Assembly: GCA_937141405.1 (NCBI GenBank)
Contig: CAKZQQ010000005.1
Span: 372,001-436,000, forward strand
Direction: 5' to 3'
DNA length: 64,000 nt
From: an uncultured Campylobacterota bacterium
GTDB taxonomy: Bacteria; Campylobacterota; Campylobacteria; Campylobacterales; Sulfurovaceae
Both the position numbers and the translations under genes were made by a program. Positions 1 to 64,000 of the stretch are shown one piece after another. Each line of letters opens with the position of its first letter. Position 1 is the first letter of the stretch. The notes under the pieces were generated by a model. That model was given only the letters and a program-made list of their open reading frames with translations, was not told the origin of the DNA and made no database searches.

Positions 1-267
1 CTGCTTGATATGACCATCCAAAATCCACAAAAACTCGATGAGATATATAGATTTATGAAAGCAAACAAAGATAAAAGGATATTTATTCATTGTAAATTTG
101 GGCTTTCTCGTACGATAATTTCACTCATTTACTATCTAAGAAGAGAGAAAAGTATGGCGTGTGAATCCGCAACAAAAGAGATGAAAAAGATACAATCAGG
201 CTATGAAATGAAAAAATATATGAAGGTAAATTGTACGCTTATAGATGCACATATATTTAGAAATTAG
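1..267 (+). CDS. Dual-specificity/tyrosine phosphatase-like protein, 5' end cut by the window
   Basis: The reading frame is open from the first base, so the gene begins before the window; the first visible ATG is at position 10. The protein carries HCKFGLSRT, which fits the Cys-x5-Arg signature (HCxxGxxR[ST]) of the dual-specificity and tyrosine phosphatase superfamily: Cys is the nucleophile and Arg binds the phosphate. The general-acid Asp loop would lie upstream and is partly or wholly outside the window. A short alpha-helical tail follows, with no membrane segment. The substrate cannot be told; such small phosphatases in bacteria act on phosphoproteins, phosphoinositide-like lipids or RNA ends. 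The family call is firm, the function is not. Confidence 0.75.
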   Translation: MLDMTIQNPQKLDEIYRFMKANKDKRIFIHCKFGLSRTIISLIYYLRREKSMACESATKEMKKIQSGYEMKKYMKVNCTLIDAHIFRN

Positions 268-339
268 AAGATGCAATGAGTTGCGACCAAGATAAGATTA
301 TTTTGGTCGCACATGGAGAAGATTTGATAAGTGGAGATT

Positions 340-543
340 TTACTCCGCAACCTCTTCTTCTGATTTTTTTGAGCCGGCATTAAAGAGAAGAAATCCGACT
401 ATCAATTCGATATAAGATGTATATCTCCATACCATATCAGGTAAATTTACGTGAAGAAAATCAGTCCATAAGTCAAAGCCCATATAGCTTCCGCCAAAAT
501 CTATAAGCCCTATGGCTATAAGAATTATCCCGATAATTTTCAT
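340..543 (-). CDS. Small hydrophobic membrane protein (paralog 1)
   Basis: A 67-residue protein with two hydrophobic stretches (about residues 2-20 and 40-56), so probably a two-pass inner-membrane protein, ending in an acidic tail. It is clearly paralogous to the protein at 661-846: both have an N-terminal IIGIILI-IG-DF block, a central W-DF-H-LPD--WR motif and an E-L-VG segment. The start ATG is preceded by an AAGGA-type ribosome site on the minus strand. I recognise no family or function. It is included because the conserved pair shows selection at the protein level. Confidence 0.65.
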   Translation of the reverse strand: MKIIGIILIAIGLIDFGGSYMGFDLWTDFLHVNLPDMVWRYTSYIELIVGFLLFNAGSKKSEEEVAE

Positions 544-660
544 ACAATTTTCCTTTTTGTTGTGTTTTGATTGAAGCTTTATGCAAATTATCTAAGATAT
601 TACAAAGAGTTCATCAGTCAAAATAATAGTATTTTATTGTTTTAAAAAAGATTAATAATC

Positions 661-846
661 TCAGAGAACTTCATCATTTCTTGATCCGGTTTTGCGGAGT
701 ATAAGATATCCTACCAACAGTTCAACACATGCAGAGTGTCTCCATGCAATATCGGGCAGTTGTATATGAAAAAAATCAAGCCAAAAATCATACTGTATAA
801 AATCAGCGATTCCAATGATTATAAGAATTATTCCAATTATCTGCAT
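661..846 (-). CDS. Small hydrophobic membrane protein (paralog 2)
   Basis: A protein of about 61 residues, a tandem paralog of the one at 340-543 and on the same strand, with the same layout: N-terminal hydrophobic helix, a conserved DFWLDFFHIQLPDIAWR block, then a second hydrophobic helix. I place the start at the ATG at 846 because AAGGA lies 9 bases upstream of it; an in-frame GTG two codons earlier (852) has worse spacing. The function is unknown. The invariant Trp, His, Pro and Arg in the loop between helices suggest a defined structural role rather than a random hydrophobic ORF. Confidence 0.65.
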   Translation of the reverse strand: MQIIGIILIIIGIADFIQYDFWLDFFHIQLPDIAWRHSACVELLVGYLILRKTGSRNDEVL

Positions 847-881
847 ATACACTTTTCCTTCAAATATCGTAGGTTAAAAAA

Positions 882-1640
882 CTAATCTAAAAAAGCCAAT
901 AAAGAAGCAGCTACTGCCACATTGAGTGACTCAACACCTCTTTGCATCGGTATGATGATGCGATGATCACTCAAAGCCTCGATCGGCTCACTCACGCCCC
1001 TGCTTTCATTGCCGACAACAAATATGCTCTTTGTATCATACTCAATCTCCTTATAGCTTTTGGTGGCTTGCAAGCTCATTGTATAGACCTTTGCACCTTG
1101 CGATTGAAGCATTTTGAGTGATATATCAAGATCATCGACTCTTAAGATTGGCATCCTAAAAAGTGTGCCTGCACTTGCTTTGATAACCAAAGAGCCAAGT
1201 GTTGCATTTCCTTTTTTTGCCAAAAGAATAGCATCTATATTCCCCGCACATGCACTGCGTATGATGAGTCCCAGATTTTGAGGATTTTCTACACCGTCAA
1301 CTGCTAAGATTCTATAACTATCATGCGTCTGTAAAAAAGTTGCAATATCCATAAAACTTTGCATCTCTATATCCAGAGCGACACCTTGGTCTTGTTTGGC
1401 ATTTTTAGAGATTCTTGAGAGCTCACTTTTATCGTGAAAGAGTATCTCTGCTCCTCTTTTGATAGCCATTTTTTTGAGTCTATCAATGATCTCTATCGGC
1501 TTATTTGATGTTGAGAGGTGGAGTCTAAAGGGATGTGTGTTAGAATCAAGAAGCGCTTCATATACGGCGTTTCTACCGTATATTGTCAGCATTTTTTCAA
1601 AAAGAGCTCGCTTTTGCGTGTACTCTTTGGAGTCACTCAA
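882..1640 (-). CDS. rlmB: TrmH-family RNA 2'-O-ribose methyltransferase (RlmB-like)
   Basis: A SPOUT-class, SAM-dependent 2'-O-methyltransferase, most like the enzyme that methylates a conserved guanosine in 23S rRNA (G2251 in E. coli); a tRNA target for this branch cannot be excluded. All three SpoU motifs are present: NPQNLGLIIR (residues 119-128), FVVGNESRGV (207-216) and the knot motif around MQRGVESLNVAVAAS (232-246). The N-terminal RNA-binding part spans residues 17-90. The start is ambiguous: the TTG at 1640 has GGTGAG six bases upstream and sits directly after the fabI stop, while the ATG at 1592 (Met17, MLTIYGRN) matches where many homologs begin. It lies downstream of fabI on the same strand, so the two are probably co-transcribed. 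Confidence 0.88.
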   Translation of the reverse strand: MSDSKEYTQKRALFEKMLTIYGRNAVYEALLDSNTHPFRLHLSTSNKPIEIIDRLKKMAIKRGAEILFHDKSELSRISKNAKQDQGVALDIEMQSFMDIATFLQTHDSYRILAVDGVENPQNLGLIIRSACAGNIDAILLAKKGNATLGSLVIKASAGTLFRMPILRVDDLDISLKMLQSQGAKVYTMSLQATKSYKEIEYDTKSIFVVGNESRGVSEPIEALSDHRIIIPMQRGVESLNVAVAASLLAFLD

Positions 1641-2465
1641 TTAAGACTCACCGTTCCAAGCAAGTTTTGCTTTGCCGTTTTCATCTTCAACAGTTGCAGG
1701 CATACCCATGATGTTATAACCACAATCAACATAGTGTATCTCACCTGTTACCCCACTACTTAGATCACTGAGTAGGTACATACCGCTATTGCCTACTTGA
1801 TGTATGGTGACATTTTGTTTGAGTGGTGCATGCGCCGCGTTCCATTTGAGCATAAAGCTAAAATCATCAATCCCGGCAGCTGCTAATGTCTTGATAGGGC
1901 CTGCACTGATAGCATTAACTCTGATACCATCTTTTCCAAAGTCTTCAGCGAGATATTTGACAGTCATCTCAAGCGCAGCTTTTGCTACACCCATAAGGTT
2001 ATAATTTGGGATATACTGTACGCCACCGAGATAAGTGAGTGTGAGAATGGAAGCATTATCAGAGAGGATTGGTTTGAGCTCTTTTGCTACCTCGATGAGA
2101 GAAAATACCGAGATATCCATAGCGATATTAAATGACTCTTTCGATATGTCGGAAAATCTACCCTCTAAACCCTCTTTTGGAGCAAACGCAATCGAATGAA
2201 CGATAAAGTCTATCTTGCCGAAATCTTTCTCCAAAGATGCTCTAAGTGCTTTAATCTCTTCAGGTTTGCTCACATCGCAAGGGTAAAGTCTCCCATCACA
2301 TTCAAGATCATCTGCAATTGGAGCTAATTTTTGTTCAAATCTTTCATTCAAGAATGTAATCGCCATTTGCGCACCCTGTTCTCTGCAAGCATTTGCTATA
2401 CCAAAAGCAATCGATTTTTTATTTGCAATGCCAAGAACGATACCTTTTTTGCCCTCCATTAACAT
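1641..2465 (-). CDS. fabI: Enoyl-[acyl-carrier-protein] reductase (NADH), FabI
   Basis: Last reductive step of type II fatty acid elongation: NADH-dependent reduction of trans-2-enoyl-ACP in the cytoplasm. At 274 residues it has the usual FabI length. The cofactor site starts with GIANKKSIAFGIA (residues 12-24), the divergent glycine loop typical of FabI rather than classical SDRs. The catalytic Tyr145, Tyr155 and Lys162 (Y-x6-K) fall at almost the E. coli positions (146/156/163), followed by AISAGPIKTLAA (185-196). The first ATG at 2465 is favoured over the one two codons in because AGGAG lies six bases upstream. The downstream rlmB-like gene begins immediately at the fabI stop. Confidence 0.96.
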   Translation of the reverse strand: MLMEGKKGIVLGIANKKSIAFGIANACREQGAQMAITFLNERFEQKLAPIADDLECDGRLYPCDVSKPEEIKALRASLEKDFGKIDFIVHSIAFAPKEGLEGRFSDISKESFNIAMDISVFSLIEVAKELKPILSDNASILTLTYLGGVQYIPNYNLMGVAKAALEMTVKYLAEDFGKDGIRVNAISAGPIKTLAAAGIDDFSFMLKWNAAHAPLKQNVTIHQVGNSGMYLLSDLSSGVTGEIHYVDCGYNIMGMPATVEDENGKAKLAWNGES

Positions 2466-2554
2466 ATCTCTCTCCTCTGTATGATTTTAAATGATATTCT
2501 AGCATTTTTGAGTTACAATTTAAAGTAAATTTACCTTAAATAGACAAAAAGCAG

Positions 2555-3052
2555 ATGAAAAATATAATTTGTATAGACACAGGCGGTACTTTTAATAAGA
2601 TATATGACACAAAGAGCGGTATGCTTGATGTCGATAAAGATTCAAGTGCCATCAAACATATCTTTGAAAAATGGCTTGGTAGAGTTGAGCTTATCTCTAT
2701 CATTGGAAAAGATAGCTTAGAATTTACCGAAAACGATAGAGAGCTTCTTCTTCAAACTATTAGATCAACACCAATCAATTCAAGCATTATAGTCATTCAC
2801 GGGACAGATACTATGGATATCAGTGCTGCGTATGTCTCAGATGCCGATTTGCCGCAGACGATTATCTTCACGGGCGCTATGACTCCATTTAGCATAGAGC
2901 CCATAGAAGCGACTGCAAATCTTGCGAGTGCGATTGGTTTTGGGGTATCGCAACAAGAGCAAGGGGTCTTTATCGCCATAAATGGGCTCTTTGGCAGATA
3001 CACCGATATCAAAAAAGACAAAGAGCGCGCCTGTTTTATGCAAATAAAATAA
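2555..3052 (+). CDS. Asparaginase N-terminal domain protein (short, single-domain)
   Basis: A 165-residue protein matching only the N-terminal domain of L-asparaginases. The nucleophile motif TGGTF is at residues 9-13 and the second active-site motif HGTDTM at 82-87, followed by IIFTGAMTPF. Classical type I/II asparaginases are about twice as long and contribute active-site residues from a second domain, which is missing here. The stop at 3052 is followed directly by the next gene's promoter, so this looks like a natural single-domain protein rather than a recent truncation. Whether it hydrolyses asparagine, another amide, or nothing cannot be told. It is divergent from fabI, with the intergenic region at 2466-2554. 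Confidence 0.8.
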   Translation: MKNIICIDTGGTFNKIYDTKSGMLDVDKDSSAIKHIFEKWLGRVELISIIGKDSLEFTENDRELLLQTIRSTPINSSIIVIHGTDTMDISAAYVSDADLPQTIIFTGAMTPFSIEPIEATANLASAIGFGVSQQEQGVFIAINGLFGRYTDIKKDKERACFMQIK

Positions 3053-3060
3053 TCATATGT

Positions 3061-3066
3061 TATAAT
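3061..3066 (+). promoter_or_regulatory. -10 box (TATAAT) for the lipoprotein gene at 3102
   Basis: A perfect TATAAT sits 36 bases before the start codon of the lipoprotein gene. AT-rich sequence lies upstream but there is no clear -35 box, which is usual for sigma-70 promoters in Campylobacterota. Confidence 0.6.
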
Positions 3067-3101
3067 CTATGCTTTAAGAATTTTTAAGAAAGGATTATAA
3101 A

Positions 3102-3476
3102 ATGCGTATATCCACTATAACACTATCACTTATTGCACTTTTTTTAATAACCGGATGTTCCGATATCAATCAACCCCTTTATCAAAAACCAACGCCGGAA
3201 GTCAAAGTTGAAAAACCAATCTACGAAAAGCCGACTCCTAAAAAAGAGATTCTCTTCAATCAAAAGCTACAAGAGGTTGCTGCTCTGATCCCTCAAGATC
3301 CGCTTTACGAGAAGATGAATCTTGATACTCCGGAGAAAAAAGAGTGGTTTAAAACATTGACCTATAGACTTTGGGATAGACAGATAACGAGATATCAATT
3401 TGTCTCTGAGGGGCTGTCAAAATTCCCGCTCAATAAGTATGAATTTAACTTTATAGTAAAAGCATTACAAAAATAA
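3102..3476 (+). CDS. Small lipoprotein with proline/lysine-rich repeat linker
   Basis: A 124-residue exported protein. Residues 1-18 form a signal peptide ending in the lipobox LITGC (Cys19 would be lipidated; the next residue is Ser, so sorting to the outer membrane is plausible). A short low-complexity linker contains two copies of a QKPTPE/EKPTPK-type repeat with alternating Lys and Glu, followed by a compact C-terminal region (about 55-124) rich in Leu, Phe and Trp. No known domain is recognised. Its own TATAAT box lies at 3061. The function is unknown; the location call (membrane-anchored, periplasmic) is well supported. Confidence 0.8.
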   Translation: MRISTITLSLIALFLITGCSDINQPLYQKPTPEVKVEKPIYEKPTPKKEILFNQKLQEVAALIPQDPLYEKMNLDTPEKKEWFKTLTYRLWDRQITRYQFVSEGLSKFPLNKYEFNFIVKALQK

Positions 3477-3510
3477 GACAAATTTTATCTTATTTTATAA
3501 AATTTTGTGT

Positions 3511-3516
3511 TATAAT
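3511..3516 (+). promoter_or_regulatory. -10 box (TATAAT) for the superoxide reductase gene
   Basis: A perfect TATAAT lies 30 bases before the start codon at 3546, with the ribosome site AAGGAG between them. The upstream 30 bases are strongly AT-rich. Confidence 0.6.
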
Positions 3517-3545
3517 TGCTCCATATAAAAAAATAAGGAGATAAA

Positions 3546-3932
3546 ATGCCAAAGATAAATAAATATGTAGATATCGACACCGTCGAGAGAGAAGCAAAAA
3601 AAGACCTCATAGATAGACACTCGCCTTTCATCCACTGTAGCGATAGTGCAAAGGCTGGAGAGCCGTTTGAAGTGACGGTAAAAATGGGAAATGAATACAC
3701 ACACCCTGATGATTTTGATCACTTTATAGAATCGGTCGCACTCTATAACGGCGAAACACTTTTAGCAAAAGCAACTTATGTTCCCGGAACATTAGGCAAT
3801 GTAAAAGCGCACAATACGACAACTTTTACGATCATTCCAACAGGAAGCAAACTCAACCTAGTGGCTCATGGATACTGTACAAAACACGGTATCTGGGAAG
3901 GCACACCCAAAGAGGTAACAGTAGAAGCATAA
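3546..3932 (+). CDS. Class II superoxide reductase-like protein (neelaredoxin/desulfoferrodoxin family)
   Basis: A 128-residue single-domain protein of the SOR fold, which reduces superoxide to peroxide at a mononuclear iron. The five iron ligands are visible with family spacing: His25, His53, His59 (H-x5-H), Cys111 and His114 (C-x2-H). The N-terminal desulforedoxin-type Cys4 site of class I enzymes is absent, so this is the one-iron type. The usual Glu-Lys before the first ligand (EKHxP) is replaced by Asp23-Arg24 in DRHSP, so the catalytic lysine is changed to arginine. There is no signal peptide, so it should be cytoplasmic, working beside reductants such as rubredoxin. It is a monocistronic gene with its own promoter, followed by a hairpin over the stop codon. 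Confidence 0.88.
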   Translation: MPKINKYVDIDTVEREAKKDLIDRHSPFIHCSDSAKAGEPFEVTVKMGNEYTHPDDFDHFIESVALYNGETLLAKATYVPGTLGNVKAHNTTTFTIIPTGSKLNLVAHGYCTKHGIWEGTPKEVTVEA

Positions 3933-3941
3933 GCTTCTGCT

Positions 3942-3951
3942 CCCCCCCCCC
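3942..3951 (+). repeat. Homopolymer tract of ten C
   Basis: An uninterrupted run of ten cytosines ten bases after the stop codon of the superoxide reductase gene, just past a small hairpin over that stop (AGAAGC/GCTTCT at 3923-3938). Such tracts are slippage-prone and are the usual phase-variation device in Campylobacterota, but here it lies outside any reading frame. Confidence 0.9.
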
Positions 3952-3987
3952 TCTTCCATAAATCAATCTAAACGCTTTACTTTATAG

Positions 3988-4013
3988 ATATTCAAGGTAT
4001 ATACCTTGAATAT
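3988..4013. terminator. Perfect inverted repeat, probable shared terminator
   Basis: ATATTCAAGGT and its exact complement (11 bp each) flank a 4-base ATAT loop, between the converging superoxide reductase and porin genes. There is no strong T-run on either side, so it may work as a weak bidirectional terminator or an mRNA 3'-end stabiliser. Confidence 0.55.
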
Positions 4014-4032
4014 GAAAATCTTTAAGATTCTT

Positions 4033-5304
4033 TTAGAAGTTATATCTGGCAACTAATCTAATAGAATTAATTGAATCGTCAAAAAAGTCAGAATCTATGT
4101 ATGCGTATGTAATTGACAAATCCAATTGTTCATTAATTAATGTAGAATATGTAAAATCAAACTCATTTGTTTTATCATTATTTCCAAAGTCAGTATAACC
4201 GTATTTTCCTGATAATTTTCCATTGAATATATTTGCATGTGCACCCACAACAAACTTATCATTATCATTTCTAAAATTATATCCTCTCCAAACTGCTTGA
4301 CTTAATGAAAAAATCTCTTCGGCTATCATGTCGGTATACAAAGCGGAGCTACTCCCTCCTATCTGAAAGATGCCAAATGTTGAATCATTAACATGAGAAT
4401 AAGCTAAACATAATTTTACATCATCAACAACATTGGCACTTATTTTTGCGCCAAATGCATTTGTATTGTCTATAGCATCATGCCGTACTGTTCCGCCCTG
4501 TAAACCAATATTAACAAGACCCGCATCATATTGTGCATCAAGCCAGAAAACATTAAAGTCACCGCCCATAAAAGTATCTGCATAATACCAAGATCCGGTC
4601 AATGTTAGATTTTGCAACGATTTATTTTGGGCGGTAAGCATCCAAATACCATCATTATTATTAAGTTTATGAAAATCACCCATATCTCCACTAAAATCAG
4701 AATAATCTAACGCCCAAAAACTATATCCGTTTTCATTTGCGCCTCTTACCCATGCCCCGGCAAGTGTAGTATCAGGAATATCCGTATTAATAACAAGAAA
4801 AGCTTCGAATGTATTTTTAAATACACTCCAATCTTCAGAAAAAGCAAAAGGCGAAAGCTCTTTTGGAAGCTCTTGTCTTCCGACTTTTAATTGTGTGTTT
4901 CCTATGTTATATGTCAAATAAAGTTGAGAAATATAAGCACCATTTAAATTTCCATTTACCGCCTGCAAAGGATACGCTACGGCATCTTTATCTAAGCCTA
5001 AAGTTCCCAAACCGTTTAACTGGACACCAACACCTAACCCAGCAAATAAATCGCTATTTACAGCAGTTAATTGAACTCCCGCATTAGCAAATGATGACTC
5101 TTGATCAAAAAAATTATAATCACCACTACCCCAATAAGATAAATCTAAAGTTTGTGTTTGATAATAAAATACACCTTGACCATTAAATGCCCAACCTGAT
5201 GGAGCCGGAGCTTCCACTTCTACTTTTGGTTCTACTAGAGCGATGTCCCCACCCGCCATGATCATTGTCGAAGCTATCACAGATAGCAATAAACTTTTTT
5301 TCAT
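4033..5304 (-). CDS. Outer-membrane porin (OprD-like / campylobacterial major outer membrane protein type)
   Basis: A 423-residue outer-membrane beta-barrel. Residues 1-17 or so are a signal peptide (MKKSLLLSVIASTMIMAG). The mature part is built of alternating aromatic and polar residues with short turns rich in Asn, Asp and Gly, and it ends in ARYNF, the C-terminal Phe that the BAM machinery recognises. KVGRQELPKELSPFAFSEDW (residues 141-160) resembles the barrel/constriction segment of Opr-type porins from sulfur-oxidising Campylobacterota. It probably gives general passage for small solutes; the substrate is unknown. AAGGGG precedes the ATG by a good distance. It is transcribed alone and divergently from the SulP transporter. 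In the 217-base gap (5305-5521) I see only promoter-like AT-rich sequence. Confidence 0.85.
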   Translation of the reverse strand: MKKSLLLSVIASTMIMAGGDIALVEPKVEVEAPAPSGWAFNGQGVFYYQTQTLDLSYWGSGDYNFFDQESSFANAGVQLTAVNSDLFAGLGVGVQLNGLGTLGLDKDAVAYPLQAVNGNLNGAYISQLYLTYNIGNTQLKVGRQELPKELSPFAFSEDWSVFKNTFEAFLVINTDIPDTTLAGAWVRGANENGYSFWALDYSDFSGDMGDFHKLNNNDGIWMLTAQNKSLQNLTLTGSWYYADTFMGGDFNVFWLDAQYDAGLVNIGLQGGTVRHDAIDNTNAFGAKISANVVDDVKLCLAYSHVNDSTFGIFQIGGSSSALYTDMIAEEIFSLSQAVWRGYNFRNDNDKFVVGAHANIFNGKLSGKYGYTDFGNNDKTNEFDFTYSTLINEQLDLSITYAYIDSDFFDDSINSIRLVARYNF

Positions 5305-5536
5305 TTAAAACCCCTTTTGTTGAAATACACATTACTATAACATACAAATGTTAAAGATTAATAAAATATTAATGGAAAAAGTAGATAAAGGATTTTAGAA
5401 AGAAATAATTATAACAAAAGCCGAAGCAGAAGTATTTCCAATCTTCTTATGGGTTTATCAACAGCTCAAGGCATGGTGCTTACTCCTCTAAAACTATTAT
5501 GCTAAAATTCGCGCAATATTTATGCAAGGGATGATT

Positions 5537-7120
5537 TTGATAAATCTAAAAAACTATTCAACACACAATATAAAAAATGACATCCTCTCAGGTGCACTCG
5601 TCGCTGTTGCACTCGTACCCGAAGCGATCGCCTTTTCATTTATAGCAGGAGTCTCACCGATTGTTGGACTCTACGGCGCCTTTATCATAGGGCTCATCAC
5701 CTCTCTCTTGGGTGGAAAACCGGGGATGATATCCGGTGCGACGGGCTCTGTGGCAGTGGTATTTGTCTCTCTAGGACTTGCGCTTAGAGAACTCTATCCT
5801 GCTCTTGATAAAGAGTCGTTTTCCATGCTGCTCTTGCACTATATCCTCATCACCTCTATCGTCGCGGGTTTGATCCAGATGATTATAGGGATGCTCAAGC
5901 TTGGGAAATTTATCCGTCTCGTACCCCAACCTGCTCTCTTTGGCTTTGTTAATGGTTTGGCTATCGTTATCGCTTTAGCACAGCTCAAATTTTTAGCTCC
6001 AAAAGATCTCCAAAGTTATGATGGCTGGATAGATATAATATTTGCAAGTTTGAGTGAAAATTATATGATGTATATCATTATCTTTATCACGATGGCTACG
6101 ATGTATGCACTGCCCAAGATCACCAAAGCAGTGCCGGCAGGACTCATTGCTATCATCACGATAACGGTTGTCGTTTACTTCGTAGGTATCAATACCAAAG
6201 TCGTAGGTGATATGGCAAACCTTCTCGATGTCCCTCTGCCCTCTTTTGTGATGCCTGATCTTTCGATTTTTAACCTAGGGTCTCTCTCCATCATCCTCCC
6301 CTCGGCCATTATCGTAGCACTTGTAGGGCTTATAGAGTCGCTTCTAACGCTCTCGGTGCTTGATGAGATGGGTGGCGAACGCGGTTCGGGCAATCAAGAG
6401 TGTGTTGCACTAGGCATCGGCAATATGAGCTCAGGTCTATTTGGTGGCATGGCAGGATGCGCGATGATCGGTCAGAGTGTTATCAACTTCACTTCCGGTG
6501 GACTCGGACGACTCTCATCTTTCACAGCTGCTGTGCTACTCATAGTACTTGTGGTAAACTTCTCGGATATCATAAGCATCATCCCTATCGCCGTACTTGT
6601 GGGCATCATGTTTATGGTGAGTATCGGGACTTTTGAGTTCTCATCGCTTATGCGTCTAAAATATATGCCGCGCTCCGATGCATTTGTTTTGATAGTTGTA
6701 ACGATCATCACGATCTTTGAAGACCTTGCCGTTGCTGTTATCGCAGGGATCATCATCTCGGCACTTGTCTTTGCATGGAAACACGCAAAAATCTCTACAA
6801 AAACTTCACTTGATGAAGATGGCAAAAAGATTTACATGCTCGACGGACCGCTCTTTTTTGCCTCAATTACCTCTTTTAATGAACAGTTTGATATAGAAAA
6901 TGACCCTCAAGAGGTCATCATCGATTTTAAAAATGCACGCGTTATGGATAGTTCGGGCACGGAGGCCGTCGATGCCCTAACGGAAAAATACGAAAATGCA
7001 GGCAAAAAGCTCACACTCAGACACCTCTCGGCTGACTGCAAAAAAGTGCTCAAAAAAGCCGGACCGTTTTGTACTTTTGAAGAAGATGATCCGACCTATA
7101 AAGTCGCAGTAAATGTTTAA
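5537..7120 (+). CDS. SulP-family inorganic anion transporter with C-terminal STAS domain
   Basis: An inner-membrane transporter of the SLC26/SulP family (sulfate, bicarbonate or related anions). The family's N-terminal hallmark is seen in LSGALVAVALVPEAIAFSFIAGV, followed by ten or more hydrophobic helices up to about residue 410. A cytoplasmic STAS domain (about 430-515) contains VIIDFKNARVMDSSGTEAVD, with the DSSG loop that is phosphorylated in anti-sigma antagonists. Start choice: an ATG at 5522 has no ribosome site, whereas the TTG at 5537 has AAGGG six bases upstream and gives MINLKNYSTHNIKND, so I prefer it; the difference is five residues. The gene converges on the ArsC-like gene with only three bases between stops. 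Sulfate or bicarbonate uptake would suit an autotrophic sulfur oxidiser, but this is inference. Confidence 0.92.
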   Translation: MINLKNYSTHNIKNDILSGALVAVALVPEAIAFSFIAGVSPIVGLYGAFIIGLITSLLGGKPGMISGATGSVAVVFVSLGLALRELYPALDKESFSMLLLHYILITSIVAGLIQMIIGMLKLGKFIRLVPQPALFGFVNGLAIVIALAQLKFLAPKDLQSYDGWIDIIFASLSENYMMYIIIFITMATMYALPKITKAVPAGLIAIITITVVVYFVGINTKVVGDMANLLDVPLPSFVMPDLSIFNLGSLSIILPSAIIVALVGLIESLLTLSVLDEMGGERGSGNQECVALGIGNMSSGLFGGMAGCAMIGQSVINFTSGGLGRLSSFTAAVLLIVLVVNFSDIISIIPIAVLVGIMFMVSIGTFEFSSLMRLKYMPRSDAFVLIVVTIITIFEDLAVAVIAGIIISALVFAWKHAKISTKTSLDEDGKKIYMLDGPLFFASITSFNEQFDIENDPQEVIIDFKNARVMDSSGTEAVDALTEKYENAGKKLTLRHLSADCKKVLKKAGPFCTFEEDDPTYKVAVNV

Positions 7121-7123
7121 ATT

Positions 7124-7555
7124 TTAATGGTTATGCTCTTCGCACTTATCACTGCTTAAGCACGCATTGATATCTTTTGGCACAGGCATATCTATCTCAA
7201 GCAGTGCATTGAGTTTTGCGATATCAAATCCGCAGAGCTTTACATCATCGACCTCTATGAGCGGGCGTTTTATAAGCAGCGGTTCTTTAAGCATCTGCTC
7301 TATAAGCTCCTCTTTTGTGTAAGCATTTGGATCGAACTTGCCCTCTTTTATCTTGGTTGCAAAAGGATTATATATCTCCTCTTTGCTAAGCCCCTCGAAA
7401 AAAGCTTCAAGGGTCGGCTTATCCCATTTATTGGAGATCATCGAGCGCACCTCAAAGCTCACTCCATACTTTTTAAGCAGCTCTTTTTGCCTACCGTTGC
7501 CTGCACATCCGGGCTTTTCATAAAAGATTACTTTTTTTGGACGAGTAAATACCAT
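7124..7555 (-). CDS. ArsC/Spx-family thioredoxin-like protein (nitrogenase-associated protein type)
   Basis: A 143-residue protein with the ArsC-like thioredoxin fold. The N-terminal active-site loop FYEKPGCAGNGRQKELL has a single Cys17 followed by the GN-x-RQK pattern seen in the nitrogenase-associated branch of the ArsC family, and the fold's cis-Pro region is LLIKRPLIEVDD (about residues 93-104). True arsenate reductases have CxxxxxR; here Arg22 lies five residues after the Cys, so chemistry on an oxyanion is possible but unproven. The C-terminus ends with Cys and His residues (CLSSDKCEEHNH), an unusual possible metal-binding tail. A good AAGGA site precedes the ATG. No nif genes lie in the window, so the association with nitrogenase is by family name only. 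Confidence 0.75.
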   Translation of the reverse strand: MVFTRPKKVIFYEKPGCAGNGRQKELLKKYGVSFEVRSMISNKWDKPTLEAFFEGLSKEEIYNPFATKIKEGKFDPNAYTKEELIEQMLKEPLLIKRPLIEVDDVKLCGFDIAKLNALLEIDMPVPKDINACLSSDKCEEHNH

Positions 7556-7617
7556 GGCTTTTCCTTTAAAAAGGTATATGCAAATCTTATGCCAAAGGCG
7601 GCAAGAGAGTTTTGAGC

Positions 7618-7944
7618 TTAAAGAGTCTCGATGTCAACGAGCTCGATCCCTGAACAATCTTTTTTAAATACCTTCTTCGTCGTCGCATCCTCTTCTGCTA
7701 AGACCAAAACATCTGCATAGTCATCTTTGCGCACTTCAAATGTTTGGATATCTTTTTTGGTCACCATTTCGATAGTCGTACTGCTTTTATCAAAACTGAT
7801 GTCGATATTTCTTTGCCCTGTGGCAAATTCACTCTTGATTGCCCTGATTACCTTTTCATTGTTCAATAACTCTTCCATGGTTACAGAACCGTAGAAGTCC
7901 CCCTCGCATAACACTTTGTATGATACCAACATCCCACCATCCAT
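7618..7944 (-). CDS. Hypothetical protein, 108 residues
   Basis: No family recognised. The protein is soluble, with no signal or membrane segment, and seems to be an alpha/beta domain: a beta-rich start (MLVSYKVLCEGDFYGSVTM), a helix around NNEKVIRAIKSEFATG, then several beta strands. AGGAG lies six bases before the ATG at 7944, which supports translation. It sits alone between the ArsC-like gene and the small lysine-rich gene. Confidence 0.6.
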   Translation of the reverse strand: MDGGMLVSYKVLCEGDFYGSVTMEELLNNEKVIRAIKSEFATGQRNIDISFDKSSTTIEMVTKKDIQTFEVRKDDYADVLVLAEEDATTKKVFKKDCSGIELVDIETL

Positions 7945-8170
7945 TTATCACTCCTTATTTGAGCTAACAATACCCCTTGGCGAACTCAGGCAATAGCGCG
8001 ATATGCTATTTATGTTCTCTATCGCATCACTCTTTTGATTGTCCCCAATTGTTGCTAGTTGCTATATTTTAGCAATGATATGTTGAGAATAGCCTTGCTC
8101 TAAGGCAAAATGGTCATTTTGCATCATTTCGCTCGGCACATAATCGCCCTTATATTTTGCAACAAAGAGA

Positions 8171-8176
8171 TATAAT
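8171..8176 (+). promoter_or_regulatory. -10 box (TATAAT) for the lysine-rich micro-protein
   Basis: A perfect TATAAT 28 bases upstream of the ATG at 8204, with the ribosome site AAGGA between them. Confidence 0.55.
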
Positions 8177-8203
8177 GAGTATATATAAATAAAAGGATGC
8201 ATC

Positions 8204-8299
8204 ATGGCAAAAGGTAAAGACGCCAAAAAGACTGAGAAGAAAAAATCAGAAAAGACATTGAAAGAAAAACGCAAAGATAAAAAAGCGAAGAAAGCATAA
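8204..8299 (+). CDS. Lysine-rich micro-protein, 31 residues
   Basis: A very short ORF beginning MAKGKDAKKTEKKKSEK and ending KKAKKA; about half its residues are lysine, with a few acidic ones, so it is strongly basic and probably disordered. Support for it being a gene: TATAAT at 8171, AAGGA six bases before the ATG, and a GGGCT/AGCCC hairpin right after the stop, i.e. a complete tiny transcription unit. Its composition resembles the tails of nucleic-acid-binding proteins, so binding to DNA, RNA or ribosomes is possible, but that is a guess. The longer minus-strand ORF over the same bases looks like a shadow. Confidence 0.7.
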   Translation: MAKGKDAKKTEKKKSEKTLKEKRKDKKAKKA

Positions 8300-8312
8300 G
8301 GGCTATTAGCCC
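8300..8312 (+). terminator. Small hairpin after the lysine-rich gene
   Basis: GGGCT-ATT-AGCCC directly after the stop codon at 8299, followed by a pyrimidine-rich stretch and TTTTAT. The stem is short, so termination would be modest. Confidence 0.5.
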
Positions 8313-8334
8313 TCCTCGACTTTTATATTCTGTC

Positions 8335-8355
8335 ATTCTGAACTTGATTCAGAAT
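8335..8355. repeat. Palindromic element ATTCTGAA-n5-TTCAGAAT
   Basis: An 8-bp perfect inverted repeat with a 5-base loop lies between the lysine-rich gene and the toxin gene. The wider sequence (TGTCATTCTGAACTTGATTC and onward) looks like a dispersed palindromic repeat unit; only one copy is in this window. Confidence 0.5.
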
Positions 8356-8401
8356 CTTCACAGGTGGAGATTCAACGCCTAACCCTTATATAGACAATTT
8401 A

Positions 8402-8641
8402 CTACTTGTAAATGTCACCTCTACTATCAACTTTCAATATCTGTATCTCTTCTTCATTCATATGAAAAAGTATTCTATATTTCGATACTCTCATTCTATA
8501 AATAGGAGGTATATCATTACCTGACATTTTTTTAACGTCTCCATTTGGAAGATTTTGAATAGCTTCGTAAATTTTTACCTGAAGTTTTCTATCATATTTA
8601 GAAAATTTCTTTTCAAATGTTTTTGAATATGATATTTTCAT
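8402..8641 (-). CDS. RelE/ParE-family toxin
   Basis: A 79-residue basic protein with the RelE/ParE layout: N-terminal strand and helix (ISYSKTFEKKFSKYDRKLQVKIYEAIQNL), then beta strands containing YRMRVSKYRILFHMNEEEIQILKVDSRGDIYK. RMRVSKYRILF matches the conserved R-x-R-x-G-x-Y-R-x-x-Y strand, with Gly replaced by Ser. RelE-type members cut mRNA at the ribosome, ParE-type members poison gyrase; sequence alone does not decide. Its ATG overlaps the antitoxin stop by four bases (8638-8641), so translation is coupled. It forms the last cassette of the array. Confidence 0.88.
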   Translation of the reverse strand: MKISYSKTFEKKFSKYDRKLQVKIYEAIQNLPNGDVKKMSGNDIPPIYRMRVSKYRILFHMNEEEIQILKVDSRGDIYK

Positions 8642-8886
8642 AAATTAAATTTAGATTTAAAATCTTCATTTGAAGAAAATTCATCATTTTTCAATATAGA
8701 TAATATTTCTTTTTCATCGTCTGCTTCAAGCAGTAATATAGCTTGTTGTTTTGTTTTAGTATCTTTTGCTAGATACTCACTAAGACTTTCTCTTATAATT
8801 TGAGAGATTGATTTTTTTTCAATAAAACTTACAGCTCGTGCTTGTTCATATAATGTTTCATCAATAGTTAAATTTAATCTATGCAT
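8638..8886 (-). CDS. Ribbon-helix-helix-type antitoxin
   Basis: An 82-residue protein with an N-terminal DNA-binding strand HRLNLTIDETLYEQARAVS and helices around KSISQIIRESLSEYLA, the pattern of ribbon-helix-helix (MetJ/Arc/CopG) antitoxins. The acidic C-terminal half (LLLEADDEKEILSILKNDEF) is the likely toxin-neutralising tail. AAGGAG precedes the ATG, and a TATAAT box lies at 8924-8919 on the minus strand, so the operon has its own promoter inside the cassette and would be autorepressed, as is usual for these modules. Confidence 0.85.
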   Translation of the reverse strand: MHRLNLTIDETLYEQARAVSFIEKKSISQIIRESLSEYLAKDTKTKQQAILLLEADDEKEILSILKNDEFSSNEDFKSKFNL

Positions 8887-8918
8887 AAATACTCCTTTAC
8901 ATAGTGATGTATAGATGT

Positions 8919-8924
8919 ATTATA
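8919..8924 (-). promoter_or_regulatory. -10 box (TATAAT) for the toxin-antitoxin operon
   Basis: A perfect TATAAT on the minus strand 33 bases before the antitoxin ATG, in very AT-rich sequence. It lies inside the cassette, downstream of the attC-like site at 8969-9037. Confidence 0.6.
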
Positions 8925-8968
8925 ACATATTTAATTAAATAATGATATATAAATTTTAAAAGTCTTTT

Positions 8969-9037
8969 GTCTAACGTTTAAAATGAGCCGATGAATTGCC
9001 CGCAGGGTAATTTATTGGCTCCTCTGATTTGTTAGCT
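8969..9037 (-). repeat. attC-like recombination site (after the TauE cassette)
   Basis: A 69-base imperfect palindrome. On the minus strand it runs from AGCTAAC to GTTAGAC; the last is a perfect GTTRRRY core. The arms GGAGCCAATAAATTACCC and GGGCAATTCATCGGCTC pair around a 3-base loop, with unpaired bulges as in real attC sites. The TauE stop codon lies inside its left end. It shares about 57 of 69 positions with the site at 10869-10937. Confidence 0.85.
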
Positions 9038-9838
9038 CACTGCTTCTTTCTTTTGGTGACTAAATATCTTGTAAGCCGAAATTATCAGTACAAGTGCCAA
9101 TAGCAATACCAATACATCACTCGAAATGACCCCTAGCAGTGCCGAACCTGCAGCGGCACCAATAATCGACCCGACACCCAAAGCAATGAACAAGTTCCGC
9201 TCTTCACGCAATACGATAAATGCCTGGCTTTTTGTGTATCTGGCAAACCCGACCAGCATAGTTGGAAGGCTAATTGCCAATGAAAGACTGCCTGCGATTT
9301 TTACATCGACACCGTAAAGAAGAACAATGACGGGGATCAAAAGTTCTCCACCTGCAACCCCAAGCATCGAAGCTACGACACCGATACCAAATCCCGCTAC
9401 GATACCCGCGATAATTTCTATGAGCCAAGAGTCAAAAAGAGCTCCATTCTGATCCTGTAAAAACCAGTGCTCCAGTATTAGGACTGCGGCAAGAAACAGT
9501 AATAATGCAAGCACAATGCGATCAAGCGTCTGTTCACTGATCTTCATAGCAATGCCCGCTGCGATCCACGCACCTGCCAACGATCCAAAAAGTAGGTTAA
9601 TAATAATACTTTTGTATTCCCAAATCTGTTCAAAAGGGGTTTCATGTGAGCGAAAAATCAGTGCAAAGAAGACAACAATCAGCGAAGTGGCTTTATTGAG
9701 TATTACCGCTTTGAGGGTATCTAGCCGAAAAAGCCCCTTGAGAATCGGCAGCCGAAATTCCGCTCCGCCCAGACCGATAAGTCCTGCCAGTGTCGCAACA
9801 GCACCCCCGGCACCGAATCCTTGAAAAAAACGCTTCAT
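9032..9838 (-). CDS. TauE/SafE-family permease on a cassette
   Basis: A 268-residue integral membrane protein with about eight hydrophobic helices and the two internal TauE/SafE repeats: GGAVATLAGLIGLGGAEFRLPIL (residues 12-34) and GVVASMLGVAGGELLIPVIVLLYGVDVKIAGSLSLA (about 155-190). Members export sulfite, sulfoacetate or related organosulfur anions. It is the fifth cassette, flanked by attC-like sites on both sides, with the stop inside one of them. Its base composition is visibly richer in G+C than the neighbouring cassettes (35 of 60 bases at 9121-9180 against 21 of 60 at 10081-10140), pointing to a different donor. Two other TauE-like genes in the window (33631 and 47924) are not close relatives by eye. 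Confidence 0.88.
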   Translation of the reverse strand: MKRFFQGFGAGGAVATLAGLIGLGGAEFRLPILKGLFRLDTLKAVILNKATSLIVVFFALIFRSHETPFEQIWEYKSIIINLLFGSLAGAWIAAGIAMKISEQTLDRIVLALLLFLAAVLILEHWFLQDQNGALFDSWLIEIIAGIVAGFGIGVVASMLGVAGGELLIPVIVLLYGVDVKIAGSLSLAISLPTMLVGFARYTKSQAFIVLREERNLFIALGVGSIIGAAAGSALLGVISSDVLVLLLALVLIISAYKIFSHQKKEAVS

Positions 9839-9890
9839 ATCGAGATGAACCCTTTAATTTTTTTCATAGACATTTAACCTCTTTATCTTT

Positions 9891-9957
9891 AGCTAACGTT
9901 TGAATACACTAATAAAGTTCCGTAGGTACTTTATTAGTGTGCTATGTTTTGTTATAT
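9891..9957 (-). repeat. attC-like recombination site (after the DUF2806 cassette)
   Basis: A 67-base imperfect palindrome. On the minus strand it runs from ATATAAC to GTTAGCT, with arms CACACTAATAAAGT and ACTTTATTAGTGT around the loop ACCTACGGA. The sequence differs from the other sites but the fold and end cores are the same, as is normal for attC sites. Confidence 0.82.
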
Positions 9958-10850
9958 ATTTTATTGCTTAATGGTTCTGATAAAATTATATTTTTTTTGA
10001 AAATTTTTTCTACAATATAATGATAAAAGTCATCTATATATTCATTTCTATTATTGGTTGCTTCTTTCATATTAGGATAGTTTACTCGTGCTAAGTCTGC
10101 TCCAATTTTTGTTAAGTTTACCATCCCAGTTTGAATTTCATAAGGATTGATATTTTTGAAATCTAAGTTTAAAACTCTTCCGAAGTATTCTATACTAATA
10201 GTGTCATTCTGAGATATTTTTTTAAATCCGCTTAAATGACTAAAGCTAATGAGACCTATTTCATCTAAATGACTTAAGGTACTAAAGGTTATATTATTGT
10301 TTTTATAAATTTGATTATCTTGATAATCTAGAATAAATGGTTGATAATCACCAATGATCCAGCAATATTTTAACAGGTTATCAAATAGTAACGCATCACT
10401 TTTGTCTAAAGTCGAAATAAATTCTATCGTTCTTTTAGAAAAAGTTCCAGGATTATTTGACTCTCCAGCTAATATTTGTGCCCAAAGTGTTTGCATTTCT
10501 TCATCTGATATTAGTTTACACTTATCAAAAAAGTTACTAACCCAGTCATCTTCTATATTTTCTGGATTTGCATTTTCTTCTAGTGAAGAAAATGATTTTT
10601 CAGTTATACTCTCTATATTCTCTTGTTTTTTTATTTCTTCAGTTACTAATCTATTTAAGGCTCTCTTTTGAATGTCTTCAATTTCTAAATCCATTAAAGC
10701 TTTTGTTTTTGATGCCTCAGCTTCTGCAATTGCTTTTTGTTTTATTCTTCTTGGTTCATAAACGATACCAATAGCATTAGAAATTTTTTCAACTAATACA
10801 GTTGCTGGCTTTGATAGTTTTCCAACATCAACTAATGATACATTTGCCAT
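9942..10850 (-). CDS. DUF2806-family protein on a cassette
   Basis: A 302-residue soluble protein. The middle part (about residues 75-160) holds the conserved block QENIESITEKSF, then IEDDWVSNFFDKCKLISDEE and WAQILAGESNNPGTFSKRT, which I recognise as the DUF2806 family of unknown function. The N-terminal region is helical and charged; the C-terminus is variable. Start choice: the reading frame opens at 10877 inside the attC-like core, but AAGGA lies six bases before the ATG at 10850 (MANVSLVDVGK), which avoids the site and is preferred. It is low in G+C. Members are often in mobile or accessory regions; a role in defence or stress is possible but unproven. Confidence 0.8.
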   Translation of the reverse strand: MANVSLVDVGKLSKPATVLVEKISNAIGIVYEPRRIKQKAIAEAEASKTKALMDLEIEDIQKRALNRLVTEEIKKQENIESITEKSFSSLEENANPENIEDDWVSNFFDKCKLISDEEMQTLWAQILAGESNNPGTFSKRTIEFISTLDKSDALLFDNLLKYCWIIGDYQPFILDYQDNQIYKNNNITFSTLSHLDEIGLISFSHLSGFKKISQNDTISIEYFGRVLNLDFKNINPYEIQTGMVNLTKIGADLARVNYPNMKEATNNRNEYIDDFYHYIVEKIFKKNIILSEPLSNKIYNKT

Positions 10851-10868
10851 TCGATTTCCTTCTTTTAT

Positions 10869-10937
10869 ATATAACATTTAAAATGAGCCGATAAATTGCC
10901 CATCGGGTAAATTATTGGCTCCAATGTTTTGTTAGAT
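10869..10937 (-). repeat. attC-like recombination site (after the NIPSNAP cassette)
   Basis: A 69-base imperfect palindrome reading ATCTAAC ... GTTATAT on the minus strand; the left box ATCTAAC is a perfect RYYYAAC. The arms TTGGAGCCAATAATTTACCC and GGGCAATTTATCGGCTC pair. Same length and mostly same sequence as the site at 8969-9037, so both belong to one attC subfamily. Confidence 0.85.
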
Positions 10938-10954
10938 TTGTTATTTTTTCCAAA

Positions 10955-11269
10955 TTATTTTATTGGTGAAAAAGAGGATGGTGTAATTATTCTTGATTCT
11001 TGTTTTTCAAGCATAGGCAAAGCTTTTGGAATAAAATTTTTCAACCAATCTTCATCTTTATACAATTCTTCTCTTTTTAAAACTCTTTCATTTAAGTCAT
11101 TATATGACCAAATATGTATTATTTGATTTAACTCTCCACTTTCAGTATGCCAATATCCAATAAGTTGTGCATACTTTGAAATAATTGGCATACCAACTTT
11201 TTCAAAATGATCAATATATTCACCAAGTTTTCCAATTTTTATTGTATATGTTCTCATTTCAAAAACCAT
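10955..11269 (-). CDS. NIPSNAP-family protein on a cassette
   Basis: A 104-residue protein starting MVFEMRTYTIKIGKLGEYI, the typical beginning of NIPSNAP-domain (dimeric alpha-beta barrel) proteins, with the second strand region IGYWHTESGELNQIIHIWSY and the closing EWLKNF-like helix. AAGGAG precedes the ATG. Bacterial NIPSNAP proteins have no settled function; the fold is shared with small monooxygenases and EthD-like proteins. It lies between two attC-like sites. Confidence 0.85.
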   Translation of the reverse strand: MVFEMRTYTIKIGKLGEYIDHFEKVGMPIISKYAQLIGYWHTESGELNQIIHIWSYNDLNERVLKREELYKDEDWLKNFIPKALPMLEKQESRIITPSSFSPIK

Positions 11270-11301
11270 AATTAACTCCTTATATTTTATACTAATTTTT
11301 C

Positions 11302-11460
11302 ATCTAACGGCAGTGCTGAGCGACACTCCAAAAAAAGTATATGAAAGCGTAGCTTTCGATATGCTTATTGAAAGGAGTGGGAAAGAGTGTTCGCTCCTGC
11401 GATTTGTTCTCGACGCCGAAGGCGGAGAGGACAAAAACTCGCTCAGCACTGCCGTTCTCA
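11302..11460 (-). repeat. Long attC-like site of a geneless cassette
   Basis: On the minus strand the ends are TGAGAAC (11460 side) and GTTAGAT (11302 side). Long outer arms AACGGCAGTGCTGAGCGA and its complement pair exactly over 18 bases, and several smaller hairpins fill the interior (for example a GAAAGC-TA-GCTTTC type at about 11343-11358 and one at 11411-11427). I find no credible gene here. The 314-base gap between genes (11270-11583) is filled by this and the next site. Confidence 0.7.
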
Positions 11461-11479
11461 CTTGAGCCGTAGGCGAAAG

Positions 11480-11578
11480 TGAGAACGCCTCATTAAGAGG
11501 CAAAAAATAGTTGGTTAAAATAAGCGACGCAGGAGCAAAAACCAACTATTTTTTGTCCTTTTGAATGACTTGTTATAT
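11480..11578 (-). repeat. attC-like recombination site (after cassette 1)
   Basis: A 99-base imperfect palindrome. On the minus strand it starts ATATAAC just after the stop of the cassette-1 gene. The inner arms AAAAAATAGTTGGTT and AACCAACTATTTTTT pair exactly around a GC-rich loop. The outer arms are bulged, and the far end reads GTTCTCA, a poor core. It is joined to the next site by a palindrome at 11454-11486 (GTTCTCACTT and AAGTGAGAAC). Confidence 0.7.
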
Positions 11579-11583
11579 TCCGA

Positions 11584-11979
11584 TTACTCAAAACTAACTG
11601 AGTTTATTTGAGGCTCAGATTCTAATTTAGATTTTAAAAATAACACACATTCATCTGACTTATTTAACTTTTCTCGACCAAGCAACTTTTCTTTAAAAGA
11701 ACGCTGCTTATCAATTTGAAAAATCCACTCTAATTCTGATTTTGGATCATCGCCATCTTCGAAATAGGTTGATGCACCAAGCATATATTGGCGACCGTGC
11801 CATGAAATATAACTATACCATCCCCAATCTTCTGCATCTGGTTCCGTTAATTCGAAATCAGTACCTATTTCTGATTTTAGCCATTTCAAGAAGGATTCGC
11901 CAAAAATAGGATTTATTGGATTTTCACGTTCTTTAGATATGTCAAACATCGATGATTTGAAACTTATGGCAATATGCAC
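11584..11979 (-). CDS. Hypothetical cassette protein, 131 residues (first cassette)
   Basis: A soluble acidic protein with no signal or membrane segment. It starts at a GTG (11979) with AGGAGG five bases upstream, immediately after the attI-like core. DAEDWGWYSYISWHGRQYML (residues 48-67) is a striking aromatic block, followed by an acidic loop, ELEWIFQID, and a lysine-rich helix. I know similar short proteins from integron cassettes and contact-dependent immunity loci but cannot name a family. Being first after the attI-like region, it would be the most strongly expressed cassette if the cassette promoter is active. Confidence 0.7.
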   Translation of the reverse strand: MHIAISFKSSMFDISKERENPINPIFGESFLKWLKSEIGTDFELTEPDAEDWGWYSYISWHGRQYMLGASTYFEDGDDPKSELEWIFQIDKQRSFKEKLLGREKLNKSDECVLFLKSKLESEPQINSVSFE

Positions 11980-12257
11980 GATTCCCTCCTAGGCATATAA
12001 CTATTTATTAGGGGAACAAAATGTCCCACTATTACTCTATTTTTCATATTGGTAGTATATCAAAAATGTCCGGCTATTTTAAAAAAGTATGACAATTTGC
12101 CATATTTTTACTACTTTTTTATCAGTTTTCATAGAATGATAAAAATATCTTATGTCCTTTTAGTCGGATATGAGCCAATATTCGGACACTTTGTTCCCTT
12201 ATTTATCAAATACGGACAATAGAGGACATTGTGTCCTGCTATTTTTGGGAGGAAAAT
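11980..12257. promoter_or_regulatory. attI-like region with cassette and integrase promoter sequences
   Basis: A 278-base gap between cassette 1 and the integrase remnant. The core GTTATAT lies at 12001-11995 on the minus strand. GGACA or its complement TGTCC occurs seven times: at about 12023, 12068, 12154, 12184, 12214, 12224 and 12232. A 16-base block GGGAACAAAATGTCCC (12012-12027) recurs inverted with 14 matches at 12183-12198, and AGGACATTGTGTCCT (12223-12237) is a perfect palindrome just before the integrase ribosome site. A TATACT box on the minus strand at 12059-12054 with TTAAAA 17 bases upstream is a candidate cassette promoter. These motifs could be integrase-binding or repressor sites. 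Confidence 0.6.
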
Positions 12258-12368
12258 ATGAAAGTAAAGAAAAAACTGCTCGACATAGTCCGTGACAAGA
12301 TTCGCTTCAAACATTACAGCATAAAAACAGAGAAATCTTATATCGGCTGGATCAAGCATTATATCTTC
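12258..12368 (+). pseudogene. intI: Integron integrase (IntI), N-terminal fragment
   Basis: The first 37 residues match the N-terminal core-binding part of IntI tyrosine recombinases: LLDIVRDKIRFKHYSIKTEK, then SYIGWIKHYIF. In intact IntI this is followed by F-H-x-K-RHP and a catalytic domain with R-H-R-Y. Here the similarity ends at about 12368 and the frame runs into unrelated sequence, stopping at 12485, so the entire catalytic domain is missing. GGGAGG lies five bases before the ATG, so the promoter and ribosome site survive. It points away from the cassettes, the canonical orientation. The loss looks like a deletion or rearrangement that joined it to a cassette fragment. Confidence 0.82.
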
Positions 12369-12443
12369 AAATCGAATGATTCCAGAGTCTCCATTCTCAA
12401 ATTTTTGAACAAATACTTGATATCCCATAATCTCTCTTGTCAT
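12369..12443 (-). pseudogene. Truncated 5' end of a cassette gene fused to the intI remnant
   Basis: On the minus strand a frame starts MTREIMGYQVFVQKFENGDS with its ATG overlapping a GTTAGAT core (12448-12442), exactly as a cassette gene would. After about 25 residues it runs into the reverse complement of the integrase remnant and becomes meaningless, although the frame stays open to 12150. I read it as the head of a lost cassette gene, not a working protein. No family is recognised. Confidence 0.5.
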
Positions 12444-12504
12444 CTAACTATTTATTCAACCTACATTATATGTAAAATAGCCTGAAAATCAATAAATAGC
12501 ATAC
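12442..12504 (-). repeat. Degenerate attC-like palindrome right of the intI remnant
   Basis: GTTAGAT at 12448-12442 on the minus strand, and paired arms CTATTTATT (12449-12456 region) and AATAAATAG (12491-12499) with an inner TACAT/ATGTA hairpin. The left box (ATGCTAT) departs from the consensus RYYYAAC. TAACTATTTATT is also present at the attI-like core at 11998-12009, so the two sites share sequence outside the crossover point. Confidence 0.5.
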
Positions 12505-12529
12505 ATTAAATATGTCGTATATCAAAATA

Positions 12530-12561
12530 AATATAAATGCCTTCAATAAGGCGTTTATATT
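12530..12561. terminator. Strong stem-loop between the array and tRNA-Ser
   Basis: AATATAAATGCCTT and AAGGCGTTTATATT form a 14-bp stem with one G-T pair and a CAAT loop. It lies 100 bases downstream of the minus-strand tRNA-Ser, so it could end that transcript; no gene lies in 12505-12659. Confidence 0.55.
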
Positions 12562-12659
12562 AAGAACTCGAAACAGAGTCAAAATAAATACAATGAATGG
12601 GGATATAGATTACTTTTTAGATAATAATATTATTGTGAAATTTATATGATTTTATGGAG

Positions 12660-12750
12660 TGGCGGACAGTGAGGGATTCGAACCCTCGGTACCCTTACGA
12701 GTACGCATCCTTAGCAGGGATGTGGTTTCAGCCAACTCACCCAACTGTCC
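12660..12750 (-). tRNA. tRNA-Ser (anticodon GCT)
   Basis: On the minus strand a 91-base sequence begins GGACAGTTGGGTGAGTTGGC and ends with ACTGTCC, discriminator G and encoded CCA. The 7-bp acceptor stem pairs exactly, the T arm contains GGTTCGAATCC, the anticodon loop reads CTGCTAA (anticodon GCT, reads AGC/AGU), and a long variable arm (GTACTCGTAAGGGTAC region) is present, all typical of serine tRNA. It lies next to the integron array. Confidence 0.96.
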
Positions 12751-12870
12751 TTAAAAGTGGATAGAAGTATACTTTAAGAGACTTAAATGGAAGCTTAAAA
12801 ATATCTCGATAATTTTAGGATTAACAAAAGAGTTTTAATGTATGATTTCATAAAACAAAAGGATGACAAA

Positions 12871-13002
12871 GTGAAACGCTACACACCTCTTTTTATATTG
12901 GCAATATTTGCCGCAGGTATCATATTTATGATATTTGGCATGAAAAATGCTTTGGAACTTTCCGATCCAAGCGCAAAGAAGACAGAACGCCCTAGCGGTT
13001 AG
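12871..13002 (+). CDS. Small single-pass membrane protein, 43 residues
   Basis: MKRYTPLFILAIFAAGIIFM starts a short protein with one hydrophobic helix (about residues 6-23) followed by a hydrophilic tail ending KKTERPSG. The GTG start at 12871 has AAGGA seven bases upstream; an in-frame ATG at 12838 would add eleven residues but lacks a ribosome site. The stop overlaps the pyrF 3' end by four bases, a packing common in this genome. Topology by the positive-inside rule: N-terminus in. The function is unknown. Confidence 0.6.
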   Translation: MKRYTPLFILAIFAAGIIFMIFGMKNALELSDPSAKKTERPSG

Positions 13003-13697
13003 TTCTCAAGCCCAGCAATCTCGCGCAATATCATCTCGATCTTTTGCGCAGGATCGCTATCTTTATAGATCGCTCTACCGACTACAGGAAAATCCACGCT
13101 CATCTCTTTTGCAAATGCCAAGTCAGCCACCCTGCTCTGATCACCCTTCTCTTCTCCAAAAGGTCGGATGCCCGGAGTGAGTGTCAGAAATTCATCTGAG
13201 GTAACCTGCTTAATCGCCCTACTCTCATAGGCACTACACACCACGCCGTCAAGTCCTGCTTCAAAGCTCATACGCGCAAATTCTGCAGCTTTGGTCTCGA
13301 TATTTGCGCCATAGAGCTTGCTAAATGCGGCATCGTCAAAAGATGTCAGTGCCGTGACGGCTAAGACGAGTGGTCTCGCAGGCAGTGTACCTAAGCGCTC
13401 CATAACTGCTCGCATCGCTGCTTCTCCTGCACTGGCATGGATATTGAACATATCGACACCGAGAGCGGCTATCTCTTCGCTCGCATCTGCCATGGTATTG
13501 GGGATATCGTAGAGTTTAAGATCTAAAAATATCTTGGCATTGGGGTTGATAGTTTTAATCTCTTTTAAAAACTCTGCACCGTCTCTGATAAAACTTCGAA
13601 AGCCGACTTTGAGCCATACATCCTTACCAAGTGATGCTTTTACGATTTGTAGGTTCTCTTTTGCGCTTGGCAAATCAAGAGCAATGCAAAGTTTCAT
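12999..13697 (-). CDS. pyrF: Orotidine 5'-phosphate decarboxylase
   Basis: Final step of UMP synthesis: decarboxylation of OMP. At 232 residues it has the normal length for the bacterial family. The catalytic tetrad region DLKLYDIPNT (residues 59-68) contains the Asp-x-Lys-x-x-Asp array; the substrate loop near the N-terminus is IALDLP (5-10, with Asp8). The phosphate-binding end FLTLTPGIRP and VVGRAIYKDSDP (near residue 210) closes the TIM barrel. The ATG is good, though the ribosome site is weak. It is divergent from the cyclophilin gene. Confidence 0.97.
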   Translation of the reverse strand: MKLCIALDLPSAKENLQIVKASLGKDVWLKVGFRSFIRDGAEFLKEIKTINPNAKIFLDLKLYDIPNTMADASEEIAALGVDMFNIHASAGEAAMRAVMERLGTLPARPLVLAVTALTSFDDAAFSKLYGANIETKAAEFARMSFEAGLDGVVCSAYESRAIKQVTSDEFLTLTPGIRPFGEEKGDQSRVADLAFAKEMSVDFPVVGRAIYKDSDPAQKIEMILREIAGLEN

Positions 13698-13768
13698 AGG
13701 TAGTGCCTTTTAGTCTTTCTTAGATATAATAATAACCTAATTATACTAAAGAGGATGAGGAGTAAGCG

Positions 13769-14287
13769 TTGTTTGGAAAGAAATTAAAAGAGTATGATCT
13801 CTCAGAGGAAGCACTGGATAAATTGCAATATGCAAAGGTAGCCACCGATAAAGGAGATATCATCATAAAACTCTATCCGAGTGAAGCACCCAATACGGTT
13901 GCAAACTTTGCACACCTTGCAGGTGAGGGATTTTACGATGGATTGAAATTTCATAGAGTGATCGCAGGCTTTATGGCACAAGGGGGTTGCCCACACTCAA
14001 AAGATAAGAAGGGGATGCCCGGAACCGGCGGACCTGATTGGGCTATCGCATGTGAGACAGACAATGGAATCAGACACAAAAGAGGCGCGCTTTCTATGGC
14101 GCATGCCGGTACAAATACGGGTGGGAGTCAATTTTTTATCACTTTTGTACCCACACCACATCTTGATGGCGTACATACGGTATTTGGTGCTATAGACGAT
14201 GCGGATGTAGAGAGCTTTATGGCGCTTGATTCCATAGCTCAAGATGATACGATTAACTCCATAACTATCATGGAGAGTAGAGACTAA
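13769..14287 (+). CDS. Peptidyl-prolyl cis-trans isomerase (cyclophilin type)
   Basis: A cytoplasmic cyclophilin of 172 residues with no signal peptide. The active-site segments are FHRVIAGFMAQGG (61-73; the catalytic Arg is Arg63), SQFFIT (120-125) and HLDGVHTVFG (131-140). The gene starts at a TTG (13769) preceded by GGAGTAAGCG. It is eleven bases upstream of nadE, so the two form an operon. It helps protein folding by isomerising X-Pro bonds. Confidence 0.94.
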   Translation: MFGKKLKEYDLSEEALDKLQYAKVATDKGDIIIKLYPSEAPNTVANFAHLAGEGFYDGLKFHRVIAGFMAQGGCPHSKDKKGMPGTGGPDWAIACETDNGIRHKRGALSMAHAGTNTGGSQFFITFVPTPHLDGVHTVFGAIDDADVESFMALDSIAQDDTINSITIMESRD

Positions 14288-14297
14288 GGAGCACAAG

Positions 14298-16190
14298 ATG
14301 TATGGCTTTTATAGAGTAAGTGCAGTTTCATCACAGCTAAGACTCGCTGATGTAGAAAACAATACAGCCACAATCATAGAGACGATCCAGAGCCAAAGAG
14401 ATGCGAGCGTGCTTCTTTTTCCTGAGCTCTCTTTGAGTGGCTACAGCTTAGAAGATCTCTTCTTTAGCGAAACACTCTATACAAAGCAACTCAAATCGCT
14501 CAAAAGAGTCGTAGACGCAACCAAAGGGATAGATACTATCATTGCACTTGGTATCGTGCTTCTTGATGCCAATAGACTCTATAATTGTGCTGCCGTGCTG
14601 CAAAACGGCAAGGTGTTGGCACTTATCCCAAAAACATATATCCCAAACAAAAAAGAGTTTTACGAAAAGAGACACTTCAACAGTGGCAAAGATATCATCG
14701 GTCGCACCGTAGAGATGTTTGATCAGCAGATTCCTTTTGGAGTTGATATCATCATACAAGACGCACATTATCTCAGTATGGGTATCGAGATATGTGAAGA
14801 CCTCTGGAGCATCAATCCTCCAAGCAATAGACTCGCAGCAAATGGGGCAACGCTGATACTCAACCTCTCAGCGAGCAATGAGCTTATAGGCAAATCACGC
14901 TATAGAGAGATGCTTGTGACTTCACAAAGTGCACGCGCAATGTGTGCCTACGCTTATGCTTCAAGCGGTTTTGGAGAGTCGACTTCACACACCCTCTTTG
15001 GTGGCGAGTGTATGATCGCAGAGTACGGCACACTTCTAGCAAAAAATGAGAAATTTTCTCACGAAACTTCACTTATCAGTGCGGATATTGACTTGCAAAA
15101 ACTTGCATGGTTACGAGTGGCGGAGAGTTCATTTTCTGATTTACCTCGAGACTCCATGCGATATGTGAGAGCAAAAAATCCACCGATATTAAAAAATATA
15201 AATGCCGCTATTGACCCTGCTCCTTTTGTGCCAAAAAACAGTGATGAGAAAACGCATAGATGCAAAGAGATCATCGACATCCTCTCCCATAGCCTTATAG
15301 CTAGAATGCAAAGATCAAAGATCAAAAAAGCAGTCATCGGCGTATCGGGAGGACTTGACTCAACCCTTGCTCTGCTTGCAACACACCAAGCATTTGAGCT
15401 TATGGATTGGGACTACAAAGATATCATCGCGCTTACCATGCCCGGATTTGGTACGACAGAGACTACCAAAAAAAGCGCTATCGCACTTTGTAACTCGCTC
15501 GGAGTTGATCTTAGAGAGATAGATATCACGAGTATCGCACAAAAAGAGCTTGAACTTTTAGAGCATGACGCCAAGAGTGATGTCGTCTTTGAAAATGTTC
15601 AAGCAAGAACGAGAACATCCTTGCTGATGAATTGTGCCAACAAAGAAAACGGACTTGTTATCGGTACGGGGGATATGAGTGAGATAGCACTTGGTTGGAG
15701 CACTTATAACGGTGATCATATGAGTATGTACGCACTCAATAGCGGTATCCCAAAAACACTTATACGGTATCTTATCGAGTATTTTATGGATGATGCGAGG
15801 CTAGCCAAAACATTGCGAGTAATCTTAGAGACACCCGTTTCTCCGGAACTTCTTGAACATAAAAACGGCGAGATCACACAAAAAACAGAAGAGATTGTGG
15901 GTCCTTATGAGTTGCATGATTTCTTTTTGTACCATTTTGTCAAATACGGCGCAAGCCCCTCTAAGATACTCTTTTTGGCACAAATCGCTTTTGATAAAAA
16001 GTATGATAAAGCGACGATCAAAAAGTGGCTTGAACTCTTTATAAAAAGATTTTTCACACAGCAGTTTAAGAGAGAGACGATGCCTGATGGTCCAAAAGTC
16101 GGTGTCATCAGCCTCAACCCGAGGGCTGATTGGCGTATGCCAAGTGACGCCGATATGAGCTTGTGGCTCAAAGAGCTGGAAGAGGCTTAA
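14298..16190 (+). CDS. nadE: Glutamine-dependent NAD+ synthetase
   Basis: Converts nicotinic acid adenine dinucleotide to NAD+ using glutamine nitrogen. Two domains: an N-terminal nitrilase-type glutaminase (about residues 1-290) with Glu in FPELSLSGY, Lys in IPKTYIPN and the catalytic Cys in IEICEDLW, and a C-terminal ATP-pyrophosphatase synthetase (about 320-630) with SGGLDST for ATP binding and later GTGDMSEIALGWSTYNGDH. At 630 residues it is of normal size for the glutamine-using form, in contrast to the short ammonia-only NadE. AAGGAG lies upstream of the ATG. Its stop overlaps that of the convergent DUF4139 gene by four bases. Confidence 0.95.
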   Translation: MYGFYRVSAVSSQLRLADVENNTATIIETIQSQRDASVLLFPELSLSGYSLEDLFFSETLYTKQLKSLKRVVDATKGIDTIIALGIVLLDANRLYNCAAVLQNGKVLALIPKTYIPNKKEFYEKRHFNSGKDIIGRTVEMFDQQIPFGVDIIIQDAHYLSMGIEICEDLWSINPPSNRLAANGATLILNLSASNELIGKSRYREMLVTSQSARAMCAYAYASSGFGESTSHTLFGGECMIAEYGTLLAKNEKFSHETSLISADIDLQKLAWLRVAESSFSDLPRDSMRYVRAKNPPILKNINAAIDPAPFVPKNSDEKTHRCKEIIDILSHSLIARMQRSKIKKAVIGVSGGLDSTLALLATHQAFELMDWDYKDIIALTMPGFGTTETTKKSAIALCNSLGVDLREIDITSIAQKELELLEHDAKSDVVFENVQARTRTSLLMNCANKENGLVIGTGDMSEIALGWSTYNGDHMSMYALNSGIPKTLIRYLIEYFMDDARLAKTLRVILETPVSPELLEHKNGEITQKTEEIVGPYELHDFFLYHFVKYGASPSKILFLAQIAFDKKYDKATIKKWLELFIKRFFTQQFKRETMPDGPKVGVISLNPRADWRMPSDADMSLWLKELEEA

Positions 16191-17599
16191 TAAGTTACCG
16201 ATATATCCTTGTCATAAGTCAACTCAAAGAGTACTTTTATCGCAACTTTCTCATTTGGTTTGAGCGTGAGATTAAAGTCTATCCTACCATTTTCCTCTAG
16301 TGTATATTGACTTTTTGAAACGCCCTCGATACTGATAAGTTTTACCTTTATATCATGAGTAGTTGATACGGGAATGCGCTCAACGACATTGATCTCCTTA
16401 GGCTTAGAAGAGGCATTAAAAAGTGTTAGATCATAACCGTCTTTCTTTTTGATATCCCCGCCAAAAATACCTGATTCATCATCTTTTGTAACGATAGGTT
16501 TGCGGCTAATCTTTATATCTCTATCTCTGGAGATAAAGAGCTTATACTTGCCGTCTCTATACTCTCCGCGAGCCGAAGCATTGAGGATCTCATCGCCTTT
16601 TTTTACGATCATATCATTGGTCTCTATCTGCACTTTTGGCTCAAAACTACAAACATAAAATGCCCCCTCTTGTATGTAGCTATAGACGGATACACCGCAA
16701 TCAACACTCATTTTCTGAGACATTACCTCATGGGTTTTAGCCTTTGGACTTGCGGGGAGATTGAGATTTTCAATCATATACTCTCGCTCGTCTGTCCTAT
16801 ATATCTCGACAGCCGGCTCTACCGGTGCGATGTTTCCTCCTACTGACATTTTCATAGGAGCAGGCTCTGCCTTTTTTAGACTCGCTCTTATCTCTTCTCT
16901 TTTTCGGATAATCCATGGGTAAAACTGACGCGGAGATACATACTCTTGCGAATCTCTATAGTAGAGTTTTGCTTTATCAGCCTTGATATCGATGCCGCTT
17001 GTGTTGGATATCTTAAAAGACTGTTTTATCTCTATGGTATCTTTATCTATGAGATTTGCCTCGTAAAGATTTGCGAAACTAAGCCTAGATGCCGGTATCT
17101 CAAGCTGAAGCACGCCGCCACAATTTTCCTGCAAGTTTAAAGACTCCAAAGAGGATGCTTGCAGGCCAAAAAGAGTATTTTTGCGACTGATATCTCTATC
17201 AATCTTATCGCGCTGCAAGGCAAGCTCTGTCTTCTCTTGAGCTATCTTTTTTGATTGCTCCAAGATATCCTTGCTAGCGATATCATTGAGTCTGATGTTG
17301 TTTATGATCGCATCGATAGCAAGAAGCGTATTTGATATCTCCGTAGATTGTTTGGAGAGCTTTTTGATATCAAGAGATAATCTGCACACCTCTTCATCTT
17401 CCGGACATGCATCACTCAAAAAAGTGAGCACCTCTTTATCATCGCACTTCACATCAACATCACTACTAAAACCTATATACTGACTACTGCTTTTATATTT
17501 GTAGATACTTTTGTCTTGATAGATATCTAAAGTCGATGCCCATAGAGATGTGAAAAGTGCAAATGGGAGATTGAGAAGAAGAATTTTTTTTAAAACCAT
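16187..17599 (-). CDS. Secreted DUF4139-domain protein
   Basis: A 470-residue exported protein. Residues 1-22 are a signal peptide (hydrophobic core LLLNLPFALFTSLWAS). A coiled-coil stretch lies at about 75-145, rich in Leu/Lys/Glu/Asp. The C-terminal half has the beta-rich DUF4139 pattern, including YDLTLFNASSKPKEINVVER and FNLTLKPNEKVAIKVLFELTY at the very end. The family is widespread in bacteria and linked by name only to mucoidy regulation in E. coli-type relatives; its function is not established. The ribosome site AAGGAG is good. Confidence 0.8.
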   Translation of the reverse strand: MVLKKILLLNLPFALFTSLWASTLDIYQDKSIYKYKSSSQYIGFSSDVDVKCDDKEVLTFLSDACPEDEEVCRLSLDIKKLSKQSTEISNTLLAIDAIINNIRLNDIASKDILEQSKKIAQEKTELALQRDKIDRDISRKNTLFGLQASSLESLNLQENCGGVLQLEIPASRLSFANLYEANLIDKDTIEIKQSFKISNTSGIDIKADKAKLYYRDSQEYVSPRQFYPWIIRKREEIRASLKKAEPAPMKMSVGGNIAPVEPAVEIYRTDEREYMIENLNLPASPKAKTHEVMSQKMSVDCGVSVYSYIQEGAFYVCSFEPKVQIETNDMIVKKGDEILNASARGEYRDGKYKLFISRDRDIKISRKPIVTKDDESGIFGGDIKKKDGYDLTLFNASSKPKEINVVERIPVSTTHDIKVKLISIEGVSKSQYTLEENGRIDFNLTLKPNEKVAIKVLFELTYDKDISVTY

Positions 17600-17670
17600 A
17601 GTGACTCCTTAAGATAATAAACTAATTGTGATTATAGCAGTTTAGCTGTTTATATTTAAAAAAAGTGTGT

Positions 17671-17676
17671 TATAAT
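17671..17676 (+). promoter_or_regulatory. -10 box (TATAAT) for the cold-shock gene
   Basis: A perfect TATAAT about 130 bases before the start codon at 17808. It predicts transcription start near 17683 and therefore an unusually long leader. Confidence 0.6.
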
Positions 17677-17682
17677 ATTTGC

Positions 17683-17807
17683 GATGAAGATGAGGTTCGA
17701 GTTCATCTTTAGTGTTTACACCTGTACTTCGCTAGACCGATCTGACTCTCCGATTTTGATTCCGCTTCACAAGAAAGAAGTGTATTTTTCCTATAAGGTA
17801 ACACAAT
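17683..17807 (+). promoter_or_regulatory. Long 5' leader of the cold-shock mRNA
   Basis: About 125 bases lie between the predicted start of transcription and the ATG. AAGATGA and TCATCTT (17687-17693 and 17704-17710 region) form a hairpin close to the 5' end, and AAGGT close to the ATG is the ribosome site. Long structured leaders are the known temperature-sensing device of cspA-type mRNAs; its use here is inference. Confidence 0.45.
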
Positions 17808-18026
17808 ATGGCAGAATTGCTAACTGGAACCGTTAAATGGTTCAACGACGAAAAAGGCTACGGATTTATCCAACAAAATGATGGTGGAGAAGATGTATTT
17901 GTTCATTTTAGACAAGTAAACAATCCTGGTCATGGTAGAGTTACTCTAGCAGAGGGTCAACAAGTAACATATGAGATTGGTGAAGGTCAAAAGGGTCCAC
18001 AAGCCCAAAATGTAACACCACTATAG
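17808..18026 (+). CDS. Cold-shock protein, CspA family
   Basis: A 72-residue single cold-shock domain. RNA-binding motifs are KGYGFI (RNP1, residues 20-25) and VFVHF (RNP2, 34-38), preceded by GTVKWFND. It binds single-stranded RNA and DNA as an RNA chaperone. Monocistronic: it has its own promoter at 17671, a long leader, and a GGAGAG/CTCTCC hairpin at 18035-18052 after the stop, shared with the convergent cytochrome gene. The slightly long loop [12 protein letters not shown] between strands 3 and 4 is the only variation. Confidence 0.95.
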
Positions 18027-18034
18027 TCTCAAAA

Positions 18035-18052
18035 GGAGAGCTACGTCTCTCC
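18035..18052. terminator. Hairpin between cold-shock and cytochrome genes
   Basis: GGAGAG and CTCTCC pair around CTACGT, right after the cold-shock stop and just before the cytochrome stop on the other strand. There is no strong T-run, so it is a modest terminator. Confidence 0.45.
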
Positions 18053-18055
18053 TCT

Positions 18056-18385
18056 TCACTTCTTCTTTGCAACTATATATTCATAGATTGCTTGTATCTC
18101 TTTATTTGTTAGTGAGTATGTCGGCATAACATCATGAAAGCTATTGACGCTTTTTATCATATCTTCTAGGGTAGTTGCAGTAATATCGGGGCCCTTAAGC
18201 TCTTTTTTGAGGCCATCTTCTTTATATGTAGCGATAAGCTCGCCTCTACCGTCTTTTCCATGGCATTTTGAACAGCTTACACCTCTCGGATTTTCATAAA
18301 GCATACCACCATATTCATAGTCTGAGATAAAATCATCTCCATAAATAAAAAGAGGTAGAAGGATTATAAAGAGTAAGTTTTTCAA
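18056..18385 (-). CDS. Periplasmic monohaem cytochrome c
   Basis: A 109-residue protein. Residues 1-16 form a signal peptide, then a single haem-binding motif CSKCH (Cys38, Cys41, His42) with RGE before and a distal Met in DVMPTYSLT as the likely sixth ligand. This is the class I small c-type cytochrome layout, an electron carrier in the periplasm. It starts at a TTG (18385) with GGAG nine bases upstream. Haem attachment would be done by the CcsBA synthase encoded at 35709-38762. Its partner complex cannot be told. Confidence 0.85.
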   Translation of the reverse strand: MKNLLFIILLPLFIYGDDFISDYEYGGMLYENPRGVSCSKCHGKDGRGELIATYKEDGLKKELKGPDITATTLEDMIKSVNSFHDVMPTYSLTNKEIQAIYEYIVAKKK

Positions 18386-18447
18386 AAGATATAACTCCGC
18401 GATAAACTATTTTTGATATAATACCTTAAAAAATTAAAGAGAGCCCC

Positions 18448-19296
18448 ATGCAACTGATCGATGGAAAATCTTTAGCATCCAAGATACAATCCCAAATCAC
18501 CCAAGATGTCATCAAGCTTAAAGAATCTAAAAATATCACTCCGGGACTCGCAGTAATACTCGTCGGCGACGATGCTGCAAGTCACTCTTATGTCAAAATG
18601 AAAGCAAAAGCCTGCAAGGATGTAGGTTTTTACTCTATAGTGCACGAGATGCCCTCCTCTATCTCGCAAGAGGAGATCATAGCAACTATCTCCATGATGA
18701 ATCAAAATCCAAGAATTGACGGAATACTCGTCCAACTTCCCCTACCAAAGCATATCGATACCACAAAGATAATCGAAGTGATTGATCCCAAAAAAGATGT
18801 CGATGGATTTCACCCCTATAATGTCGGAAGAATGATGACGGGACTAGAGAGTTTTGTTGCGTGCACACCTCTTGGTGTGATGAAATTATTTGAAGAATAT
18901 AACATTAATCTTCAAGGCAAAGATGTCTGCGTTGTAGGTGCGAGCAATATCGTCGGGAAACCTATGGCAAACCTGCTTGTAAATGCAAATGCAACGGTAA
19001 CAGTCACACATATCTACACAAAAGATCTTGCCTCTCATACAAAAAATGCCGATATCGTCATAGTGGGTACGGGCGTTCAGGGACTCATCAAAGAAGATAT
19101 GGTTAAAGAAGGTGCCGTAGTGATCGATATTGGGTTCAATAGACTTGAGAATGGTTCAATCGTCGGGGATGTTGATTTTGCCAATGTTTCAAAAAAATGC
19201 TCTTACATTACTCCGGTACCCGGAGGCGTAGGACCGATGACGATAGCAATGCTACTTTCCAATACATTTGACGCAGCGCAAAAGAGAGATATATGA
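18448..19296 (+). CDS. folD: Bifunctional methylene-tetrahydrofolate dehydrogenase/cyclohydrolase
   Basis: Interconverts 5,10-methylene-, methenyl- and 10-formyl-tetrahydrofolate. At 282 residues it has the normal length. Catalytic Tyr and Lys are in SYVKMKAKACKDVGF (about residues 50-64), the substrate loop is ILVQLPLPKHI, and the NADP site is VVGASNIVGKPMANLL; PGGVGPMTIAML near the end is diagnostic. Its stop overlaps the lepB start by four bases (ATGA), so translation is coupled. First gene of a run folD-lepB-S2P-rpiB-apt-HD. Confidence 0.97.
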   Translation: MQLIDGKSLASKIQSQITQDVIKLKESKNITPGLAVILVGDDAASHSYVKMKAKACKDVGFYSIVHEMPSSISQEEIIATISMMNQNPRIDGILVQLPLPKHIDTTKIIEVIDPKKDVDGFHPYNVGRMMTGLESFVACTPLGVMKLFEEYNINLQGKDVCVVGASNIVGKPMANLLVNANATVTVTHIYTKDLASHTKNADIVIVGTGVQGLIKEDMVKEGAVVIDIGFNRLENGSIVGDVDFANVSKKCSYITPVPGGVGPMTIAMLLSNTFDAAQKRDI

Positions 19297-20258
19297 GAAA
19301 ATTCTTAAGCGCACTCTATAGGTTTGCCGGCACATGGACCGGCACCATCATCATCGTTCTTTTTTTGATATTTTTTGTTGCACAATCCTTTGTCATACCA
19401 AGCGGCTCCATGAAACGCACACTCCTTATAGGAGATTTTCTCTTTGCTAAAAAGTTTAGCTACGGTATCCCTACCCCGCACCTACCTTGGCTCGAGATTC
19501 CGGTATTGCCTGACTTTAACGATAACGGTCACCTCATAGAAGGTCCAAGACCAAAAAGAGGAGATATCGTCATCTTTAGAAAGCCTGATGCTCCAAAGGT
19601 ACATTTTGTCAAACGATGCGTAGCCATCGGTGGTGATGAACTCCTCTATAGTGATAAAAATCTTTTGATTCACTTCAATGAAGGTGATGCCTATATAGAG
19701 AAAAACTATCCTGCTGCAAAGGTCGTAAAACTCCTTGGTAAACTCTGGGTAAAAAACCCCTACAAAGATAAGTTTCCGGGCATTAACTATACAGGTAAAA
19801 ACGAAGTTAATAGTTTTGAGCAGCTTATTATCTACTATCCCAATATCGACATGAAACCCCTCTTGATAGAAGAGCTTGATGGTGATGTATACAATATGGA
19901 TGGCGGCATCAATGCTTTTTATAAAAAAGTTGAGCCTGATCACTTCTATATGATGGGCGACAATCGAGACAACTCAAATGATAGCCGTTTTTGGGGATCG
20001 GTACCCTACAGATATATCGTTGGAAAACCTTGGGCAATCTATTTTAGTATAGAACATAGAAGTTATGATCTTGTGCGTAACGGAAAGGATATTCAAGGCA
20101 ATGGTAAGGATATAGGAGCACTAAAACGAGCCTGCGGTGATATCGATCTAAATTCAGACGAGTGTAAAGAGCTTTGGAATAAGGAGCGCTTTCGTATCCG
20201 CTGGAGTAGAATCGGACGCAATATCGATACACTACAATATGAGGAGCCCTCACTATGA
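19293..20258 (+). CDS. lepB: Signal peptidase I
   Basis: An inner-membrane serine protease that removes signal peptides from exported proteins. An N-terminal membrane helix (about residues 15-34) is followed by the catalytic Ser39 in IPSGSM, and the general base Lys lies in HFVKRCVAIGGD (about residue 110). The later signature MGDNRDNSNDSRFWGSVP is present. At 321 residues it is longer than some because of an insert (about 120-200) with SFEQLIIYYPN, common in Campylobacterota. Overlaps folD and the next gene by four bases each, so it sits inside a tightly coupled operon. Confidence 0.95.
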   Translation: MRKFLSALYRFAGTWTGTIIIVLFLIFFVAQSFVIPSGSMKRTLLIGDFLFAKKFSYGIPTPHLPWLEIPVLPDFNDNGHLIEGPRPKRGDIVIFRKPDAPKVHFVKRCVAIGGDELLYSDKNLLIHFNEGDAYIEKNYPAAKVVKLLGKLWVKNPYKDKFPGINYTGKNEVNSFEQLIIYYPNIDMKPLLIEELDGDVYNMDGGINAFYKKVEPDHFYMMGDNRDNSNDSRFWGSVPYRYIVGKPWAIYFSIEHRSYDLVRNGKDIQGNGKDIGALKRACGDIDLNSDECKELWNKERFRIRWSRIGRNIDTLQYEEPSL

Positions 20259-20914
20259 GTGAAATGGAGATTTTAAGAATTGTAGCAACAATCATTGCAT
20301 TAATGATAGCAGTCATTGGACATGAATTTATGCATGGATACATAGCCTACATACACGGTGATAATACAGCAAAAAACGCAGGAAGACTGAGCTTTAACCC
20401 AATCGTTCATATCGATCCTATCGGTACGATTCTTCTGCCTGGGCTCCTTTTTGCTACAGGCGCACCTTTTATACTCGGATGGGCAAAACCCGTTCCTGTT
20501 AATATCCGCAGAGTGATTCAAAACAGAGGAATAAAAGGTGCCATCGAAGTAACTTTAGCAGGTGTGGCTTACAATTTTGCATTGGCAGCTTTAGCAACTG
20601 TTATCTTTTATACACTCGATAAACCAACATCATTAGTAGGTGGATTCTTTGTTCTTTTAATCATACAGAGTGTTATCATCAATGTTGTTTTGGGAGTTTT
20701 TAACCTCTGGCCTATACCGCCACTCGATGGTTCACAAGCACTCAAATACTTTGCGGCATATATGCGTTGGAATAAAGTCGTTGAATTTTTAGAGAAAATA
20801 TATCCTCACGGGATGCTTATCATTGTTGCCATTCTTCTGATACAGCCTTTAAGCACCCTGTTTTTTATGCCTGTTCGACTATTATTAAATTTTTTACTAC
20901 CAACACTATTTTAA
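20255..20914 (+). CDS. Site-2 protease-family zinc metalloprotease (M50)
   Basis: A 219-residue intramembrane protease with about six hydrophobic helices. Zinc ligands are in HEFMH (His23, Glu24, His27) in the first helix, and the third ligand is Asp in NLWPIPPLDGSQAL (about residues 149-162), the LDG motif. The family cuts membrane-embedded substrates such as anti-sigma factors or signal-peptide remnants. Placement right after lepB fits the latter, but that is inference. ATGA overlap with lepB. Confidence 0.92.
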   Translation: MSEMEILRIVATIIALMIAVIGHEFMHGYIAYIHGDNTAKNAGRLSFNPIVHIDPIGTILLPGLLFATGAPFILGWAKPVPVNIRRVIQNRGIKGAIEVTLAGVAYNFALAALATVIFYTLDKPTSLVGGFFVLLIIQSVIINVVLGVFNLWPIPPLDGSQALKYFAAYMRWNKVVEFLEKIYPHGMLIIVAILLIQPLSTLFFMPVRLLLNFLLPTLF

Positions 20915-20923
20915 GGAGAGATG

Positions 20924-21349
20924 ATGAGATTTTATATAGCAACCGATCACGCCGGGTACAATGTCAAAGATTTTGTCAAAGAGTACTTAGAGAATAAGTC
21001 TCATGAAGTGATTGACCTTGGTCCTTACAGCAATGACAGAGTTGATTATCCTGATTTTGCAAAAAAATGCGCACAAAAAGTAGTAGAAGATAATGGGAGT
21101 TTTGGTATACTTATTTGTGGAACGGGCATTGGTATATCTGTATCTGCCAATAAAGTATGCGGTATCAGAGCAGCACTTTGCCATGATAGTTATACTGCTA
21201 CTATGAGTCGAGCACACAATGATGCAAATATACTCTGCTTTGGAGAAAGGGTCGTAGGCAAAGGGGTTATAGAGAGTATGCTAGATAGCTTTTGCGATAC
21301 ACCTTTCGAAGGCGGGAGACATGCTGATCGCGTTAAAAAAATCGAGTAG
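20924..21349 (+). CDS. rpiB: Ribose-5-phosphate isomerase B
   Basis: Interconverts ribose 5-phosphate and ribulose 5-phosphate. About 141 residues, the LacAB/RpiB family. ATDHAGYNVKD at the start holds the substrate-binding Asp-His, and the catalytic Cys is in LICGTGIGISVSANKVCGIRAAL. Start choice: two successive ATG codons at 20921 and 20924; AAGGAG is only two bases from the first and five from the second, so I favour the second. It lies between the S2P protease and apt, all co-directional with short gaps. Confidence 0.94.
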   Translation: MRFYIATDHAGYNVKDFVKEYLENKSHEVIDLGPYSNDRVDYPDFAKKCAQKVVEDNGSFGILICGTGIGISVSANKVCGIRAALCHDSYTATMSRAHNDANILCFGERVVGKGVIESMLDSFCDTPFEGGRHADRVKKIE

Positions 21350-21362
21350 GAGGATATGAGCA

Positions 21363-21911
21363 ATGTCAAATGCATTAAACGATGAAGATAAAAATTTAAT
21401 TTTGTCCCACATCAGAGATGTGGAAGATTTTCCACAACCCGGGATTGTCTTTAAAGACATCACACCGCTTCTTGGCTCTACTCAAGCATTCAATACCCTC
21501 ATGGATCATCTCACGGAGCGATATCTTGGCTATGAGCTTGACTATATCGCCGGCATTGATGCAAGAGGCTTTATATTTGGAAGTGTCCTAGCAGATAGGC
21601 TCGGTGTTGGATTTGTTCCTATCCGTAAAAAAAATAAACTACCATTTACCACTATCGCACAGAAATACTCTCTTGAATATGGTTTTGATGAAGTTGAAAT
21701 GCATATCGATGCTTTTGGTGAGAAAAAAGGAGCTAAAGTTCTCCTTATCGATGATCTTATCGCAACAGGAGGGACGGCAAAGGCTGCAAATGAGCTCATA
21801 AAAAGTGGCGGTGCGGATTGTGTTGAGGTCTGTTTTATCATTGAATTAAAATTTTTAAATGGAAGATCGCTATTTAAAGATGATAATATATATAGTGTGT
21901 TAAAATACTAA
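21363..21911 (+). CDS. apt: Adenine phosphoribosyltransferase
   Basis: Salvages adenine to AMP using PRPP. 182 residues. The PRPP-binding motif [14 protein letters not shown] (about 123-136) and the adenine-side [15 protein letters not shown] (about 20-34) are both typical. AGGAGG lies nine bases upstream of the ATG. It is followed by the HD-like protein after one base, so the two are coupled. The pairing of apt with a SpoT-HD-like protein mirrors the old apt-relA linkage of Gram-positive bacteria. Confidence 0.95.
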
Positions 21912-21912
21912 T

Positions 21913-22479
21913 ATGCCTGAACTTTATAATGTTGATAATTATAAGAAATTTTTAAAGATTGCTTTAGAAGCACGCAGAAACAGCGAGCTAGATGAAGATG
22001 GTTTTAGTTATCTGCATCCAATCAGTGTTGCGGCTGAACTTATCGCTACTTTTCCATTTATAAATATTTCTCAGGAAGAGGCCGATAAAGCTATCGCCTG
22101 TGCCCTTTTACATAGTGCGGCGGAAAATACAAACTATCCATATGAACATATGGGCTTTGATAAAGATATAGTCGACGGCGTTAAAGCACTTATGCGAGAT
22201 AACTCGATTCCTACAACGCGACTACAAACAAAAGATTGTCTCATTCGTATCTCAAAATTGCCACGATATGTACAGATGGTGATGTTGGCGGAGCGAATAT
22301 CATTATTGGATTTTCCACCTCCTACCAAATCCAAGGAGGATATCCTCTTTTGTCAAAACGAGTCGAGAGAAATACTAGAGAGGCTTCGACTTTCAAATAA
22401 ACTACTCGCTCAAAAACTCTCAGATAAGATCAACTCATACTCCAAATATATAAATTATTATCCGCCTCTCATATCATAA
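21913..22479 (+). CDS. SpoT-type HD-domain protein with degenerate metal site
   Basis: A 188-residue protein resembling the N-terminal ppGpp hydrolase (HD) domain of RelA/SpoT. Matching landmarks: LHPISVAAEL (cf. THPLxVAxxL), ACALLHSAAENT (cf. ALLHDVVEDT) and MVMLAERISLLDFPP (cf. KLADRLHNMR). The key metal residues are changed: the HD Asp is Ser68, the ED pair is Glu71-Asn72, and the final Asp is Glu. Without the Asp ligands normal Mn2+-dependent hydrolysis is unlikely. It may be a regulator or act on another nucleotide. It starts one base after apt, so the two are an operon. The synthetase and regulatory domains of RelA/SpoT are absent. Confidence 0.65.
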   Translation: MPELYNVDNYKKFLKIALEARRNSELDEDGFSYLHPISVAAELIATFPFINISQEEADKAIACALLHSAAENTNYPYEHMGFDKDIVDGVKALMRDNSIPTTRLQTKDCLIRISKLPRYVQMVMLAERISLLDFPPPTKSKEDILFCQNESREILERLRLSNKLLAQKLSDKINSYSKYINYYPPLIS

Positions 22480-22544
22480 TAGCCTATTTTTTAATCAATA
22501 AATTGCCTATCTTTTAGATATCATTCCACAAAAGGAGTGAATCA

Positions 22545-23411
22545 ATGAAAGAATTTATGGATATATACAGAGTAAACACTGCCGAGATAGAACAGTTTAT
22601 AAAAGAGACGCTCGACAATCTAGGAAGTATCAGTAGATACAAAAAAGATAACTTTAAAGAACTTTTTAATGTATTTCCTTCACTTGAACTTGTCTATATA
22701 ACCGATACAAAAGAGCATAAACAAAGCTCACCGAATATCTATAAAAACAGAATCGACCAAGCACAAAAAAATAGAGACCGCAGCTATCTGCTCAAAAATA
22801 CAGATGTCACAAACGAAACTATAGGTATATCCAAACCTTATGTAAGCAGTGCGACGAGAAATACATGTATAACAGCGATAAAAGAAGAAGAAGACGGGAT
22901 ATATTTCTTAGACTTTGATCTCTCTTTACTTTTACAAAAACTTGGTTTTCTTGAGCTGCACAACAGTCTTAACATTATGAATAAAAGCTTCTATATCGCA
23001 GCGGGATCTTCTATGGTCATACTCTCAGTGTTTACCATAGGCTATGCTCTGATTAATTTCTTTCATACGATAATATTTGAGTCAAACTTCTCAATAGAGG
23101 CGATATTTAAACCGGTTGTTGCTCTTACGCTAGGGCTTGCTATATTTGATCTTGCAAAGACCGTATTGGAGCAGGAGGTCTTTTTTAAAAGTTATGCCAA
23201 GAGCAATAAAACGGAGTATAGACTTCTCATAAAATTTCTCATAACCATCATTATTGCCCTACTCATCGAAGCGCTTATGGTCGTCTTTAAAATAGCCATA
23301 TCAGACTATACCCAACTCATCAATGCTTTTTATCTCATACTCGGTGTCTCGGTGATTATCGTAGCACTCTCTATCTTTATATTTCTCTCGCAAAAAGTAT
23401 CTCAGAAATGA
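22545..23411 (+). CDS. Membrane protein with N-terminal sensor-like (PDC/PAS-type) domain
   Basis: A 288-residue protein. Residues 1-140 form a soluble alpha/beta part including VYITDTKEHKQSSPNIYK and RSYLLKNTDVTNETIGISKP, which look like the ligand region of a PDC or PAS-like sensor. Then four hydrophobic helices at about 147-167, 185-203, 228-248 and 258-280. There is no kinase, cyclase or methyl-accepting domain, so it lacks an output of its own. I cannot name a family with confidence; similar proteins occur across Campylobacterota. AAGGAG precedes the ATG. Its end overlaps the convergent thiL by ten bases. Confidence 0.65.
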   Translation: MKEFMDIYRVNTAEIEQFIKETLDNLGSISRYKKDNFKELFNVFPSLELVYITDTKEHKQSSPNIYKNRIDQAQKNRDRSYLLKNTDVTNETIGISKPYVSSATRNTCITAIKEEEDGIYFLDFDLSLLLQKLGFLELHNSLNIMNKSFYIAAGSSMVILSVFTIGYALINFFHTIIFESNFSIEAIFKPVVALTLGLAIFDLAKTVLEQEVFFKSYAKSNKTEYRLLIKFLITIIIALLIEALMVVFKIAISDYTQLINAFYLILGVSVIIVALSIFIFLSQKVSQK

Positions 23412-24220
23412 TGCTCTTTGCAGAGAAAGCGAAAACTATTGTGTCTGATCCTTGCAAACGGAGTAAATCCTAACTTTAACCCCCTGCATATCTCTTGGAT
23501 AAAGGGGAGTTGCTTTTCATTAAAGCCAACAAGCATCTCATACTCCTCTCCGCTCAATCCTATCTCATCTTTGATCTCTACTAAAAGCTCTAATCCCATA
23601 TCATTCACAGTAAGAAGCTTATTGGTATCACAAAAAAGACCATCAGAGATATCCATACCGACACTCAGATACTCTCTAGCTCTTTGTATAAACTCACCTC
23701 GTAAAATCGGCTCGTAAAATCGTGAGCTCTTATCAATAGCTTTGCCTAAAAGAAGTTGCTCTAAGTCCCGCTTACTCTCCCCTAATATACCGGTAAAGGC
23801 AAGCATATCACCCTCTTTGAGTCCTTTTCTTAGAAGCGGGTTGTCACTTTTTGAGATGAGCGTTATGGTGATGCTTATCTTCTGATTTGAGATTGTATCC
23901 CCGCCGATGATCTCGCAGTCAAACTCTTTTGCCGTTGACTCAAGTGCGCTTATCAACTCTTTAATCTCCTCATCCGAAACTTCGCGAGGAACTGCCAAAG
24001 AGAGAAGTGCATAGAGTGGTTTGGCGTTCATAGCTATAGCATCAGAGATATTAACAAGCATCGCCTTTCTGCCAATCTGCGCCATACTCATCCATGCTCT
24101 TTTGAAGTGAACATCCTCATAAAAGCTATCACAACTATAGCAAATCCCATCTATACATGCTGCATCATCTCCTATGAGCTTTGATGCAAAATGTTTTATG
24201 ATATAATCTTCTTTATTCAT
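23402..24220 (-). CDS. thiL: Thiamine-monophosphate kinase
   Basis: Phosphorylates thiamine monophosphate to the active diphosphate. The PurM-like fold is seen in IGDDAACIDG near the N-terminus, a Mg/ATP-binding pattern, then DVHFKRAWMSMAQIGRKAML, NISDAIAMNAKP and EIIGGDTISNQ; VGMDISDGLFCDTNKLL later binds the substrate. Start choice: the frame is open to 24274, but MNKEDYIIKHF at 24220 fits homologs better and has a purine-rich AGAGAG upstream; it removes 18 unusual residues. About 272 residues, somewhat short for ThiL. The thiE-like gene at 52608 covers an earlier step. Confidence 0.88.
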   Translation of the reverse strand: MNKEDYIIKHFASKLIGDDAACIDGICYSCDSFYEDVHFKRAWMSMAQIGRKAMLVNISDAIAMNAKPLYALLSLAVPREVSDEEIKELISALESTAKEFDCEIIGGDTISNQKISITITLISKSDNPLLRKGLKEGDMLAFTGILGESKRDLEQLLLGKAIDKSSRFYEPILRGEFIQRAREYLSVGMDISDGLFCDTNKLLTVNDMGLELLVEIKDEIGLSGEEYEMLVGFNEKQLPFIQEICRGLKLGFTPFARIRHNSFRFLCKEHHF

Positions 24221-24355
24221 TTTCTCTCTTTTTACTAATGGCAAAATTGTAACATATATAAAGGTTTTTTTCATTTTTGTATGGGGTATTTAAAGAATCT
24301 AATACAAAAGTGAAGATATAATCTATCAAATTCGTTTCAAAAGGATATTTGGGCT

Positions 24356-26068
24356 ATGGATATAAAAATCTATCATTATGATGTAGTTATAGTTGGAGCC
24401 GGTCTTGCAGGTCTTGCTGCTGCCAGAGAAACAACTGCTGCCGGGAAAAAAACAGCACTCATCACAAAACTTCATCCTCTAAGAAGTCACTCCGGAGCTG
24501 CACAGGGGGGAATAAATGCGGCGATAGGAAAAGATGACTCTATAGAACTTCATGAATTCGATACCGTCAAAGGAAGTGACTATCTTGCCGATCAAGATTG
24601 TGTAGAGCTACTCTGCTCAAAAGCTCCTGAGACTATCAGATGGATTGAAAAAATGGGAGCTGTATTTTCAAGAGATGACGAAGGTAGCATAGCGACTCGT
24701 CCTTTTGGAGGACAAAGCAAACCAAGAGCATGTTATGCAAAAGACAGAACAGGTCTTACGCTTTTACAAACTATCTATGAGCAAGCATTTAGAGCCGGTG
24801 TTAAAGTTTATGATGAATGGTATGTTGCCGATATCATCTATAAGGACGGTAAAGTATCCGGTGTCGCTGCATTTGATATCAGAGATGGCAAGATGGCTAT
24901 ATTTAATGCGAATGCGGTTATGTTTGCAACGGGCGGGTACGGAAGAGCCTATAAGATAAACTCGAACGCACATGCAAACACGGGAGATGCGCTCTCTATC
25001 GTTGCTCGACATGGACTCCCTCTAGAAGATATGGAGTTTGTTCAGTTTCATCCAAGCGGACTGGGTGGCTCAGGAATCCTCATATCTGAAGCCGCAAGAG
25101 GTGAAGGCGGAAAACTTCTCAACTCTAAAGGCGAGCGATTTATGGAAAAATATGCTCCAAATGCACTTGAACTTGCCTCAAGAGATGTTGTAAGCCGTGC
25201 GATTATGCAAGAGATCAAAGAAGGCAGAGGTGTCGGCCCTGATAAAGATGCTATCTATATCGATCTTACCCACTTACCGAAAGAGACAATCTTAACAAAA
25301 CTTCCCGAACTTAGAGAGCTTGCTATCACATTCCTTGGGCAAGATATGCTTGAAGAGCCGATTATGATTGCTGCAACTGCGCACTACTCCATGGGAGGAA
25401 TCCCGGTCGATATCGATTGCCATGTCAAGAAAAATCCAAACGAAATAGTCGAGGGGTTCTATGCTGCAGGAGAGTGTAGCTGTGTGAGTGTGCATGGGGC
25501 GAATCGCCTTGGAGCAAACTCAGTACTAGAGGCACTCCTCTTTGGAAGACATGCAGGGGAAAGTATCTTAAAAGATATTGATGCTCTTAGCTGTGTGGAG
25601 GCAAACGAAGATGACGCTGCAAGGATGATTGCTGAATATAACTGGATCAAAACAAATAATGGTAACGAGAGCGTGCCTGCAATTAGAAATGAGTTACAAG
25701 AGAGCATGAGTGCAAATGCAGGTGTCTTTAGAACGGCGAATTCACTCAAAAAACAGCAAAAAATACTTGATAAACTTTCAAGTAGATACCAAAATATCAG
25801 GATAGTAGATAAATCTAAAACATTTAACACAGAGCTTCAAGAGGCGATCGAACTTGGACATATGTTGGATTACTCCAAATTTATAGTTGAGGGTGCACTT
25901 GCTAGAGAAGAGAGTCGTGGAGCACACTATAGAGAAGATTATCCAAAAAGAAACGATAAAAAATTCCTCAAGCATACCTATGCCTATATGGACGAAAAAG
26001 GAAATATTACCCAAGAATATGCCGATGTTGTACTTGGTAAATTTGAAGTCAAAGAAAGAACATATTAG
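24356..26068 (+). CDS. sdhA: Succinate dehydrogenase/fumarate reductase flavoprotein subunit
   Basis: A 570-residue FAD subunit. The dinucleotide-binding site is VVIVGAGLAGLAAA (10-23); HSGAAQGG (45-52) carries the His to which FAD is covalently bound; the active-site segments VQFHPSGLG and ISEAARGEGG and the C-terminal HGANRLGANSVLEALLFGRHAG are all present. The N-terminus (MDIKIYHYDVV) has no twin-arginine signal, so this subunit is cytoplasmic, unlike the periplasmic methylmenaquinol:fumarate reductase flavoproteins of other Campylobacterota. It begins the sdhA-sdhB-sdhE operon. Works in the (reductive) TCA cycle and electron transfer; direction of catalysis cannot be told. Confidence 0.95.
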   Translation: MDIKIYHYDVVIVGAGLAGLAAARETTAAGKKTALITKLHPLRSHSGAAQGGINAAIGKDDSIELHEFDTVKGSDYLADQDCVELLCSKAPETIRWIEKMGAVFSRDDEGSIATRPFGGQSKPRACYAKDRTGLTLLQTIYEQAFRAGVKVYDEWYVADIIYKDGKVSGVAAFDIRDGKMAIFNANAVMFATGGYGRAYKINSNAHANTGDALSIVARHGLPLEDMEFVQFHPSGLGGSGILISEAARGEGGKLLNSKGERFMEKYAPNALELASRDVVSRAIMQEIKEGRGVGPDKDAIYIDLTHLPKETILTKLPELRELAITFLGQDMLEEPIMIAATAHYSMGGIPVDIDCHVKKNPNEIVEGFYAAGECSCVSVHGANRLGANSVLEALLFGRHAGESILKDIDALSCVEANEDDAARMIAEYNWIKTNNGNESVPAIRNELQESMSANAGVFRTANSLKKQQKILDKLSSRYQNIRIVDKSKTFNTELQEAIELGHMLDYSKFIVEGALAREESRGAHYREDYPKRNDKKFLKHTYAYMDEKGNITQEYADVVLGKFEVKERTY

Positions 26069-26077
26069 GAGATGGTT

Positions 26078-27067
26078 ATGGGAAAAACAAAAAAAATAGA
26101 GATAAAAGCATTTAGATTTAATGCCGAGACAGACTATCTTCCATATTATAAAACTTATGAGATGGAGGTAGAGAAAAATGAGCTTGTACTTGATCTGCTC
26201 AATCGAATTAAGTACGAACATGATGGCTCATTCTCCTACAGAAGATCTTGCAGACATGGGATTTGCGGCTCTTGTGCTATTAAAGTAAACGGCAAGCCTG
26301 TACTTGCGTGTAAAGAGAATGCAAATGATATGATTGAGCTTTTTGGTGATGAACTTATATTTGATCCGCAAAGCAAAGAAAGAGTTATCAAAGATATGAT
26401 TATCGACAAGGGTGACTTTTGGGATAAGCATGCTGCCATTAAACCGTATGTTGATTGCGATATCGATCCACATCCAACAAAAGAAAATCTCATCTCAAAA
26501 GAGGAGGTAGAAAACATACTCGATGCAGACTACTGTATCCAGTGTGGAAACTGCCACTATGCCTGCCCTGCTCTTAGCGTGAATAAAGAGTTCTTTGGTC
26601 CTGCTGCTTTTGTAGCGGCGTATAGATTTAGTGCTGATTCAAGAGATACCGCAAGTGAAGAGCGTCTCGAGATTACATCCCAGCTTGGTCAAGGGGTTTG
26701 GGATTGTGTCAAATGTTTTGAGTGTGTTGAGGCGTGCCCAAAAGAGATCAAACCATTGGAAAAAATCACAAAACTACACAATCTTCAATTTGAGAAAAAA
26801 ATTGCACCGAGCAATGTCGCAACAAGACATGCCGAAGGGTTTGTGCGAAGCATCGGCAAGCATGGTTTCCTCGATGAAGCAGATATTGTCAAATATAGTG
26901 AAGGACCGATAGGTGCATTGAAACACATGAAAGATGCATTTAAGATGCTCAAGGCCGGCAAGATACATTTGATCGACCAACTGCCTCTTGTAGATAATAT
27001 GCCAAAATCAAAAAATCTTGATGAGATTAAAAAATTGATAGAAATCTCACAAACGAACAAGTTGTAA
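26078..27067 (+). CDS. sdhB: Succinate dehydrogenase/fumarate reductase iron-sulfur subunit
   Basis: The iron-sulfur subunit that passes electrons from FAD to the membrane side. 2Fe-2S cluster: CRHGICGSC and a later Cys in PVLAC. Two ferredoxin-like motifs follow: CIQCGNCHYACP and CVKCFECVEACPKEI, a pattern that fits type-E enzymes with two 4Fe-4S clusters. Start choice: the ATG at 26072 touches AGGAG directly, while the ATG at 26078 lies six bases after it and gives MGKTKKIEIKAF, so I prefer the second. Long C-terminal tail (about residues 240-330) beyond the usual SdhB. About ten bases from the sdhA stop. Confidence 0.94.
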   Translation: MGKTKKIEIKAFRFNAETDYLPYYKTYEMEVEKNELVLDLLNRIKYEHDGSFSYRRSCRHGICGSCAIKVNGKPVLACKENANDMIELFGDELIFDPQSKERVIKDMIIDKGDFWDKHAAIKPYVDCDIDPHPTKENLISKEEVENILDADYCIQCGNCHYACPALSVNKEFFGPAAFVAAYRFSADSRDTASEERLEITSQLGQGVWDCVKCFECVEACPKEIKPLEKITKLHNLQFEKKIAPSNVATRHAEGFVRSIGKHGFLDEADIVKYSEGPIGALKHMKDAFKMLKAGKIHLIDQLPLVDNMPKSKNLDEIKKLIEISQTNKL

Positions 27068-27076
27068 GGAGAAACA

Positions 27077-27961
27077 ATGAGCAAAATTCAATATGCATTA
27101 TATACCGGATGTACAGCAAGGGAATCAACACCGGAACTTCTCTCCTCTACTCTCGCTGTGGGCGAAAAACTAAACATTGAGCTCAATATTTTAGAAGAGG
27201 CAAGCTGCTGTGGAGCAAGCCATTTACAAGATTTTGATCCTTTTCTTTCGGATGTACTCAACGCAAGAAATATCTGCTATGCCGAAAAGATGGGCTTTAC
27301 TATGGTCACACTTTGCAATACATGCCAGATAAATCTTTCACTTACAAAAGAGAAGCTTGACAGCGACCCTGCATACAAAGCCAAGGTCAATGAAAAACTC
27401 AAAGAGACAGGATTAGAGTACAAAGGGAGTGTTGCAATCAAACACTTCTTGTATGTACTTGTTGATGATTTTGGAGTGGAAAATATCAAAGCTAAAGTTG
27501 AAGTACCACTGAGTGAATATAACATCGCTCCATTTTACGGATGCCATAACATTCGTCCTTCAGAGCTTCATGCTAAAAATAATGGTGGAGAAAACCCATA
27601 CAGACCAACAAGCTTAGAACGACTTATAGAGGCTCTAGAAGGTGTGAGTGTGGAGTATGCAAGCAAAAATAAATGCTGTGGTTTTCATGTAGACCTACAA
27701 GCTCCGGATACAAGCAATACACTAACAGGGAATGCACTTGTTGATGCGATCGATAACAATGCTGATATTGTCGTTACACCTTGCCCGCTTTGTCATCTCA
27801 ATATGGATATCAAACAAGAGAGTGCCGGCAAGTTGCTTGGAAGAGACATCGATATCCCAGTCCTTCATATGCCACAAATGGTTGCTCTCGCACTTGGATG
27901 TACGCCAAAAGAGATTGGGCTCAAATACCACATCACAAAAGCAAAACAACTTATCTCATAA
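27077..27961 (+). CDS. sdhE: HdrB-like (CCG-domain) succinate dehydrogenase subunit E
   Basis: A 294-residue protein with two CCG cysteine-rich domains: LEEASCCGASHLQDF (about 35-49) with TLCNTCQINL, and SKNKCCGFHVDLQAPDT (about 196-212) with VTPCPLCHLNMD. It resembles subunit B of heterodisulfide reductase. In non-classical (type E) SdhABE enzymes this subunit replaces the haem-bearing membrane anchors C/D; it is amphipathic and thought to bind the membrane and quinone. Ten bases after sdhB. A strong palindrome at its stop codon ends the operon. Confidence 0.93.
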   Translation: MSKIQYALYTGCTARESTPELLSSTLAVGEKLNIELNILEEASCCGASHLQDFDPFLSDVLNARNICYAEKMGFTMVTLCNTCQINLSLTKEKLDSDPAYKAKVNEKLKETGLEYKGSVAIKHFLYVLVDDFGVENIKAKVEVPLSEYNIAPFYGCHNIRPSELHAKNNGGENPYRPTSLERLIEALEGVSVEYASKNKCCGFHVDLQAPDTSNTLTGNALVDAIDNNADIVVTPCPLCHLNMDIKQESAGKLLGRDIDIPVLHMPQMVALALGCTPKEIGLKYHITKAKQLIS

Positions 27962-27990
27962 AGAGTTTTTCTCTTTATGACACCTTTTTT
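27957..27990 (+). terminator. Rho-independent terminator of sdhABE
   Basis: CATAAAGAG and CTCTTTATG pair exactly (9 bp) around TTTTT, overlapping the sdhE stop codon, and are followed by ACACC and six T. A good intrinsic terminator. Confidence 0.8.
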
Positions 27991-28115
27991 CAATCAAATA
28001 TAATTTATTTTTTAAACTTTTTAGATAGTATATCAAATAAGACAATTTTTATCCTATTTAGACTATAATCCATTGTGAGGTTATTTCATGTAATAAATAA
28101 CTCAAGGATTTTGGT

Positions 28116-29165
28116 ATGATTGTTGATATATTTATCTATTCACTTTGGCAACTAACGCTTGCTATGGCTCCTTATATTCTATTTGGACTTCTTGTAGCGG
28201 CTATTTTGCATGAAACGATCCCCCAAAGTTTTATGACAAAGCATCTTTCTAGCCGCAACATATCATCAGTCATGAAAGCCTCACTTTTCGGTATTCCGCT
28301 TCCTGTTTGTTCATGCGGAGTACTTCCCCTAGCAAAATCGATACAAAAATCAGGAGCATCCAAAGGTTCTATACTTTCATTTTTGATTTCAACACCCATT
28401 ACAGGAGTCGATTCGATATTGGCAACTTATGGAATATTTGGCTGGATATTTACAATCTATAGAGTCATTAGTTCTTTTATCATAGCTATCTTCGCAGGAA
28501 TTTTTACAAATATTTTTGACAGCAATGGGAAAATGATGATAAATACAACACAAGAACAGTGCTGCTGCAAGAAAGAGTGTGAAAAGCCAAATGAAAAGAA
28601 AAAATTTAGCATAATAGCAATGCTTCACTATATGTCCGAACTACTTCAAGATATAGCAAAACCTCTCTTCTGGGGGCTTATAATCGGCGCAGTGATCACT
28701 GCTTTAATCCCTAAAGATATGCATCAACTCTTTACGCAATATAATTGGCTCTCTTATATCATTGCACTACTTATCGGTATCCCGATGTATGTTTGTGCAA
28801 CATCATCGCTTCCTATAGCTGCAGGATTGATGCTCTCCGGTGTCAGTGCGGGTGCATCATTTGTATTTTTGAGTGCCGGACCGGCTACCAATACTGTCAC
28901 AATGGCTTTTGTCAAAGAAACCCTTGGCAGAAGATCACTTTTTATCTATCTGGCTGTCATTGCTTTTGGAAGTATACTTTTTGGACTTGGTCTTGACATG
29001 ATATTTAACATCGTTAACATAGATGCCTCTTCTCTTGTTGCAAGTCATGAGAGCACTTCATTCCTTGCGCAAATAAGCGCTTTTGTACTTTGGATATTTA
29101 TCATTTTTTATCTTATCAAGGGATATATAGATAAAAGACTCAACTCAAAAAGCTGCTGTAAATAA
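28116..29165 (+). CDS. Permease of the SO_0444 / DUF318 family (predicted metal efflux)
   Basis: A 349-residue membrane protein with eight or so hydrophobic helices in two halves. The hallmark PLPVCSCGVLPLA (about residues 61-73) lies in the first half; YVCATSSLPIAAGLMLSGVSAGA marks the second. A cytoplasmic loop between halves contains the cysteine cluster QEQCCCKKECEKP, and the C-terminus reads SKSCCK, both likely metal-binding. This family is annotated as Cu/Zn or arsenic-type efflux; the substrate here is an inference. The 154-base gap before it (27962-28115) holds the sdh terminator and AT-rich promoter-like sequence. Confidence 0.85.
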   Translation: MIVDIFIYSLWQLTLAMAPYILFGLLVAAILHETIPQSFMTKHLSSRNISSVMKASLFGIPLPVCSCGVLPLAKSIQKSGASKGSILSFLISTPITGVDSILATYGIFGWIFTIYRVISSFIIAIFAGIFTNIFDSNGKMMINTTQEQCCCKKECEKPNEKKKFSIIAMLHYMSELLQDIAKPLFWGLIIGAVITALIPKDMHQLFTQYNWLSYIIALLIGIPMYVCATSSLPIAAGLMLSGVSAGASFVFLSAGPATNTVTMAFVKETLGRRSLFIYLAVIAFGSILFGLGLDMIFNIVNIDASSLVASHESTSFLAQISAFVLWIFIIFYLIKGYIDKRLNSKSCCK

Positions 29166-29196
29166 AGTGTAGGATAAGTTAAAAGCACCATTTAGC

Positions 29197-29202
29197 TATA
29201 AT
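29197..29202 (+). promoter_or_regulatory. -10 box (TATAAT) for valS
   Basis: A perfect TATAAT 27 bases before the valS start codon. There is no room for a T-box or long leader. Confidence 0.55.
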
Positions 29203-29229
29203 ACGCGAAATACAATACAGAGTGAAGAT

Positions 29230-31866
29230 ATGAGCGAAGAGACTAAAAAAGTTTACAATCCAAAAGAGATAGAAGAACAATACTATAAGATATGGGAAGA
29301 TCGAGGCTATTTTGAGATAGAGGGCAATAGTTCCATAGCCAGCAAAAAAACATTTTCTATCATGATGCCACCACCCAATGTCACCGGAAGTCTTCATATC
29401 GGTCATGCCCTCACCTTTACACTGCAAGATATCATCGTACGATACAAAAGAATGGATGGCTACAAAACACTTTGGCAACCCGGCGTTGATCACGCAGGCA
29501 TCGCGACGCAAAATGTTGTCGAAAAACAGCTCTTAGCGCAGGGGAAAACCAAAGAAGAGATAGGTAGAGATGCTTTCTTGGAGCTTTGCTGGAAACAAAA
29601 AGAGAGCTCAAACAACACCATAACAAGCCAACTGAGAAAGCTCGGTGTCTCACCTGCATGGAGTAGAGAGAGATTTACCATGGACAATGGGCTTGCCAAT
29701 GCCGTAAAAAAAGCATTTAAGCAGATGTATGAAAGTGGTTATATCGTTCGAGATAACTATATGATCAACTGGTGTACGCATGATGGAGCACTCTCAGACA
29801 TCGAGGTAGAATACGAAGAGCATGCCGGCAAACTTTACCATATTCGCTATCCTCTGAGCGATGGGAGTGATACAGTCGTAGTTGCTACTACAAGGCCGGA
29901 GACCTACTTTGGAGATACAGCCGTAATGGTGCATCCGGAGGATACGAGATATAAAGATATCATAGGCAAGAGAGTGAAATTACCTCTTGTTGAGCGCGAG
30001 ATTAAGATTATTGCTGATGCACATGTTGATATGGAGTTTGGGACGGGTATCGTCAAGGTTACGCCTGCGCATGATCCAAACGACTATGAAGTCGGCAAAA
30101 GACATGATTTGGAGTTTATCACTATCTTTGATGAGAATGGTATCCTCAATGGGTATTGTGGGGAGTTTGAGGGGATAGAGAGACTTAAAGCAAGAGCGCA
30201 AGTGGTTGCAAAACTTGAAGAAAAAGGCTTCATAGAAAAAGTAGAAGAGCACACACATCAAGTTGGTCACTGCTATAGATGCGGTAATGTTATCGAGCCT
30301 TACATATCGAGACAGTGGTTTGTTAAAAAAGAGTTTGCAAAAAATGCTATAGAAAAAGTCAATGCCGGGGGTGCAAAATTTTTCCCGAGTCATTGGATCA
30401 ATAGCTATAACGCTTGGATGAGCGAACTAAGAGACTGGTGTGTAAGCAGACAGCTTTGGTGGGGACATCAAATACCTGTAATCTACTGTGATGACTGCGG
30501 AAGTGAAAGTGTCTTTGAGGATGAAAAACCGACAACATGTCCAAAATGCGGAAGCAAAAATATCAAACAAGATCCCGACGTTCTTGATACTTGGTTTAGT
30601 TCTGGATTATGGCCATTCTCAACACTTGGTTGGGGAAACAGTGATCTATTTAAAGATGAAAAGTGGTTTGCGAATGACTTAAATGATTTCTATCCAAATT
30701 CGCTTCTTGTTACGGGCTTTGATATTCTCTTTTTTTGGGTAGCAAGAATGCTTATGATGGGAGAGAACCTAACGGAACAGCTTCCATTTAAAGATATCTA
30801 TCTGCACGCGCTTGTCAAGGATGAAAAAGGCGAGAAGATGAGTAAATCCAAAGGGAATGTTATCGATCCGCTTGATATGATAGCAAAATACTCAACAGAT
30901 GCTCTGCGTTTCACACTTGCCGTTTTAGCGGTACAAGGAAGAGATATCAAACTTAGTGAAGAACGTTTAGAGTTGAGCCGTAACTTTACCAATAAACTCT
31001 ACAACGCCACTAACTTTCTGCTTTTAAATAGTGAAAGCTTTGATGATCTTGATGTCAACAAGATAAACACACCACTTGGAAAATATATGCTCGCACAACT
31101 TGCAAAAGCGACAAATGAAACGCGAGAATTTTTGGATCAATATAGATTTAATGATGCAGCAACCACACTCTATCGTTTCTTATGGGGCGAATTTTGTGAT
31201 TGGGGGATAGAACTTAGTAAGGCGAGTAAAGAGAGTATCGCAGAGCTTGGGAGTATCTACAAAGAATCGCTCAAGCTTTTACACCCTTTTATGCCTTTTA
31301 TTAGCGAATACCTCTACCATGTGCTCTCAAAAAGTACTTTGGAAGATTCTAGCTCGATCATGATTTCTTCGTATCCTAATTTGCAAATATCCGATGAAAA
31401 AAGTGCAAAAGATTTTGAACTTATCATAGAAGCTATCGTCTCTGTTCGGAGATGTAAAACGCTCATTGATCAAGGCAATCAAAAGATAACAAAAGCATAC
31501 ATCCTTGCCTCAAAAGATATCGATATGAATATCGCAAAACCTTTTATAGAAAAGCTTGCCAAGGTTGAGGAGATTATTTTCACCGATCAAAGATTGGAGC
31601 GATGCGTTAGCGATGTTTCTGATAATCTCACAAGTATGATAGCCACCGATGATATCGATCTTGCACCTATTTTAAATAAGCTTGATAAACAAAAAGAGAA
31701 ACTTCAAAAAGAGATAGATAAACTCTCATCTATGTTGAATAACGAGAGATTTGTTGCAAATGCTCCTGAAAATGTCATAGAGGAAAACAAAAAAGCATTA
31801 GAAGAAGCAAAAAGTAAATTCTCAAAGATAGCAAGCGAGCTTGTTACTCTTGGGGCTTCTTCTTAA
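29230..31866 (+). CDS. valS: Valyl-tRNA synthetase
   Basis: Class Ia aminoacyl-tRNA synthetase of 878 residues, the normal bacterial length. The HIGH motif is in PPPNVTGSLHIGHAL (about residues 43-57) and the KMSKS motif in GEKMSKSKGNVIDP (about 534-547). The editing (CP1) domain lies between, with a zinc-binding region CDDCGSE...CPKCGSK. The C-terminal coiled coil (about 815-878; LDKQKEKLQKEIDKLSSML and on) is the tRNA-binding arm typical of ValRS. Its last codons overlap the convergent antiporter gene by 23 bases. Confidence 0.97.
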   Translation: MSEETKKVYNPKEIEEQYYKIWEDRGYFEIEGNSSIASKKTFSIMMPPPNVTGSLHIGHALTFTLQDIIVRYKRMDGYKTLWQPGVDHAGIATQNVVEKQLLAQGKTKEEIGRDAFLELCWKQKESSNNTITSQLRKLGVSPAWSRERFTMDNGLANAVKKAFKQMYESGYIVRDNYMINWCTHDGALSDIEVEYEEHAGKLYHIRYPLSDGSDTVVVATTRPETYFGDTAVMVHPEDTRYKDIIGKRVKLPLVEREIKIIADAHVDMEFGTGIVKVTPAHDPNDYEVGKRHDLEFITIFDENGILNGYCGEFEGIERLKARAQVVAKLEEKGFIEKVEEHTHQVGHCYRCGNVIEPYISRQWFVKKEFAKNAIEKVNAGGAKFFPSHWINSYNAWMSELRDWCVSRQLWWGHQIPVIYCDDCGSESVFEDEKPTTCPKCGSKNIKQDPDVLDTWFSSGLWPFSTLGWGNSDLFKDEKWFANDLNDFYPNSLLVTGFDILFFWVARMLMMGENLTEQLPFKDIYLHALVKDEKGEKMSKSKGNVIDPLDMIAKYSTDALRFTLAVLAVQGRDIKLSEERLELSRNFTNKLYNATNFLLLNSESFDDLDVNKINTPLGKYMLAQLAKATNETREFLDQYRFNDAATTLYRFLWGEFCDWGIELSKASKESIAELGSIYKESLKLLHPFMPFISEYLYHVLSKSTLEDSSSIMISSYPNLQISDEKSAKDFELIIEAIVSVRRCKTLIDQGNQKITKAYILASKDIDMNIAKPFIEKLAKVEEIIFTDQRLERCVSDVSDNLTSMIATDDIDLAPILNKLDKQKEKLQKEIDKLSSMLNNERFVANAPENVIEENKKALEEAKSKFSKIASELVTLGASS

Positions 31867-33019
31867 GAGGAAACTCATATTTCTTCATTACGAAATTGAT
31901 AAGCACCATAAAGAGTAGCGCCTCTAGTACGGCTGCAAATATAAAAGAATAATATTCATTAATATCTATTATGTTATTTTTCATGGCAATTGTAGCAATA
32001 GCGATAAGTAGAGTAAGTGGCATAGAGGATGATATCGCAAAAACAAAGCTCTCTTTTATGCTCCAAAATTTTCCATAAGCTATCAATGTACTTATAATCC
32101 TAGCTAGAACCATAAGTGTTACGATAAAGAATGACTTATAGAGTATCTCTTGAGTAAAAAGAGTATTAAGATCGAGCGTCGAGCCTATATAGATGAAAAA
32201 GAGAGGTATTAGAAAACCAAACCCTATAGTATTGAGCGTATGAGGAAGCTCGATTTTGTGACTAAAAAGATTGCCGAGAAACACACCGGCTATAAATGAG
32301 CCCAAGACCATATCGATTCCCAAATACTGCATAATGGCAATAAAGACAAAGAAAAATGCCATAGAGACTCTAATATCTTGGCTCATGTTATCTTTTTCAG
32401 GCATGATGATCTTTCTGAGCTCAGGGAACCACCATAAGACCATATTAAGTGCCTTAAAGAGATAATAAGAAACAGCCAAAATAAGGAGTAAAATGCCGAT
32501 ACTTCTATAGAATTCAAAGCCTATTCCGTGGTTGATAGTCACATCGAACATGACCAAGAAAGCGATGCTCACAAGCTCACCAAAAGCACCAACCAAAAGC
32601 GCCATATCTAGCCATTTTTGGTCTCTCCCGTGATCATTGATAAGCGCCATAATCATCCCAAGTGAGACAGTAGGAATAGCAACGATATAGACCAAACTCA
32701 AATCAAATATAAAATAGGCAAGCACGGATATGCCATACAAAGAGACAAAATAGATACTAGCTCGAGTAAAAAAACTCTCTTTGAGATTGAGAAATTTTTT
32801 GATCTCTATCTCAAGTCCCGCTAAAAACATCAGGTAAAAGAAGCCTATCTCTGCGATATTTCTAAATATATCATCATCGACATCAACAAGTCCAAACCAT
32901 GCTAAAAATGTGCCCAAGATGATTTCCACCACAGCAACAGGAAGCCTGAGTGTTCTCGCAAATATCGGAGCAAGCAAAATAAGCAGTGCTACTTGGGAAA
33001 AGAGCGCTAGATTGTGCAT
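31844..33019 (-). CDS. Cation:proton antiporter (CPA2 / KefB-NapA type)
   Basis: A 391-residue integral membrane protein with about 12 hydrophobic helices and no regulatory TrkA-N domain. Typical signatures: GTFLAWFGLVDVDDDIFRNI after helix 2, MFLAGLEIEIKKF (F-x-x-GLE motif, about residues 64-76), and MVLGSFIAGVFLGNLFSH near the middle, with GFLIPLFFIYIGSTLDL later. It exchanges Na+ or K+ for protons across the inner membrane; the ion is unknown. Confidence 0.88.
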   Translation of the reverse strand: MHNLALFSQVALLILLAPIFARTLRLPVAVVEIILGTFLAWFGLVDVDDDIFRNIAEIGFFYLMFLAGLEIEIKKFLNLKESFFTRASIYFVSLYGISVLAYFIFDLSLVYIVAIPTVSLGMIMALINDHGRDQKWLDMALLVGAFGELVSIAFLVMFDVTINHGIGFEFYRSIGILLLILAVSYYLFKALNMVLWWFPELRKIIMPEKDNMSQDIRVSMAFFFVFIAIMQYLGIDMVLGSFIAGVFLGNLFSHKIELPHTLNTIGFGFLIPLFFIYIGSTLDLNTLFTQEILYKSFFIVTLMVLARIISTLIAYGKFWSIKESFVFAISSSMPLTLLIAIATIAMKNNIIDINEYYSFIFAAVLEALLFMVLINFVMKKYEFPLKKKPQE

Positions 33020-33085
33020 AGTTACCTTTTTAAAACTAGATAGAATATCGATTATAGCCTAAGATGACTTAAACAAATTTCGAAC

Positions 33086-33292
33086 TTATCGCTTCTTGCC
33101 TAATGGATCATCACTTCTTTTTTTGCGCTTTTTAAAAGCTTCATTTGAGGGTGTATTCTCGTCAGAAAAGAGTCCAACACCATACAAAACACACCCTTTG
33201 CACCCTGGTTCACAGGTATGATTGAGCAATTTACACCAGTCATCTTTGCCATCTTTTTTTGTGATATGCTGACATCCCCACCCTGCACTCAT
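33086..33292 (-). CDS. Small cysteine-rich protein, 68 residues
   Basis: Five cysteines in a conserved-looking order (Cys7, Cys20, Cys27, Cys31, Cys34): GWGCQHI, WCKLL, HTCEPGCKGCVLYG. The tail is strongly basic (KKRKKRSDDPLGKKR). This suggests a small metal-binding, possibly nucleic-acid-binding protein. I recognise no named family. The ATG overlaps the acylphosphatase stop by four bases, so the two are translationally coupled. Confidence 0.65.
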   Translation of the reverse strand: MSAGWGCQHITKKDGKDDWCKLLNHTCEPGCKGCVLYGVGLFSDENTPSNEAFKKRKKRSDDPLGKKR

Positions 33293-33561
33293 AATACTAC
33301 AAACCCATCATAATCTAATCTATGTTTGGTATCAATTTCATACTTGATATCCTCTACATTTGAAGTCGCAGAACCCTCTTGAAGAAGATGCAAAAACCCA
33401 TCTAATTCATCGTCAAGTAACTCAGCATAAACTTCAACCGTCCCATTGCTGAGATTTCTAACACTCCCTCTATATCCCGCTATCATCGCATTTTGAGAGA
33501 TATTTTTACGATAAAAGACACCCTGCACTTTACCGCTAATAATAAACTTATAAAGATTCAT
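33289..33561 (-). CDS. acyP: Acylphosphatase
   Basis: A 90-residue enzyme hydrolysing acyl phosphates. Active-site Arg18 in SGKVQGVFYRKN (residues 9-20) and the second motif GSVRNLSNGTVEVYAE (about 31-46) with Asn are both intact. Cytoplasmic, no signal. Upstream gene of a two-gene unit with the Cys-rich protein; divergent from the TauE-like gene at 33631. Confidence 0.93.
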   Translation of the reverse strand: MNLYKFIISGKVQGVFYRKNISQNAMIAGYRGSVRNLSNGTVEVYAELLDDELDGFLHLLQEGSATSNVEDIKYEIDTKHRLDYDGFVVL

Positions 33562-33630
33562 GAAGTCCTTTCGTTAACACAATTTTAACCAAATTATACT
33601 ATAATTTGGCAATTTTAAAATGGAGTATAT

Positions 33631-34410
33631 ATGCATAGTGTTGAGCTTTTGACGATAATAAGTGCTGCCTTTATCATAGGTGTAGGTCACTGTATAGGTA
33701 TGTGTGGGGGTATAGTCGTTGCTTATAGCTCAGCAAAGATTGATGACGCAGCATCTTGGACAAGACAGACATTCTCACATCTTGCTTACAATTTTGGGAG
33801 AGTGACTACCTATACAGTCATAGGTGTAATTTTTGGTTTTATAGGTCAAACAATCTCATTTACTATGACAACAAGAGGTACTCTGCTCGTTGCTGTTGGT
33901 GTACTTATGATACTGACAGGATTATCACTCCTTGGTAACTTCAAGTTTCTTAACTCTGCAAATTGGTCCATATCAAAATATGGTTGGTTTCAAACAAGCT
34001 TCAAAAAACTTCTCTCAAGCAAAAGTATTGGGAGTTTTTACCTCTTAGGGATTCTTAACGGCATGCTTCCTTGCGGACCTGTGTATGCATTTGCAATAGC
34101 AGCTGCAGGAACTGCGAGTCCTTTTTGGGGTGCTGTTGTTATGGCAGCATTTGGGCTTGCCACCATCCCTGCTCTTTTCTTTTTAGGCTCTGTAACAAAG
34201 TTACTCCAAAGAGGTCAATGGAGAGATATGATGCTTAAAGTCGGTGCGATACTTGTTATTCTCTATGGAGGCTGGACACTCTTTAAGGGATATAATTTTA
34301 TCGCGCATCCGGAGATGATGGCAAAGAAAATTCATATGATGGAAAATCATATAGGTGGCATGATCGAAAATGAATCCAATACGACTCAGGAGCATATGCC
34401 AAGCAACTAG
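33631..34410 (+). CDS. TauE/SafE-like (UreH_2/DsbD-like) membrane protein
   Basis: A 259-residue protein with about six hydrophobic helices. The first helix ends in GVGHCIGMCGGIVVAYS (about residues 17-33), the GHCxGMCGG motif of the UreH_2/cytochrome-biogenesis branch rather than the sulfite exporter branch. The second half has LNGMLPCGPVYAFAIAAAGT. Paired cysteines in both motifs (Cys21, Cys25 and Cys in LPCG) suggest thiol or metal transfer across the membrane, as in CcdA/DsbD or the copper-handling SafE-like proteins near cytochrome oxidase genes. The His/Met-rich tail (IHMMENHIGGMIENE) may bind metal. Confidence 0.8.
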   Translation: MHSVELLTIISAAFIIGVGHCIGMCGGIVVAYSSAKIDDAASWTRQTFSHLAYNFGRVTTYTVIGVIFGFIGQTISFTMTTRGTLLVAVGVLMILTGLSLLGNFKFLNSANWSISKYGWFQTSFKKLLSSKSIGSFYLLGILNGMLPCGPVYAFAIAAAGTASPFWGAVVMAAFGLATIPALFFLGSVTKLLQRGQWRDMMLKVGAILVILYGGWTLFKGYNFIAHPEMMAKKIHMMENHIGGMIENESNTTQEHMPSN

Positions 34411-34472
34411 AGAGTTCTTCTTTAAAGATGTTATAATAATCAAAGGTTTTAAATATCTTTAAAGGTGTTTAT

Positions 34473-35675
34473 GTGAATCAATATCTCAAATATCAACTCT
34501 GCAGACAAAAACTTTCAGGCGCTAAACTCTTCAAATTTCTCATTCTACCGCTATTTTTTCTACTGCTAACAGGCTGTAGTGCAAAAATACGCCATTATAG
34601 TGCTCCAAGCGCAACGCAATATACTCAAGCTACCGTAAAAGGGTACAACAAAGATATTCGTTATTGGGGAGAAGAGTATGCAAAATTAAACAATGAAGAT
34701 CTCAAACGCTTGATGAAAAACAAAGCACTCTTTCATGATGTTAATATATTGGCACTCTCCGGAGGAGCTGAAGACGGTGCGTATGGTGCGGGTTTTTTAA
34801 ACGGATGGACTAAGCGTGGTGACCGACCACAATTTATGATGGTGACTGGTATCTCAACCGGAGCACTCATAGCGCCTTTTGCATTTTTAGGACCACAATA
34901 TGACCATGTTATAAAACGCTTTTATACCCAATCTTCAACAAAAAATATCCTCTCTTTTACAATCGTTGGTGCACTTTTTGGAGGATCGGCCATAGCAGAC
35001 ACGGCGCCACTACGAAGCATTTTAAGAAAAGAGATTGATGATAAATTTGTTTCTGCCATAGCAAAGGAAGGTGCAAAAGGTCGTATATTGCTCATTGGCA
35101 CTACAGATCTTGACGCGCAGCGCCCTGTAGTTTGGAATATTACGAAAATTGCAATGAGTGGACGCAAGGATGCAAAAAAACTTATACGAAAAATCATGCT
35201 TGCTTCAGCATCTATCCCCGGCGCCTTTCCTCCTGTACTTATCGATGTTACGATAGATGGCAAACGCTATCAAGAGGTTCATGTTGACGGCAGTGTGACA
35301 AGACAGATTTTTATATATCCACGCACGGTTAATATTTATGAATATGAAAATAGATTGGGGATTGTCCCAAAGAAAACATTTTGGCTCATACGCAATACAA
35401 AAATCGACCCGGTTTATTCTCCTGTTTCGCTCTCTCTTAGGGACATAGCTGAACGATCAATTAGTACTCTTATTAAATACCAAGGACGAGACAATATCTA
35501 CAACATTATCTCAATAGCAAAAAGGGATGGTTTTGATGTTTACATTACAAATGTTCCGAAAGATTTTGATAAGCCCCTTAAAGAGTTGTTTGATCCTGAG
35601 TATATGCGCGCACTCTATGATGTAGGGTACAAAAGAGGCATATCAAAATCCGCATGGCAAAAAACCTTGAAATAG
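34473..35675 (+). CDS. Patatin-like phospholipase, lipoprotein
   Basis: A 400-residue protein. A hydrophobic signal (about residues 19-35) ends in the lipobox LLTGC (Cys35), so it is membrane-anchored in the periplasm or outer membrane. The patatin domain follows: oxyanion loop LSGGAEDGAYGAG (about 94-106), nucleophile elbow GISTG (about 126-130), and the catalytic Asp in HVDGS (about 272-276). It hydrolyses acyl esters, probably phospholipids. The gene starts at a GTG with AAGGTG five bases upstream. Confidence 0.88.
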   Translation: MNQYLKYQLCRQKLSGAKLFKFLILPLFFLLLTGCSAKIRHYSAPSATQYTQATVKGYNKDIRYWGEEYAKLNNEDLKRLMKNKALFHDVNILALSGGAEDGAYGAGFLNGWTKRGDRPQFMMVTGISTGALIAPFAFLGPQYDHVIKRFYTQSSTKNILSFTIVGALFGGSAIADTAPLRSILRKEIDDKFVSAIAKEGAKGRILLIGTTDLDAQRPVVWNITKIAMSGRKDAKKLIRKIMLASASIPGAFPPVLIDVTIDGKRYQEVHVDGSVTRQIFIYPRTVNIYEYENRLGIVPKKTFWLIRNTKIDPVYSPVSLSLRDIAERSISTLIKYQGRDNIYNIISIAKRDGFDVYITNVPKDFDKPLKELFDPEYMRALYDVGYKRGISKSAWQKTLK

Positions 35676-35708
35676 CAAATCAATTTCTAATATTTTGTAC
35701 CGCGATAC

Positions 35709-38700
35709 CTACAAATATTTTGCTCTATCTCTTTTAAACCAAGCAATTCCACTTAAAATCACCAAAGCAGTTACGACATAGTAGACCCAAACGGGGATAG
35801 GTACGGGATCACCGGCAGCATAAGAGTGCAGCCCGGAGAGATAATAGTTAACTCCAAAATAGGTCATCAATACCGTACTATAAGCCCAAAGTGCCGCAAG
35901 ATTATACACATAACTTGTTTTGAGTGAAGGGATAAATCTCAAATGAACTACCGCAGCATAGATAAGTATCGTCACGGCCGCCCAGGTCTCTTTTGGATCC
36001 CATCCCCAATATCTTCCCCAGCTCTCGTTTGCCCACACACCGCCTAAAAAGTTGCCGACGGTAAAAAGTACAAGACCTATGATAATAGACATCTCAGAGA
36101 GATTTGTAAGCTCAGAGAGTGACTTATGTGCCATATTTATCTTATCTTTGAAGATCATAATCACAAGTGCAAAAAGTGAGAGGATGGAGCCGAGTCCAAG
36201 GAAACCGTCACCGGAGATAATCAACGCAACATGAATCATCAGCCAATACGATTTCAGTACCGGCATCAATGTAGTAATCTGCGGATTCATATCACTAAGG
36301 TGAGCAACAAGCATTGTGATACCGCCAAGAAGCGCACTCGCACTCAGCACTAAAAGATTTTTTCTACCGACAACAAGACCGGCAAATATCGTCATGGCAC
36401 CTATGAAAATCATGGCCCCATAAGCATTTGACCATGGAGCAAATCCAGATATATACCAACGCAGAGCAACTCCAAAGAGATGCACAAAAAGCCCTAGTGA
36501 TAAAAAACCAAAAACTATAAATGTAAATTTAGAGGAGAGCTTGACACCCCTAAACATCTGCACAAAAGTAAAGATGAGCGCAATAAGTGCAAAAAACATA
36601 TAGTAAGGTGTTAATTTGGAGAAGATATCAAGTTTATTATAAAGTATCTCAAGATCGATATGCGATTGACTCGGCATTACTTGAGCGCCAAATTTTTCTT
36701 GATATTTTTTCAGAAATCCCAATCCCTCATCAGCCTTAGACCAATCATTGCTCTTTAAGGCATCTGAAACCTGCGTAAAGTAGTTAGATGTGATAACTTT
36801 TACTAACTCATTTAACTTCTCATCCGAGATTGCTTTGATAGCGTCGATAGGTGCCGCCCAAGTATTGTTTGGATCGTTTGGCAATGGAAATACTCTAAAG
36901 AGTGAGCCTCTAAAGGTCATAAAGGCTACATTTACTCGCTCATCGACATTGATCAGCTCTTTATCGTATTTGCTTCTCTCTATCGGTCTTTTACGATTTG
37001 CCTCTTGTATGAGACCGAAGAGCTTATAATTATTGCCATCAAAAAAATCTTTAAAACTTGCATATTTTACATTTTTATCAAGCCCTATATCTTTGGCTAT
37101 TTGCGGATGGCTTATTTTGATAATCGGAGCATTCTCATAGGTATCAGGGGTAAGCATCATCCCTAAAAAAACCTCACTTGCACTTTTGCCTTCAAATGAT
37201 TTTTTACCATATATCTTAGAGAGTACTTCGTTTGCCATCGTATCAACAGGCTTCATACGACCGGCAGCATCTTGCAAGACAAGGGAAGAGAAGCGCTCTA
37301 TATGCTGTTTGTCAAAATTTTGTATCGTCTCAGCACGCAAAGAGGTAGCAGAAAACACGCTTAGCAATATCAAAAGCGCTAAAGTGCCCTCTTGAAGTTT
37401 TTTCGTTTGATTTAAAAGCTTTCTAAATCTACCGTTTTTTGTAAAAAGCGACCAAAACATACCAAGCGTGAGTAGGAAATAGCCGATATAACTCATCGTA
37501 GCTCCCGGATCATGATTGACAGCAAGCACCGTTCCTCCCTCATCAGGATCATAAGAAGCTTGGAAAAATCTATATCCTTTGTAGTCCAAGACATGGTTCA
37601 TATAGATACGATAATCAAAACTTTTATCTCCATCAATGACACTCACTTCGCTTGCATAAGATGAAGGAGTGTTGGAGCCGGGGTAACGATCTAAGATAAA
37701 ATCTCGAAGCTTGATAGAAAATGGAAGCTCTATCACTTTCGCACCGAGATAGATATCCACATCCACATTATCAAATGTCACCCTCCTCCATGTATTGGCT
37801 CTTTTTTCCGAGAAAGATATCCCGACATCTTTGGATTTCCCTCTTGCGCTTATCTCAAAAAGTGCCCACTCATTCGATGTAGCTTTAAGTGATTTTGAAA
37901 CCCTTTTAACAACAGAATTTTTATAGATATTTTTCACTATAAATGTAACCCCGCTCTTTCTGAGAGTATAAAGCTTTTTCTTCTCGAGCATATGCTTTCC
38001 TGATCCAAGCACTCCTTTTGACATATCTTCTACTTTTATGAAGTCAATCTTCTGAGCTGTCGTAAAGCTGATACCATCTTTCTCTTCATTAAAACTCACA
38101 AGCACTTTACTAAACTTATCAAACGCTAATGCTATACCATCAGCATCAAGCATTTCGCCCTTTTTTAGATAATAGCTTTTACCCTTGTTTTTTCCCTTGC
38201 TCACCATAAGCTCCAAGATTGTCGTGCCCTCTTTGCTCGGAACTACCCCATAGCTCATATCAGGAAGGTACTCTTTGAGCTTGATGTTCACCTTGGTAGC
38301 GCCCAAATTGATACTCTTGTCGATTTTATTTTTTGTCATAGAAGAAAAATATATTTGCTTATCAAAACTGTCTGTCATCTTCCCGCTCGTTGCTCTTACT
38401 TGTAACACTGCAGTGTCTGAGAGCATTTGATTGGTCACATCGCCTTCACGAATCGGCATACTCCCCTCAAAACCTATATAACGTGTCATTAAAGCGCCAA
38501 TTGCTATAACCAAAAATGAGATATGAAAGATAAAGACAGGAAATTTTGTTTTATAAGCACGAAATTTGATGATATTGTAAACAACAAGGGCGGTAAAATA
38601 CCAAAGAAAAAACTCAAACCACTTTGCACTATATACTAAAGCTTTTGCACTTTGTGTTCCATAATCATTTTCTATAAAGGTTGCAGCCCCTACTATCACC

Positions 38701-38762
38701 CCAAAAGCAACTAACATCACAACAGCCATCTTCATAGAAAAAAGAAACTTTACAAAAGACAT
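35709..38762 (-). CDS. ccsBA: Fused ResB-CcsA cytochrome c biogenesis protein (CcsBA)
   Basis: System II cytochrome c synthase of about 1017 residues. N-terminal ResB part with four helices and a large periplasmic domain (about residues 1-450), then the CcsA part with the tryptophan-rich WWD-type haem site SWGRYWGWDPKETWAAV near the C-terminus and conserved His residues in flanking helices (VHLFGVALRW, MIHVALII). It exports haem and ligates it to CxxCH proteins such as that at 18056. Start choice: the frame opens at 38825, but that ATG has no ribosome site; the ATG at 38762 (MSFVKFLF) has AGGAG five bases upstream and is preferred. Fusion is typical for Campylobacterota. Confidence 0.95.
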   Translation of the reverse strand: MSFVKFLFSMKMAVVMLVAFGVIVGAATFIENDYGTQSAKALVYSAKWFEFFLWYFTALVVYNIIKFRAYKTKFPVFIFHISFLVIAIGALMTRYIGFEGSMPIREGDVTNQMLSDTAVLQVRATSGKMTDSFDKQIYFSSMTKNKIDKSINLGATKVNIKLKEYLPDMSYGVVPSKEGTTILELMVSKGKNKGKSYYLKKGEMLDADGIALAFDKFSKVLVSFNEEKDGISFTTAQKIDFIKVEDMSKGVLGSGKHMLEKKKLYTLRKSGVTFIVKNIYKNSVVKRVSKSLKATSNEWALFEISARGKSKDVGISFSEKRANTWRRVTFDNVDVDIYLGAKVIELPFSIKLRDFILDRYPGSNTPSSYASEVSVIDGDKSFDYRIYMNHVLDYKGYRFFQASYDPDEGGTVLAVNHDPGATMSYIGYFLLTLGMFWSLFTKNGRFRKLLNQTKKLQEGTLALLILLSVFSATSLRAETIQNFDKQHIERFSSLVLQDAAGRMKPVDTMANEVLSKIYGKKSFEGKSASEVFLGMMLTPDTYENAPIIKISHPQIAKDIGLDKNVKYASFKDFFDGNNYKLFGLIQEANRKRPIERSKYDKELINVDERVNVAFMTFRGSLFRVFPLPNDPNNTWAAPIDAIKAISDEKLNELVKVITSNYFTQVSDALKSNDWSKADEGLGFLKKYQEKFGAQVMPSQSHIDLEILYNKLDIFSKLTPYYMFFALIALIFTFVQMFRGVKLSSKFTFIVFGFLSLGLFVHLFGVALRWYISGFAPWSNAYGAMIFIGAMTIFAGLVVGRKNLLVLSASALLGGITMLVAHLSDMNPQITTLMPVLKSYWLMIHVALIISGDGFLGLGSILSLFALVIMIFKDKINMAHKSLSELTNLSEMSIIIGLVLFTVGNFLGGVWANESWGRYWGWDPKETWAAVTILIYAAVVHLRFIPSLKTSYVYNLAALWAYSTVLMTYFGVNYYLSGLHSYAAGDPVPIPVWVYYVVTALVILSGIAWFKRDRAKYL

Positions 38763-38868
38763 AAACACTCCTATATGAGAATGTATTGTAGTCACAAAAG
38801 CTTTAAATAGACTTTTAATATCCATTTAACAATTTTTACGATAGATTAATCTTATGAAAAGGGTTGGA

Positions 38869-39291
38869 ATGTCAAAAATAAGACCTGCTTTTTGGGAAAT
38901 GCGGACTGAAGATCTCAATGCAAAAGAGTGGGAAGCATTGTGTGATCATTGCGGTCTATGTTGTATCTATAGGCTTTTGTTGGATGATGGTAGCATCGTT
39001 GAGACCAATGTTGTCTGCAGGTATTATGATTTTGAAAACGGAAGATGTAGTGATTATAAAAATCGCCACAAACTCAATAGCAACTGCGTGCCTTTTGATT
39101 ATAAAAAAGCAAATCAATTTGATTGGTTACCAAAGACATGCGCCTACAGAAGAGTAGCACTCGCTCAACCTCTACCTATTTGGCATCCACTCTTGACGGG
39201 CAAAAAGACACCTAAAGATATCAAAATAAACCCAAAAGAGTATATACTCGAATATGATGGTATCATCTTAGAGGATCATATCATAGAGTAA
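38869..39291 (+). CDS. YcgN/YkgJ-type cysteine-cluster protein
   Basis: A 140-residue protein with a cysteine cluster: CDHCGLCC (about residues 26-33), then VVCRYYD, GRCSDY, NCVPFD and KTCAYR. This fits the zinc- or iron-chelating UPF0260 (YcgN) family, whose function is not established. Start choice: the first ATG at 38854 has no ribosome site, while AAAAGGG lies five bases before the ATG at 38869 (MSKIRPAFWE), matching homologs. Monocistronic, divergent from ccsBA. Confidence 0.88.
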   Translation: MSKIRPAFWEMRTEDLNAKEWEALCDHCGLCCIYRLLLDDGSIVETNVVCRYYDFENGRCSDYKNRHKLNSNCVPFDYKKANQFDWLPKTCAYRRVALAQPLPIWHPLLTGKKTPKDIKINPKEYILEYDGIILEDHIIE

Positions 39292-39349
39292 AATATGACA
39301 ATTTGACGATTTTTGAGCTCTTCCCTCTTAAAAACTCTATACTTCTCCT

Positions 39350-40627
39350 ATGAAAATACATCTAGATATTGACTGCTACTTTGTCTCTGCCGAGCGTAGT
39401 AGATGCTCATTTTTAAAAGATAAATGTGTTGTTGTCGCAAAAGGAAGCGATAAGAAGATATTCTCGAGAGCAAAAAAAGAGTGGATATCGCTACCAAAGT
39501 GCGGAGCTTTTAATGGTGTGCTCGAATCTAAAAACAGCTATAGCCAAGACATACTGAGCGCATGGAAGGAAGAGTTTATAGATGATGATGGATCAATACA
39601 CGGTATCGTCATAGCCAAAAGTTATGAAGCAAAGAAATTTGGTATCGAAACAGGCACACCCTTATCACAAGCATTGCATATGTGCAAGGATCTCATCGTA
39701 TTGCCGAGTGATCACCTCTTTTATCAAGAGCTTTCACATAAATTGAGAGAGTTTTTAGAGCTCAAGATTCCTCTGCTTGAACAGTACTCCATTGATGAAT
39801 TTTTTGGTGATCTTGACGGTTGGATAGATGATAAAGATACTCTCGCATTTATCACGAATCTAAGAGATGAGATTCAAGAGAGATTTCATATCCCCGTGAG
39901 CATAGGTGCAAGTAAAAGCAAATGGATAGCAAAGCTTCTTACCGATCGTATCAAGCCTTACGGAGTTTATGTGCTTGAGAGCTCGGAGATTCAAGAGTAC
40001 ACAAAAGATATCCCCATAGATGATTTTCCGGGTATCGGCAGAGCCATATCGACTGCGCTTAAAAAGCAGATGATCTTTACGCTTGGCGAGCTAAGAGACT
40101 CTAGCTATCTCTTGCGATATGGCAAAGCAGGCAAAGACCTCTATGCCAGGATTTGCGGGGATGATGGTGAAAGTATCATCACTTCAAGAGAGAGAAAAGC
40201 CATAAGCATCAGTAGAAACTTTACAGCAATTAATGATAGAGATGAGCTCAAAAGAAGAGTACACATACTCGCTCGATATCTAAGTCACAATATCGCTAAA
40301 CTTCAGCTCAATCCGGCAACTTTTTATCTCAAAATACGCTATGAGTATGGCATAAAAAGGTATGAATCGATCACGATACATAGGCTTTTTAGCGAGAAAC
40401 TCTTCTTAGATACTATGAGAGATATGTTTCAAAATCTCGATAGCCATAAAGAGCAAAAGATACACTATATCGCTATGAGTGCTTCAAATTTCGACGCAAC
40501 ACAAAGTCCAAAAACGCTCAATCTTCTCGAGTATGATAACGACAGAAGATTTGCAGAGCTCAATCAAAAGCTTCTAAAAATCAGAAGCAGATATGGGGTC
40601 GATGCCATCCGTTATGGATGTGAGTAG
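39350..40627 (+). CDS. Y-family DNA polymerase (DinB/UmuC-like) with an insertion
   Basis: A translesion polymerase of 425 residues. The catalytic carboxylates are Asp6 and Asp8 in HLDIDCYFVSAERS, and Asp/Glu in QYSIDEFFGDLDG (about residues 144-156). The helix-hairpin-helix region is FPGIGRAISTALKKQ, followed by a little-finger domain. Odd: relative to DinB there are about 40-45 extra residues in the fingers domain between VVVAKGS (about 28-34) and GIVIAKSYEAKKFGI (about 85-99), including SRAKKEWISLPKCG. The steric-gate aromatic is Phe in CYF. There is no RadA-like tail or beta-clamp motif that I can see. Named only to family. Confidence 0.88.
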   Translation: MKIHLDIDCYFVSAERSRCSFLKDKCVVVAKGSDKKIFSRAKKEWISLPKCGAFNGVLESKNSYSQDILSAWKEEFIDDDGSIHGIVIAKSYEAKKFGIETGTPLSQALHMCKDLIVLPSDHLFYQELSHKLREFLELKIPLLEQYSIDEFFGDLDGWIDDKDTLAFITNLRDEIQERFHIPVSIGASKSKWIAKLLTDRIKPYGVYVLESSEIQEYTKDIPIDDFPGIGRAISTALKKQMIFTLGELRDSSYLLRYGKAGKDLYARICGDDGESIITSRERKAISISRNFTAINDRDELKRRVHILARYLSHNIAKLQLNPATFYLKIRYEYGIKRYESITIHRLFSEKLFLDTMRDMFQNLDSHKEQKIHYIAMSASNFDATQSPKTLNLLEYDNDRRFAELNQKLLKIRSRYGVDAIRYGCE

Positions 40628-40628
40628 A

Positions 40629-43322
40629 TTATTTCAACTCGCCCCAATTATCACCGATACTCACACTGCATTCAAGAGGGATAGAGAGCTCATAGATATG
40701 CTCCATCGCATGGGCAAATTTTTGAGCCAAATCCTCAGCCACACCCTCTTTGACTTCAAAGATAAGCTCATCGTGTATCTGCAAAAGTAGCGTTGCATCA
40801 AGTTGTTCTTCCATGATCATACTATCGATAAGATTCATAGAGAGCTTGATAAGATCGGCTGCACTCCCCTGAAATACGGTATTGACTCCCTCTCGAAGAT
40901 AGGCAGCTTTTTCCATACCATTTGCATTATCATAGTCAAAAAATCTTCTGCGACCCAAAAGTGTAGAGACATACCCACTATGTTTTACCTCTTCTTCTAT
41001 CGATTCTAAAAAACTTTTTACAGTCGGGAAGGAGTTAAAATAGCTCACTATGATCTCTTTTGCCTCATTGGCACTGATGCCAAGCTCACCGGATAACTTG
41101 CGAGGACCCATGCCATACAAAAGCCCAAAGTTGATGCTCTTTGCAACATTTCTCTTCTCTTTGGCTTCACCCTCTCCAAAGAGCTTAAGTGCTGTTGCGT
41201 AGTGGATATCTTCTCTGTTTAAAAACGCCTCTTTTAGTGCCGTATCTTGTGAAAAATGTGCCAAAAGTCGCAACTCTATCTGTGAGTAGTCGATACTTAC
41301 GAGCTTGTAGCCCTCTTTGGCTATAAAGGCCTCTCTGATGCTTCTGCCAAGCTCACTGCGCACAGGGATATTTTGCAAGTTTGGATCTTTGGAGCTGAGT
41401 CTTCCCGTTGCCGTACCTGTTTGTAAAAATGAGGTATAGATACGATGCTTAGCGTCAAGAGAGCCAAGTTTTAAAAGAGGCTCTGCATACGTTGAAAGCA
41501 ACTTCTGATACTCTCTATACTCCAATATCTTCTCGATAATCGGATGCTCATTTTTGAGTGATTCGAGCACTGCTTCATTGGTGCTATAACCGGTCTTTGT
41601 CTTTTTCCCGCCCTTGAGTCCAAGGGTTCCAAAAAGCACATTACCAAGCTGTTGTGTGGAGCGGATATTAAACTCTGCACCACTCATCGCATAGATCTCT
41701 TTTGTGAGTGTATCAAGTTTTGTACTGAGCATTTGACTCAATTCTTTCAGCTTATCAAGATCAACTTTTATGCCCACACTCTCCATACGAGCAAGCACAT
41801 TTACAAAAGGATACTCCACATTTTTTGCCTCGATCAAAAGCTTATCCAAAGAGGCTAATTCCATCATATTTTTGAGTTTATGATACAAAAGATAGGTCAT
41901 CCACGCATCTTCTGCTGCATAAAAAGTTGCATCCTCTATGGATACGCTTGAAAAATCCTCCCCCTTCTTGACCATACTAGAGAAGGACTTCATCTCATAA
42001 TCAAAATGAATCTTTGCAAGGTTATCTAGCCCCACTCTGCTTCCCGGATTACTCAGCCAAGCAAGTAGCATCGTATCGGCAAATATCTCTATGGGCTCAA
42101 AGCCGTATCGATTATAGAGGAGGGAAAGATCAAATTTGAGATTTTGCCCGACAACTTTAGCATCAAATAGTTTTTTGATAGCCCCTAGTGCGTCCTCTAT
42201 GCTGACCTGATCACCAACGCCTAGATAACTATGTGCCACGGGGACATAATAGGCCCTGCTCTCATCAAGACAAAAACTAAATCCCACCAAAGAGGCACTC
42301 TTCGTATCGAGCGAGTTAGTCTCTGTATCAAAAGCTACGATGCTTTCATTAGTAATTTGCGAAACTATCTCTTGGAGCTTATCAGAACTATCAAGAGTAA
42401 TTGCCTCGAAACTAAAAGCACTCTTTTTAGGCTCAACGATAGGACAATCAGGCATCTGTTCAGGATTTTCCACCTTTGCTTTTTTAAGCGCCTGCCTCAT
42501 CTCATACTTCTCAAACTCATCGACAAGGCACGCTATATAATTCTTATCTTCAAAAGCAAACTTTTCAAAATCAAAGCCCTCATAGAGGTCTTGACGCATC
42601 CGCACCAAATCTCTCGAGAGAAAAGCATTCTCTTTGGACTCTAAAAGAAGTGTTTGCATCCGAGGCGTGCCTACATTTTCGATATCTTCATAAATCGCTT
42701 CAAGCGTACCATATTTATTGATAAGTTCGCTCGCACCCTTTTGTCCTATCCCCTTCACTCCGGGAACATTATCGCTTGAATCGCCCAAGATCGCTTGAAA
42801 ATTGATAAAGTTTTTAGGGTTAACTCCAAATTTTGCTTTACACTTCTCTTCGTTAATCTCCTCTTTTTTAACCGAATCAAAAAGCACGACAATCCCATCA
42901 TCTATGAGTTGATAGAGATCTTTATCGTGCGAGACGATACGCACCTTGATCCCCTCTTTTTTAGCAAGCGTCGTCACGGAAGCGATGATATCATCTGCCT
43001 CATACCCATCCATTGCGAGATTGGCAAACCCCATCTTCTCAACCCACTCTATAGCGATTGGGAGTTGTTTGACGAGATCTTCCGGTGGCGGTTGTCTATT
43101 TGCTTTGTAGTCGCTAAAGACCTCTTTACGAAAGGTATCGCCCTTGCTATCAAGTGCAAAGAGGATGTAGTCCGTCGCATGATCACGCCGCAAGGTATCT
43201 ATGAAGTTGATAAATCCCGTGAGTAATCCCGTCGGAAAGCCCTCTTTGTTTCTAAGAGGTGGCAGGGCATAGTAGGCTCGAAAAAAAAACCCAAATGTGT
43301 CTATGATGGTAAGCGTTTTCAT
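40629..43322 (-). CDS. polA: DNA polymerase I
   Basis: 897 residues with three activities in order: 5'-3' exonuclease (about 1-290; DGYEADDIIAS and GDSSDNVPGVKGIG), 3'-5' proofreading exonuclease (about 310-500; VAFDTETNSLD, QNLKFDLSLL, YAAEDAWMTY, so DEDD residues are intact) and polymerase (about 520-897; motif A VSIDYSQIELRLLAHFSQD, motif B KRNVAKSINFGLLYGMG, motif C LLQIHDELIFEV). It removes RNA primers and fills gaps. The gene follows the AT-rich DUF262-HEPN island on the same strand. Confidence 0.97.
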   Translation of the reverse strand: MKTLTIIDTFGFFFRAYYALPPLRNKEGFPTGLLTGFINFIDTLRRDHATDYILFALDSKGDTFRKEVFSDYKANRQPPPEDLVKQLPIAIEWVEKMGFANLAMDGYEADDIIASVTTLAKKEGIKVRIVSHDKDLYQLIDDGIVVLFDSVKKEEINEEKCKAKFGVNPKNFINFQAILGDSSDNVPGVKGIGQKGASELINKYGTLEAIYEDIENVGTPRMQTLLLESKENAFLSRDLVRMRQDLYEGFDFEKFAFEDKNYIACLVDEFEKYEMRQALKKAKVENPEQMPDCPIVEPKKSAFSFEAITLDSSDKLQEIVSQITNESIVAFDTETNSLDTKSASLVGFSFCLDESRAYYVPVAHSYLGVGDQVSIEDALGAIKKLFDAKVVGQNLKFDLSLLYNRYGFEPIEIFADTMLLAWLSNPGSRVGLDNLAKIHFDYEMKSFSSMVKKGEDFSSVSIEDATFYAAEDAWMTYLLYHKLKNMMELASLDKLLIEAKNVEYPFVNVLARMESVGIKVDLDKLKELSQMLSTKLDTLTKEIYAMSGAEFNIRSTQQLGNVLFGTLGLKGGKKTKTGYSTNEAVLESLKNEHPIIEKILEYREYQKLLSTYAEPLLKLGSLDAKHRIYTSFLQTGTATGRLSSKDPNLQNIPVRSELGRSIREAFIAKEGYKLVSIDYSQIELRLLAHFSQDTALKEAFLNREDIHYATALKLFGEGEAKEKRNVAKSINFGLLYGMGPRKLSGELGISANEAKEIIVSYFNSFPTVKSFLESIEEEVKHSGYVSTLLGRRRFFDYDNANGMEKAAYLREGVNTVFQGSAADLIKLSMNLIDSMIMEEQLDATLLLQIHDELIFEVKEGVAEDLAQKFAHAMEHIYELSIPLECSVSIGDNWGELK

Positions 43323-43373
43323 AAGGTCTCTTTTTTCTTTTATTGTAACTAAAAAGAGTTTAGAGTCTTGGGA

Positions 43374-43883
43374 TTATTTATATTTTTTATCTCTTAGTTC
43401 TTTATCAATGTTTTCTAATACTGGTATAATATTATTAAAACTATTTATCATTATTGAAGGGGAATCAAAAGTTCTAGTTACACCTTTCAAATATGTATGC
43501 GCTGCTCTATTTCGTATTTCTATTATATTTTTAAGGTTTTGCTTGAATAATTCTAATTGAAATTTTTTTTCTAATTTTTTTTCTAATTTCTCTACATCAA
43601 TCAAGCCAAGTAAGTTAATCAACATTGGTCTAATATTTTTGTCATACTGAAAACCATAATTAGGTCTAATAATCTTTTCTTTACAATGTTTTTTGTTCTT
43701 GGACTCTTTTAGGTTTCTATTTGCATGACGAATAATTATATCGTCAATAGTTTCTTCTATCCACCCACTAAGTTCTATAATTGCCAATTTAGAAAAATAG
43801 ATAGTTTTTTTTTGACTAAAAGAACTATTATACAGTTTATCTAATTCTTTTAAAGTTGATTCTATATATGTTTTTGCAATCAT
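43374..43883 (-). CDS. HEPN-domain protein, probable toxin or effector partner of the DUF262 protein
   Basis: A 169-residue all-alpha, lysine-rich protein. The RNase-type HEPN signature R-x4-H is seen as RNRAAH (Arg124 to His129) in KNIIEIRNRAAHTYLKG, with an upstream helix AIIELSGWIEETIDDIIIRHANRN (about 35-57), as in the MAE_28990/RiboL-PSP HEPN groups. HEPN proteins with this motif cut RNA in toxin-antitoxin and abortive-infection systems. Its ATG follows the DUF262 stop after three bases without a separate ribosome site, so translation is coupled. Very AT-rich compared with polA and uvrA, so probably acquired. Confidence 0.75.
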   Translation of the reverse strand: MIAKTYIESTLKELDKLYNSSFSQKKTIYFSKLAIIELSGWIEETIDDIIIRHANRNLKESKNKKHCKEKIIRPNYGFQYDKNIRPMLINLLGLIDVEKLEKKLEKKFQLELFKQNLKNIIEIRNRAAHTYLKGVTRTFDSPSIMINSFNNIIPVLENIDKELRDKKYK

Positions 43884-43886
43884 AAA

Positions 43887-44990
43887 TTAACCAAAAATTT
43901 CTTTTGCTTTATTGATACGAGCAAGAACTTTATCTTTTTGCGCCAATCCTTCTTTTAAATTCTCGACTGAAAATAACTCATTGCTTCTTAATGCAATATA
44001 TCGATTATATAATTTGGTGTCTGTTTCTTTTTCTAAATTATTTAAATTATTTGCAATCCCAACAAACAAAGCCTCTGTAGTAGCCTTACTTATTTTTGGT
44101 AAAGGTTTAGATTCCAAAATATTTTTATAAATTAAATCAATTGTTCTAAAAAATAATTCCTTAAATTTATTAATATTTTCATCTGATGTTTTTCGATAAG
44201 TGTCCATAAAATCATTTAGAAATTTTGACAATTGTCCCTTGTAATTATCCAAATTATATGTGAAAGCAATAAATCTCAATACAAGTTCTTCATTTGTAAA
44301 ACGATCTTTTTTATCGGGGTCAACACTAAATAATGAAACATAATTTTCATACTTAACCGCATCTCTCAAAAATGTATTAAAAACTCCATTATAAATACAA
44401 TTTCTTATTTCTTGATTTGTTAATTTTGTTCCACCTGTATTTAATCTATGAAATATAGTAAATAAGTATTCCATATGACTTTTTTTAGCATAATTACATC
44501 TAAGAACAGTTACTGGAATAACAGTATTTTCAACTTTATTAAAAAGATCGGGATATTTACTCTTTATGGTCAAATTGCTTTTACCGGAAATCCGATCATC
44601 AATATCCTCAAGTTTTGATAAAATCCATTCTTTAGTTGGTTCCTTGTCAAGAAATTTTACAGCACTTGCAATTCTTTGTAATCCATCAATGACAAAACGT
44701 TCTTGAGTTTTATAATCAAGGCTAATACACAAACTAGGAATTGGAAGTTGCTTAACAAGGGAGTCAATAAGTCTAGTTTGCATTGTTGGCGACCAAACAA
44801 TATCTCTTTGAAATTCAGGTTGAATTTCAAGTTGACCCTCTTTGTGCATTCGCAATAAATCAGCACATGATCGCAGTTCATTAAAAGCCACAATATCATC
44901 AGGTGGAACTTCTCCGAAATCATCAGTATCTAACTGAGCTTTTTCTAACTCTTCCAATTGTTCATCTAACTCTAATAAAGTATTTCCCAT
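43887..44990 (-). CDS. DUF262-domain (ParB/GmrS-like) protein
   Basis: A 367-residue protein. The DUF262 core shows LEIQPEFQRDIVW (residues 54-66; cf. QRxxVW) and FVIDGLQRIASAVKFL (99-114; cf. the catalytic/nucleotide DGQQR motif, here DGLQR), then a helical C-terminal part. There is no DUF1524 HNH nuclease as in full GmrSD; the nuclease role may be taken by the next gene's HEPN domain. AGGAG lies six bases before the ATG. Base composition is extreme: 12 G/C in 60 bases at 44161-44220, against 33 in 60 at 45361-45420 within uvrA. Related modules act in phage defence, but this pair's function is inference. Confidence 0.82.
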   Translation of the reverse strand: MGNTLLELDEQLEELEKAQLDTDDFGEVPPDDIVAFNELRSCADLLRMHKEGQLEIQPEFQRDIVWSPTMQTRLIDSLVKQLPIPSLCISLDYKTQERFVIDGLQRIASAVKFLDKEPTKEWILSKLEDIDDRISGKSNLTIKSKYPDLFNKVENTVIPVTVLRCNYAKKSHMEYLFTIFHRLNTGGTKLTNQEIRNCIYNGVFNTFLRDAVKYENYVSLFSVDPDKKDRFTNEELVLRFIAFTYNLDNYKGQLSKFLNDFMDTYRKTSDENINKFKELFFRTIDLIYKNILESKPLPKISKATTEALFVGIANNLNNLEKETDTKLYNRYIALRSNELFSVENLKEGLAQKDKVLARINKAKEIFG

Positions 44991-45055
44991 TAACCTCTCC
45001 TTATTTAAAACTTATAATTTATTATACTATAGCCTAAAACTCATTATAGTAATTT

Positions 45056-45073
45056 AACAATCTTATGATTGTT
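45056..45073 (-). terminator. Short stem-loop after uvrA
   Basis: AACAATC and GATTGTT pair exactly (7 bp) around a 4-base loop. On the minus strand it follows uvrA and A-rich sequence and precedes a weak T-rich stretch. Weak terminator at best. Confidence 0.4.
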
Positions 45074-45085
45074 TTTTGGAATTAT

Positions 45086-45103
45086 AAAAAAAAAGGGGGG
45101 GGG
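45086..45103. repeat. Homopolymer tract: nine A then nine G
   Basis: Nine A (45086-45094) run directly into nine G (45095-45103), ten bases after the uvrA stop and about 100 bases upstream of the DUF262 start codon on the minus strand. Such long G tracts are slippage-prone and used for phase variation in Campylobacterota. Confidence 0.9.
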
Positions 45104-45112
45104 TAAAAAGCA

Positions 45113-47920
45113 TTACTTCATCTCTTTTGCTAGATACTCTCCTGTATAGCTCTTTGTCTTTTTATAATTGAGTGCTAACTCTTTTGGTGTGCCCGTTGCA
45201 ACGATCTTACCGCCCTTATTACCCCCTTCAGGTCCCATATCGATGACATAATCGGCATTTTTAATCATATCGAGATTGTGTTCGATCACTACAACGCTAT
45301 TGCCAAGTTCTACAAGATGATGTAGTACTTTTGTGAGTCTATCGACATCTTCGAAATGGAGTCCCGTTGTCGGCTCATCAAGGATGTAGAGCGTCTTGCC
45401 CGTATCTCTACGACTCAGCTCTTTACTAAGCTTGATACGCTGTGCTTCACCACCACTCAGCGTAGTGGCATTTTGCCCAAGCTTGATATAACCAAGCCCG
45501 ACATCCACCAGTGTTTTGAGTTTCGTAGCAACTGCCGGAATCGATTTGAAAAACTCCAATGCACTTCCTGCACTCATATCGAGCACTTCCGCGATATTTT
45601 TGCCTCTGTAGAGCACTTCTAGTGTCTGTGCATTATATCGTGTGCCGTTACATGCATCACAAATAACAAGAACATCAGGTAAAAAATGCATCTCAATCTT
45701 GATCTCGCCCTCACCTTGACACTTCTCACATCGTCCACCTTTGACATTGAAAGAAAATCTTCCTGCTTTATAGCCGCGAAGTTTTGATTCCTTAGTTTGT
45801 ATGAAAAGTTTTCGTATCTCGTCCATCACACCCGTATAAGTTGCCGGATTTGATCTGGGTGTTCTCCCTATAGGGCTTTGATCAAGATAGATAACTTTAT
45901 CGAGATACTCTAGGCCATCTATCTCTACTCCATCAACCTTTTGTGCTTTTGTAGAGCGGTTAAGTGTTTGCAGTGCATTTGGCAGTAACGCTTGCAAGAT
46001 AAGTGTACTTTTTCCACTACCACTTACACCCGTCACACAGACAAAATTACTCAATGGAATCTTTGTATTGAGGGATTTGATATTATTGAGCTCAACACCA
46101 CCGATGGAGAGCCAATTTTTCTGCTCTCTATGATAATCAAACTCTATCTTTTTTTTACCCGTTAGATACGCCGCGGTGGATGTATCTGATTTTTTGAGCT
46201 CTTCAAGTGTACCGGCAAAAACAACCTCACCACCGTACTCACCGGCACCCGGACCGATATCTACGATGAAATCAGCCGATTCTATCGTCTCCTTGTCGTG
46301 TTCAACCACTATGACGCTATTGCCTTTTTCTTGTAGGGTTTTTAGCGTACGGATAAGCTTCATGGTATCGCGTTCATGCAAACCAATGCTTGGCTCATCA
46401 AGCACATAAAGCACGCCTGTGAGTCCTGAACCTATCTGTGAAGCGATACGGATACGCTGCGCCTCACCACCTGAGATTGTTCTCGCATCACGGCTCAAAG
46501 CGAGATACCCAAGCCCTACATCATAAAGAAAGAAGAGACGCTCTCTAATCTCTCTGAGGATAGAAGAGGCTATCATCGTTTGCTGTTCATTAAAATGCCC
46601 GAAACTCTTCTCATCCATAAAATATCTGTAGCTATCTTCTATCGGCATATCGATAATATCAGCGATATTTTTATCTCCTATCTTGACGGCTAAACTTTGC
46701 GGAGAGAGTCTATGGCCTCCACATTTATCACACCGTTTTTCAGTCATATAAGAGGTAATATCTTTCTCATCTTTAAACATATCATAGGCGATCTTTACGA
46801 TTCCGGGCCACTCTCTTTTGAGCGCATGGCGTTTCCAAGTAAAATTGACAATCGTTGAAGCCCCATAGAGAATCGCTTTTTTCTGATGCTCTTCAAGCTC
46901 ACCGTAAGGAACTTTGGTTGATATCCCTTGGCTGACACAAAAGGCATCGAGAAATTTTGCATAGTAGCTTTTGTTAAACCCATACACAACCTTGATAGCC
47001 CCCTTATCGATACTAAGCCCCTCGTCTATGATCTTATCGATATCAAGCACATAGCGTATGCCAAGGCCATCACAAGCACTGCAAGCGCCTCTAGGGGAGT
47101 TAAAAGAGAAATTTACAGGCTGCAATGGCTCAAAGCTTATCTTACAATCAAAACAGGCTAAATGCTCACTAAAATGGATATGGCTTTGCGTGCCAACCTC
47201 CTCGCTGTTGCTAATATCTATCTCAACCTCGCCATAACTCTCGCCAAGCGCTTTTTCTATATCGCTTGCTATACGCTCAAGATTTTCCTCTTTAATCACC
47301 ACCCTATCAACAACAGCTTTGATAGTATGCTTCTTGGTTTTACCAAGTTCGATCTCCTCATCAAGCCGTACCATAGTACCATCGATCATGGCTCTTATAT
47401 AACCTTTATGACGAAGGGATTCGAGCATATCTGCAAAAGTTCCCTTTTTCTCCCTGACTAAAGGAGCAAGGATAACAATCTTGGAGCCTATAGGAAGCTT
47501 CAGCACTTCGTCGATGATATCACTTGCGCTCATAGAGGATATCTTCTTGCCACACTCATGACAATGTTGCTCACCCACTCTTGCAAAAAGCAGACGAAGA
47601 TAGTCATATATCTCTGTGATTGTCCCAACAGTTGAGCGAGGGTTTTTAGAGGTCGTCTTCTGATCTATAGCGATAGCAGGCGTAAGCCCCTCTATCTTAT
47701 CGACATCAGGCTTACCTATCCTGCCTAAAAATTGTCGCGCATAACTTGAGAGTGATTCGATATATCTTCTTTGTCCCTCAGCATAGAGCGTTGAAAATGC
47801 CAAAGATGATTTTCCACTTCCGCTCAATCCCGTGATGACGACAAGCCTGTTTTTTGGAATCTCCAAAGAGATATCTTTGAGGTTATGTTCTCGTGCGCCA
47901 AAAACCTTTATATTATCCAT
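45113..47920 (-). CDS. uvrA: UvrABC excision repair ATPase subunit UvrA
   Basis: Damage-recognition ATPase of nucleotide excision repair, 935 residues. Two ABC ATPase halves: Walker A motifs [12 protein letters not shown] (about 32-43) and [12 protein letters not shown] (about 630-641), signatures [12 protein letters not shown] and [12 protein letters not shown], and Walker B IYLDEP-type [11 protein letters not shown] and [11 protein letters not shown]. Zinc modules: CHECGK...CFDCK region and [16 protein letters not shown] with CDACNG. Acts with UvrB/UvrC, not in the window. Followed by a stem-loop and homopolymer tract. Confidence 0.98.
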
Positions 47921-47923
47921 CTT

Positions 47924-48667
47924 TTAACCTATTATAAGTTTTTTTGCCGTTATCAAAAAGATAAAGACATAGAAAAGCACCAATATCTGTTTGTACCGCG
48001 TGCTTTTAGTATGATGTGCAATCCATATTCCAATCCATATGCCAACAAGCGAACCAAGCGTCATAAAGAGTCCCGATCTATAATCAACCAGCCCTAACCA
48101 CGAGAGCGTTATGAAAGATGCGCTAGCAGTAAACATCACAAAAAAGAGTCCAATAGCTGCAGCCTTTTTGAGCGGAAACCCCATAAATCCAACCGTAATA
48201 GGTGTGATAAGGATTGAGCCACCAACTCCAAGCATCCCGGAAAATACCCCTACACCGCTTCCAACACCAAAATAGAGCGGTTTAGAAGTTATCTCCTCTT
48301 TTGCAGGCTCAGGACTAGATAGAAAAAGTTTTACAAGTGTAAAGGCAACTAACGATAAAAAGAGCCACTCCAAGATGGATTCATTGAGTAATTTCACTAA
48401 AAAAGCACCGATAATAGCGCCAACGATACCGCCAAACCCAAAATATTTTGTTATCTTGGCCGAGTATGTCTGTTTCTTTCTATGGATAAGATAGGCTGCA
48501 AATGAGCTAAAGAGCATCTGCATAGCAGATATACCTATAGCCTCTTTTATACCAAATCCCATATAGAGCAAAATCGGAACACTTACCGTCCCGCCACCAA
48601 TGCCAAAAAACCCCGAAAGGATGCCGGTGGATATGCCAAGTATAATCAAAGGTATCTCTAGTCCCAT
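47924..48667 (-). CDS. TauE/SafE-family permease
   Basis: A 247-residue membrane protein with about eight helices and two internal repeats: [23 protein letters not shown] (about 16-38) and [25 protein letters not shown] (about 132-156). It is the typical sulfite/organosulfonate exporter type. It ends three bases before the uvrA start codon, so the two may be co-transcribed although functionally unrelated. The substrate is unknown; sulfite export would make sense in a sulfur oxidiser. Confidence 0.88.
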
Positions 48668-48734
48668 AATATCTCCATAAAATTTAAGCCCAATAGTATA
48701 TCATAATCAATAATGAGATGAAAATATGGTGCTG

Positions 48735-49673
48735 TTATATCGTAAAAAAACTCTCTATCAAAGCCCTCATAATAGCAGGGTCATCACTCTTGTTAACTTT
48801 ATCTCTAAAAGCAGACGCTTGCGGTAATCCAATCTTCGAATATGTATGAAGATGCTTTCTAAAGAGCACCGTACCATAAGTGCCGTAATGGGCAATCATC
48901 TGCTCAAAATGCTCTAAGACAATATCTTTAACTATCGAGAGATCAAGGGAATCGCTTCTGCTTTTCATCTGATGAAATATCCAAGGTTTCCCCATCGCCC
49001 CACGCCCTACCATAACGCCATCACACCCAGTATGTGCTAAAACTTGCTCTGCTTTCAATGCGCTATCGATATCACCGTTTGCGATGACGGGGATTTTGAG
49101 CATCGCTTTTATCTCACCAATCGCATCATAATCAACTTCCGATTTAAATCTTCCCGATCGTGTACGCCCGTGCACCGCTATAAAATCAGCGCCGCTCCCT
49201 TCACAAACTCTCGCTATCTCTCTATGATTTTTTTCATTGAAACCCAAACGAATCTTCACCGAAGTGTACTCTTTATTTGAGTATTTTTTGATTGTCTCTA
49301 TCGCTTTTGCCATCGCTTTAAGATCAGTAAGGAGTGAGCTACCCGAGAGGTTGTTGACTATCTTGGGAGCAGGACATCCGCAATTAAGATCAACAATATC
49401 AATCCCCTCATGCTCATTGATAACAGCAATAGCACTTCTGATTACATCCGGGTTTGAACCTGCGATTTGTACCGCATAGGGCGACTCGAGCGGACTTTTT
49501 TGAAGCATCTTTGTCGTCTTTGTATTGATATGAGCAAGTGCATTTGAACTTATCATCTCGCTGACGGTCAAATCAGCGCCAAACTTTTTAACAACACTTC
49601 TAAATGGGAGGTCTGTATAGCCCGCAAGTGGGGCTAAAACATAAAGAGGTTTTGAAAAATCAATCTTCATCAC
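48735..49673 (-). CDS. dusB: tRNA-dihydrouridine synthase (DusB type)
   Basis: A flavoenzyme that reduces uridines in the tRNA D-loop. 312 residues, TIM barrel. FMN-binding start PLAGYTDLPFRSVVKKFGAD; the catalytic Cys in DLNCGCPAPKIV (about residues 98-109); VHGRTRSGRF; FMN phosphate site VIANGDI and DGVMVGRGAMGKPWIFHQ. Its start overlaps the 3' end of the upstream gene by 14 bases. Confidence 0.95.
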   Translation of the reverse strand: MMKIDFSKPLYVLAPLAGYTDLPFRSVVKKFGADLTVSEMISSNALAHINTKTTKMLQKSPLESPYAVQIAGSNPDVIRSAIAVINEHEGIDIVDLNCGCPAPKIVNNLSGSSLLTDLKAMAKAIETIKKYSNKEYTSVKIRLGFNEKNHREIARVCEGSGADFIAVHGRTRSGRFKSEVDYDAIGEIKAMLKIPVIANGDIDSALKAEQVLAHTGCDGVMVGRGAMGKPWIFHQMKSRSDSLDLSIVKDIVLEHFEQMIAHYGTYGTVLFRKHLHTYSKIGLPQASAFRDKVNKSDDPAIMRALIESFFTI

Positions 49674-50697
49674 ATAGCGTTGATATATCTAACAATTCAC
49701 TTATCTTATATCCGGTTCCTGTCTGTTTAAGCGCGTAGAACATTTTAAATTTTTTAAACTCATTTTCCGGATTTGCTTCAAAGAAATCTTTCACTTCACT
49801 GAGCATCTCATAGACAAAGAGGAGATAAAGGTATCCGCTCTCAGGCTTTTCGTCTTCTTTTCTAAGTCCGTTAAAAAATGATAATGCACTATCGGGCTGC
49901 CAGCTTTTTGAGATAGCAGCAGCTAGCATGATATAATCAACACACTCAAATCCAAGTGCATCAATGAAGGCTTTAGCATTCTGCTCATCCAAGCCGAGAT
50001 CGTTTTCATTATCTATTCTCTCAAGCATTGCATAGAAATGCTCTTTTGTAAGAAGATTGATATACTTAAGCGCTTGAGGAAAATCAGCCTCTCCAACAAA
50101 AATATCTAAAGCCTTTTTAACAACATCTTCAGAATACTCAACATTGTCTCTCAACACAACTGAGATGAATTTTGAATCATCTTTGAGTCTATTGAGCGTA
50201 TTTTGTATATTGATTGGATTATCTTTGGATAATTTTCGTGACAATCCTTTAGATTTTAGATCAACATACTCTCCATTCATAATCTTATTTACCGTCTCGG
50301 CTGCCTCTTTGATCTTCTCATTTTGTATCTCACTATCTTGAGAGACTAAAACTTTTGATTCAGAGAGAAAGCAAGCGCCATCTTGCATCTCTTGAGTTGC
50401 ATACTTCTCGCCCTTAGGCTCTTGTAAAACAGACCAATAGAGTCCATCTTCAAGAGTTTGCATATCTTTTCTCCATGCTCTAAGCTTGAAAAAGTTTTTT
50501 GTGCCGTAATACAAAATATGTAAAGCACTAAAAATAAGCAAAATAGACATCGGTAAAACAATCCAAAGCGCTACAGGTAGATTGAGATTGAGATTGAAAG
50601 CACTCAACATATAGTAAGAAGGATTGATAAAATATGTAATAACTGCGGCAAATATAGTTAAACTAATAGCAGCAAAGAGATATAAACCGATTCTCAT
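49660..50697 (-). CDS. Conserved membrane protein with N-terminal membrane anchor
   Basis: 345 residues. Two hydrophobic helices at about 4-22 and 40-63 anchor a large cytoplasmic helical domain (about 70-345), rich in Glu and Lys, with TPR-like helix pairs such as FPQALKYINLLTKEHFYAM and DYIMLAAAISKSWQPDS. No catalytic motif. I do not recognise a named family. It overlaps dusB by 14 bases and lies 13 bases after the DksA-like gene, so rlmH-dksA-this-dusB run as one operon. Confidence 0.7.
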   Translation of the reverse strand: MRIGLYLFAAISLTIFAAVITYFINPSYYMLSAFNLNLNLPVALWIVLPMSILLIFSALHILYYGTKNFFKLRAWRKDMQTLEDGLYWSVLQEPKGEKYATQEMQDGACFLSESKVLVSQDSEIQNEKIKEAAETVNKIMNGEYVDLKSKGLSRKLSKDNPINIQNTLNRLKDDSKFISVVLRDNVEYSEDVVKKALDIFVGEADFPQALKYINLLTKEHFYAMLERIDNENDLGLDEQNAKAFIDALGFECVDYIMLAAAISKSWQPDSALSFFNGLRKEDEKPESGYLYLLFVYEMLSEVKDFFEANPENEFKKFKMFYALKQTGTGYKISELLDISTLCDED

Positions 50698-50710
50698 AAT
50701 CTATCCTTTG

Positions 50711-51064
50711 TTATTTATTTTTTTCAGTAATCTCACGACATGTGATGCAGTATCTAGCAAAATTTTTAACTGCTAATCTTGCTTTGCCTATAGGCTCTTC
50801 ACACATTTCGCAAATACCGTAAGTACCTTTGTCTATTTTATCTAAAGCAATTTCAATTTCGTTTAATTCTTTCTTCTGCTGATCTAAAATTGCATTATCT
50901 ATGATGCTATCAGTTGAGACAGAGGCGTAATCACCTTCATCATTTAACTCTAGCTCTCTCATCCCGCTTAGCTCCGAAGATGTTCCGTCTAAATTTTTCT
51001 CTATCTTTGCTTTTCTTAAAAGAAGTTTTTCTTTAAAATCTTCCATCTCTTTTTTTGTCAACAC
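50711..51064 (-). CDS. dksA: DksA/TraR-family zinc-finger protein
   Basis: 117 residues. C-terminal Cys4 zinc finger CEMCEEPIGKARLAVKNFAR then CITC (C-x2-C-x17-C-x2-C). An N-terminal coiled coil (about residues 3-80) has the acidic tip NDEGDYASVSTD, which in DksA reaches the RNA polymerase active site. It modulates initiation with ppGpp in relatives, so the SpoT-like protein at 21913 is of interest as a genomic partner. It starts at a GTG with AGGAG five bases upstream. Confidence 0.9.
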   Translation of the reverse strand: MLTKKEMEDFKEKLLLRKAKIEKNLDGTSSELSGMRELELNDEGDYASVSTDSIIDNAILDQQKKELNEIEIALDKIDKGTYGICEMCEEPIGKARLAVKNFARYCITCREITEKNK

Positions 51065-51072
51065 AAAAGCTC

Positions 51073-51537
51073 CTATTTATGATATGGGTGGTTGTTATTT
51101 ATCGATAAACCACGAAATATCTGTTCCAGTAAGACAACCTTGGCGATCTTATGTGAAAGTGTAATTTTACCAAAAGATATAGAATAATTACTTTTATCTA
51201 TAAAACCTTTCTCAAAGCCGTATGGACCGCCGATAAAGAATGTTATGGATGCTTTATCCTTAAGTATTTTCGCCATATCGAAACTATCTATGATTTTTGA
51301 AGTTGGATTTAGGGCTATTTTAACGGAGTTCTCTTCTAGGTAAGGCTCAAGGATTTTTGTATAGGCTTTTTTAGCACTTTCGTTTCCCTCTTCGTGAGCT
51401 CTAGTTATATTTTTATCAAAAAGTTCTACTATCTCTATATTTGCAAATTTTTTAGATGATTTAATGAGGTGCTCTATGAGGGGATCATAGAGCCTATCTT
51501 TGCCGCCTTTATCAATGATAACTATTTTGATATTCAT
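51073..51537 (-). CDS. rlmH: 23S rRNA (pseudouridine-1915 N3)-methyltransferase RlmH
   Basis: A SPOUT methyltransferase of 154 residues. The knot motif FFIGGPYGF (about residues 101-109) and the C-terminal LSHKIAKVVLLEQIFRGLSI followed by PYHK (about 128-153) are diagnostic. It modifies helix 69 of the large ribosomal subunit. First gene of the run into the dksA-like gene. Confidence 0.96.
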   Translation of the reverse strand: MNIKIVIIDKGGKDRLYDPLIEHLIKSSKKFANIEIVELFDKNITRAHEEGNESAKKAYTKILEPYLEENSVKIALNPTSKIIDSFDMAKILKDKASITFFIGGPYGFEKGFIDKSNYSISFGKITLSHKIAKVVLLEQIFRGLSINNNHPYHK

Positions 51538-51618
51538 ACAAGCCCCTTTTTTTAAAGAGGGATTATACCATTATTTGTAACGACAATTTAAAATATCACA
51601 ATATCTCTCTGTGATTTA

Positions 51619-52125
51619 CTATTTTACGCTTTTTTTGTTTTGAAACATATATTGCATATTTTCCATTCTATTTGCCATACGCTCATCGCGCTCTTTGAGC
51701 ATTTTTGCAAACTCAATTTTTTGCTCATCATTCAAGATATTGTATCTTTTCTCAAAATTTTCTGCTCTCATTGTTATGCGAGCACTCATCATTTTCGTTT
51801 GATCCTCAATAAACTTTTGCTTATCGAAACTCTTATCGCTAAGGTATTGACTCATGCTCATACTCTTCATGCGTGATTTTTGCATTTGCGGACGAAGTTT
51901 TTGCCCTTGCATTTGAAGCTCTTTAAACTGCTTTTTTTGTGCATCGCTGAGATTGAGCTCTAAGAAAAGAGCATTTGCAGACCCTTTGCCCATCATTCCT
52001 TTTGAACACGTACTACTACTCATGGGACATTTTGAGCCCATACCTCCCGGCTGTGCTAAAAGCATAGTTCCAAAAAGAGTTGCTGCGGCTAAACTTAATA
52101 TGATTTTTCTATTTACTCTTGCCAT
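51619..52125 (-). CDS. Spy/CpxP-like periplasmic protein
   Basis: About 168 residues, starting MARVNRKIILSLAAATLFGT; a cleavable signal peptide ends near residue 25 (LLAQPG). The mature part is helical, Met- and Lys-rich, with two degenerate LTxxQ-type motifs: LNLSDAQKKQF and LNDEQKIEF. This resembles Spy/CpxP chaperones and metal-responsive periplasmic sensors. A KCPMSSSTCSKGMMGKG stretch right after the signal has two Cys and several Met, a possible metal site. The frame opens at 52167, but AAGGA seven bases before the ATG at 52125 decides the start. Confidence 0.72.
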   Translation of the reverse strand: MARVNRKIILSLAAATLFGTMLLAQPGGMGSKCPMSSSTCSKGMMGKGSANALFLELNLSDAQKKQFKELQMQGQKLRPQMQKSRMKSMSMSQYLSDKSFDKQKFIEDQTKMMSARITMRAENFEKRYNILNDEQKIEFAKMLKERDERMANRMENMQYMFQNKKSVK

Positions 52126-52205
52126 AAATTGTTCCTTCATGCGGTATTTGTCTTTTGACAATTGCATTGTTACTGATTAAATTAAACCGATTATAAACAG
52201 CAGTA

Positions 52206-52565
52206 TTATCTATCTATATCTTTTAGCTTGCTAGAGGGACTATAATAGATAGACATAAGCCGAAAAATAAAGAAAACAAATATCACAAAAAGTAAAAAGA
52301 GAATTTTCTCTTCATCTATCTTAGGTTGCGTCACTTGTATCACAACATCGCGTATAAGAAATATGATAAATATATCTATAACAAATCGAAGTCGTACTCT
52401 TTTGCTCTCTATAAAGTCCGTTACCATCTTAACAATCTCTATCATAACTATAAATTCCAAGATAAAAGTTACAGCTTTGTAAAATGGCAACTCGGTCAAC
52501 AGTGTCACTAAAAATATGATGCTAGCAATGATAACAACGATATATTTCTCGATAAAACTTCTCAT
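52206..52565 (-). CDS. PsiE-like membrane protein
   Basis: 119 residues with four hydrophobic helices. FILEFIVMIEIVKMVTDFIE (about residues 34-53) and RFVIDIFIIFLIRDVVIQVT match the phosphate-starvation-inducible PsiE family. The role is unknown. No Pho box is recognisable upstream. Lies between the Spy-like gene and thiE, all on the minus strand. Confidence 0.75.
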   Translation of the reverse strand: MRSFIEKYIVVIIASIIFLVTLLTELPFYKAVTFILEFIVMIEIVKMVTDFIESKRVRLRFVIDIFIIFLIRDVVIQVTQPKIDEEKILFLLFVIFVFFIFRLMSIYYSPSSKLKDIDR

Positions 52566-52607
52566 ATCTTATTATCCCTATAGAGTATTACTAAATAGCC
52601 ACAAAAG

Positions 52608-53171
52608 CTATAAAAGCGCAAAAAGATCACTTCCTATAACGCGATATGTGATACGCTCGTCAAATCGATCACTCAGTTTTATTCCGCCTATAAGCGCTAA
52701 AGGATGCTTTGAATATCTAGCGATTTCTAAAAGTTTTTCTCCATAAACTCTAGCATCACTCTTTGTTCCGGTCGATCTATAGGCGCCAAGGCCGACATAA
52801 TCAACATCTAAAGTATTGGCTATTTCAATCTCATTTTTATCGTGCGTTGAGAGTCCAAATATTTTTTTACCAATGATATTTCGCACCTCCTTGCATGCTT
52901 TTTGGGGATCTACATTGATGGCAAAAAGATCTTCTTGACCTAGATGTAAACCGTCAGCTAAATCAATGAATTCAAGGTAATCATTGATGATAATCTCGCC
53001 CCTATACTCTGCTCGAATGAGCTCCAAATCACTCTTTATCTCATCCTTAGAATTATTTTTATTTCTATATTGAAGAAGAGGAATATCTTGAGTATTTATC
53101 GCCTCAAGAAGAGAGGAAAGATCGATATTTCGATCGTTTAAAGATTTTTTGTCTATAAGTGCATAAATCAT
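52608..53171 (-). CDS. thiE: Thiamine-phosphate synthase-family protein
   Basis: 187 residues, a TIM barrel. ThiE landmarks: LLQYRNKN (cf. QxRxK), IINDYLEFIDLADGLHLGQEDL (cf. INDRVDLAxxxxADGVHLGQ), FGLSTHD and VGLGAYRSTGTKSDA (cf. GPxFxTxTK), GGI near the end. It joins the pyrimidine and thiazole halves of thiamine. Shorter than the typical 210 residues, and the diphosphate motif is altered, so TenI-like function is possible. Its ATG overlaps the accD stop by four bases. Confidence 0.82.
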   Translation of the reverse strand: MIYALIDKKSLNDRNIDLSSLLEAINTQDIPLLQYRNKNNSKDEIKSDLELIRAEYRGEIIINDYLEFIDLADGLHLGQEDLFAINVDPQKACKEVRNIIGKKIFGLSTHDKNEIEIANTLDVDYVGLGAYRSTGTKSDARVYGEKLLEIARYSKHPLALIGGIKLSDRFDERITYRVIGSDLFALL

Positions 53172-54022
53172 TTTTCTCTATTGAAAAATTTCAAAAAATC
53201 ACCTATTGTTTTTTTCATATCAAAGCGATTGACGACCATATCTACAAGTCCATGCTCAAGCAAAAACTCTGCACGCTGGAACCCTTCGGGGAGATCAACA
53301 CCGACCGTCTGCTTGATAACTCTTTGTCCCGCAAAGCCTATAAGCGCGCCCGGTTCAGCGATGATAATATCACCCAACATAGCAAACGAAGCACTCACGC
53401 CACCCATTGTTGGGTCTGTAAGTACAGATATGAAGGGGAGTTTCTCTTTGCTTAATTTATTGAGTGCGGCTGAAGTTTTACTCATCTGCAAAAGCGCAAA
53501 GGTACTCTCTTGCATTCTAGCACCTCCACTTGCACTCACTATAATGACACCCGTTCTGTGCTCTATAGCTCTATTGATAGCCCTGACTATCTTTTCGCCC
53601 TCAACCGAGCCTAAGCTTCCACCCATAAAAGAGAAGTCAAAAACAACAAGTTCAGCACTTTGGGAGTTGATAGTGCAACTTCCGCTTATGACACATGAAG
53701 TTCTATCAGTTTTTGCTTTTGCCTCTTCCAATCTCTTTTTATAGCTTTTTTTATCTGAAAAGCTGAGTGGATCAATAGGCACCAAATTTGCATCATGCTC
53801 AATAAAACTCCCCTCATCTGCAAGATAAGAGATACGAGTGGGACCATCAACTCGAAAGTGAAAGTGACACTTAGGGCACACTTCACCCTTTGCCTCTATC
53901 TCTTTATAATACATCAAGGAGTTACACTGCTGGCACTTTATCCATTGATTTTTTTGGCTTACTTCCTCCTCTTTTGAAGCAGATTTACCATACATACTTC
54001 TAAAAAGACTACCAAAATTCAT
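53168..54022 (-). CDS. accD: Acetyl-CoA carboxylase carboxyltransferase subunit beta
   Basis: Transfers CO2 from biotin to acetyl-CoA to form malonyl-CoA, the first step of fatty acid synthesis. 284 residues. An N-terminal zinc ribbon CQQCNSLMYYKEIEAKGEVC and CH (about 31-54) precedes the crotonase-fold domain with IVSASGGARMQEST (about 160-173) and PTMGGVSASFAMLGDI, GFAGQRVI. The gap before it (54023-54179, 157 bases) has an AGGC/GCCT hairpin and promoter-like sequence but no gene. Confidence 0.96.
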   Translation of the reverse strand: MNFGSLFRSMYGKSASKEEEVSQKNQWIKCQQCNSLMYYKEIEAKGEVCPKCHFHFRVDGPTRISYLADEGSFIEHDANLVPIDPLSFSDKKSYKKRLEEAKAKTDRTSCVISGSCTINSQSAELVVFDFSFMGGSLGSVEGEKIVRAINRAIEHRTGVIIVSASGGARMQESTFALLQMSKTSAALNKLSKEKLPFISVLTDPTMGGVSASFAMLGDIIIAEPGALIGFAGQRVIKQTVGVDLPEGFQRAEFLLEHGLVDMVVNRFDMKKTIGDFLKFFNREK

Positions 54023-54179
54023 ACACGCTCCTCAACATAGCAATAGGAAGGCTCAAGCCTCTATGCCAATCTTTATCAACTGCAACTATAGCATAATCAT
54101 CTTGTATTATTACTTCTAGCTCTCATATTAGAGTATCAAATTCAACCTTCATCGTGTAGATGCGAAACAAAAAAATGAG

Positions 54180-55562
54180 CTAACTCAAAAGCTTTTTAGC
54201 AATTGCTTTTGCAGCTTCTCGCCCGTCTTTTGCGGCATGCACAACGAGACTCGCACCCCTATAGCAATCACCACCGGCATAGATACCGCTTTTTGTTGTC
54301 TCGTAGTTCTCATCAACCAGTATCTGTCCCCATTTGTTGGTCTCGATACCGTTTGAAGCCAAAAATGAATACTCTTGTATATCAAAACCAAGCGCCATAA
54401 TCACAACATCCGCCTCGACATTAAAATTGCTGCCACTTATCTCTTCAACTCTCTGCCTTCCATGCTCATCGGGATCACTCAATTTTGTTTTGATCATCTC
54501 AACTGCAACGATGCTCCCCTTATCATTTACGATTATCTGTTTCGGTGAGGCAAAAAACTCAAATAGTACGCCCTCTTCTTTTGCATTGATATACTCTTTT
54601 TTACTTCCCGGCATATTGAGTGCGTCTCTTCTATAGAGACACCGAACATTTTTTGCATTTTCTCTTAGTGAGGTTCTTACACAATCCATAGCAGTATCAC
54701 CACCACCGATAACAACTACATTTTTATCTTTGACATCTATGGTTTGCTCAGATTTTTCATCAAAGAGTTTCTTCTGCATCGTAGAGAGAAAATCCATAGC
54801 AAGGTAGGCATCTTTTGCATCTTCGCCTTTGATGTCCGACTTTCTCCCCTTGGTTGCACCTAAACCTAAAAATATAGAATCAAAATCTTCTCTGAGCTGC
54901 TCAAAACTTATATCTTTACCTATTTCAATATTTTTGTGAAAAATCGCTCCGGCCTCCTCTAGGAGTCTAATCCTCCGAGCTACGATATTTTTATCGAGTT
55001 TAAATCCGGGGATGCCGTATGTAAGCAGCCCTCCGGCACGCGATTGCTTATCAAATATCTCTACTTGTATCCCGTATCTTAAAAGAAAAGTTGCAGCAGA
55101 AAGTCCTGCAGGACCTGCACCTATAATAGCAACTTTTTTATCGGTAACATGCTCACCAAAATTTGGTTTCAGACCTTTTTTAAACCCCTCTTCCGTGATA
55201 AAAGTCTCGATAGAACCGATAGTGATTGCTCCATGTCCATCGCTGAGAGTACATGATCCTTCGCACAATCTATCATGCGGACAAATCCTTCCCATGACTT
55301 CAGGAAACGGCGAAGATTCATTAGAAAGAGAAAATGCAAACTCTAGATCTTTGTACGCAACAGCCTTGAGCCATTGTGGAATATAATTGTGCAAAGGGCA
55401 GCCATCGTGACAATAAGGATCACCACACTGTATGCATCGCTCAGACTGCTCACTCGATTTTTCAGACGCAAATAGTTCATAAATCTCATCAAAATCTTTT
55501 GTACGCTCGACAACATCTCTTTTTTTGGCATCTGCTCTGCCTACTTCATAAAACTTTTGCAT
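54180..55562 (-). CDS. gltD: Glutamate synthase (NADPH) small subunit
   Basis: 460 residues. N-terminal iron-sulfur motif CIQCGDPYCHDGCPLHN (about 41-57), then two nucleotide-binding folds: FAD VAIIGAGPAGLSAATFLLRYG (about 143-163) and NADPH NVVVIGGGDTAMDCVRTSL. It passes electrons from NADPH to the large subunit. It starts two bases after the gltB stop, so the two are coupled in one operon. Confidence 0.96.
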   Translation of the reverse strand: MQKFYEVGRADAKKRDVVERTKDFDEIYELFASEKSSEQSERCIQCGDPYCHDGCPLHNYIPQWLKAVAYKDLEFAFSLSNESSPFPEVMGRICPHDRLCEGSCTLSDGHGAITIGSIETFITEEGFKKGLKPNFGEHVTDKKVAIIGAGPAGLSAATFLLRYGIQVEIFDKQSRAGGLLTYGIPGFKLDKNIVARRIRLLEEAGAIFHKNIEIGKDISFEQLREDFDSIFLGLGATKGRKSDIKGEDAKDAYLAMDFLSTMQKKLFDEKSEQTIDVKDKNVVVIGGGDTAMDCVRTSLRENAKNVRCLYRRDALNMPGSKKEYINAKEEGVLFEFFASPKQIIVNDKGSIVAVEMIKTKLSDPDEHGRQRVEEISGSNFNVEADVVIMALGFDIQEYSFLASNGIETNKWGQILVDENYETTKSGIYAGGDCYRGASLVVHAAKDGREAAKAIAKKLLS

Positions 55563-55563
55563 A

Positions 55564-58500
55564 TTATTCCCCTGCTCCTATTTTGAGTGGACCCTTCATA
55601 TCTTTCGGTCTTACCATCCAGAAGTTTCTTATCTCAACTCTAAAATCATCGAGTATCTTTTTAGCAATCTCACTTCTTGTCTCGTTGTAATAATCTTTGA
55701 GAAGTTTTTTAAGATAATATCTCTCGATATCCGTATCATCGGTATCGATTCTTGTCGGCTCAACAAGTTCACGGTTGATATTTTCGACAAACTCATGCGC
55801 AACATCATAAACAAAGGCAACACCGCCTGTCATGCCTGCACCAAAATTGACACCTGTTTTGCCCAATATTACAACAACACCGCCTGTCATATATTCACAA
55901 GGGTGATCTCCTGTTCCCTCAACTATGGCAGTAGCGCCTGAGTTTCGTACACCAAATCTCTCGCCAACTTGACCGCTGATGTAGAGTTTTCCACCTGTTG
56001 CACCATACAAGCAAGTGTTACCACCGAGCGAATAACCTTCCCTGCTCATCTGTGAAGTAATAGCAATCATACCACCATGCATACCTTTACCGATATAGTC
56101 GTTACCGGCTCCATCAACATGGATTGCAACACCCTCTACTAAAAATGCGCCCAAAGATTGTCCGCCAATCCCCTGAAGCTTGATCGTAATAGTTCCTGCC
56201 CGAAGTCCGGTATCACCATAATATTTTGCTATCTCGCCTGATATTCTCGCACCAAAACTTCTATTTGTGTTGGCAATTTCTCTCTCAATAACGATACTAT
56301 CTTTTGGATTTTTAATAACAGGCATAACCTCTTTGAGGATATCTTTTTCAAATCTATTTTTATCGTACGGCTCATTTGAAGCCACCCGTCTTGTATCTAC
56401 ACCATCAAGTCTATACATCAGCGAATCAAAGTTAAACTTTTTAGAGAACTCATCATCGAGTGCTTTTAGTAAATCGACTCTACCGACAATCTCTTCGATT
56501 GAACTATAACCCAAAGAAGCAAGTATCTCTCTGATATCTTCAGCAAGAAGATTAAAGTAATTGACAACTCTCTCTACGCTTCCTACATAATATTCGTTTC
56601 TAAGACGCTGGTCTTGCGTTGCGATACCGACACTACATCTATTGAGATGACAAATGCGGAGTATCTTACAGCCAAGAACCGTAAGTGCAGAGGTTCCAAA
56701 GGCATAGGACTCCGCTCCAAATATCGCTGCTTTTATGATATCAAGACCGGTTTTGAGACCTCCATCAGTCTCGAGCGTGACTTGGCCTCTGAGATTATTT
56801 GCCTTGAGCGCATTGTGTGCCTCTATGAGTCCAAGTTCCCAAGGATTTCCCGCAAATTTGATCGAGCCAATAGGCGCTGCTCCTGTTCCACCATCTGAAC
56901 CCGATATAATGATCTTATCGGCATACGCTTTTGCTACACCTGCTGCAATCGTTCCGACACCTAGAGTTGAGACCAATTTTACAGCAATGCGTGCTTCAGG
57001 ATTGACCTGCTTAAGGTCAAATATCAACTGTGCCAAATCCTCGATAGAGTAGATGTCATGATGTGGAGGTGGAGATATCAGTGTAACTCCGGGCATTGTA
57101 TGTCTAAGTTTTGCAATAAGTGGACTTACTTTGTGCCCTGGAAGCTGACCACCCTCTCCCGGTTTAGCTCCTTGGGCTACTTTTATCTGAAGTTCTTTGG
57201 CTGATCTTAAATAGGCAGGCGTTACTCCAAATCTTCCCGAAGCTACTTGTTTGATATTTGAATTTTTGATTGTACCAAATCTTGCAGCATCCTCGCCGCC
57301 TTCACCTGAATTGCTCAAGCCTCCGATAGTATTCATCGCTTCAGCTAAACACTCATGTGCCTCAGGAGATATCGAACCAAGTGACATCGCTGCCGTTGAA
57401 AATCTCTTAAATATACTCTCTTTTGGCTCAACGCTCTCTATATTGATAGGCTCCTTATCGCTATGGAGTACAAAAAAGTCTCTGATGAATTTTTTATCCC
57501 GTTTGTTGACAAGCTCTTTGAGCCCTTCAAAATCATCTTTTTTCCCGCTTTTTGCAAGCCTATGAAAAGAGTGCACAACTGCCGGAGAGTAGTCATGAAA
57601 TTCGCCGCCATCGAGATATTTGTAAAAGCCGCCAATGTTGATTGGGAATATCTGATAATTTGTCTTAATATCGTACGCTTCTTTGTGGTATCTTATGACT
57701 CTTGCTTCGATATCGCTATAATCAAGACCCCCCAAGGCAGCGTGTGATTTTGGAAAACATTCACTTACGATCTCTTTGCTCAACCCTATAACATCAAAGA
57801 GGCTCGAGTTTCTATAGCTTGATATCGTTGATATACCCATCTTTGACATAATCTTCAAAAGACCCGCATTGATGGATTTTCTTACCTTCTTCAGTGTTGG
57901 CGCAAAACCCCCATCTGCATCTCTTCTTCTTTGCATCACAGCTACACTTTGATAGAGCATATACGGATAGATCGCTGAAGCACCATAGCCTATCATACAT
58001 GCTGCCATGTGTGAATCATAGACTTCACCCGAGACGACTACTACACTTGAGAGATGCCGTACATTCCCCTCAAGAAGTGCTTGATTGAGTCGTCCTACTA
58101 CCATCAACATCGGCATCACTTTTGTAGAAGCATTGAGCGCTCTATCGTCAAGCACGATTGTTCGGATGCCTTTTTTAGCAACATCGGCAACTATCTTTTC
58201 GACTAAAGTATTGAGTGATTTTTTAAGCCCTGTTTTAAATACTGTTGAGTATGTTTTTCCTCTATAACTTGCGTCATAACGAGGATCTTTTTCATCACCG
58301 AATGCTTTTAGGATATCGAGCTTTTCTTGGGAAAGTATCGGGGATATCGTTTTGAGTCTTTTTGCATGCTCTGCATCATCGGAGAGGATATTTCTTGTCT
58401 CTCCAAAACCTGTGTTTAAGCTCATAACAACTTTTTCTCTAATTGGATCGATAGGAGGATTGGTTACTTGGGCAAATTTTTCTCTAAAGAAATCGGTAAA

Positions 58501-59988
58501 ATTTCTCTGTTTGTTTGAAAAAGCTGCCAGCGGTGTATCGTCACCCATAGAAGCGGTGGTCTCTTTGCCCTCTTCCATCATAGTCTCAAATACCTGCTCT
58601 TGTACCTCGAGTGTTATATTGAAAAATCTCTGTCTCGCCTCAAGCTCTTCTTTTGGTGGAATATCGATATGAGAAAAGGGATCATTCATATGCTCTTGAA
58701 GATAGATCATATTTGTATTGAGCCATTTACCGTAGGGTTCTCTGTTTTTGAGATAGTTGTCGATATCATTACTTTTAAGCACCATGGCATATTTGAGATC
58801 GAGTCCTATCATCTCTCCCGATTGCAATCTACCGCGCTCTAAAATCTCATCTTCGGGAGTATCAAGAACACCATACTCAGAAGCAACAAGGAGCCTATTA
58901 TCTTTTGTGATCGTATATTTTGCTGGCCTCAATCCATTTCTATCTAAGACACAACCGATATATCTTCCATCAGTCATACTCACAGCAGCCGGACCATCCC
59001 ACGGCTCAAAACAGGTACTGATATACTCATAAAATGCTCTTAGTTTTGGATCCATATGGGGTGCATTTTGCCAAGGAGCCGGCAAGAGTGATCGTGCAGC
59101 TTTGAAGAAATCGACACCGTTGATTCGTAAAAACTCAAAAAAGTTATCTACACTTGCAGAGTCGCTCATCCCATCTTGAACAATCGGCATCAATCTTCTA
59201 ATCTCATCATCAGAGAATATATCGCTCTTTAAAAATTCACTTTTAGACGCAACATTAAATCTATTTGCAGTGACAGAGTTGATCTCACCGTTATGCGCTA
59301 TCATCCTAAAAGGCTGAGCAAGCTTCCATTTTGGGAGTGTATTTGTAGAGAATCGTTGGTGAAAAAGCGCAAAAGAGACTTTAAAATCTTTATCCTGAAG
59401 GTCTTTGTAGAACTCTTTGATATGCGTAGGCATAACAAGCCCTTTATACGATACCGTCGATGATGAAAACGAAGGAATGTAAAAATCCGGGCTCTCTTTG
59501 AGTTTTGTCTCTATCTCGCGTCTTGAGAGATAAACAAGCGCGTTAAATCTTCTTGTTCCCATCAAACTATTTGGTGCTATAAATACTTGTTTTATGATAG
59601 GTAGTTCTTTTATCGCTTGTTCCCCTAAGGCTTTCTTGTCTAGGGGGACTTCTCTTGTATATATGAGTCTTAGATCATTATTGTAACAGACCTCTTTAAT
59701 GACATCAAAATCACTCTCTTTTTCAGCAAATATCATCCCGACAGCATAAATATCAGGCAATATCACACCATCTTTTTTTGCAACTTTAGCGAAGAATTCT
59801 CTTGGAATAGAAAGGAGTAAACCGCTCCCGTCTCCCGTCTTACCATCAGCTGCTATAGCGCCTCTGTGCATCATCCTAGAGAGTGAGACTATGGCGTCTT
59901 CTAGATTTTTATGGGAAGGTTTATTGTCAATCGAAGCTAAGAGTCCAAAGCCACAATTGTCTTTAAAAGAGGTAAATAAATCTTGCAT
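55564..59988 (-). CDS. gltB: Glutamate synthase large subunit
   Basis: 1474 residues, with the full domain order: class II glutaminase with Cys12 (MQDLFTSFKDNCGFGLL) as N-terminal nucleophile after an 11-residue propeptide; central domain; FMN-binding synthase domain (GAKPGEGGQLPGHKVSP, ISGSDGGTGAAPIGS) with the 3Fe-4S cysteines (CKILRICHLNRC); and the C-terminal GXGXG domain (YGATGGKLYISGQVGERFG, GAGMTGGVAFVYD). It converts 2-oxoglutarate and glutamine to two glutamates. AAGGT precedes the ATG. The divergent region 59989-60145 holds this promoter and that of recO. Confidence 0.97.
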   Translation of the reverse strand: MQDLFTSFKDNCGFGLLASIDNKPSHKNLEDAIVSLSRMMHRGAIAADGKTGDGSGLLLSIPREFFAKVAKKDGVILPDIYAVGMIFAEKESDFDVIKEVCYNNDLRLIYTREVPLDKKALGEQAIKELPIIKQVFIAPNSLMGTRRFNALVYLSRREIETKLKESPDFYIPSFSSSTVSYKGLVMPTHIKEFYKDLQDKDFKVSFALFHQRFSTNTLPKWKLAQPFRMIAHNGEINSVTANRFNVASKSEFLKSDIFSDDEIRRLMPIVQDGMSDSASVDNFFEFLRINGVDFFKAARSLLPAPWQNAPHMDPKLRAFYEYISTCFEPWDGPAAVSMTDGRYIGCVLDRNGLRPAKYTITKDNRLLVASEYGVLDTPEDEILERGRLQSGEMIGLDLKYAMVLKSNDIDNYLKNREPYGKWLNTNMIYLQEHMNDPFSHIDIPPKEELEARQRFFNITLEVQEQVFETMMEEGKETTASMGDDTPLAAFSNKQRNFTDFFREKFAQVTNPPIDPIREKVVMSLNTGFGETRNILSDDAEHAKRLKTISPILSQEKLDILKAFGDEKDPRYDASYRGKTYSTVFKTGLKKSLNTLVEKIVADVAKKGIRTIVLDDRALNASTKVMPMLMVVGRLNQALLEGNVRHLSSVVVVSGEVYDSHMAACMIGYGASAIYPYMLYQSVAVMQRRRDADGGFAPTLKKVRKSINAGLLKIMSKMGISTISSYRNSSLFDVIGLSKEIVSECFPKSHAALGGLDYSDIEARVIRYHKEAYDIKTNYQIFPINIGGFYKYLDGGEFHDYSPAVVHSFHRLAKSGKKDDFEGLKELVNKRDKKFIRDFFVLHSDKEPINIESVEPKESIFKRFSTAAMSLGSISPEAHECLAEAMNTIGGLSNSGEGGEDAARFGTIKNSNIKQVASGRFGVTPAYLRSAKELQIKVAQGAKPGEGGQLPGHKVSPLIAKLRHTMPGVTLISPPPHHDIYSIEDLAQLIFDLKQVNPEARIAVKLVSTLGVGTIAAGVAKAYADKIIISGSDGGTGAAPIGSIKFAGNPWELGLIEAHNALKANNLRGQVTLETDGGLKTGLDIIKAAIFGAESYAFGTSALTVLGCKILRICHLNRCSVGIATQDQRLRNEYYVGSVERVVNYFNLLAEDIREILASLGYSSIEEIVGRVDLLKALDDEFSKKFNFDSLMYRLDGVDTRRVASNEPYDKNRFEKDILKEVMPVIKNPKDSIVIEREIANTNRSFGARISGEIAKYYGDTGLRAGTITIKLQGIGGQSLGAFLVEGVAIHVDGAGNDYIGKGMHGGMIAITSQMSREGYSLGGNTCLYGATGGKLYISGQVGERFGVRNSGATAIVEGTGDHPCEYMTGGVVVILGKTGVNFGAGMTGGVAFVYDVAHEFVENINRELVEPTRIDTDDTDIERYYLKKLLKDYYNETRSEIAKKILDDFRVEIRNFWMVRPKDMKGPLKIGAGE

Positions 59989-60114
59989 AAGCAGACCTTT
60001 AGTATTTTTTCGCTAGGAGATCGTAATATCGCCCTAAAATGAGCCTGATTATACATAAAAGATGCTAAAAGTTTGATTACTGTGCCGTGGAGAGCTTTCT
60101 AAAGCGACTTACAC

Positions 60115-60120
60115 TATAAT
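60115..60120 (+). promoter_or_regulatory. -10 box (TATAAT) for recO
   Basis: A perfect TATAAT 26 bases before the proposed ATC start at 60146. It supports a transcript that includes the upstream codons but leaves only a short leader. Confidence 0.55.
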
Positions 60121-60145
60121 ATCACAACGAAAGAAAGGATTACCT

Positions 60146-60763
60146 ATCAAGGGTTTTGTACTAGAACTTAAAAAAGCTAAAAATGAAGATATGATAGCTT
60201 TGATTCTTAGTAAAAATGAGATAAAAAGCTACTATCGTTTTTATGGAGCGAGGCACTCCATTTTACAAGTCGGGTATCTTGTAGATTTTGAAAACGAAAA
60301 CAGATATAGCAGCTTTATGCCGCAACTAAGAAGCCTCTCACATATCGGTTTTCCTTGGCTCAAAGATAAAAATAGGCTCCTACTATGGCATAACTTTATA
60401 TCTGCTTTTATCCCACATCTTCGCGACACAAATGAGATCGATGCTTTCTATTTTGACCTTCTGCTTGAAGCGGCACAAAAATGGGGAAAACAAAATCCAA
60501 AAAGAGTCGCATGTGAGAGCTATATACAGCTTTTAAAGTTTGAAGGAAGACTCAATCTTCCAGAGAGGTGCTACATCTGTGATGGCGAGATAGAAGAAGA
60601 TGTAGCTCTTATGCAAGCTCTTAAGCCGGCACACCCGGAGTGTATCTATACGGCTTCTATCGACAAGAAAAAACTATTAAGCCTTTATGAAAATGGATCG
60701 AGCCTCTACTTGGAGGATGATGATGTTGCCTACCTTTTTGATGTCTTAGTAAAAGGGTTTTAG
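60146..60763 (+). CDS. recO: Recombination protein RecO (epsilon-type) with a probable ATC start
   Basis: RecO loads RecA at gaps, with RecR. The N-terminal OB-fold is visible: xKGFVLELKKAKNEDMIALI, then NEIKSYYRFYGARHSILQVG and DFENENRY. Campylobacterota RecO proteins begin M-x-G-[FY]-[IV]-L. Here that Met position is an ATC codon (60146), with AAAGGA six bases upstream; no ATG, GTG or TTG fits. The first ATG (60191) would remove 15 OB-fold residues. A cysteine pair YICDGEIEED follows later. About 206 residues with the ATC start. The 3' end overlaps the convergent M48 gene by 18 bases. Confidence 0.78.
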   Translation: MKGFVLELKKAKNEDMIALILSKNEIKSYYRFYGARHSILQVGYLVDFENENRYSSFMPQLRSLSHIGFPWLKDKNRLLLWHNFISAFIPHLRDTNEIDAFYFDLLLEAAQKWGKQNPKRVACESYIQLLKFEGRLNLPERCYICDGEIEEDVALMQALKPAHPECIYTASIDKKKLLSLYENGSSLYLEDDDVAYLFDVLVKGF

Positions 60764-61531
60764 CTTCACGGGTTTTGCCCTGGTATCCAACCCTCTCTTT
60801 TGTATCTCACGCTTAAGACTTGCTATCCTTTTGCCAAAATCAGGATGCGTTGCGCCGATATATTTCCAACTCTGCTTATCATCCATTTTTTCAAAGAAAC
60901 TAAGTGTATCCACGGCATTGCCATACGCACACTCCATCATATCAAGTCCATAGAGATCAGCTTGCAGTTCCGCTTTTTGAGAATAGAGCGAATTACCGAA
61001 ATTTAAAAAAAGATTGACTCCACCATTGGATTCAAATCCAAGAAGTGAGCCGATACTTTGGAAAATGATATTGTGCCCTATCGCTTTGAGATGATCTCTG
61101 TGTTTAAAATGTCCCAGCTCATGGCCGATGACAAAAGAGAGTTCATTTTCACTTTCTACTTTATCCAATAATCCTTGAGTAACAAATATCTCACCCCCGG
61201 CGGCCGCAAAAGCATTGGGGCTCTCCTCATTGATGATAGAAATATTTATATCATATGGCAAATTTGAGCACGCATAAAGCCTTGTGGCTACATCACTGAG
61301 GTACTTACTTTTTTTAGCATCATAAAAGCCTTCAAGATGAAGTTTTTTAGCAAGATATTTTTCACTCTCAACCGAGAGATGTGAAATAGCAAAATCGACG
61401 ATAAAGTTTGCCGCTACTACTAAGATGAGAAGCGTTGCAAAAAGTTGCACGCTGTATTTTAGAAAGTCATGAAAAAAGGTAGAATCCTTGGAGTTGATCC
61501 CCTCGTCGGGGAGCTTCGGATTATATCTCAT
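60746..61531 (-). CDS. M48-family zinc metalloprotease
   Basis: 261 residues. One membrane helix at about 27-48, then a periplasmic or cytoplasmic protease domain with zinc motif HELGHFKHRDH (HExxH at 137-141) and third ligand Glu in ELQADLYGLDMMECA (about 186-200). An AAAGGEIFVTQGLL-type segment precedes it. Resembles HtpX/BepA-type quality-control proteases. Its ATG overlaps the stop of the preceding YbjQ-like gene by four bases; the three form an operon. Confidence 0.9.
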   Translation of the reverse strand: MRYNPKLPDEGINSKDSTFFHDFLKYSVQLFATLLILVVAANFIVDFAISHLSVESEKYLAKKLHLEGFYDAKKSKYLSDVATRLYACSNLPYDINISIINEESPNAFAAAGGEIFVTQGLLDKVESENELSFVIGHELGHFKHRDHLKAIGHNIIFQSIGSLLGFESNGGVNLFLNFGNSLYSQKAELQADLYGLDMMECAYGNAVDTLSFFEKMDDKQSWKYIGATHPDFGKRIASLKREIQKRGLDTRAKPVKLKPFY

Positions 61532-61965
61532 CTATAGATAGCTGTTCCATATGCGAGAACTTCAACGGCACCGATACTATTTTTTGTATTTTGACTGATA
61601 GAGCTTGTTTCAAGACGAACATTGATAATCTCACTTGCACCTTTTGCTTCAGCTTTCATACGCAAGATAGCCTCTCTTCTCGCTCTATCGATAAGACTCT
61701 CATAAGTTTCTATGTTGCCACCAAAGATATTGACTAAAAAGGCGACAAATTTTTTAAAATAATCGATAGAGATAACAACATTCCCGCTTACAAGATCATA
61801 TGACTTTATCCCCTCGGGTCGCAGAGGATTTTTTAGCATAATTGTCGGTAGATTTATAAATTCGGTCTCTCTTTCTTTGATAGATTTAAAATGTCTTTTC
61901 TCAAGATAATTTCCGATGATAAATCCCAACAGTAAAAGGACTATAAAAACAATCAAATCAACCAT
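61528..61965 (-). CDS. YbjQ-like domain protein with N-terminal membrane anchor
   Basis: 145 residues. One hydrophobic helix (about 2-20), then a YbjQ/UPF0145-type domain (about 45-145): SYDLVSGNVVISIDYFKKF, a short linker, RAREAILRMKAEAKGASEII-like helix and EVLAYGTAIYR at the end. A paralog of the soluble protein encoded immediately upstream (61966-62280). Forms an operon with it and the M48 protease, with a 4-base overlap. The exact function of YbjQ proteins is not established. Confidence 0.78.
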   Translation of the reverse strand: MVDLIVFIVLLLLGFIIGNYLEKRHFKSIKERETEFINLPTIMLKNPLRPEGIKSYDLVSGNVVISIDYFKKFVAFLVNIFGGNIETYESLIDRARREAILRMKAEAKGASEIINVRLETSSISQNTKNSIGAVEVLAYGTAIYR

Positions 61966-62280
61966 CTACTGCACCTTTACAGCTGTTCCATACACATAGA
62001 GTTCTGAAGCACCTGCCGTTATGGAAGAGGTTGAAAATCTCACATTGAGTATCGCATTTGCGCCCATGGATTGTGCTTGATTTATCATTCTATCGATCGC
62101 TTCATCTCTTGCTTCACTTAAAAGTTCCGTATACCCTTTAAGTTCCCCGCCAAACACATTTTTGATCCCTGCCATCAGGTCTCTTCCGATGTGTTTAGCA
62201 CGGACAGTTGAACCTGAGACAACACCATAATGCTCTACGATCTCCTTATTGGGGAGATACTCCAAATTTGTGATATTCAT
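61966..62280 (-). CDS. YbjQ family protein (UPF0145)
   Basis: 104 residues, one complete YbjQ domain. VVSGSTVRAKHIGRDLMAGI, GGELKGYTELLSEARDEAID and ILNVRFSTSSITAGASELYVYGTAV are the family landmarks. The family forms pentamers in known structures; the function is uncertain. First gene of the operon with a membrane-anchored copy and an M48 protease. AAGGAG precedes the ATG. Confidence 0.9.
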   Translation of the reverse strand: MNITNLEYLPNKEIVEHYGVVSGSTVRAKHIGRDLMAGIKNVFGGELKGYTELLSEARDEAIDRMINQAQSMGANAILNVRFSTSSITAGASELYVYGTAVKVQ

Positions 62281-62398
62281 ACACCCTCCTTATATTCTTA
62301 TTATGATTTTATCATATTTTTAAGATATTTTACTCCATAAATATAGAAGTTTAGAAGAGGGTAGAAAACAGGAGAATGCTGTCTTTTGCAGATAGCAT

Positions 62399-62944
62399 TT
62401 ATAATTTCTTTAAGAACTTACTTAGAAGCACGATCTTAACACCGTTAACTCTGCCTTCTATCTGCTCAGGATTGGAAGTAAGATAGATATTTTTAACGGT
62501 TGTGCCCTGCTTTGCAGTAAATCCGGCACCTTTGACTTCGAGATCTTTAATGATAGAGACGCTATCACCCTCTTGAAGGATAGTACCGTTACTATCTCTT
62601 GTAGGCTCGCTTGCGCTCTCTTCAAAGATAGATTCTGCTATAGCTAAAAGTTCAGGTTCAAGATAAGCAATCTGTAGTGCATCAAGAGCCCAAGACTCAT
62701 CTTGCAATTTTTTTAACAATCGATAGGAGAGCACTTGTAGCGGTGCTATAGGACTCCAAATCGTCTCAACAAGAGAACGAAATTGATTTGCATTATTTGA
62801 AGGCTCTTCGATATCTGCCGCACAAAGTGCGCAGATAGCAACACCCTCATCCATCCCCTCAACACTATACTCTCTGATATCCTCACTACTACCGCAAATC
62901 TCACACACACCACCACATCTCTCTATTGCACTACTCAAAATCAC
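62399..62944 (-). CDS. PhnA-type zinc-ribbon protein
   Basis: 181 residues. The N-terminal zinc ribbon has CGGVCEICGSS (Cys14, Cys17) and ICALCAA (about 37-43); the C-terminal PhnA domain begins with DSNGTILQEGDSVSIIKDLEVKG (about 117-139) and ends VNGVKIVLLSKFLKK. The name derives from alkylphosphonate utilisation, but the function in this family is not established. Six bases from the thioredoxin-like gene on the same strand. Confidence 0.88.
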   Translation of the reverse strand: MILSSAIERCGGVCEICGSSEDIREYSVEGMDEGVAICALCAADIEEPSNNANQFRSLVETIWSPIAPLQVLSYRLLKKLQDESWALDALQIAYLEPELLAIAESIFEESASEPTRDSNGTILQEGDSVSIIKDLEVKGAGFTAKQGTTVKNIYLTSNPEQIEGRVNGVKIVLLSKFLKKL

Positions 62945-62949
62945 TCCTT

Positions 62950-63435
62950 TTATTGTATCAGCTTGACTCTTGCCCTTACTCCGAGTTCACTTATGTACCC
63001 TGCCTCACTAAATTTTAGCTCATTTTTTGCATCATAGATAAATGTGGTCGGATAGACATGAACGCCAAACTTTTTTGCCAATTTACCTTCACTGTCATTG
63101 ATAACCTTGAAGTGCAAATCTTTTTGTTTTAAAAATGACATTATATCAAAATCACTTCCCGAATCTACTGCAATCGTTATGACATTATAATCTTTAGAGA
63201 GTGCATCCATGTTGGATATCTCCACTTTACATACCCTACACCATGTTGCCCAAAATTGGATAATAGTCGGTTTGCCGTTATACTCTTTGATATCATAAAC
63301 GCCCGCATTAAGCGTTTGATACTTAAAATCACTAAGCACTTTTGGTGTCTGCTCGCTCTTTCTAAACTCGTTAATCACAAACGAGAGCACAAAGAAGATG
63401 AGTATAAATAGAAGTATCTCTTTAAGAAATTTCAT
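62950..63435 (-). CDS. TlpA/ResA-like thioredoxin, membrane-anchored
   Basis: 161 residues. An N-terminal helix (about 5-23) anchors the protein in the inner membrane, with a periplasmic thioredoxin domain. The active site is WCRVC (Trp65, Cys66, Cys69) in IIQFWATWCRVCKVEIS; the cis-Pro is in VHVYPTTFIYD. Likely reduces thiols of apocytochromes or other periplasmic proteins, in line with CcsBA in this window, but not linked to it. It starts one base before the stop of the TRAP permease gene. Confidence 0.88.
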   Translation of the reverse strand: MKFLKEILLFILIFFVLSFVINEFRKSEQTPKVLSDFKYQTLNAGVYDIKEYNGKPTIIQFWATWCRVCKVEISNMDALSKDYNVITIAVDSGSDFDIMSFLKQKDLHFKVINDSEGKLAKKFGVHVYPTTFIYDAKNELKFSEAGYISELGVRARVKLIQ

Positions 63436-63436
63436 C

Positions 63437-64000
63437 TTAACCTCTAAAGATATAGATAAGATTTGGATAGTAAATCATGATAGCTATTGCTACAAGTTGT
63501 AAGAGAATAAACGGAATGACTCCTCTATATATGGTTGAAGTTGCAAGCGTATCTCCGGCGGCACCCTTGAGGAAAAAGAGCGAGAAGCCAAAAGGGGGTG
63601 TAAGAAATGATGCTTGTATATTCATCGCGATTAACACACCAAACCATATGGGGTCGATATCGTAAAAATAGACCAAAGGCAAAATGATAGGAATAACGAT
63701 AAAAATAATCTCTATAAAATCGATAAAAAAACCTAAGACAAATACAACCGCCATCGCTAAAATGATAAAGCCGAGTTCACTTTCTATATTGTTCTCAAAA
63801 AAGCCACGAACGACATCACTGCCGCCTAGCTCATTAAAGACAAGAGAAAATGCTGTTGCACCGATAAGTATGAGCATTATCATAGATGTAAGCTTCACGC
63901 TCTCCGTGAGTGCATATTTTATAATATCAATTGTGAGGAGTCTCTTTCTGTACGCTAAAAGTATGGCAAAAAATACACCTACTGCGGCTGATTCCGTTGG
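63437..64000 (-). CDS. TRAP transporter large permease (DctM), 5' part outside the window
   Basis: C-terminal part only, at least 188 residues; the frame is open to the window edge. PTESAAVGVFFAILLAYRK at the visible start is the TPTEAAAVG motif of DctM proteins, followed by several helices, then GFFIDFIEIIFIVIPIILPL and WFGVLIAMNIQASFLTPPFG. Takes up organic acids or similar with a periplasmic binding protein, the gene for which is not in the window. A GTG at 63898 would make only an incomplete fragment. Close coupling to the thioredoxin-like gene downstream. Confidence 0.92.
   Translation of the reverse strand, partial: PTESAAVGVFFAILLAYRKRLLTIDIIKYALTESVKLTSMIMLILIGATAFSLVFNELGGSDVVRGFFENNIESELGFIILAMAVVFVLGFFIDFIEIIFIVIPIILPLVYFYDIDPIWFGVLIAMNIQASFLTPPFGFSLFFLKGAAGDTLATSTIYRGVIPFILLQLVAIAIMIYYPNLIYIFRG

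What the first reader, a model, noticed from the sequence alone, without database searches (positions are those of the whole stretch)
8377..12504. Degenerate integron cassette array in a Campylobacterota chromosome
Six successive cassettes on one strand (five carrying genes, one geneless) are each followed by a palindromic site with GTTRRRY-like ends. The array is headed by an attI-like region and an integron integrase remnant in divergent orientation. Integrons are best known in Gammaproteobacteria; to my knowledge they are uncommon in Campylobacterota. The cassettes carry an unknown protein, a NIPSNAP protein, a DUF2806 protein, a TauE permease and a toxin-antitoxin pair. The island lies beside tRNA-Ser. 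The attC reading and the intI fragment come from the sequence; the whole as one integron is an inference from known architecture.
Basis: partly seen in the sequence, partly recalled or inferred. Interest (0 to 1): 0.88.

Follow-up and report, generated by a model that had tools for sequence, protein, structure and literature searches.

The report
Decayed double integron with non-coding cassettes
This stretch of a Sulfurovaceae (Campylobacterota) chromosome is the decayed remains of two joined integrons, DNA platforms that collect mobile genes; such platforms turn out to be common in this group, and one of its cassettes belongs to a widespread family that carries no gene and appears to be built for its DNA fold alone.

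Summary
The finding is real. An attC covariance model trained only on relatives' arrays finds three attC sites on the minus strand (8969-9037, 9891-9957, 10869-10937; E 1e-15 to 2e-11). Two larger sites (11302-11412, 11480-11578) fit by motif and hairpin. The integrase is only 37 N-terminal codons (12258-12367); neither the host genome nor ten congeners hold a full one.

Corrections: (1) Two attI sites of different types lie here: 11995-12257 beside the intI stump, and 12445-12559 beside tRNA-Ser. The 12-mer TAACTATTTATT occurs three times in the genome, each time at an array head. (2) Integrons are not uncommon here: full intI in 60 of 399 Campylobacterales genomes, attC in 134. (3) The terminal toxin-antitoxin pair has no attC.

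In the closest relative the same borders enclose one different cassette. The DUF2806 cassette recurs, 83% identical in DNA, as a whole cassette in an intact integron of another family.

The novel part is the "geneless" cassette: a member of an apparently undescribed family of about 150-190 nt elements (49 of 389 genomes) with covarying stems that fold best on the bottom strand, the strand that recombines.

The parts
12660..12750 (-). tRNA-Ser(GCT), conserved neighbour next to pyrF in this genus
   Evidence: ARAGORN; synteny
12445..12559 (-). attI_A (core AATAAATAGTT at 12446-12456), truncated, its own integrase lost
   Evidence: 88.7% over 115 bp to the attI of the G250 integron, 82% over 105 bp to that of G120; also present in the sister species L040
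12369..12443 (-). start of a truncated cassette gene (MTREIMGYQVFVQKFENGDSGII) directly after attI_A, fused to the intI stump
   Evidence: ORF; homology to intI stops at 12367; sequence right after the crossover
12258..12367 (+). integron integrase remnant, first 37 codons
   Evidence: TIGR02249 positions 1-39 E 5.7e-7; PF13495 E 1.2e-7; DNA homology to intact intI genes up to 12367
11995..12257 (-). attI_B (core at 11999-12009), head of the cassette array
   Evidence: 78% over 276 bp to the attI of G278; core shared with most relatives' attI
11584..11979 (-). cassette 1 gene, unknown protein
   Evidence: ORF; no family
11480..11578 (-). attC of cassette 1, long form
   Evidence: R''/R' boxes and a 16-nt perfect stem; below threshold in R1
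11302..11486 (-). cassette 2, geneless: hairpin H1, then stem P1 enclosing H2 and the attC
   Evidence: R2 123.7 bits E 1.4e-25 (a training member); fold z -9.9; 82% over 156 nt to the first cassette of L147
10955..11269 (-). cassette 3 gene, NIPSNAP protein
   Evidence: PF07978 E 1.5e-27
10869..10937 (-). attC of cassette 3
   Evidence: R1 67.3 bits E 3.5e-14
9942..10877 (-). cassette 4 gene, DUF2806 protein (likely start at 10850)
   Evidence: PF10987 E 4e-41; 82% identical to a cassette gene in G230
9891..9957 (-). attC of cassette 4
   Evidence: R1 56.4 bits E 2.1e-11
9032..9838 (-). cassette 5 gene, TauE/SafE-type permease
   Evidence: PF01925 E 1.1e-24
8969..9037 (-). attC of cassette 5, last recognisable attC
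   Evidence: R1 73.3 bits E 1.1e-15
8638..8886 (-). antitoxin-like RHH/RelB protein
   Evidence: NF008412 E 3.9e-4, below the curated cut-off
8402..8641 (-). ParE-like toxin; no attC after it
   Evidence: PF05016 E 4.3e-6; no R1 hit between 8391 and 8969
8334..8391 (.). distal border of the island, shared with the sister species
   Evidence: 96.6% over 58 bp to L040; begins where the sister's attC ends; the repeat-like part up to about 8357 is dispersed in the genome, the rest is unique

Best explanation
This is the decayed remnant of a composite chromosomal integron next to tRNA-Ser. Shown: attI_A, a truncated cassette gene, a 37-codon stump of an integrase, attI_B, five cassettes with attC sites (one of them without a gene) and a toxin-antitoxin pair, all oriented as integron arrays are, with no full integrase found in the genome. 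Inferred: two platforms of different origin came to lie in tandem; IntI loaded cassettes at the attI sites; a deletion between a cassette gene and intI_B (junction at 12367-12369) destroyed the second integrase, and the integrase that belonged to attI_A was lost as well. The array is now fixed unless an integrase acts in trans. Established for integrons in general: IntI recombines the folded bottom strand of attC with attI (PMC8352920).
For: An attC model trained on relatives only hits the window at E 1e-15 to 2e-11 with the right polarity. Whole-genome scan: three attC here, seven at C6:391465-394937 and one at C5:127264. intI stump. The attI core 12-mer occurs three times in 1.75 Mb (reversed control 0), each time at an array head. 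attI_A and attI_B match the attI sites of different intact integrons. Sister species L040 shares the flanks up to the crossover point AATAAATAGTT on one side and from the end of its attC on the other, with one different cassette between. The DUF2806 cassette is 83.4% identical over 1064 bp, with both ends in attC, to a cassette in the intact integron of G230. No intI over the cut-off in any of 11 genomes of the genus, attC in 6 of 11.
Against: The order of events is inferred. The two large attC sites are not found by the generic attC model. The toxin-antitoxin pair lacks an attC. The genome is a draft in 8 contigs (98% complete), so an intI in a gap cannot be excluded.
Confidence: 0.88

Rival explanations
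1. An attC cluster made by off-target insertion of cassettes by an integrase elsewhere, with no local platform (one of the proposed origins of CALIN elements).
For: No full integrase remains in the genome; the lone attC at C5:127264 shows attC outside any platform.
Against: Two attI sites and an intI stump lie in the canonical position and orientation here; intI_B plus attI_B is 78% identical over 373 bp to an intact integron head.
Confidence: 0.05
2. A genomic island integrated at tRNA-Ser by an ordinary phage-type tyrosine recombinase, with palindromes that only resemble attC.
For: It lies next to tRNA-Ser and a tyrosine recombinase fragment is present.
Against: No att-type duplication of the tRNA 3' end was seen and the island starts about 200 bp from the tRNA, at an attI core; the recombinase fragment matches the integron type and its attI; attC sites match at E 1e-11 or better.
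Confidence: 0.03
3. For the geneless cassette: a structured RNA (leader, small RNA or promoter cassette) transcribed from the array, as shown for some gene-less cassettes of Vibrionaceae (PMC11014356).
For: 17 of 36 elements sit directly behind attI, where the cassette promoter is expected; strong conserved fold.
Against: The bottom strand, not the sense strand, folds more stably in 33 of 33, and G-T pairs are more frequent on the bottom strand. An antisense RNA is not excluded by this.
Confidence: 0.3
4. The tandem attI arrangement is an assembly chimera of two arrays.
For: Repeated attC and attI sequences are known to mislead assemblies (PMC9024848), and the genome is a draft.
Against: The sister species, assembled separately, shows the same flank, attI_A and distal border; attI_A and attI_B differ in sequence.
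Confidence: 0.07

Closest known systems
Degenerate sedentary chromosomal integron / CALIN (IntegronFinder classes)
   Same: Cluster of attC sites, attI, divergent intI remnant, cassettes with mostly one gene each
   Different: Two attI sites of different types in tandem; no full intI in the genome; a second attI-headed array elsewhere in the genome
Intact Campylobacterales integrons
   Same: attI core and layout, attC sequence and fold, first part of intI, one shared cassette
   Different: Integrase reduced to 37 codons, two platforms joined
Gene-less (ORF-less) cassettes of Vibrionaceae and of oral Treponema integrons (PMC11014356, PMC6557892)
   Same: Cassettes with an attC and no recognisable gene
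   Different: Conserved multi-stem architecture with covariation across genera, strand bias towards the bottom strand; promoter activity not tested here

Membership tests
Complete integron | Full-length integron integrase (IntI) | tested here: not met
   Only TIGR02249 positions 1-39 in the window; no hit over the cut-off in the whole genome
CALIN (attC cluster without integrase) | At least two attC sites close together with no neighbouring intI | tested here: met
   Three attC by model R1 within 2 kb; the intI is a stump. The official IntegronFinder model was not available
Integron remnant | attI next to a divergent intI | tested here: met
   attI_B plus intI_B stump, 78% over 373 bp to L132; core shared with most relatives
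Integron remnant | Cassettes in one orientation, each gene followed by attC | tested here: met
   Five of five cassettes between attI_B and 8969; not met for the toxin-antitoxin pair
Integron remnant | Cassettes exchanged at precise attI/attC junctions | tested here: met
   L040 junctions; DUF2806 cassette shared with G230
Integron remnant | IntI-dependent recombination of these sites | not testable with these tools
   Needs an assay
Gene-less integron cassette | Bounded by attI or attC on the 5' side and ending in an attC | tested here: met
   Of 36 elements, 17 follow attI, 14 a clear attC, 1 another element of the family; 4 are unclear
Gene-less integron cassette | No conserved protein-coding gene | tested here: inconclusive
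   The window copy is crossed by an 81-codon TTG frame that spans two attC sites and by a 50-codon frame; codon conservation in the family was not tested
Gene-less integron cassette (Vibrionaceae type) | Promoter activity | not tested
   No expression data

The most novel reading that the evidence does not exclude
The geneless cassettes are a family of minimal mobile DNA elements made only of recombination structure. Selection acts on the folded bottom strand (with C(GNA)G loops), and they spread as passengers of integron integrases across Campylobacterota without carrying a gene. Their stem P1 and the canonical attC fold use the same bases, so the two folds exclude each other, which may gate recombination.
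Probability: 0.4. Interest if true: 0.75.

Novelty: new variant of a known kind. Interest (0 to 1): 0.6.

Why it matters
It shows that integrons are a regular part of Campylobacterales genomes, gives attI and attC signatures for this order, and documents a lineage that kept cassettes after losing the integrase. The structured geneless cassette family gives a direct way to ask whether an integron cassette can persist on recombination alone, without a gene that helps its host.

Tried and rejected
A simple palindrome finder was used only to seed the attC model. One search's attC loop counts were discarded because alignment labels had overwritten locus names; they were redone (33 bottom against 1 top). 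The H1 counts come from alignment A3 and are not affected; one search failed for the same reason and was redone. A sense-strand RNA function of the geneless cassette was considered and found less likely. First-position enrichment (17 of 36) was considered, but I had no fair control for array length, so I do not claim it as significant. The toxin-antitoxin pair was tested as a cassette: no attC after it in the window, and its homologue in L057 has no attC in its 20-kb locus. Paper searches on Campylobacterota integrons gave only a mention in a list. Rfam has no family for the cassette.

Full report
What was checked. The window is part of a 1.75 Mb, 8-contig genome (98% complete) of an uncultured genus near Sulfurovum; the nearest named relatives are Campylobacterales and Sulfurovum MAGs.

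attC sites. I built an attC model (R1) from 26 sites in relatives' arrays that have an integrase gene alongside, without any window sequence. It finds three window sites on the minus strand at E 1e-15 to 2e-11; weaker plus-strand scores fit the gene polarity. In the relatives' integrons it finds about 80 sites, and none in the loci L042-L044, L046, L095, L119, L128 and L149, which hold the same chromosomal neighbourhood. The window site at 8969 is up to 95% identical to sites of intact integrons in other families. The larger sites at 11302 and 11480 are not found by R1 at a useful score, but their boxes and stems fit, and the first belongs to a family described below.

Integrase and attI. The plus-strand frame from 12258 matches the first 39 positions of the integron integrase profile; homology to relatives stops at 12367. 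About 260 bp 5' of intI, most of the relatives' integrons carry the core AACTATTTATT. In the host genome the 12-mer TAACTATTTATT occurs three times, against zero for the reversed control: at 11998, at 12445, and at the head of a second, integrase-less array with seven attC sites on contig 6, beside mqnC. That second array includes a Cass2 protein (PF14526, integron-associated, E 7e-21) and a Phd/YoeB pair. The attI at 11995 is of the G278/G350 type (78%) and the attI at 12445 is of the G250/G120 type (89% and 82%). Two platforms of different type therefore lie in tandem, and the start of a cassette gene (12369-12443) is fused to the stump of the second integrase.

Junctions. In the closest relative (L040, pyrF 91% identical) the flank is collinear from pyrF through tRNA-Ser to 12445, exactly the attI core. 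One different gene with an attC (50.7 bits) follows, and then the window's distal border at 8391. The island is absent between tRNA-Ser and Spx in L128 and L095. The DUF2806 cassette gene is rare (6 of 399 genomes), yet the cassette is 83.4% identical over 1064 bp, with both ends in attC, to a cassette of the intact integron of G230, a member of another family. These are recombination-type junctions.

How common. Full intI is over the cut-off in 60 of 399 Campylobacterales genomes (75 at E <= 1e-40; 30 of 87 genera), attC in 134 of 399. In the window's own genus none of 11 genomes has an intI over the cut-off, while 6 of 11 keep attC sites. The phylum is listed among integron bearers in PMC8618304. 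The rarity claim is therefore wrong for this order.

The geneless cassette. The 181-nt element at 11306-11486 folds far better than shuffled sequence (z -9.9). Elements with the same architecture (a 5' hairpin H1, then a stem P1 that closes a hairpin H2 and the attC hairpin H3) occur in 49 of 389 genomes and 18 of 87 genera, often in identical-scoring copies (seven in G366, three in G264). On 33 distinct sequences 93% of cells pair, against 77% in shuffles and 32-52% in slid controls, with 131 cells changed on both sides against 40. Two cautions apply. My first finder required complementarity of H1 and P1, so the covariation of those two helices is partly selected for; helices 3 and 4 were not. 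And the alignment A3 was fitted to the model; the MAFFT alignment A2 of nine members gives the same picture. Of 36 elements, 17 follow attI directly and 14 a clear attC. The window region has no Rfam match for it.

Which strand matters. In 33 of 33 geneless elements the complement (bottom) strand folds more stably than the sense strand, with 2-7 G-T pairs against 0-2 in 18 representatives. H1 carries C(GNA)G on the bottom strand in 30 of 33. For ordinary attC sites the apex is C(GNA)G on the bottom strand in 33 and on the top strand in 1 of 90 (p 4e-9), and the bottom strand is more stable in 70 of 90. The sites are related, so the p-value is optimistic. The bottom strand is the one that integron integrases recombine (PMC8352920). 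I infer that selection acts on the folded DNA rather than on a sense RNA. That GNA triloops closed by C-G are unusually stable in DNA is background knowledge of mine, not tested here.

Verdict. An integron remnant: confident. Two tandem platforms of different type: well supported, with assembly error the main residual doubt. Structured geneless cassettes as a recombination-only mobile family: plausible, untested, and the part most worth following.

Noticed in passing
G000:C6:391082-394937 (L167:6041-9938): Second integrase-less cassette array in the host genome, headed by an attI fragment of about 66 bp beside mqnC, with seven attC sites, a Cass2 protein, a transglutaminase-like protein and a Phd/YoeB pair.
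   Followed up: partly
G000:C5:127264-127333 (L168:5265-5334): Lone attC (68.7 bits), 95% identical over 66 nt to the window attC at 8969.
   Followed up: no
window 12009-12257: attI_B holds repeated palindromic motifs of the type GGACAnnnTGTCC, with similar motifs in several relatives' attI regions; possibly sites for IntI or for a regulator.
   Followed up: no
window 8323-8357: Dispersed repeat (TGTCATTCTGAACTTGATTCAGAATCT) at the distal border, with five more partial copies in the genome.
   Followed up: partly
L057:4082-4478: Homologue of the window's RHH/ParE pair (81% DNA identity) in a Sulfurovum MAG with no attC in its 20-kb locus; the toxin gene there looks shortened.
   Followed up: partly
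L040:6336-6947: The single cassette gene of the sister species is a 203-aa protein with paired Cys motifs and a weak HNH match (E 0.054).
   Followed up: no

Follow-up and report, generated by a model that had tools for sequence, protein, structure and literature searches.

A palindromic array that varies jointly with the integrase, and a putative SOS box, in the attI of Campylobacterota integrons

The classic integron recombination site, attI1 of class 1 integrons, contains the sites L, R, DR1 and DR2 for the integrase IntI1 (PMC3518468, PMC8946536); it consists of a core and two direct-repeat accessory sites (PMC3518468), and co-evolution of IntI1 and attI1 was proposed earlier (PMC3518468, PMC8946536). 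The attIA site of Vibrio cholerae has no such repeats (PMC8946536). In the superintegron of V. cholerae, the cassette promoter Pc and the integrase promoter Pint are situated back to back and have a common CRP box, with a LexA box at Pint (PMC8946536). As for the SOS response, a non-canonical LexA was described in Bacteroidetes, such regulators being reported as exclusive to that group (PMC8565304), and the epsilonproteobacteria, including Campylobacter, were described as having no LexA (PMC2390758). In the literature on Campylobacterota integrons, attI sites and SOS response covered by our search, which mostly did not extend to subscription journals, no description of the array or of the SOS system considered below was found.

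The locus studied here resembles attI1 in that several IntI-type sites lie on the intI side of the crossover and seem specific for the cognate integrase, the latter judged from sequence alone. However, unlike attI1, these are palindromes at five fixed places over about 255 bp, up to the ribosome site of intI. The sites in the window (the whole stretch of 64,000 nucleotides that was analysed) are inverted pairs, not the direct repeats of the attI1 accessory sites. In function the present sites would be comparable to accessory integrase sites, from which they differ in being palindromic and in their larger number. As with Pc and Pint of V. cholerae, the promoters are divergent, with a regulator site common to both between them and with probable SOS control. 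At that, the common site is in our case a TATNNCA-n3-TGNNATA palindrome, which recurs at recA and at an S24 repressor gene, and CTGT-n8-ACAG is absent. The likeness to the Bacteroidetes LexA, seen here in motifs, is in the combination of a CI-type HTH with an S24 peptidase and in a palindromic operator at the repressor's own gene and at SOS genes; the phylum and the motif are different, and the putative regulon also has dprA, competence-type genes and the integron. As to the SOS part, it probably adds a member from a further phylum to the non-canonical LexA kind.

The palindromic array of attI

The attI region of the window lies between the intI start (12258) and the first cassette, and both its junction and its layout are common to most relatives. 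The cassettes extend leftwards from it and carry attC-like inverted repeats. The features are listed in Table 1.

Table 1. Features of the attI region and its surroundings (positions in the window)
Feature	Position	Strand	Remark
attC-like inverted repeat of the cassette array	11306..11456	.	18-nt perfect arms; strong single-strand DNA folding, z=-7.6
First cassette ORF, 131 aa	11584..11979	-	no Pfam match
attI/first-cassette junction, between AAC and TATTTATT	11999..12009	.	conserved some 255 nt before intI in most loci whose upstream sequence is long enough
Palindrome S1	12011..12033	.	GAACA 12014-12018, TGTCC 12022-12026
Candidate -10 box TATACT, cassette promoter Pc	12054..12059	-	conserved in closest relatives; putative promoter
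Half-site S2	12067..12071	-	TGTCC on the plus strand
Central palindrome AAAAGTATGACAATTTGCCATATTTTT, core TATGACAattTGCCATA 12088-12104	12083..12109	.	putative SOS box of a CI-type S24 repressor
Candidate -10 box TAGAAT, intI promoter	12132..12137	+	TANANT-type box in -150..-110 in 42/65 loci; putative
Half-site S3	12153..12157	-	TGTCC on the plus strand
Palindrome S4	12176..12204	.	GGACA 12184-12188, TGTTC 12192-12196
Extra GGACA	12214..12218	+	no conserved site there in relatives
Palindrome S5	12218..12243	.	GGACA 12224-12228, TGTCC 12232-12236
intI remnant, about the first 37 codons	12258..12368	+	TIGR02249 E=1.2e-6
Beginning of a truncated gene cassette, joined to the intI remnant	12369..12445	-	antisense ORF from 12443 beside attI junction; putative
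Second, truncated attI, different motif type	12446..12559	.	89% identity with the L108 attI over 114 nt

An earlier note on this DNA had reported seven GGACA or TGTCC words in about 240 bases next to an integrase gene. The words are indeed there, at 12022, 12067, 12153, 12184, 12214, 12224 and 12232, that is, within 12022–12236, where 0.2–0.3 are expected. Nowhere else in the 64 kb are the words so dense over 240 nt, the window mean being 0.18 per 240 nt, and when the stretch was simulated 20,000 times with a first-order Markov model, seven words were never reached (the maximum was five). A similar density elsewhere would have spoken against the reading of that note; as gauged from the 64-kb window and pattern searches of the genome, the words are not scattered in this way, and in the window as a whole they are rarer than expected (48, compared with 69). 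The palindrome AGGACATTGTGTCCT at 12223–12237 is as described, and the inverted 16-nt block is reproduced as well, with 14 of 16 matches between 12012–12027 and the reverse complement of 12183–12198. The integrase gene, on the other hand, is not: it is a remnant of about 37 codons followed by a truncated cassette. Nor did a search of the kind proposed in the note reveal further copies beside a regulator gene; the other near-palindromes AGGACAnnnTGTCC of the genome lie within coding sequence or where an ORF ends, and exact GGACA-n(2-4)-TGTCC occurs in the genome only two more times, once inside an ORF and once in or near an ORF end. Two more GGACA/TGTCC words, at 11429–11433 and 11554–11558 of the window, are situated within attC-like repeats of the cassette array.

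The GGACA/TGTCC words are half-sites of a palindromic unit, xyACA-n3-TGTyx, with A/T-rich flanks. For comparison we used the 65 loci in which the junction is in view about 255 nt before intI; the extraction of sites tolerated shifts of up to 4 nt, and many of the genomes are incomplete. Palindromes or half-sites occupy five fixed places in this attI of about 255 bp, from the junction to the intI start, and have the same offsets in many loci. S1 adjoins the junction, S2, S3 and S4 follow, and S5 precedes the ribosome site. Integrons of Sulfurovum, Sulfurimonas and their kin, which belong to the same order, retain the array; its lack of conservation at related attI sites was the other case in which the earlier note would have regarded its reading as refuted. 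In some members of the order the match to the array is weak or no half-sites can be read. Of S1, the left half is retained in most relatives, and the right half is confined to the closest type (L043, L052, L053, L088). At a locus with a Planctomycetota IntI (L172, 927–1360), tandem GATCAAGGGCRCTTTATTTT-type repeats are found upstream of intI instead of this array.

The -10-like box of intI is situated upstream of S3. In many relatives (42 of 65) a minus-strand TATAAT-type box, ACATTATA or similar, overlaps S1. In the window's own type the place of this box is occupied by the right half of S1, and the TATACT box at 12054–12059 is likely its replacement. Since S1–S5 overlap or flank the promoters, bound IntI could block both of them.

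Joint variation of the array and the integrase

The letters xy vary between integrons (GG, AC, TA, TG) and tend to agree across the sites of one integron. They are mostly GG or GA in the window, AC in L046, L051 and L076, TA in L106, L109 and L112, and TG or CG in L039, L040 and L049. For the three bases preceding ACA, the within-locus agreement is 0.447, compared with 0.310 (sd 0.0085) after shuffling of the sites between loci. Kinship makes the loci partly dependent on one another; when the set was thinned by IntI identity to below 75–90%, down to 12 loci, the result was unchanged, and no shuffle reached the observed value. Further, the similarity of different sites in different loci drops with IntI identity, from 0.49 above 90% to 0.28 below 70%, and is only 0.233 for loci of host-genus-mates with IntI 70–75% identical. 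In the comparison between families the IntI trend is weak (Spearman 0.09). By these measures the array letters appear to follow IntI, not the host genus.

Among the other genes downstream of intI, none is shared by more than 8 of 116 loci. We read the binder as IntI, because the letters track IntI and no other gene is common downstream. Of the two readings offered by the earlier note, an integrase-binding array and operators of a regulator acting on both promoters, the former is best supported, by the conserved offsets and by the letters tracking IntI, and the binding is predicted accordingly from the motifs. Most likely, the GGACA sites form an array for IntI binding that overlaps the intI and cassette promoters. 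At the level of sequence, they have in common with the attI1 accessory sites that they are additional, repeated and, judging by the joint variation, specific for the cognate IntI. The recognition of attI by IntI is known for very few integrons, and the dozens of natural attI/IntI pairs, in which the motif can be read and varies jointly, would provide a ready specificity code to test.

The regulator reading, in which a transcription regulator encoded by the host acts on the intI and cassette promoters through the GGACA palindromes, has a basis: palindromes are typical of dimeric repressors, both promoters are overlapped or flanked by the sites, and S5 is directly next to the ribosome site. However, the letters differ between integrons within one host genus, and two attI of different motif type coexist in one genome and even in one window; only two further exact copies occur in the genome, one inside an ORF and the other in or near an ORF end. 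As the letters follow IntI and not the host, this explanation is disfavoured and we consider it unlikely. All that joint variation as such establishes is that the binder moves together with the integron lineage, and the sites might be recognized by an integron-associated protein other than IntI, encoded away from intI; but with no recurrent gene downstream of intI this is quite unlikely too. The positions of S3–S5 in the probable 5' UTR, a possible S5 hairpin before the ribosome site, and the predominance of sense G-U over A-C pairs (17 and 6) at one S4 pair would suit an RNA structure in the intI leader, an attenuator or a device of translational control. Yet S1 and S2 have the same motif outside that transcript, and there is no G-U excess at S5. 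The leader folds only slightly better than shuffled sequences (z -1.5), and given this weak folding signal the RNA structure was set aside as very improbable. Finally, that the repeats are of low complexity and arose by chance or are relics without function, as the dead integron of this genome might suggest, is hardly credible, being contradicted by the conserved positions and the joint variation across many loci.

The central palindrome and a candidate SOS regulon

Midway between the intI and cassette promoters lies one more palindrome, present in most relatives. It was absent from the list of motifs in the earlier note. In L063, an insertion upstream of intI is situated exactly in the loop of this palindrome. 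The canonical LexA box CTGT-n8-ACAG is not found in the attI region even with one mismatch; the earlier remark that the classical box is not seen thus holds, though a different SOS-type box is apparently present at 12088–12104.

Matching the genome against the pattern TATNNCANNNTGNNATA gave 23 sites, compared with 7 for the reversed control pattern. The intergenic sites precede recA, ruvA, dprA, a ComM-type gene, a ComEA-like gene, relB and PemK-type genes, a DUF2130 gene and the S24 repressor gene. The candidate boxes before the comEA-like (L240), comM-type (L238) and dprA (L284) genes suggest that competence-type genes belong to the regulon.

The S24 gene (G000:C6 80659–81309; L235:1219–1869) encodes a protein of 217 aa in which a CI-type HTH is combined with an S24 peptidase domain (Pfam Peptidase_S24, Phage_CI_repr), and the palindrome is present in its own promoter. 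The protein scores under the cut-off of the LexA family TIGR00498. Relatives of the gene were found in 67 of the 69 genomes searched, and the Ala-Gly cleavage site and the Ser/Lys motifs are retained in all 30 proteins checked. Of the features of a non-canonical LexA, the HTH and S24 domains, the cleavage and dyad motifs, and an operator motif at its own gene and at recA are found here.

The palindrome satisfying the strict pattern precedes 47 of 63 S24 genes and 16 of 28 recA genes and is present in 34 of 65 attI, with about zero in simulations; several recA genes that have no strict palindrome have near matches. Its occurrence at recA, the S24 gene and attI recurs across families. The S24 and attI palindromes of the same host are more similar than shuffled pairs (0.577 vs 0.407; none of 5000 shuffles reached the observed value). 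The letters of the central palindrome follow the host family more than IntI; thus, the hosts of family f6 have TATTTCA..TGAAATA-type sites at attI, the S24 gene and recA. An SOS box of a non-canonical LexA would be expected to have this appearance, and the central palindrome probably is one. Given such a putative SOS box, the integrons here are probably SOS-controlled, though the epsilonproteobacteria are said to lack LexA.

The best joint explanation, which seems to us quite probable, is that the array consists of IntI sites in attI and that the central palindrome is the operator of a host SOS repressor. The cognate IntI would bind the S1–S5 palindromes as dimers, with the half-site proximal to the junction helping to form the recombination core and the remaining, accessory sites serving to assemble the complex; at that, IntI would repress its own and the cassette promoters. 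The central palindrome, between the back-to-back promoters, would be bound by the host LexA-like repressor with a CI-type HTH and an S24 autoprotease, and its predicted cleavage upon DNA damage would switch on intI and the cassettes together. We also regard it as somewhat probable that the Campylobacterales outside Campylobacter and Helicobacter have a full SOS system with an S24 repressor, to which an integron box and an IntI-coevolving array belong. If this is true, damage control and self-control of the integrase meet in one attI of 255 bp. The data suggest that a group described as LexA-less has an SOS network comprising recA, competence-type genes and integrons, and that the SOS control of integrons was kept or regained with a different repressor.

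The relic integron of the window

The intI remnant is 95% identical to the N-terminus of the full IntI of L043. Neither this genome nor ten genus-mates (together 11 genomes of the genus) yielded a complete integron integrase. Because intI is cut after about 37 codons and the genus yields no complete IntI, the window's own integron is a dead relic. Elsewhere, IntI scoring above the curated cut-off was found in 36 of 175 genomes of the family and in 60 of 399 sampled genomes of the order, the named relatives being Sulfurovum, Sulfurimonas, Nitratifractor and other Campylobacterales.

The second attI lies 445 bp from the first and adjoins a tRNA-Ser gene. In a sister genome (G006), this second attI occurs as well, at the same tRNA-Ser, and a truncated copy of the first attI lies on another contig. 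A deletion appears to have joined the first cassette of the second attI to the intI stub of the first integron. Other genus-mates have shorter attI fragments. Those at L218, L219, L220, L221 and L233 are without intI, and several of them break off in the region of the central palindrome or shortly past it. One further short attI-like fragment is situated in the same genome as the window (L222, G000:C6, about 391070–391092).

Follow-up and report, generated by a model that had tools for sequence, protein, structure and literature searches.

The PD-T4-2 operon in the uvrA-polA spacer

The window, meaning the entire 64-kb stretch of DNA that was analysed, belongs to a genome (G000) of 1.75 Mb that is assembled in 8 contigs and is 98% complete. 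Within it, uvrA and polA enclose a two-gene operon, and a compound homopolymer tract lies between uvrA and the first gene of that operon. Listed from uvrA toward polA, the features of this region are as follows.

45113-47920, minus strand: uvrA, whose stop codon is 9 bases from the tract
45095-45103: G9 run (C9 on the operon sense strand); the plus strand reads A9 and then G9
45086-45094: A9 run (T9 on the operon sense strand), directly abutting G9
45081-45086, minus strand: predicted promoter P1, a TATAAT box that immediately follows the T run, predicted start at about 45074
45056-45073: 18-base dyad AACAATC-ATAA-GATTGTT, between P1 and P2
45043-45048, minus strand: predicted promoter P2, TATAAT, downstream of the tract
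45021-45026, minus strand: predicted promoter P3, TATAAT, giving a leader of about 24 bases
43887-44990, minus strand: PD-T4-2_A, a DUF262/GmrSD_N protein of 367 aa (Pfam GmrSD_N, 1.6e-22; PADLOC PD-T4-2_A, 1.4e-162)
43374-43883, minus strand: PD-T4-2_B, a HEPN protein of 169 aa (PADLOC PD-T4-2_B, 1.1e-65)
43370-45116: segment of 1747 bases that does not align to the sister genome G006, with 27.1% G+C (window, 38.6%)
40629-43322, minus strand: polA, the right-hand neighbour, with an upstream TTACAATAAAAG region that is conserved in the sister genome

The first-pass annotation had proposed a DUF262-HEPN defence operon at this position, and the strong PADLOC matches to PD-T4-2_A and PD-T4-2_B, on adjacent genes of the same strand that are 3 bases apart, bear this out. 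Judged by these protein models, the two genes downstream of the tract are PD-T4-2 (DUF262 plus HEPN), a known anti-phage system. The second protein also scores 27.6 bits against Pfam HEPN_RiboL-PSP, slightly below the 28.4 cut-off, while a PDB search with the DUF262 protein returned no match up to E 0.1. Deletion of PD-T4-2 from its native E. coli strain is reported to increase T4 plaquing (PMC9519451). The operon resembles PD-T4-2 of E. coli ECOR65 in that both protein models are matched strongly and side by side, but differs in that the phage block was assayed there, whereas here it is predicted from the genes. For GmrS, a review gives the motif DGQQR (PMC10952713), where the protein described here has DGLQR.

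Within the genus, PD-T4-2_A was found in 1 of 11 genomes, G000 alone (E up to 0.001). Matches in Bacteroidota came from a peptide-pattern search that finds close relatives only: an Owenweeksia bin (L056) contains a relative of the pair at 78% identity, with both proteins confirmed, and a Draconibacterium bin contains a gene that is cut by a contig end and is 81% identical over the best segment. In the Owenweeksia bin (L056:5500-7979), the pair is flanked by GTTGGGC and GCCCAAC, which we take to be an attC-like motif, as if it were carried as an integron gene cassette. A plasmid search gave six records, each covering 4-8% of the query at its uvrA end. Separately, the solved-structure relatives of a CcsBA-like protein are cytochrome c biogenesis proteins; structure 7s9y is presumably the Helicobacter hepaticus protein.

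The gene uvrA is present in 11 of 11 genus genomes, and its C-terminal 195 aa are 98% identical in the sister genome. Alignment of the two genomes runs up to 45117 and resumes at 43369, just before polA. In place of the cassette, the sister genome carries a gene of the RelE type, with a score of 32.9 bits against a cut-off of 27, preceded by a small gene for which no match above cut-off was obtained. Because clear homology stops 13 bases short of the tract, the latter lies at the left edge of the replaced segment, and its earlier placement at the edge of an island therefore holds. By eye, the alignment can be extended along the sister flank to TACC at the first bases of the tract, a match that 5 of 2000 shuffles equalled and whose end point was picked after inspection. 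In all ten of the other genus genomes, the 500 bases that follow uvrA are free of G/C runs of at least 7.

The content of the uvrA-polA spacer (window 43322-45113; L017-L026) varies across the genus, ranging from PD-T4-2 and the RelE-type pair to a single open reading frame (ORF) or none. In six relatives, polA follows uvrA after 44-125 bases. The gap measures 728 bases and holds two genes in G006; in G007 it is 458 bases long and contains an ORF of 118 aa, and in G008 it spans 461 bases with no ORF of at least 60 aa from ATG; in G004, polA was not found within 1485 bases after uvrA.

The A9G9 tract and the predicted promoters beside it

The plus strand does read A9-G9 at 45086-45103, as first annotated, and the tract is thus C9T9 on the gene-sense strand. 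It had been placed about 100 bases upstream of the DUF262 start and downstream of uvrA; the measured distances are 95 bases to the ATG at 44990 and 9 bases from the uvrA stop codon. No other G run in the window reaches 7 bases, and among C runs a single one does, a C10 at 3942-3951 (G000:C5:375942-375951), which lies 9 bases past the stop of a 128-aa ORF, presumably soxZ-like, with convergent genes on either side.

The whole genome contains eight G/C runs of at least 7 (lengths 7, 7, 7, 7, 9, 9, 10 and 10, with none of 8), compared with expectations per genome of 21 runs of at least 7, 0.74 runs of at least 9 and 1.5e-5 A9G9 tracts (Markov-1, window composition). Long G/C runs thus exceed expectation and shorter ones do not, and the estimate of 1.5e-5 rules out a chance origin of A9G9. 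All four runs of at least 9 are intergenic. Two of the three besides A9G9 sit between convergent gene ends and, being so placed, switch no promoter. Elsewhere in the genus (ten genomes), most G/C runs of at least 8 are exactly 8 bases long, runs of 9 are less frequent, and lengths 11 and 13 are each represented by a single run (overlapping matches), so that the genus-wide lengths look less striking than those in G000.

Poly-A and poly-G artefacts of adapters or sequencers are a possible source of such runs. This explanation is rejected because the tract is internal to its contig (G000:C5:417095 of 789,341) and continues on one side into conserved uvrA; moreover, assemblies that consist of one or two contigs (G115, G160 and G212) contain compound tracts as well.

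The annotation had also pointed out that slippage makes long G tracts variable in length in Campylobacterota. Its G9 run satisfies the slip length used in Campylobacter practice, at least 7 G/C (PMC6321876), and MutS_I, the MutS N-terminal domain and the only MutS domain searched, was not found in G000, in a search that was positive in 11 of 14 control genomes. In Campylobacter, 53% of poly-G/C tracts are reported to be of length 9 and 26% of length 10, with 77% lying within reading frames (PMC6321876). The G tracts of C. jejuni are reported to switch at about 1e-3 per division, and strain NCTC11168 has 29 poly-G/C tracts of at least 7 (PMC4965091). Length variation among reads is reported for every one of the 29 tracts described in Helicobacter canadensis (PMC2823697). 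The runs of G000 resemble these contingency tracts in the length class of G9, the genomic peak at 9-10 and the gap at 8; they differ in number (8 of at least 7, compared with 29) and in location, as 0 of the 4 runs of at least 9 lie within reading frames. Given a G9 run, no detectable MutS_I and a Campylobacter-like peak of G/C runs at 9-10, instability of the A9G9 length in G000 is likely. The tract is thus of a kind and length suited to slippage, and variation itself is predicted by analogy.

Downstream of the tract, a cluster of promoter-like boxes leads up to the operon, with three TATAAT hexamers in 122 bases where 0.32 are expected (P = 0.004, Markov-1 simulation). A consensus promoter scan listed none of P1, P2 and P3, which are predicted from their sequence. 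On the sense strand, P1 has the form TTTTTA-C9T8-TATAAT, in which the 17-base spacer consists of the two homopolymers only. Its -10 box matches the consensus at 6/6 positions. Upstream, the candidates for a -35 element (TTGACA) are TTTTTA, at 3/6 with a spacer of 17 (counted by eye), and TTTACC, the best scored, at 4/6 with a spacer of 15. The sigma70 promoters of C. jejuni and H. pylori, as described in PMC3847290, combine a gnTAnaAT box with a T-periodic signal at -17, -27 and -38 and lack a -35 element. The bases at these positions are T, C, T for P1, A, A, A for P2 and T, A, T for P3; thus P3 fits the Campylobacter-type signal as well as P1 does. The dyad at 45056-45073 is possibly operator-like or a hairpin. 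Folding of the 146-base stretch as RNA gave a structure no more stable than shuffles (z -0.26), and a scan of 43000-45600 found no terminator.

Comparison was extended to homologous DUF262 genes in the order. None of 29 such loci has a G/C run of at least 7 within 700 bases upstream of the match, although these loci are distant (28-36% identity), many of the matches begin inside the gene, which makes the 700 bases partly coding, and the L049 contig starts 185 bases before its match. The Owenweeksia locus, which is the closest complete relative (78%), has no such run in 8 kb. A conserved regulatory tract of the DUF262 family is rejected on the basis of the 29 distant loci.

Compound tracts in the sister genome and the family

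Five compound tracts are present in the species pair G000/G006, of which two lie at breakpoints, two do not, and the fifth has no usable counterpart. Besides A9G9, the second breakpoint tract is a C9T9 behind cspA in G006, where homology breaks off 2 bases ahead of the run; G000 carries instead a gene of 467 aa, which we take to be a sodium/solute symporter. The A9G7 that precedes a gene in G000 aligns unbroken to A7GAG7A in G006, and the A8G7 of G006 aligns unbroken to AAAGGAGAGAG in G000. Both are positioned before start codons with homology on both sides, and they look like Shine-Dalgarno purines that have grown by slippage and point change. No usable counterpart, but only short or paralogous pieces or none, was obtained for the fifth tract (A7G8, in G006) or for the G10 and C10 of G000, with G006 being 89% complete. 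Across the sister loci, such tracts come and go between G000 and G006. A copying scar at the island edge had also been suggested for A9G9. The position of A9G9 and the cspA tract at breakpoints agrees with this suggestion, but the unbroken flanks of A9G7 and A8G7 indicate that compound tracts are not only junction scars.

Two simple runs in G000 also bear description. A G9 at the Shine-Dalgarno position of a lipoprotein-like gene (L011:5471-5479; G000:C5:514970) is missing from the counterpart in G006 and may be more promising than A9G9 as a candidate for phase variation. A G10 (L009:5020-5029; G000:C3:75019) lies between convergent genes, in the loop of an inverted repeat of 9 bases that, as read by eye, is perfect (AACTATCTT / AAGATAGTT).

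Compound tracts show strict polarity across the 175 family genomes. C7T7, equivalent to A7G7 on the opposite strand, was counted 51 times, in 38 genomes, and the mirror form T7C7 was absent; T7G7 was counted 20 times, in 17 genomes, as a sum over control columns, and G7T7 was absent. On the G-bearing strand, the A or T run therefore lies 5′ of the G run in 71 of 71 tracts (51 + 20), and never 3′. Short forms were counted in 464 kb of family and order sequence, chosen around genes and tracts and with long G/C runs masked. Here C-T forms are hardly polar relative to T-C forms (231 vs 215 for n = 3; 30 vs 17 for n = 4). The G-T and T-G forms (207 vs 347 for n = 3; 19 vs 29 for n = 4) already lean in the same direction as the long tracts, so that part of the G/T polarity may lie in the seeds. 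Viral contigs hold both orders (at least 120 C7T7, 71 T7C7, at least 120 G7T7 and at least 120 T7G7), which excludes universality of the polarity; as three of these four counts are lower bounds, the viral scans indicate only that it is not universal.

Reading frames around 33 of the 51 tracts were assigned by simple ORF calling, with no gene finder, and 29 of the 33 tracts lie outside the frames so called. Seven, in the form AnGn, are 1-16 bases before a start codon. Nine are located no more than 10 bases after a stop codon, six of them reading CnTn and three AnGn in the sense direction, and four further tracts overlap a stop codon by one base, three of these being among the seven that precede start codons. 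Seeds in ribosome-binding sites can account for the tracts that precede start codons, but not for the remaining ones.

Origin and possible effect of the tract

Overall, A9G9 is an island-edge tract that is likely to be prone to slippage. The reading to which we give about half of our confidence is that it is a compound homopolymer at the PD-T4-2 junction, a by-product of junction formation and slippage that exerts at most a rheostat effect and is no dedicated on/off switch. The PD-T4-2 cassette would have been acquired in the uvrA-polA spacer, and the compound homopolymer would have arisen or arrived at its left junction. The tract would then change length at a high rate, like the G9 runs of Campylobacter. 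Because it lies just upstream of the TATAAT box of P1, such changes may weakly tune this distal promoter, while P2, P3 or read-through from uvrA would maintain a baseline that is independent of the tract. On this reading, the role of P1 would be minor.

A stronger effect on the operon would follow if C9T8 were the 17-base spacer of a phase-variable promoter, extending from TTTTTA to TATAAT, in which gain or loss of a base switches PD-T4-2 between high and low expression, as in porA and fetA of Neisseria. The compound homopolymer fills exactly those 17 bases up to the P1 box, no MutS_I was found in G000, and there is working precedent in gonococcal porA, with (T)9C(G)6, and fetA, with poly-C, between -10 and -35 (PMC5320596). 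The resemblance extends to a homopolymer within a promoter and, for porA, to compound T and G runs; the differences are that there is no clear -35 element here, that a Campylobacter-type sigma70 needs none, and that additional TATAAT boxes lie downstream. Switching of a defence gene likewise has precedent, in the phase-variable restriction-modification genes of Campylobacter (PMC6321876). Against this, the -35-like hexamer of P1 matches at only 3/6 positions (4/6 for the alternative at spacer 15), P1 was not listed by the consensus scan, and sigma70 promoters described for C. jejuni and H. pylori have no -35 element whose spacing could change (PMC3847290). Furthermore, P2 and P3 lie between the tract and PD-T4-2_A, no run of at least 7 precedes any of the 29 distant DUF262 loci or occurs within 8 kb at the Owenweeksia locus, and G000 has three further long G/C runs, two of which are at convergent gene ends. 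The promoter-spacing switch proposed in the first-pass annotation is therefore plausible, since the tract touches P1, but unproven, given boxes nearer the gene and a sigma70 of the Campylobacter type; we regard it as possible but rather unlikely.

The opposite view is that long G/C runs simply build up in intergenic DNA, where frameshifts are harmless, when mismatch repair is lacking, with no effect on the operon and with the junction as an incidental location. The intergenic position of all four long runs in G000 and of 29 of the 33 family tracts examined is consistent with such neutral accumulation, which nevertheless appears decidedly unlikely, as a TATAAT box abuts A9G9 and as polarities of 51:0 and 20:0 are unlike undirected drift of independent runs. 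It is conceivable, too, that C9T9 acts in the uvrA transcript, whose U9 would pause or end transcription and insulate the cassette. The tract does lie 9 bases past the uvrA stop in the C-then-T sense orientation, and several family tracts of the same orientation follow stop codons, sometimes behind a hairpin recognised by eye, as at cspA in G006. A transcript-end element of this kind is, however, very improbable here: the terminator scan was negative, no G+C-rich hairpin precedes the U run, and the fold is unremarkable.

A broader proposal, which we consider unlikely, is that the compound tracts of the family form a single polar class of common origin. They would be written by a process that has a direction, for example polymerase slippage that is polarised, or the processing of ends at repair junctions. 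This would sometimes happen at the joins of foreign cassettes, and one tract would have come to lie on a PD-T4-2 promoter; the operon would then be a candidate for phase variation of the spacing type in a defence system outside restriction-modification. A literature search, which was not exhaustive and so does not prove absence, found no papers describing polar compound tracts; nor did it find any that tie phase variation to PD-T4 systems. Should the tract prove to vary and to matter, phase variation would extend from surface structures and restriction-modification to DUF262-HEPN defence. Even otherwise, the strict polarity of compound tracts is a testable property of mutation in this family, and could mark junctions and start-site runs.
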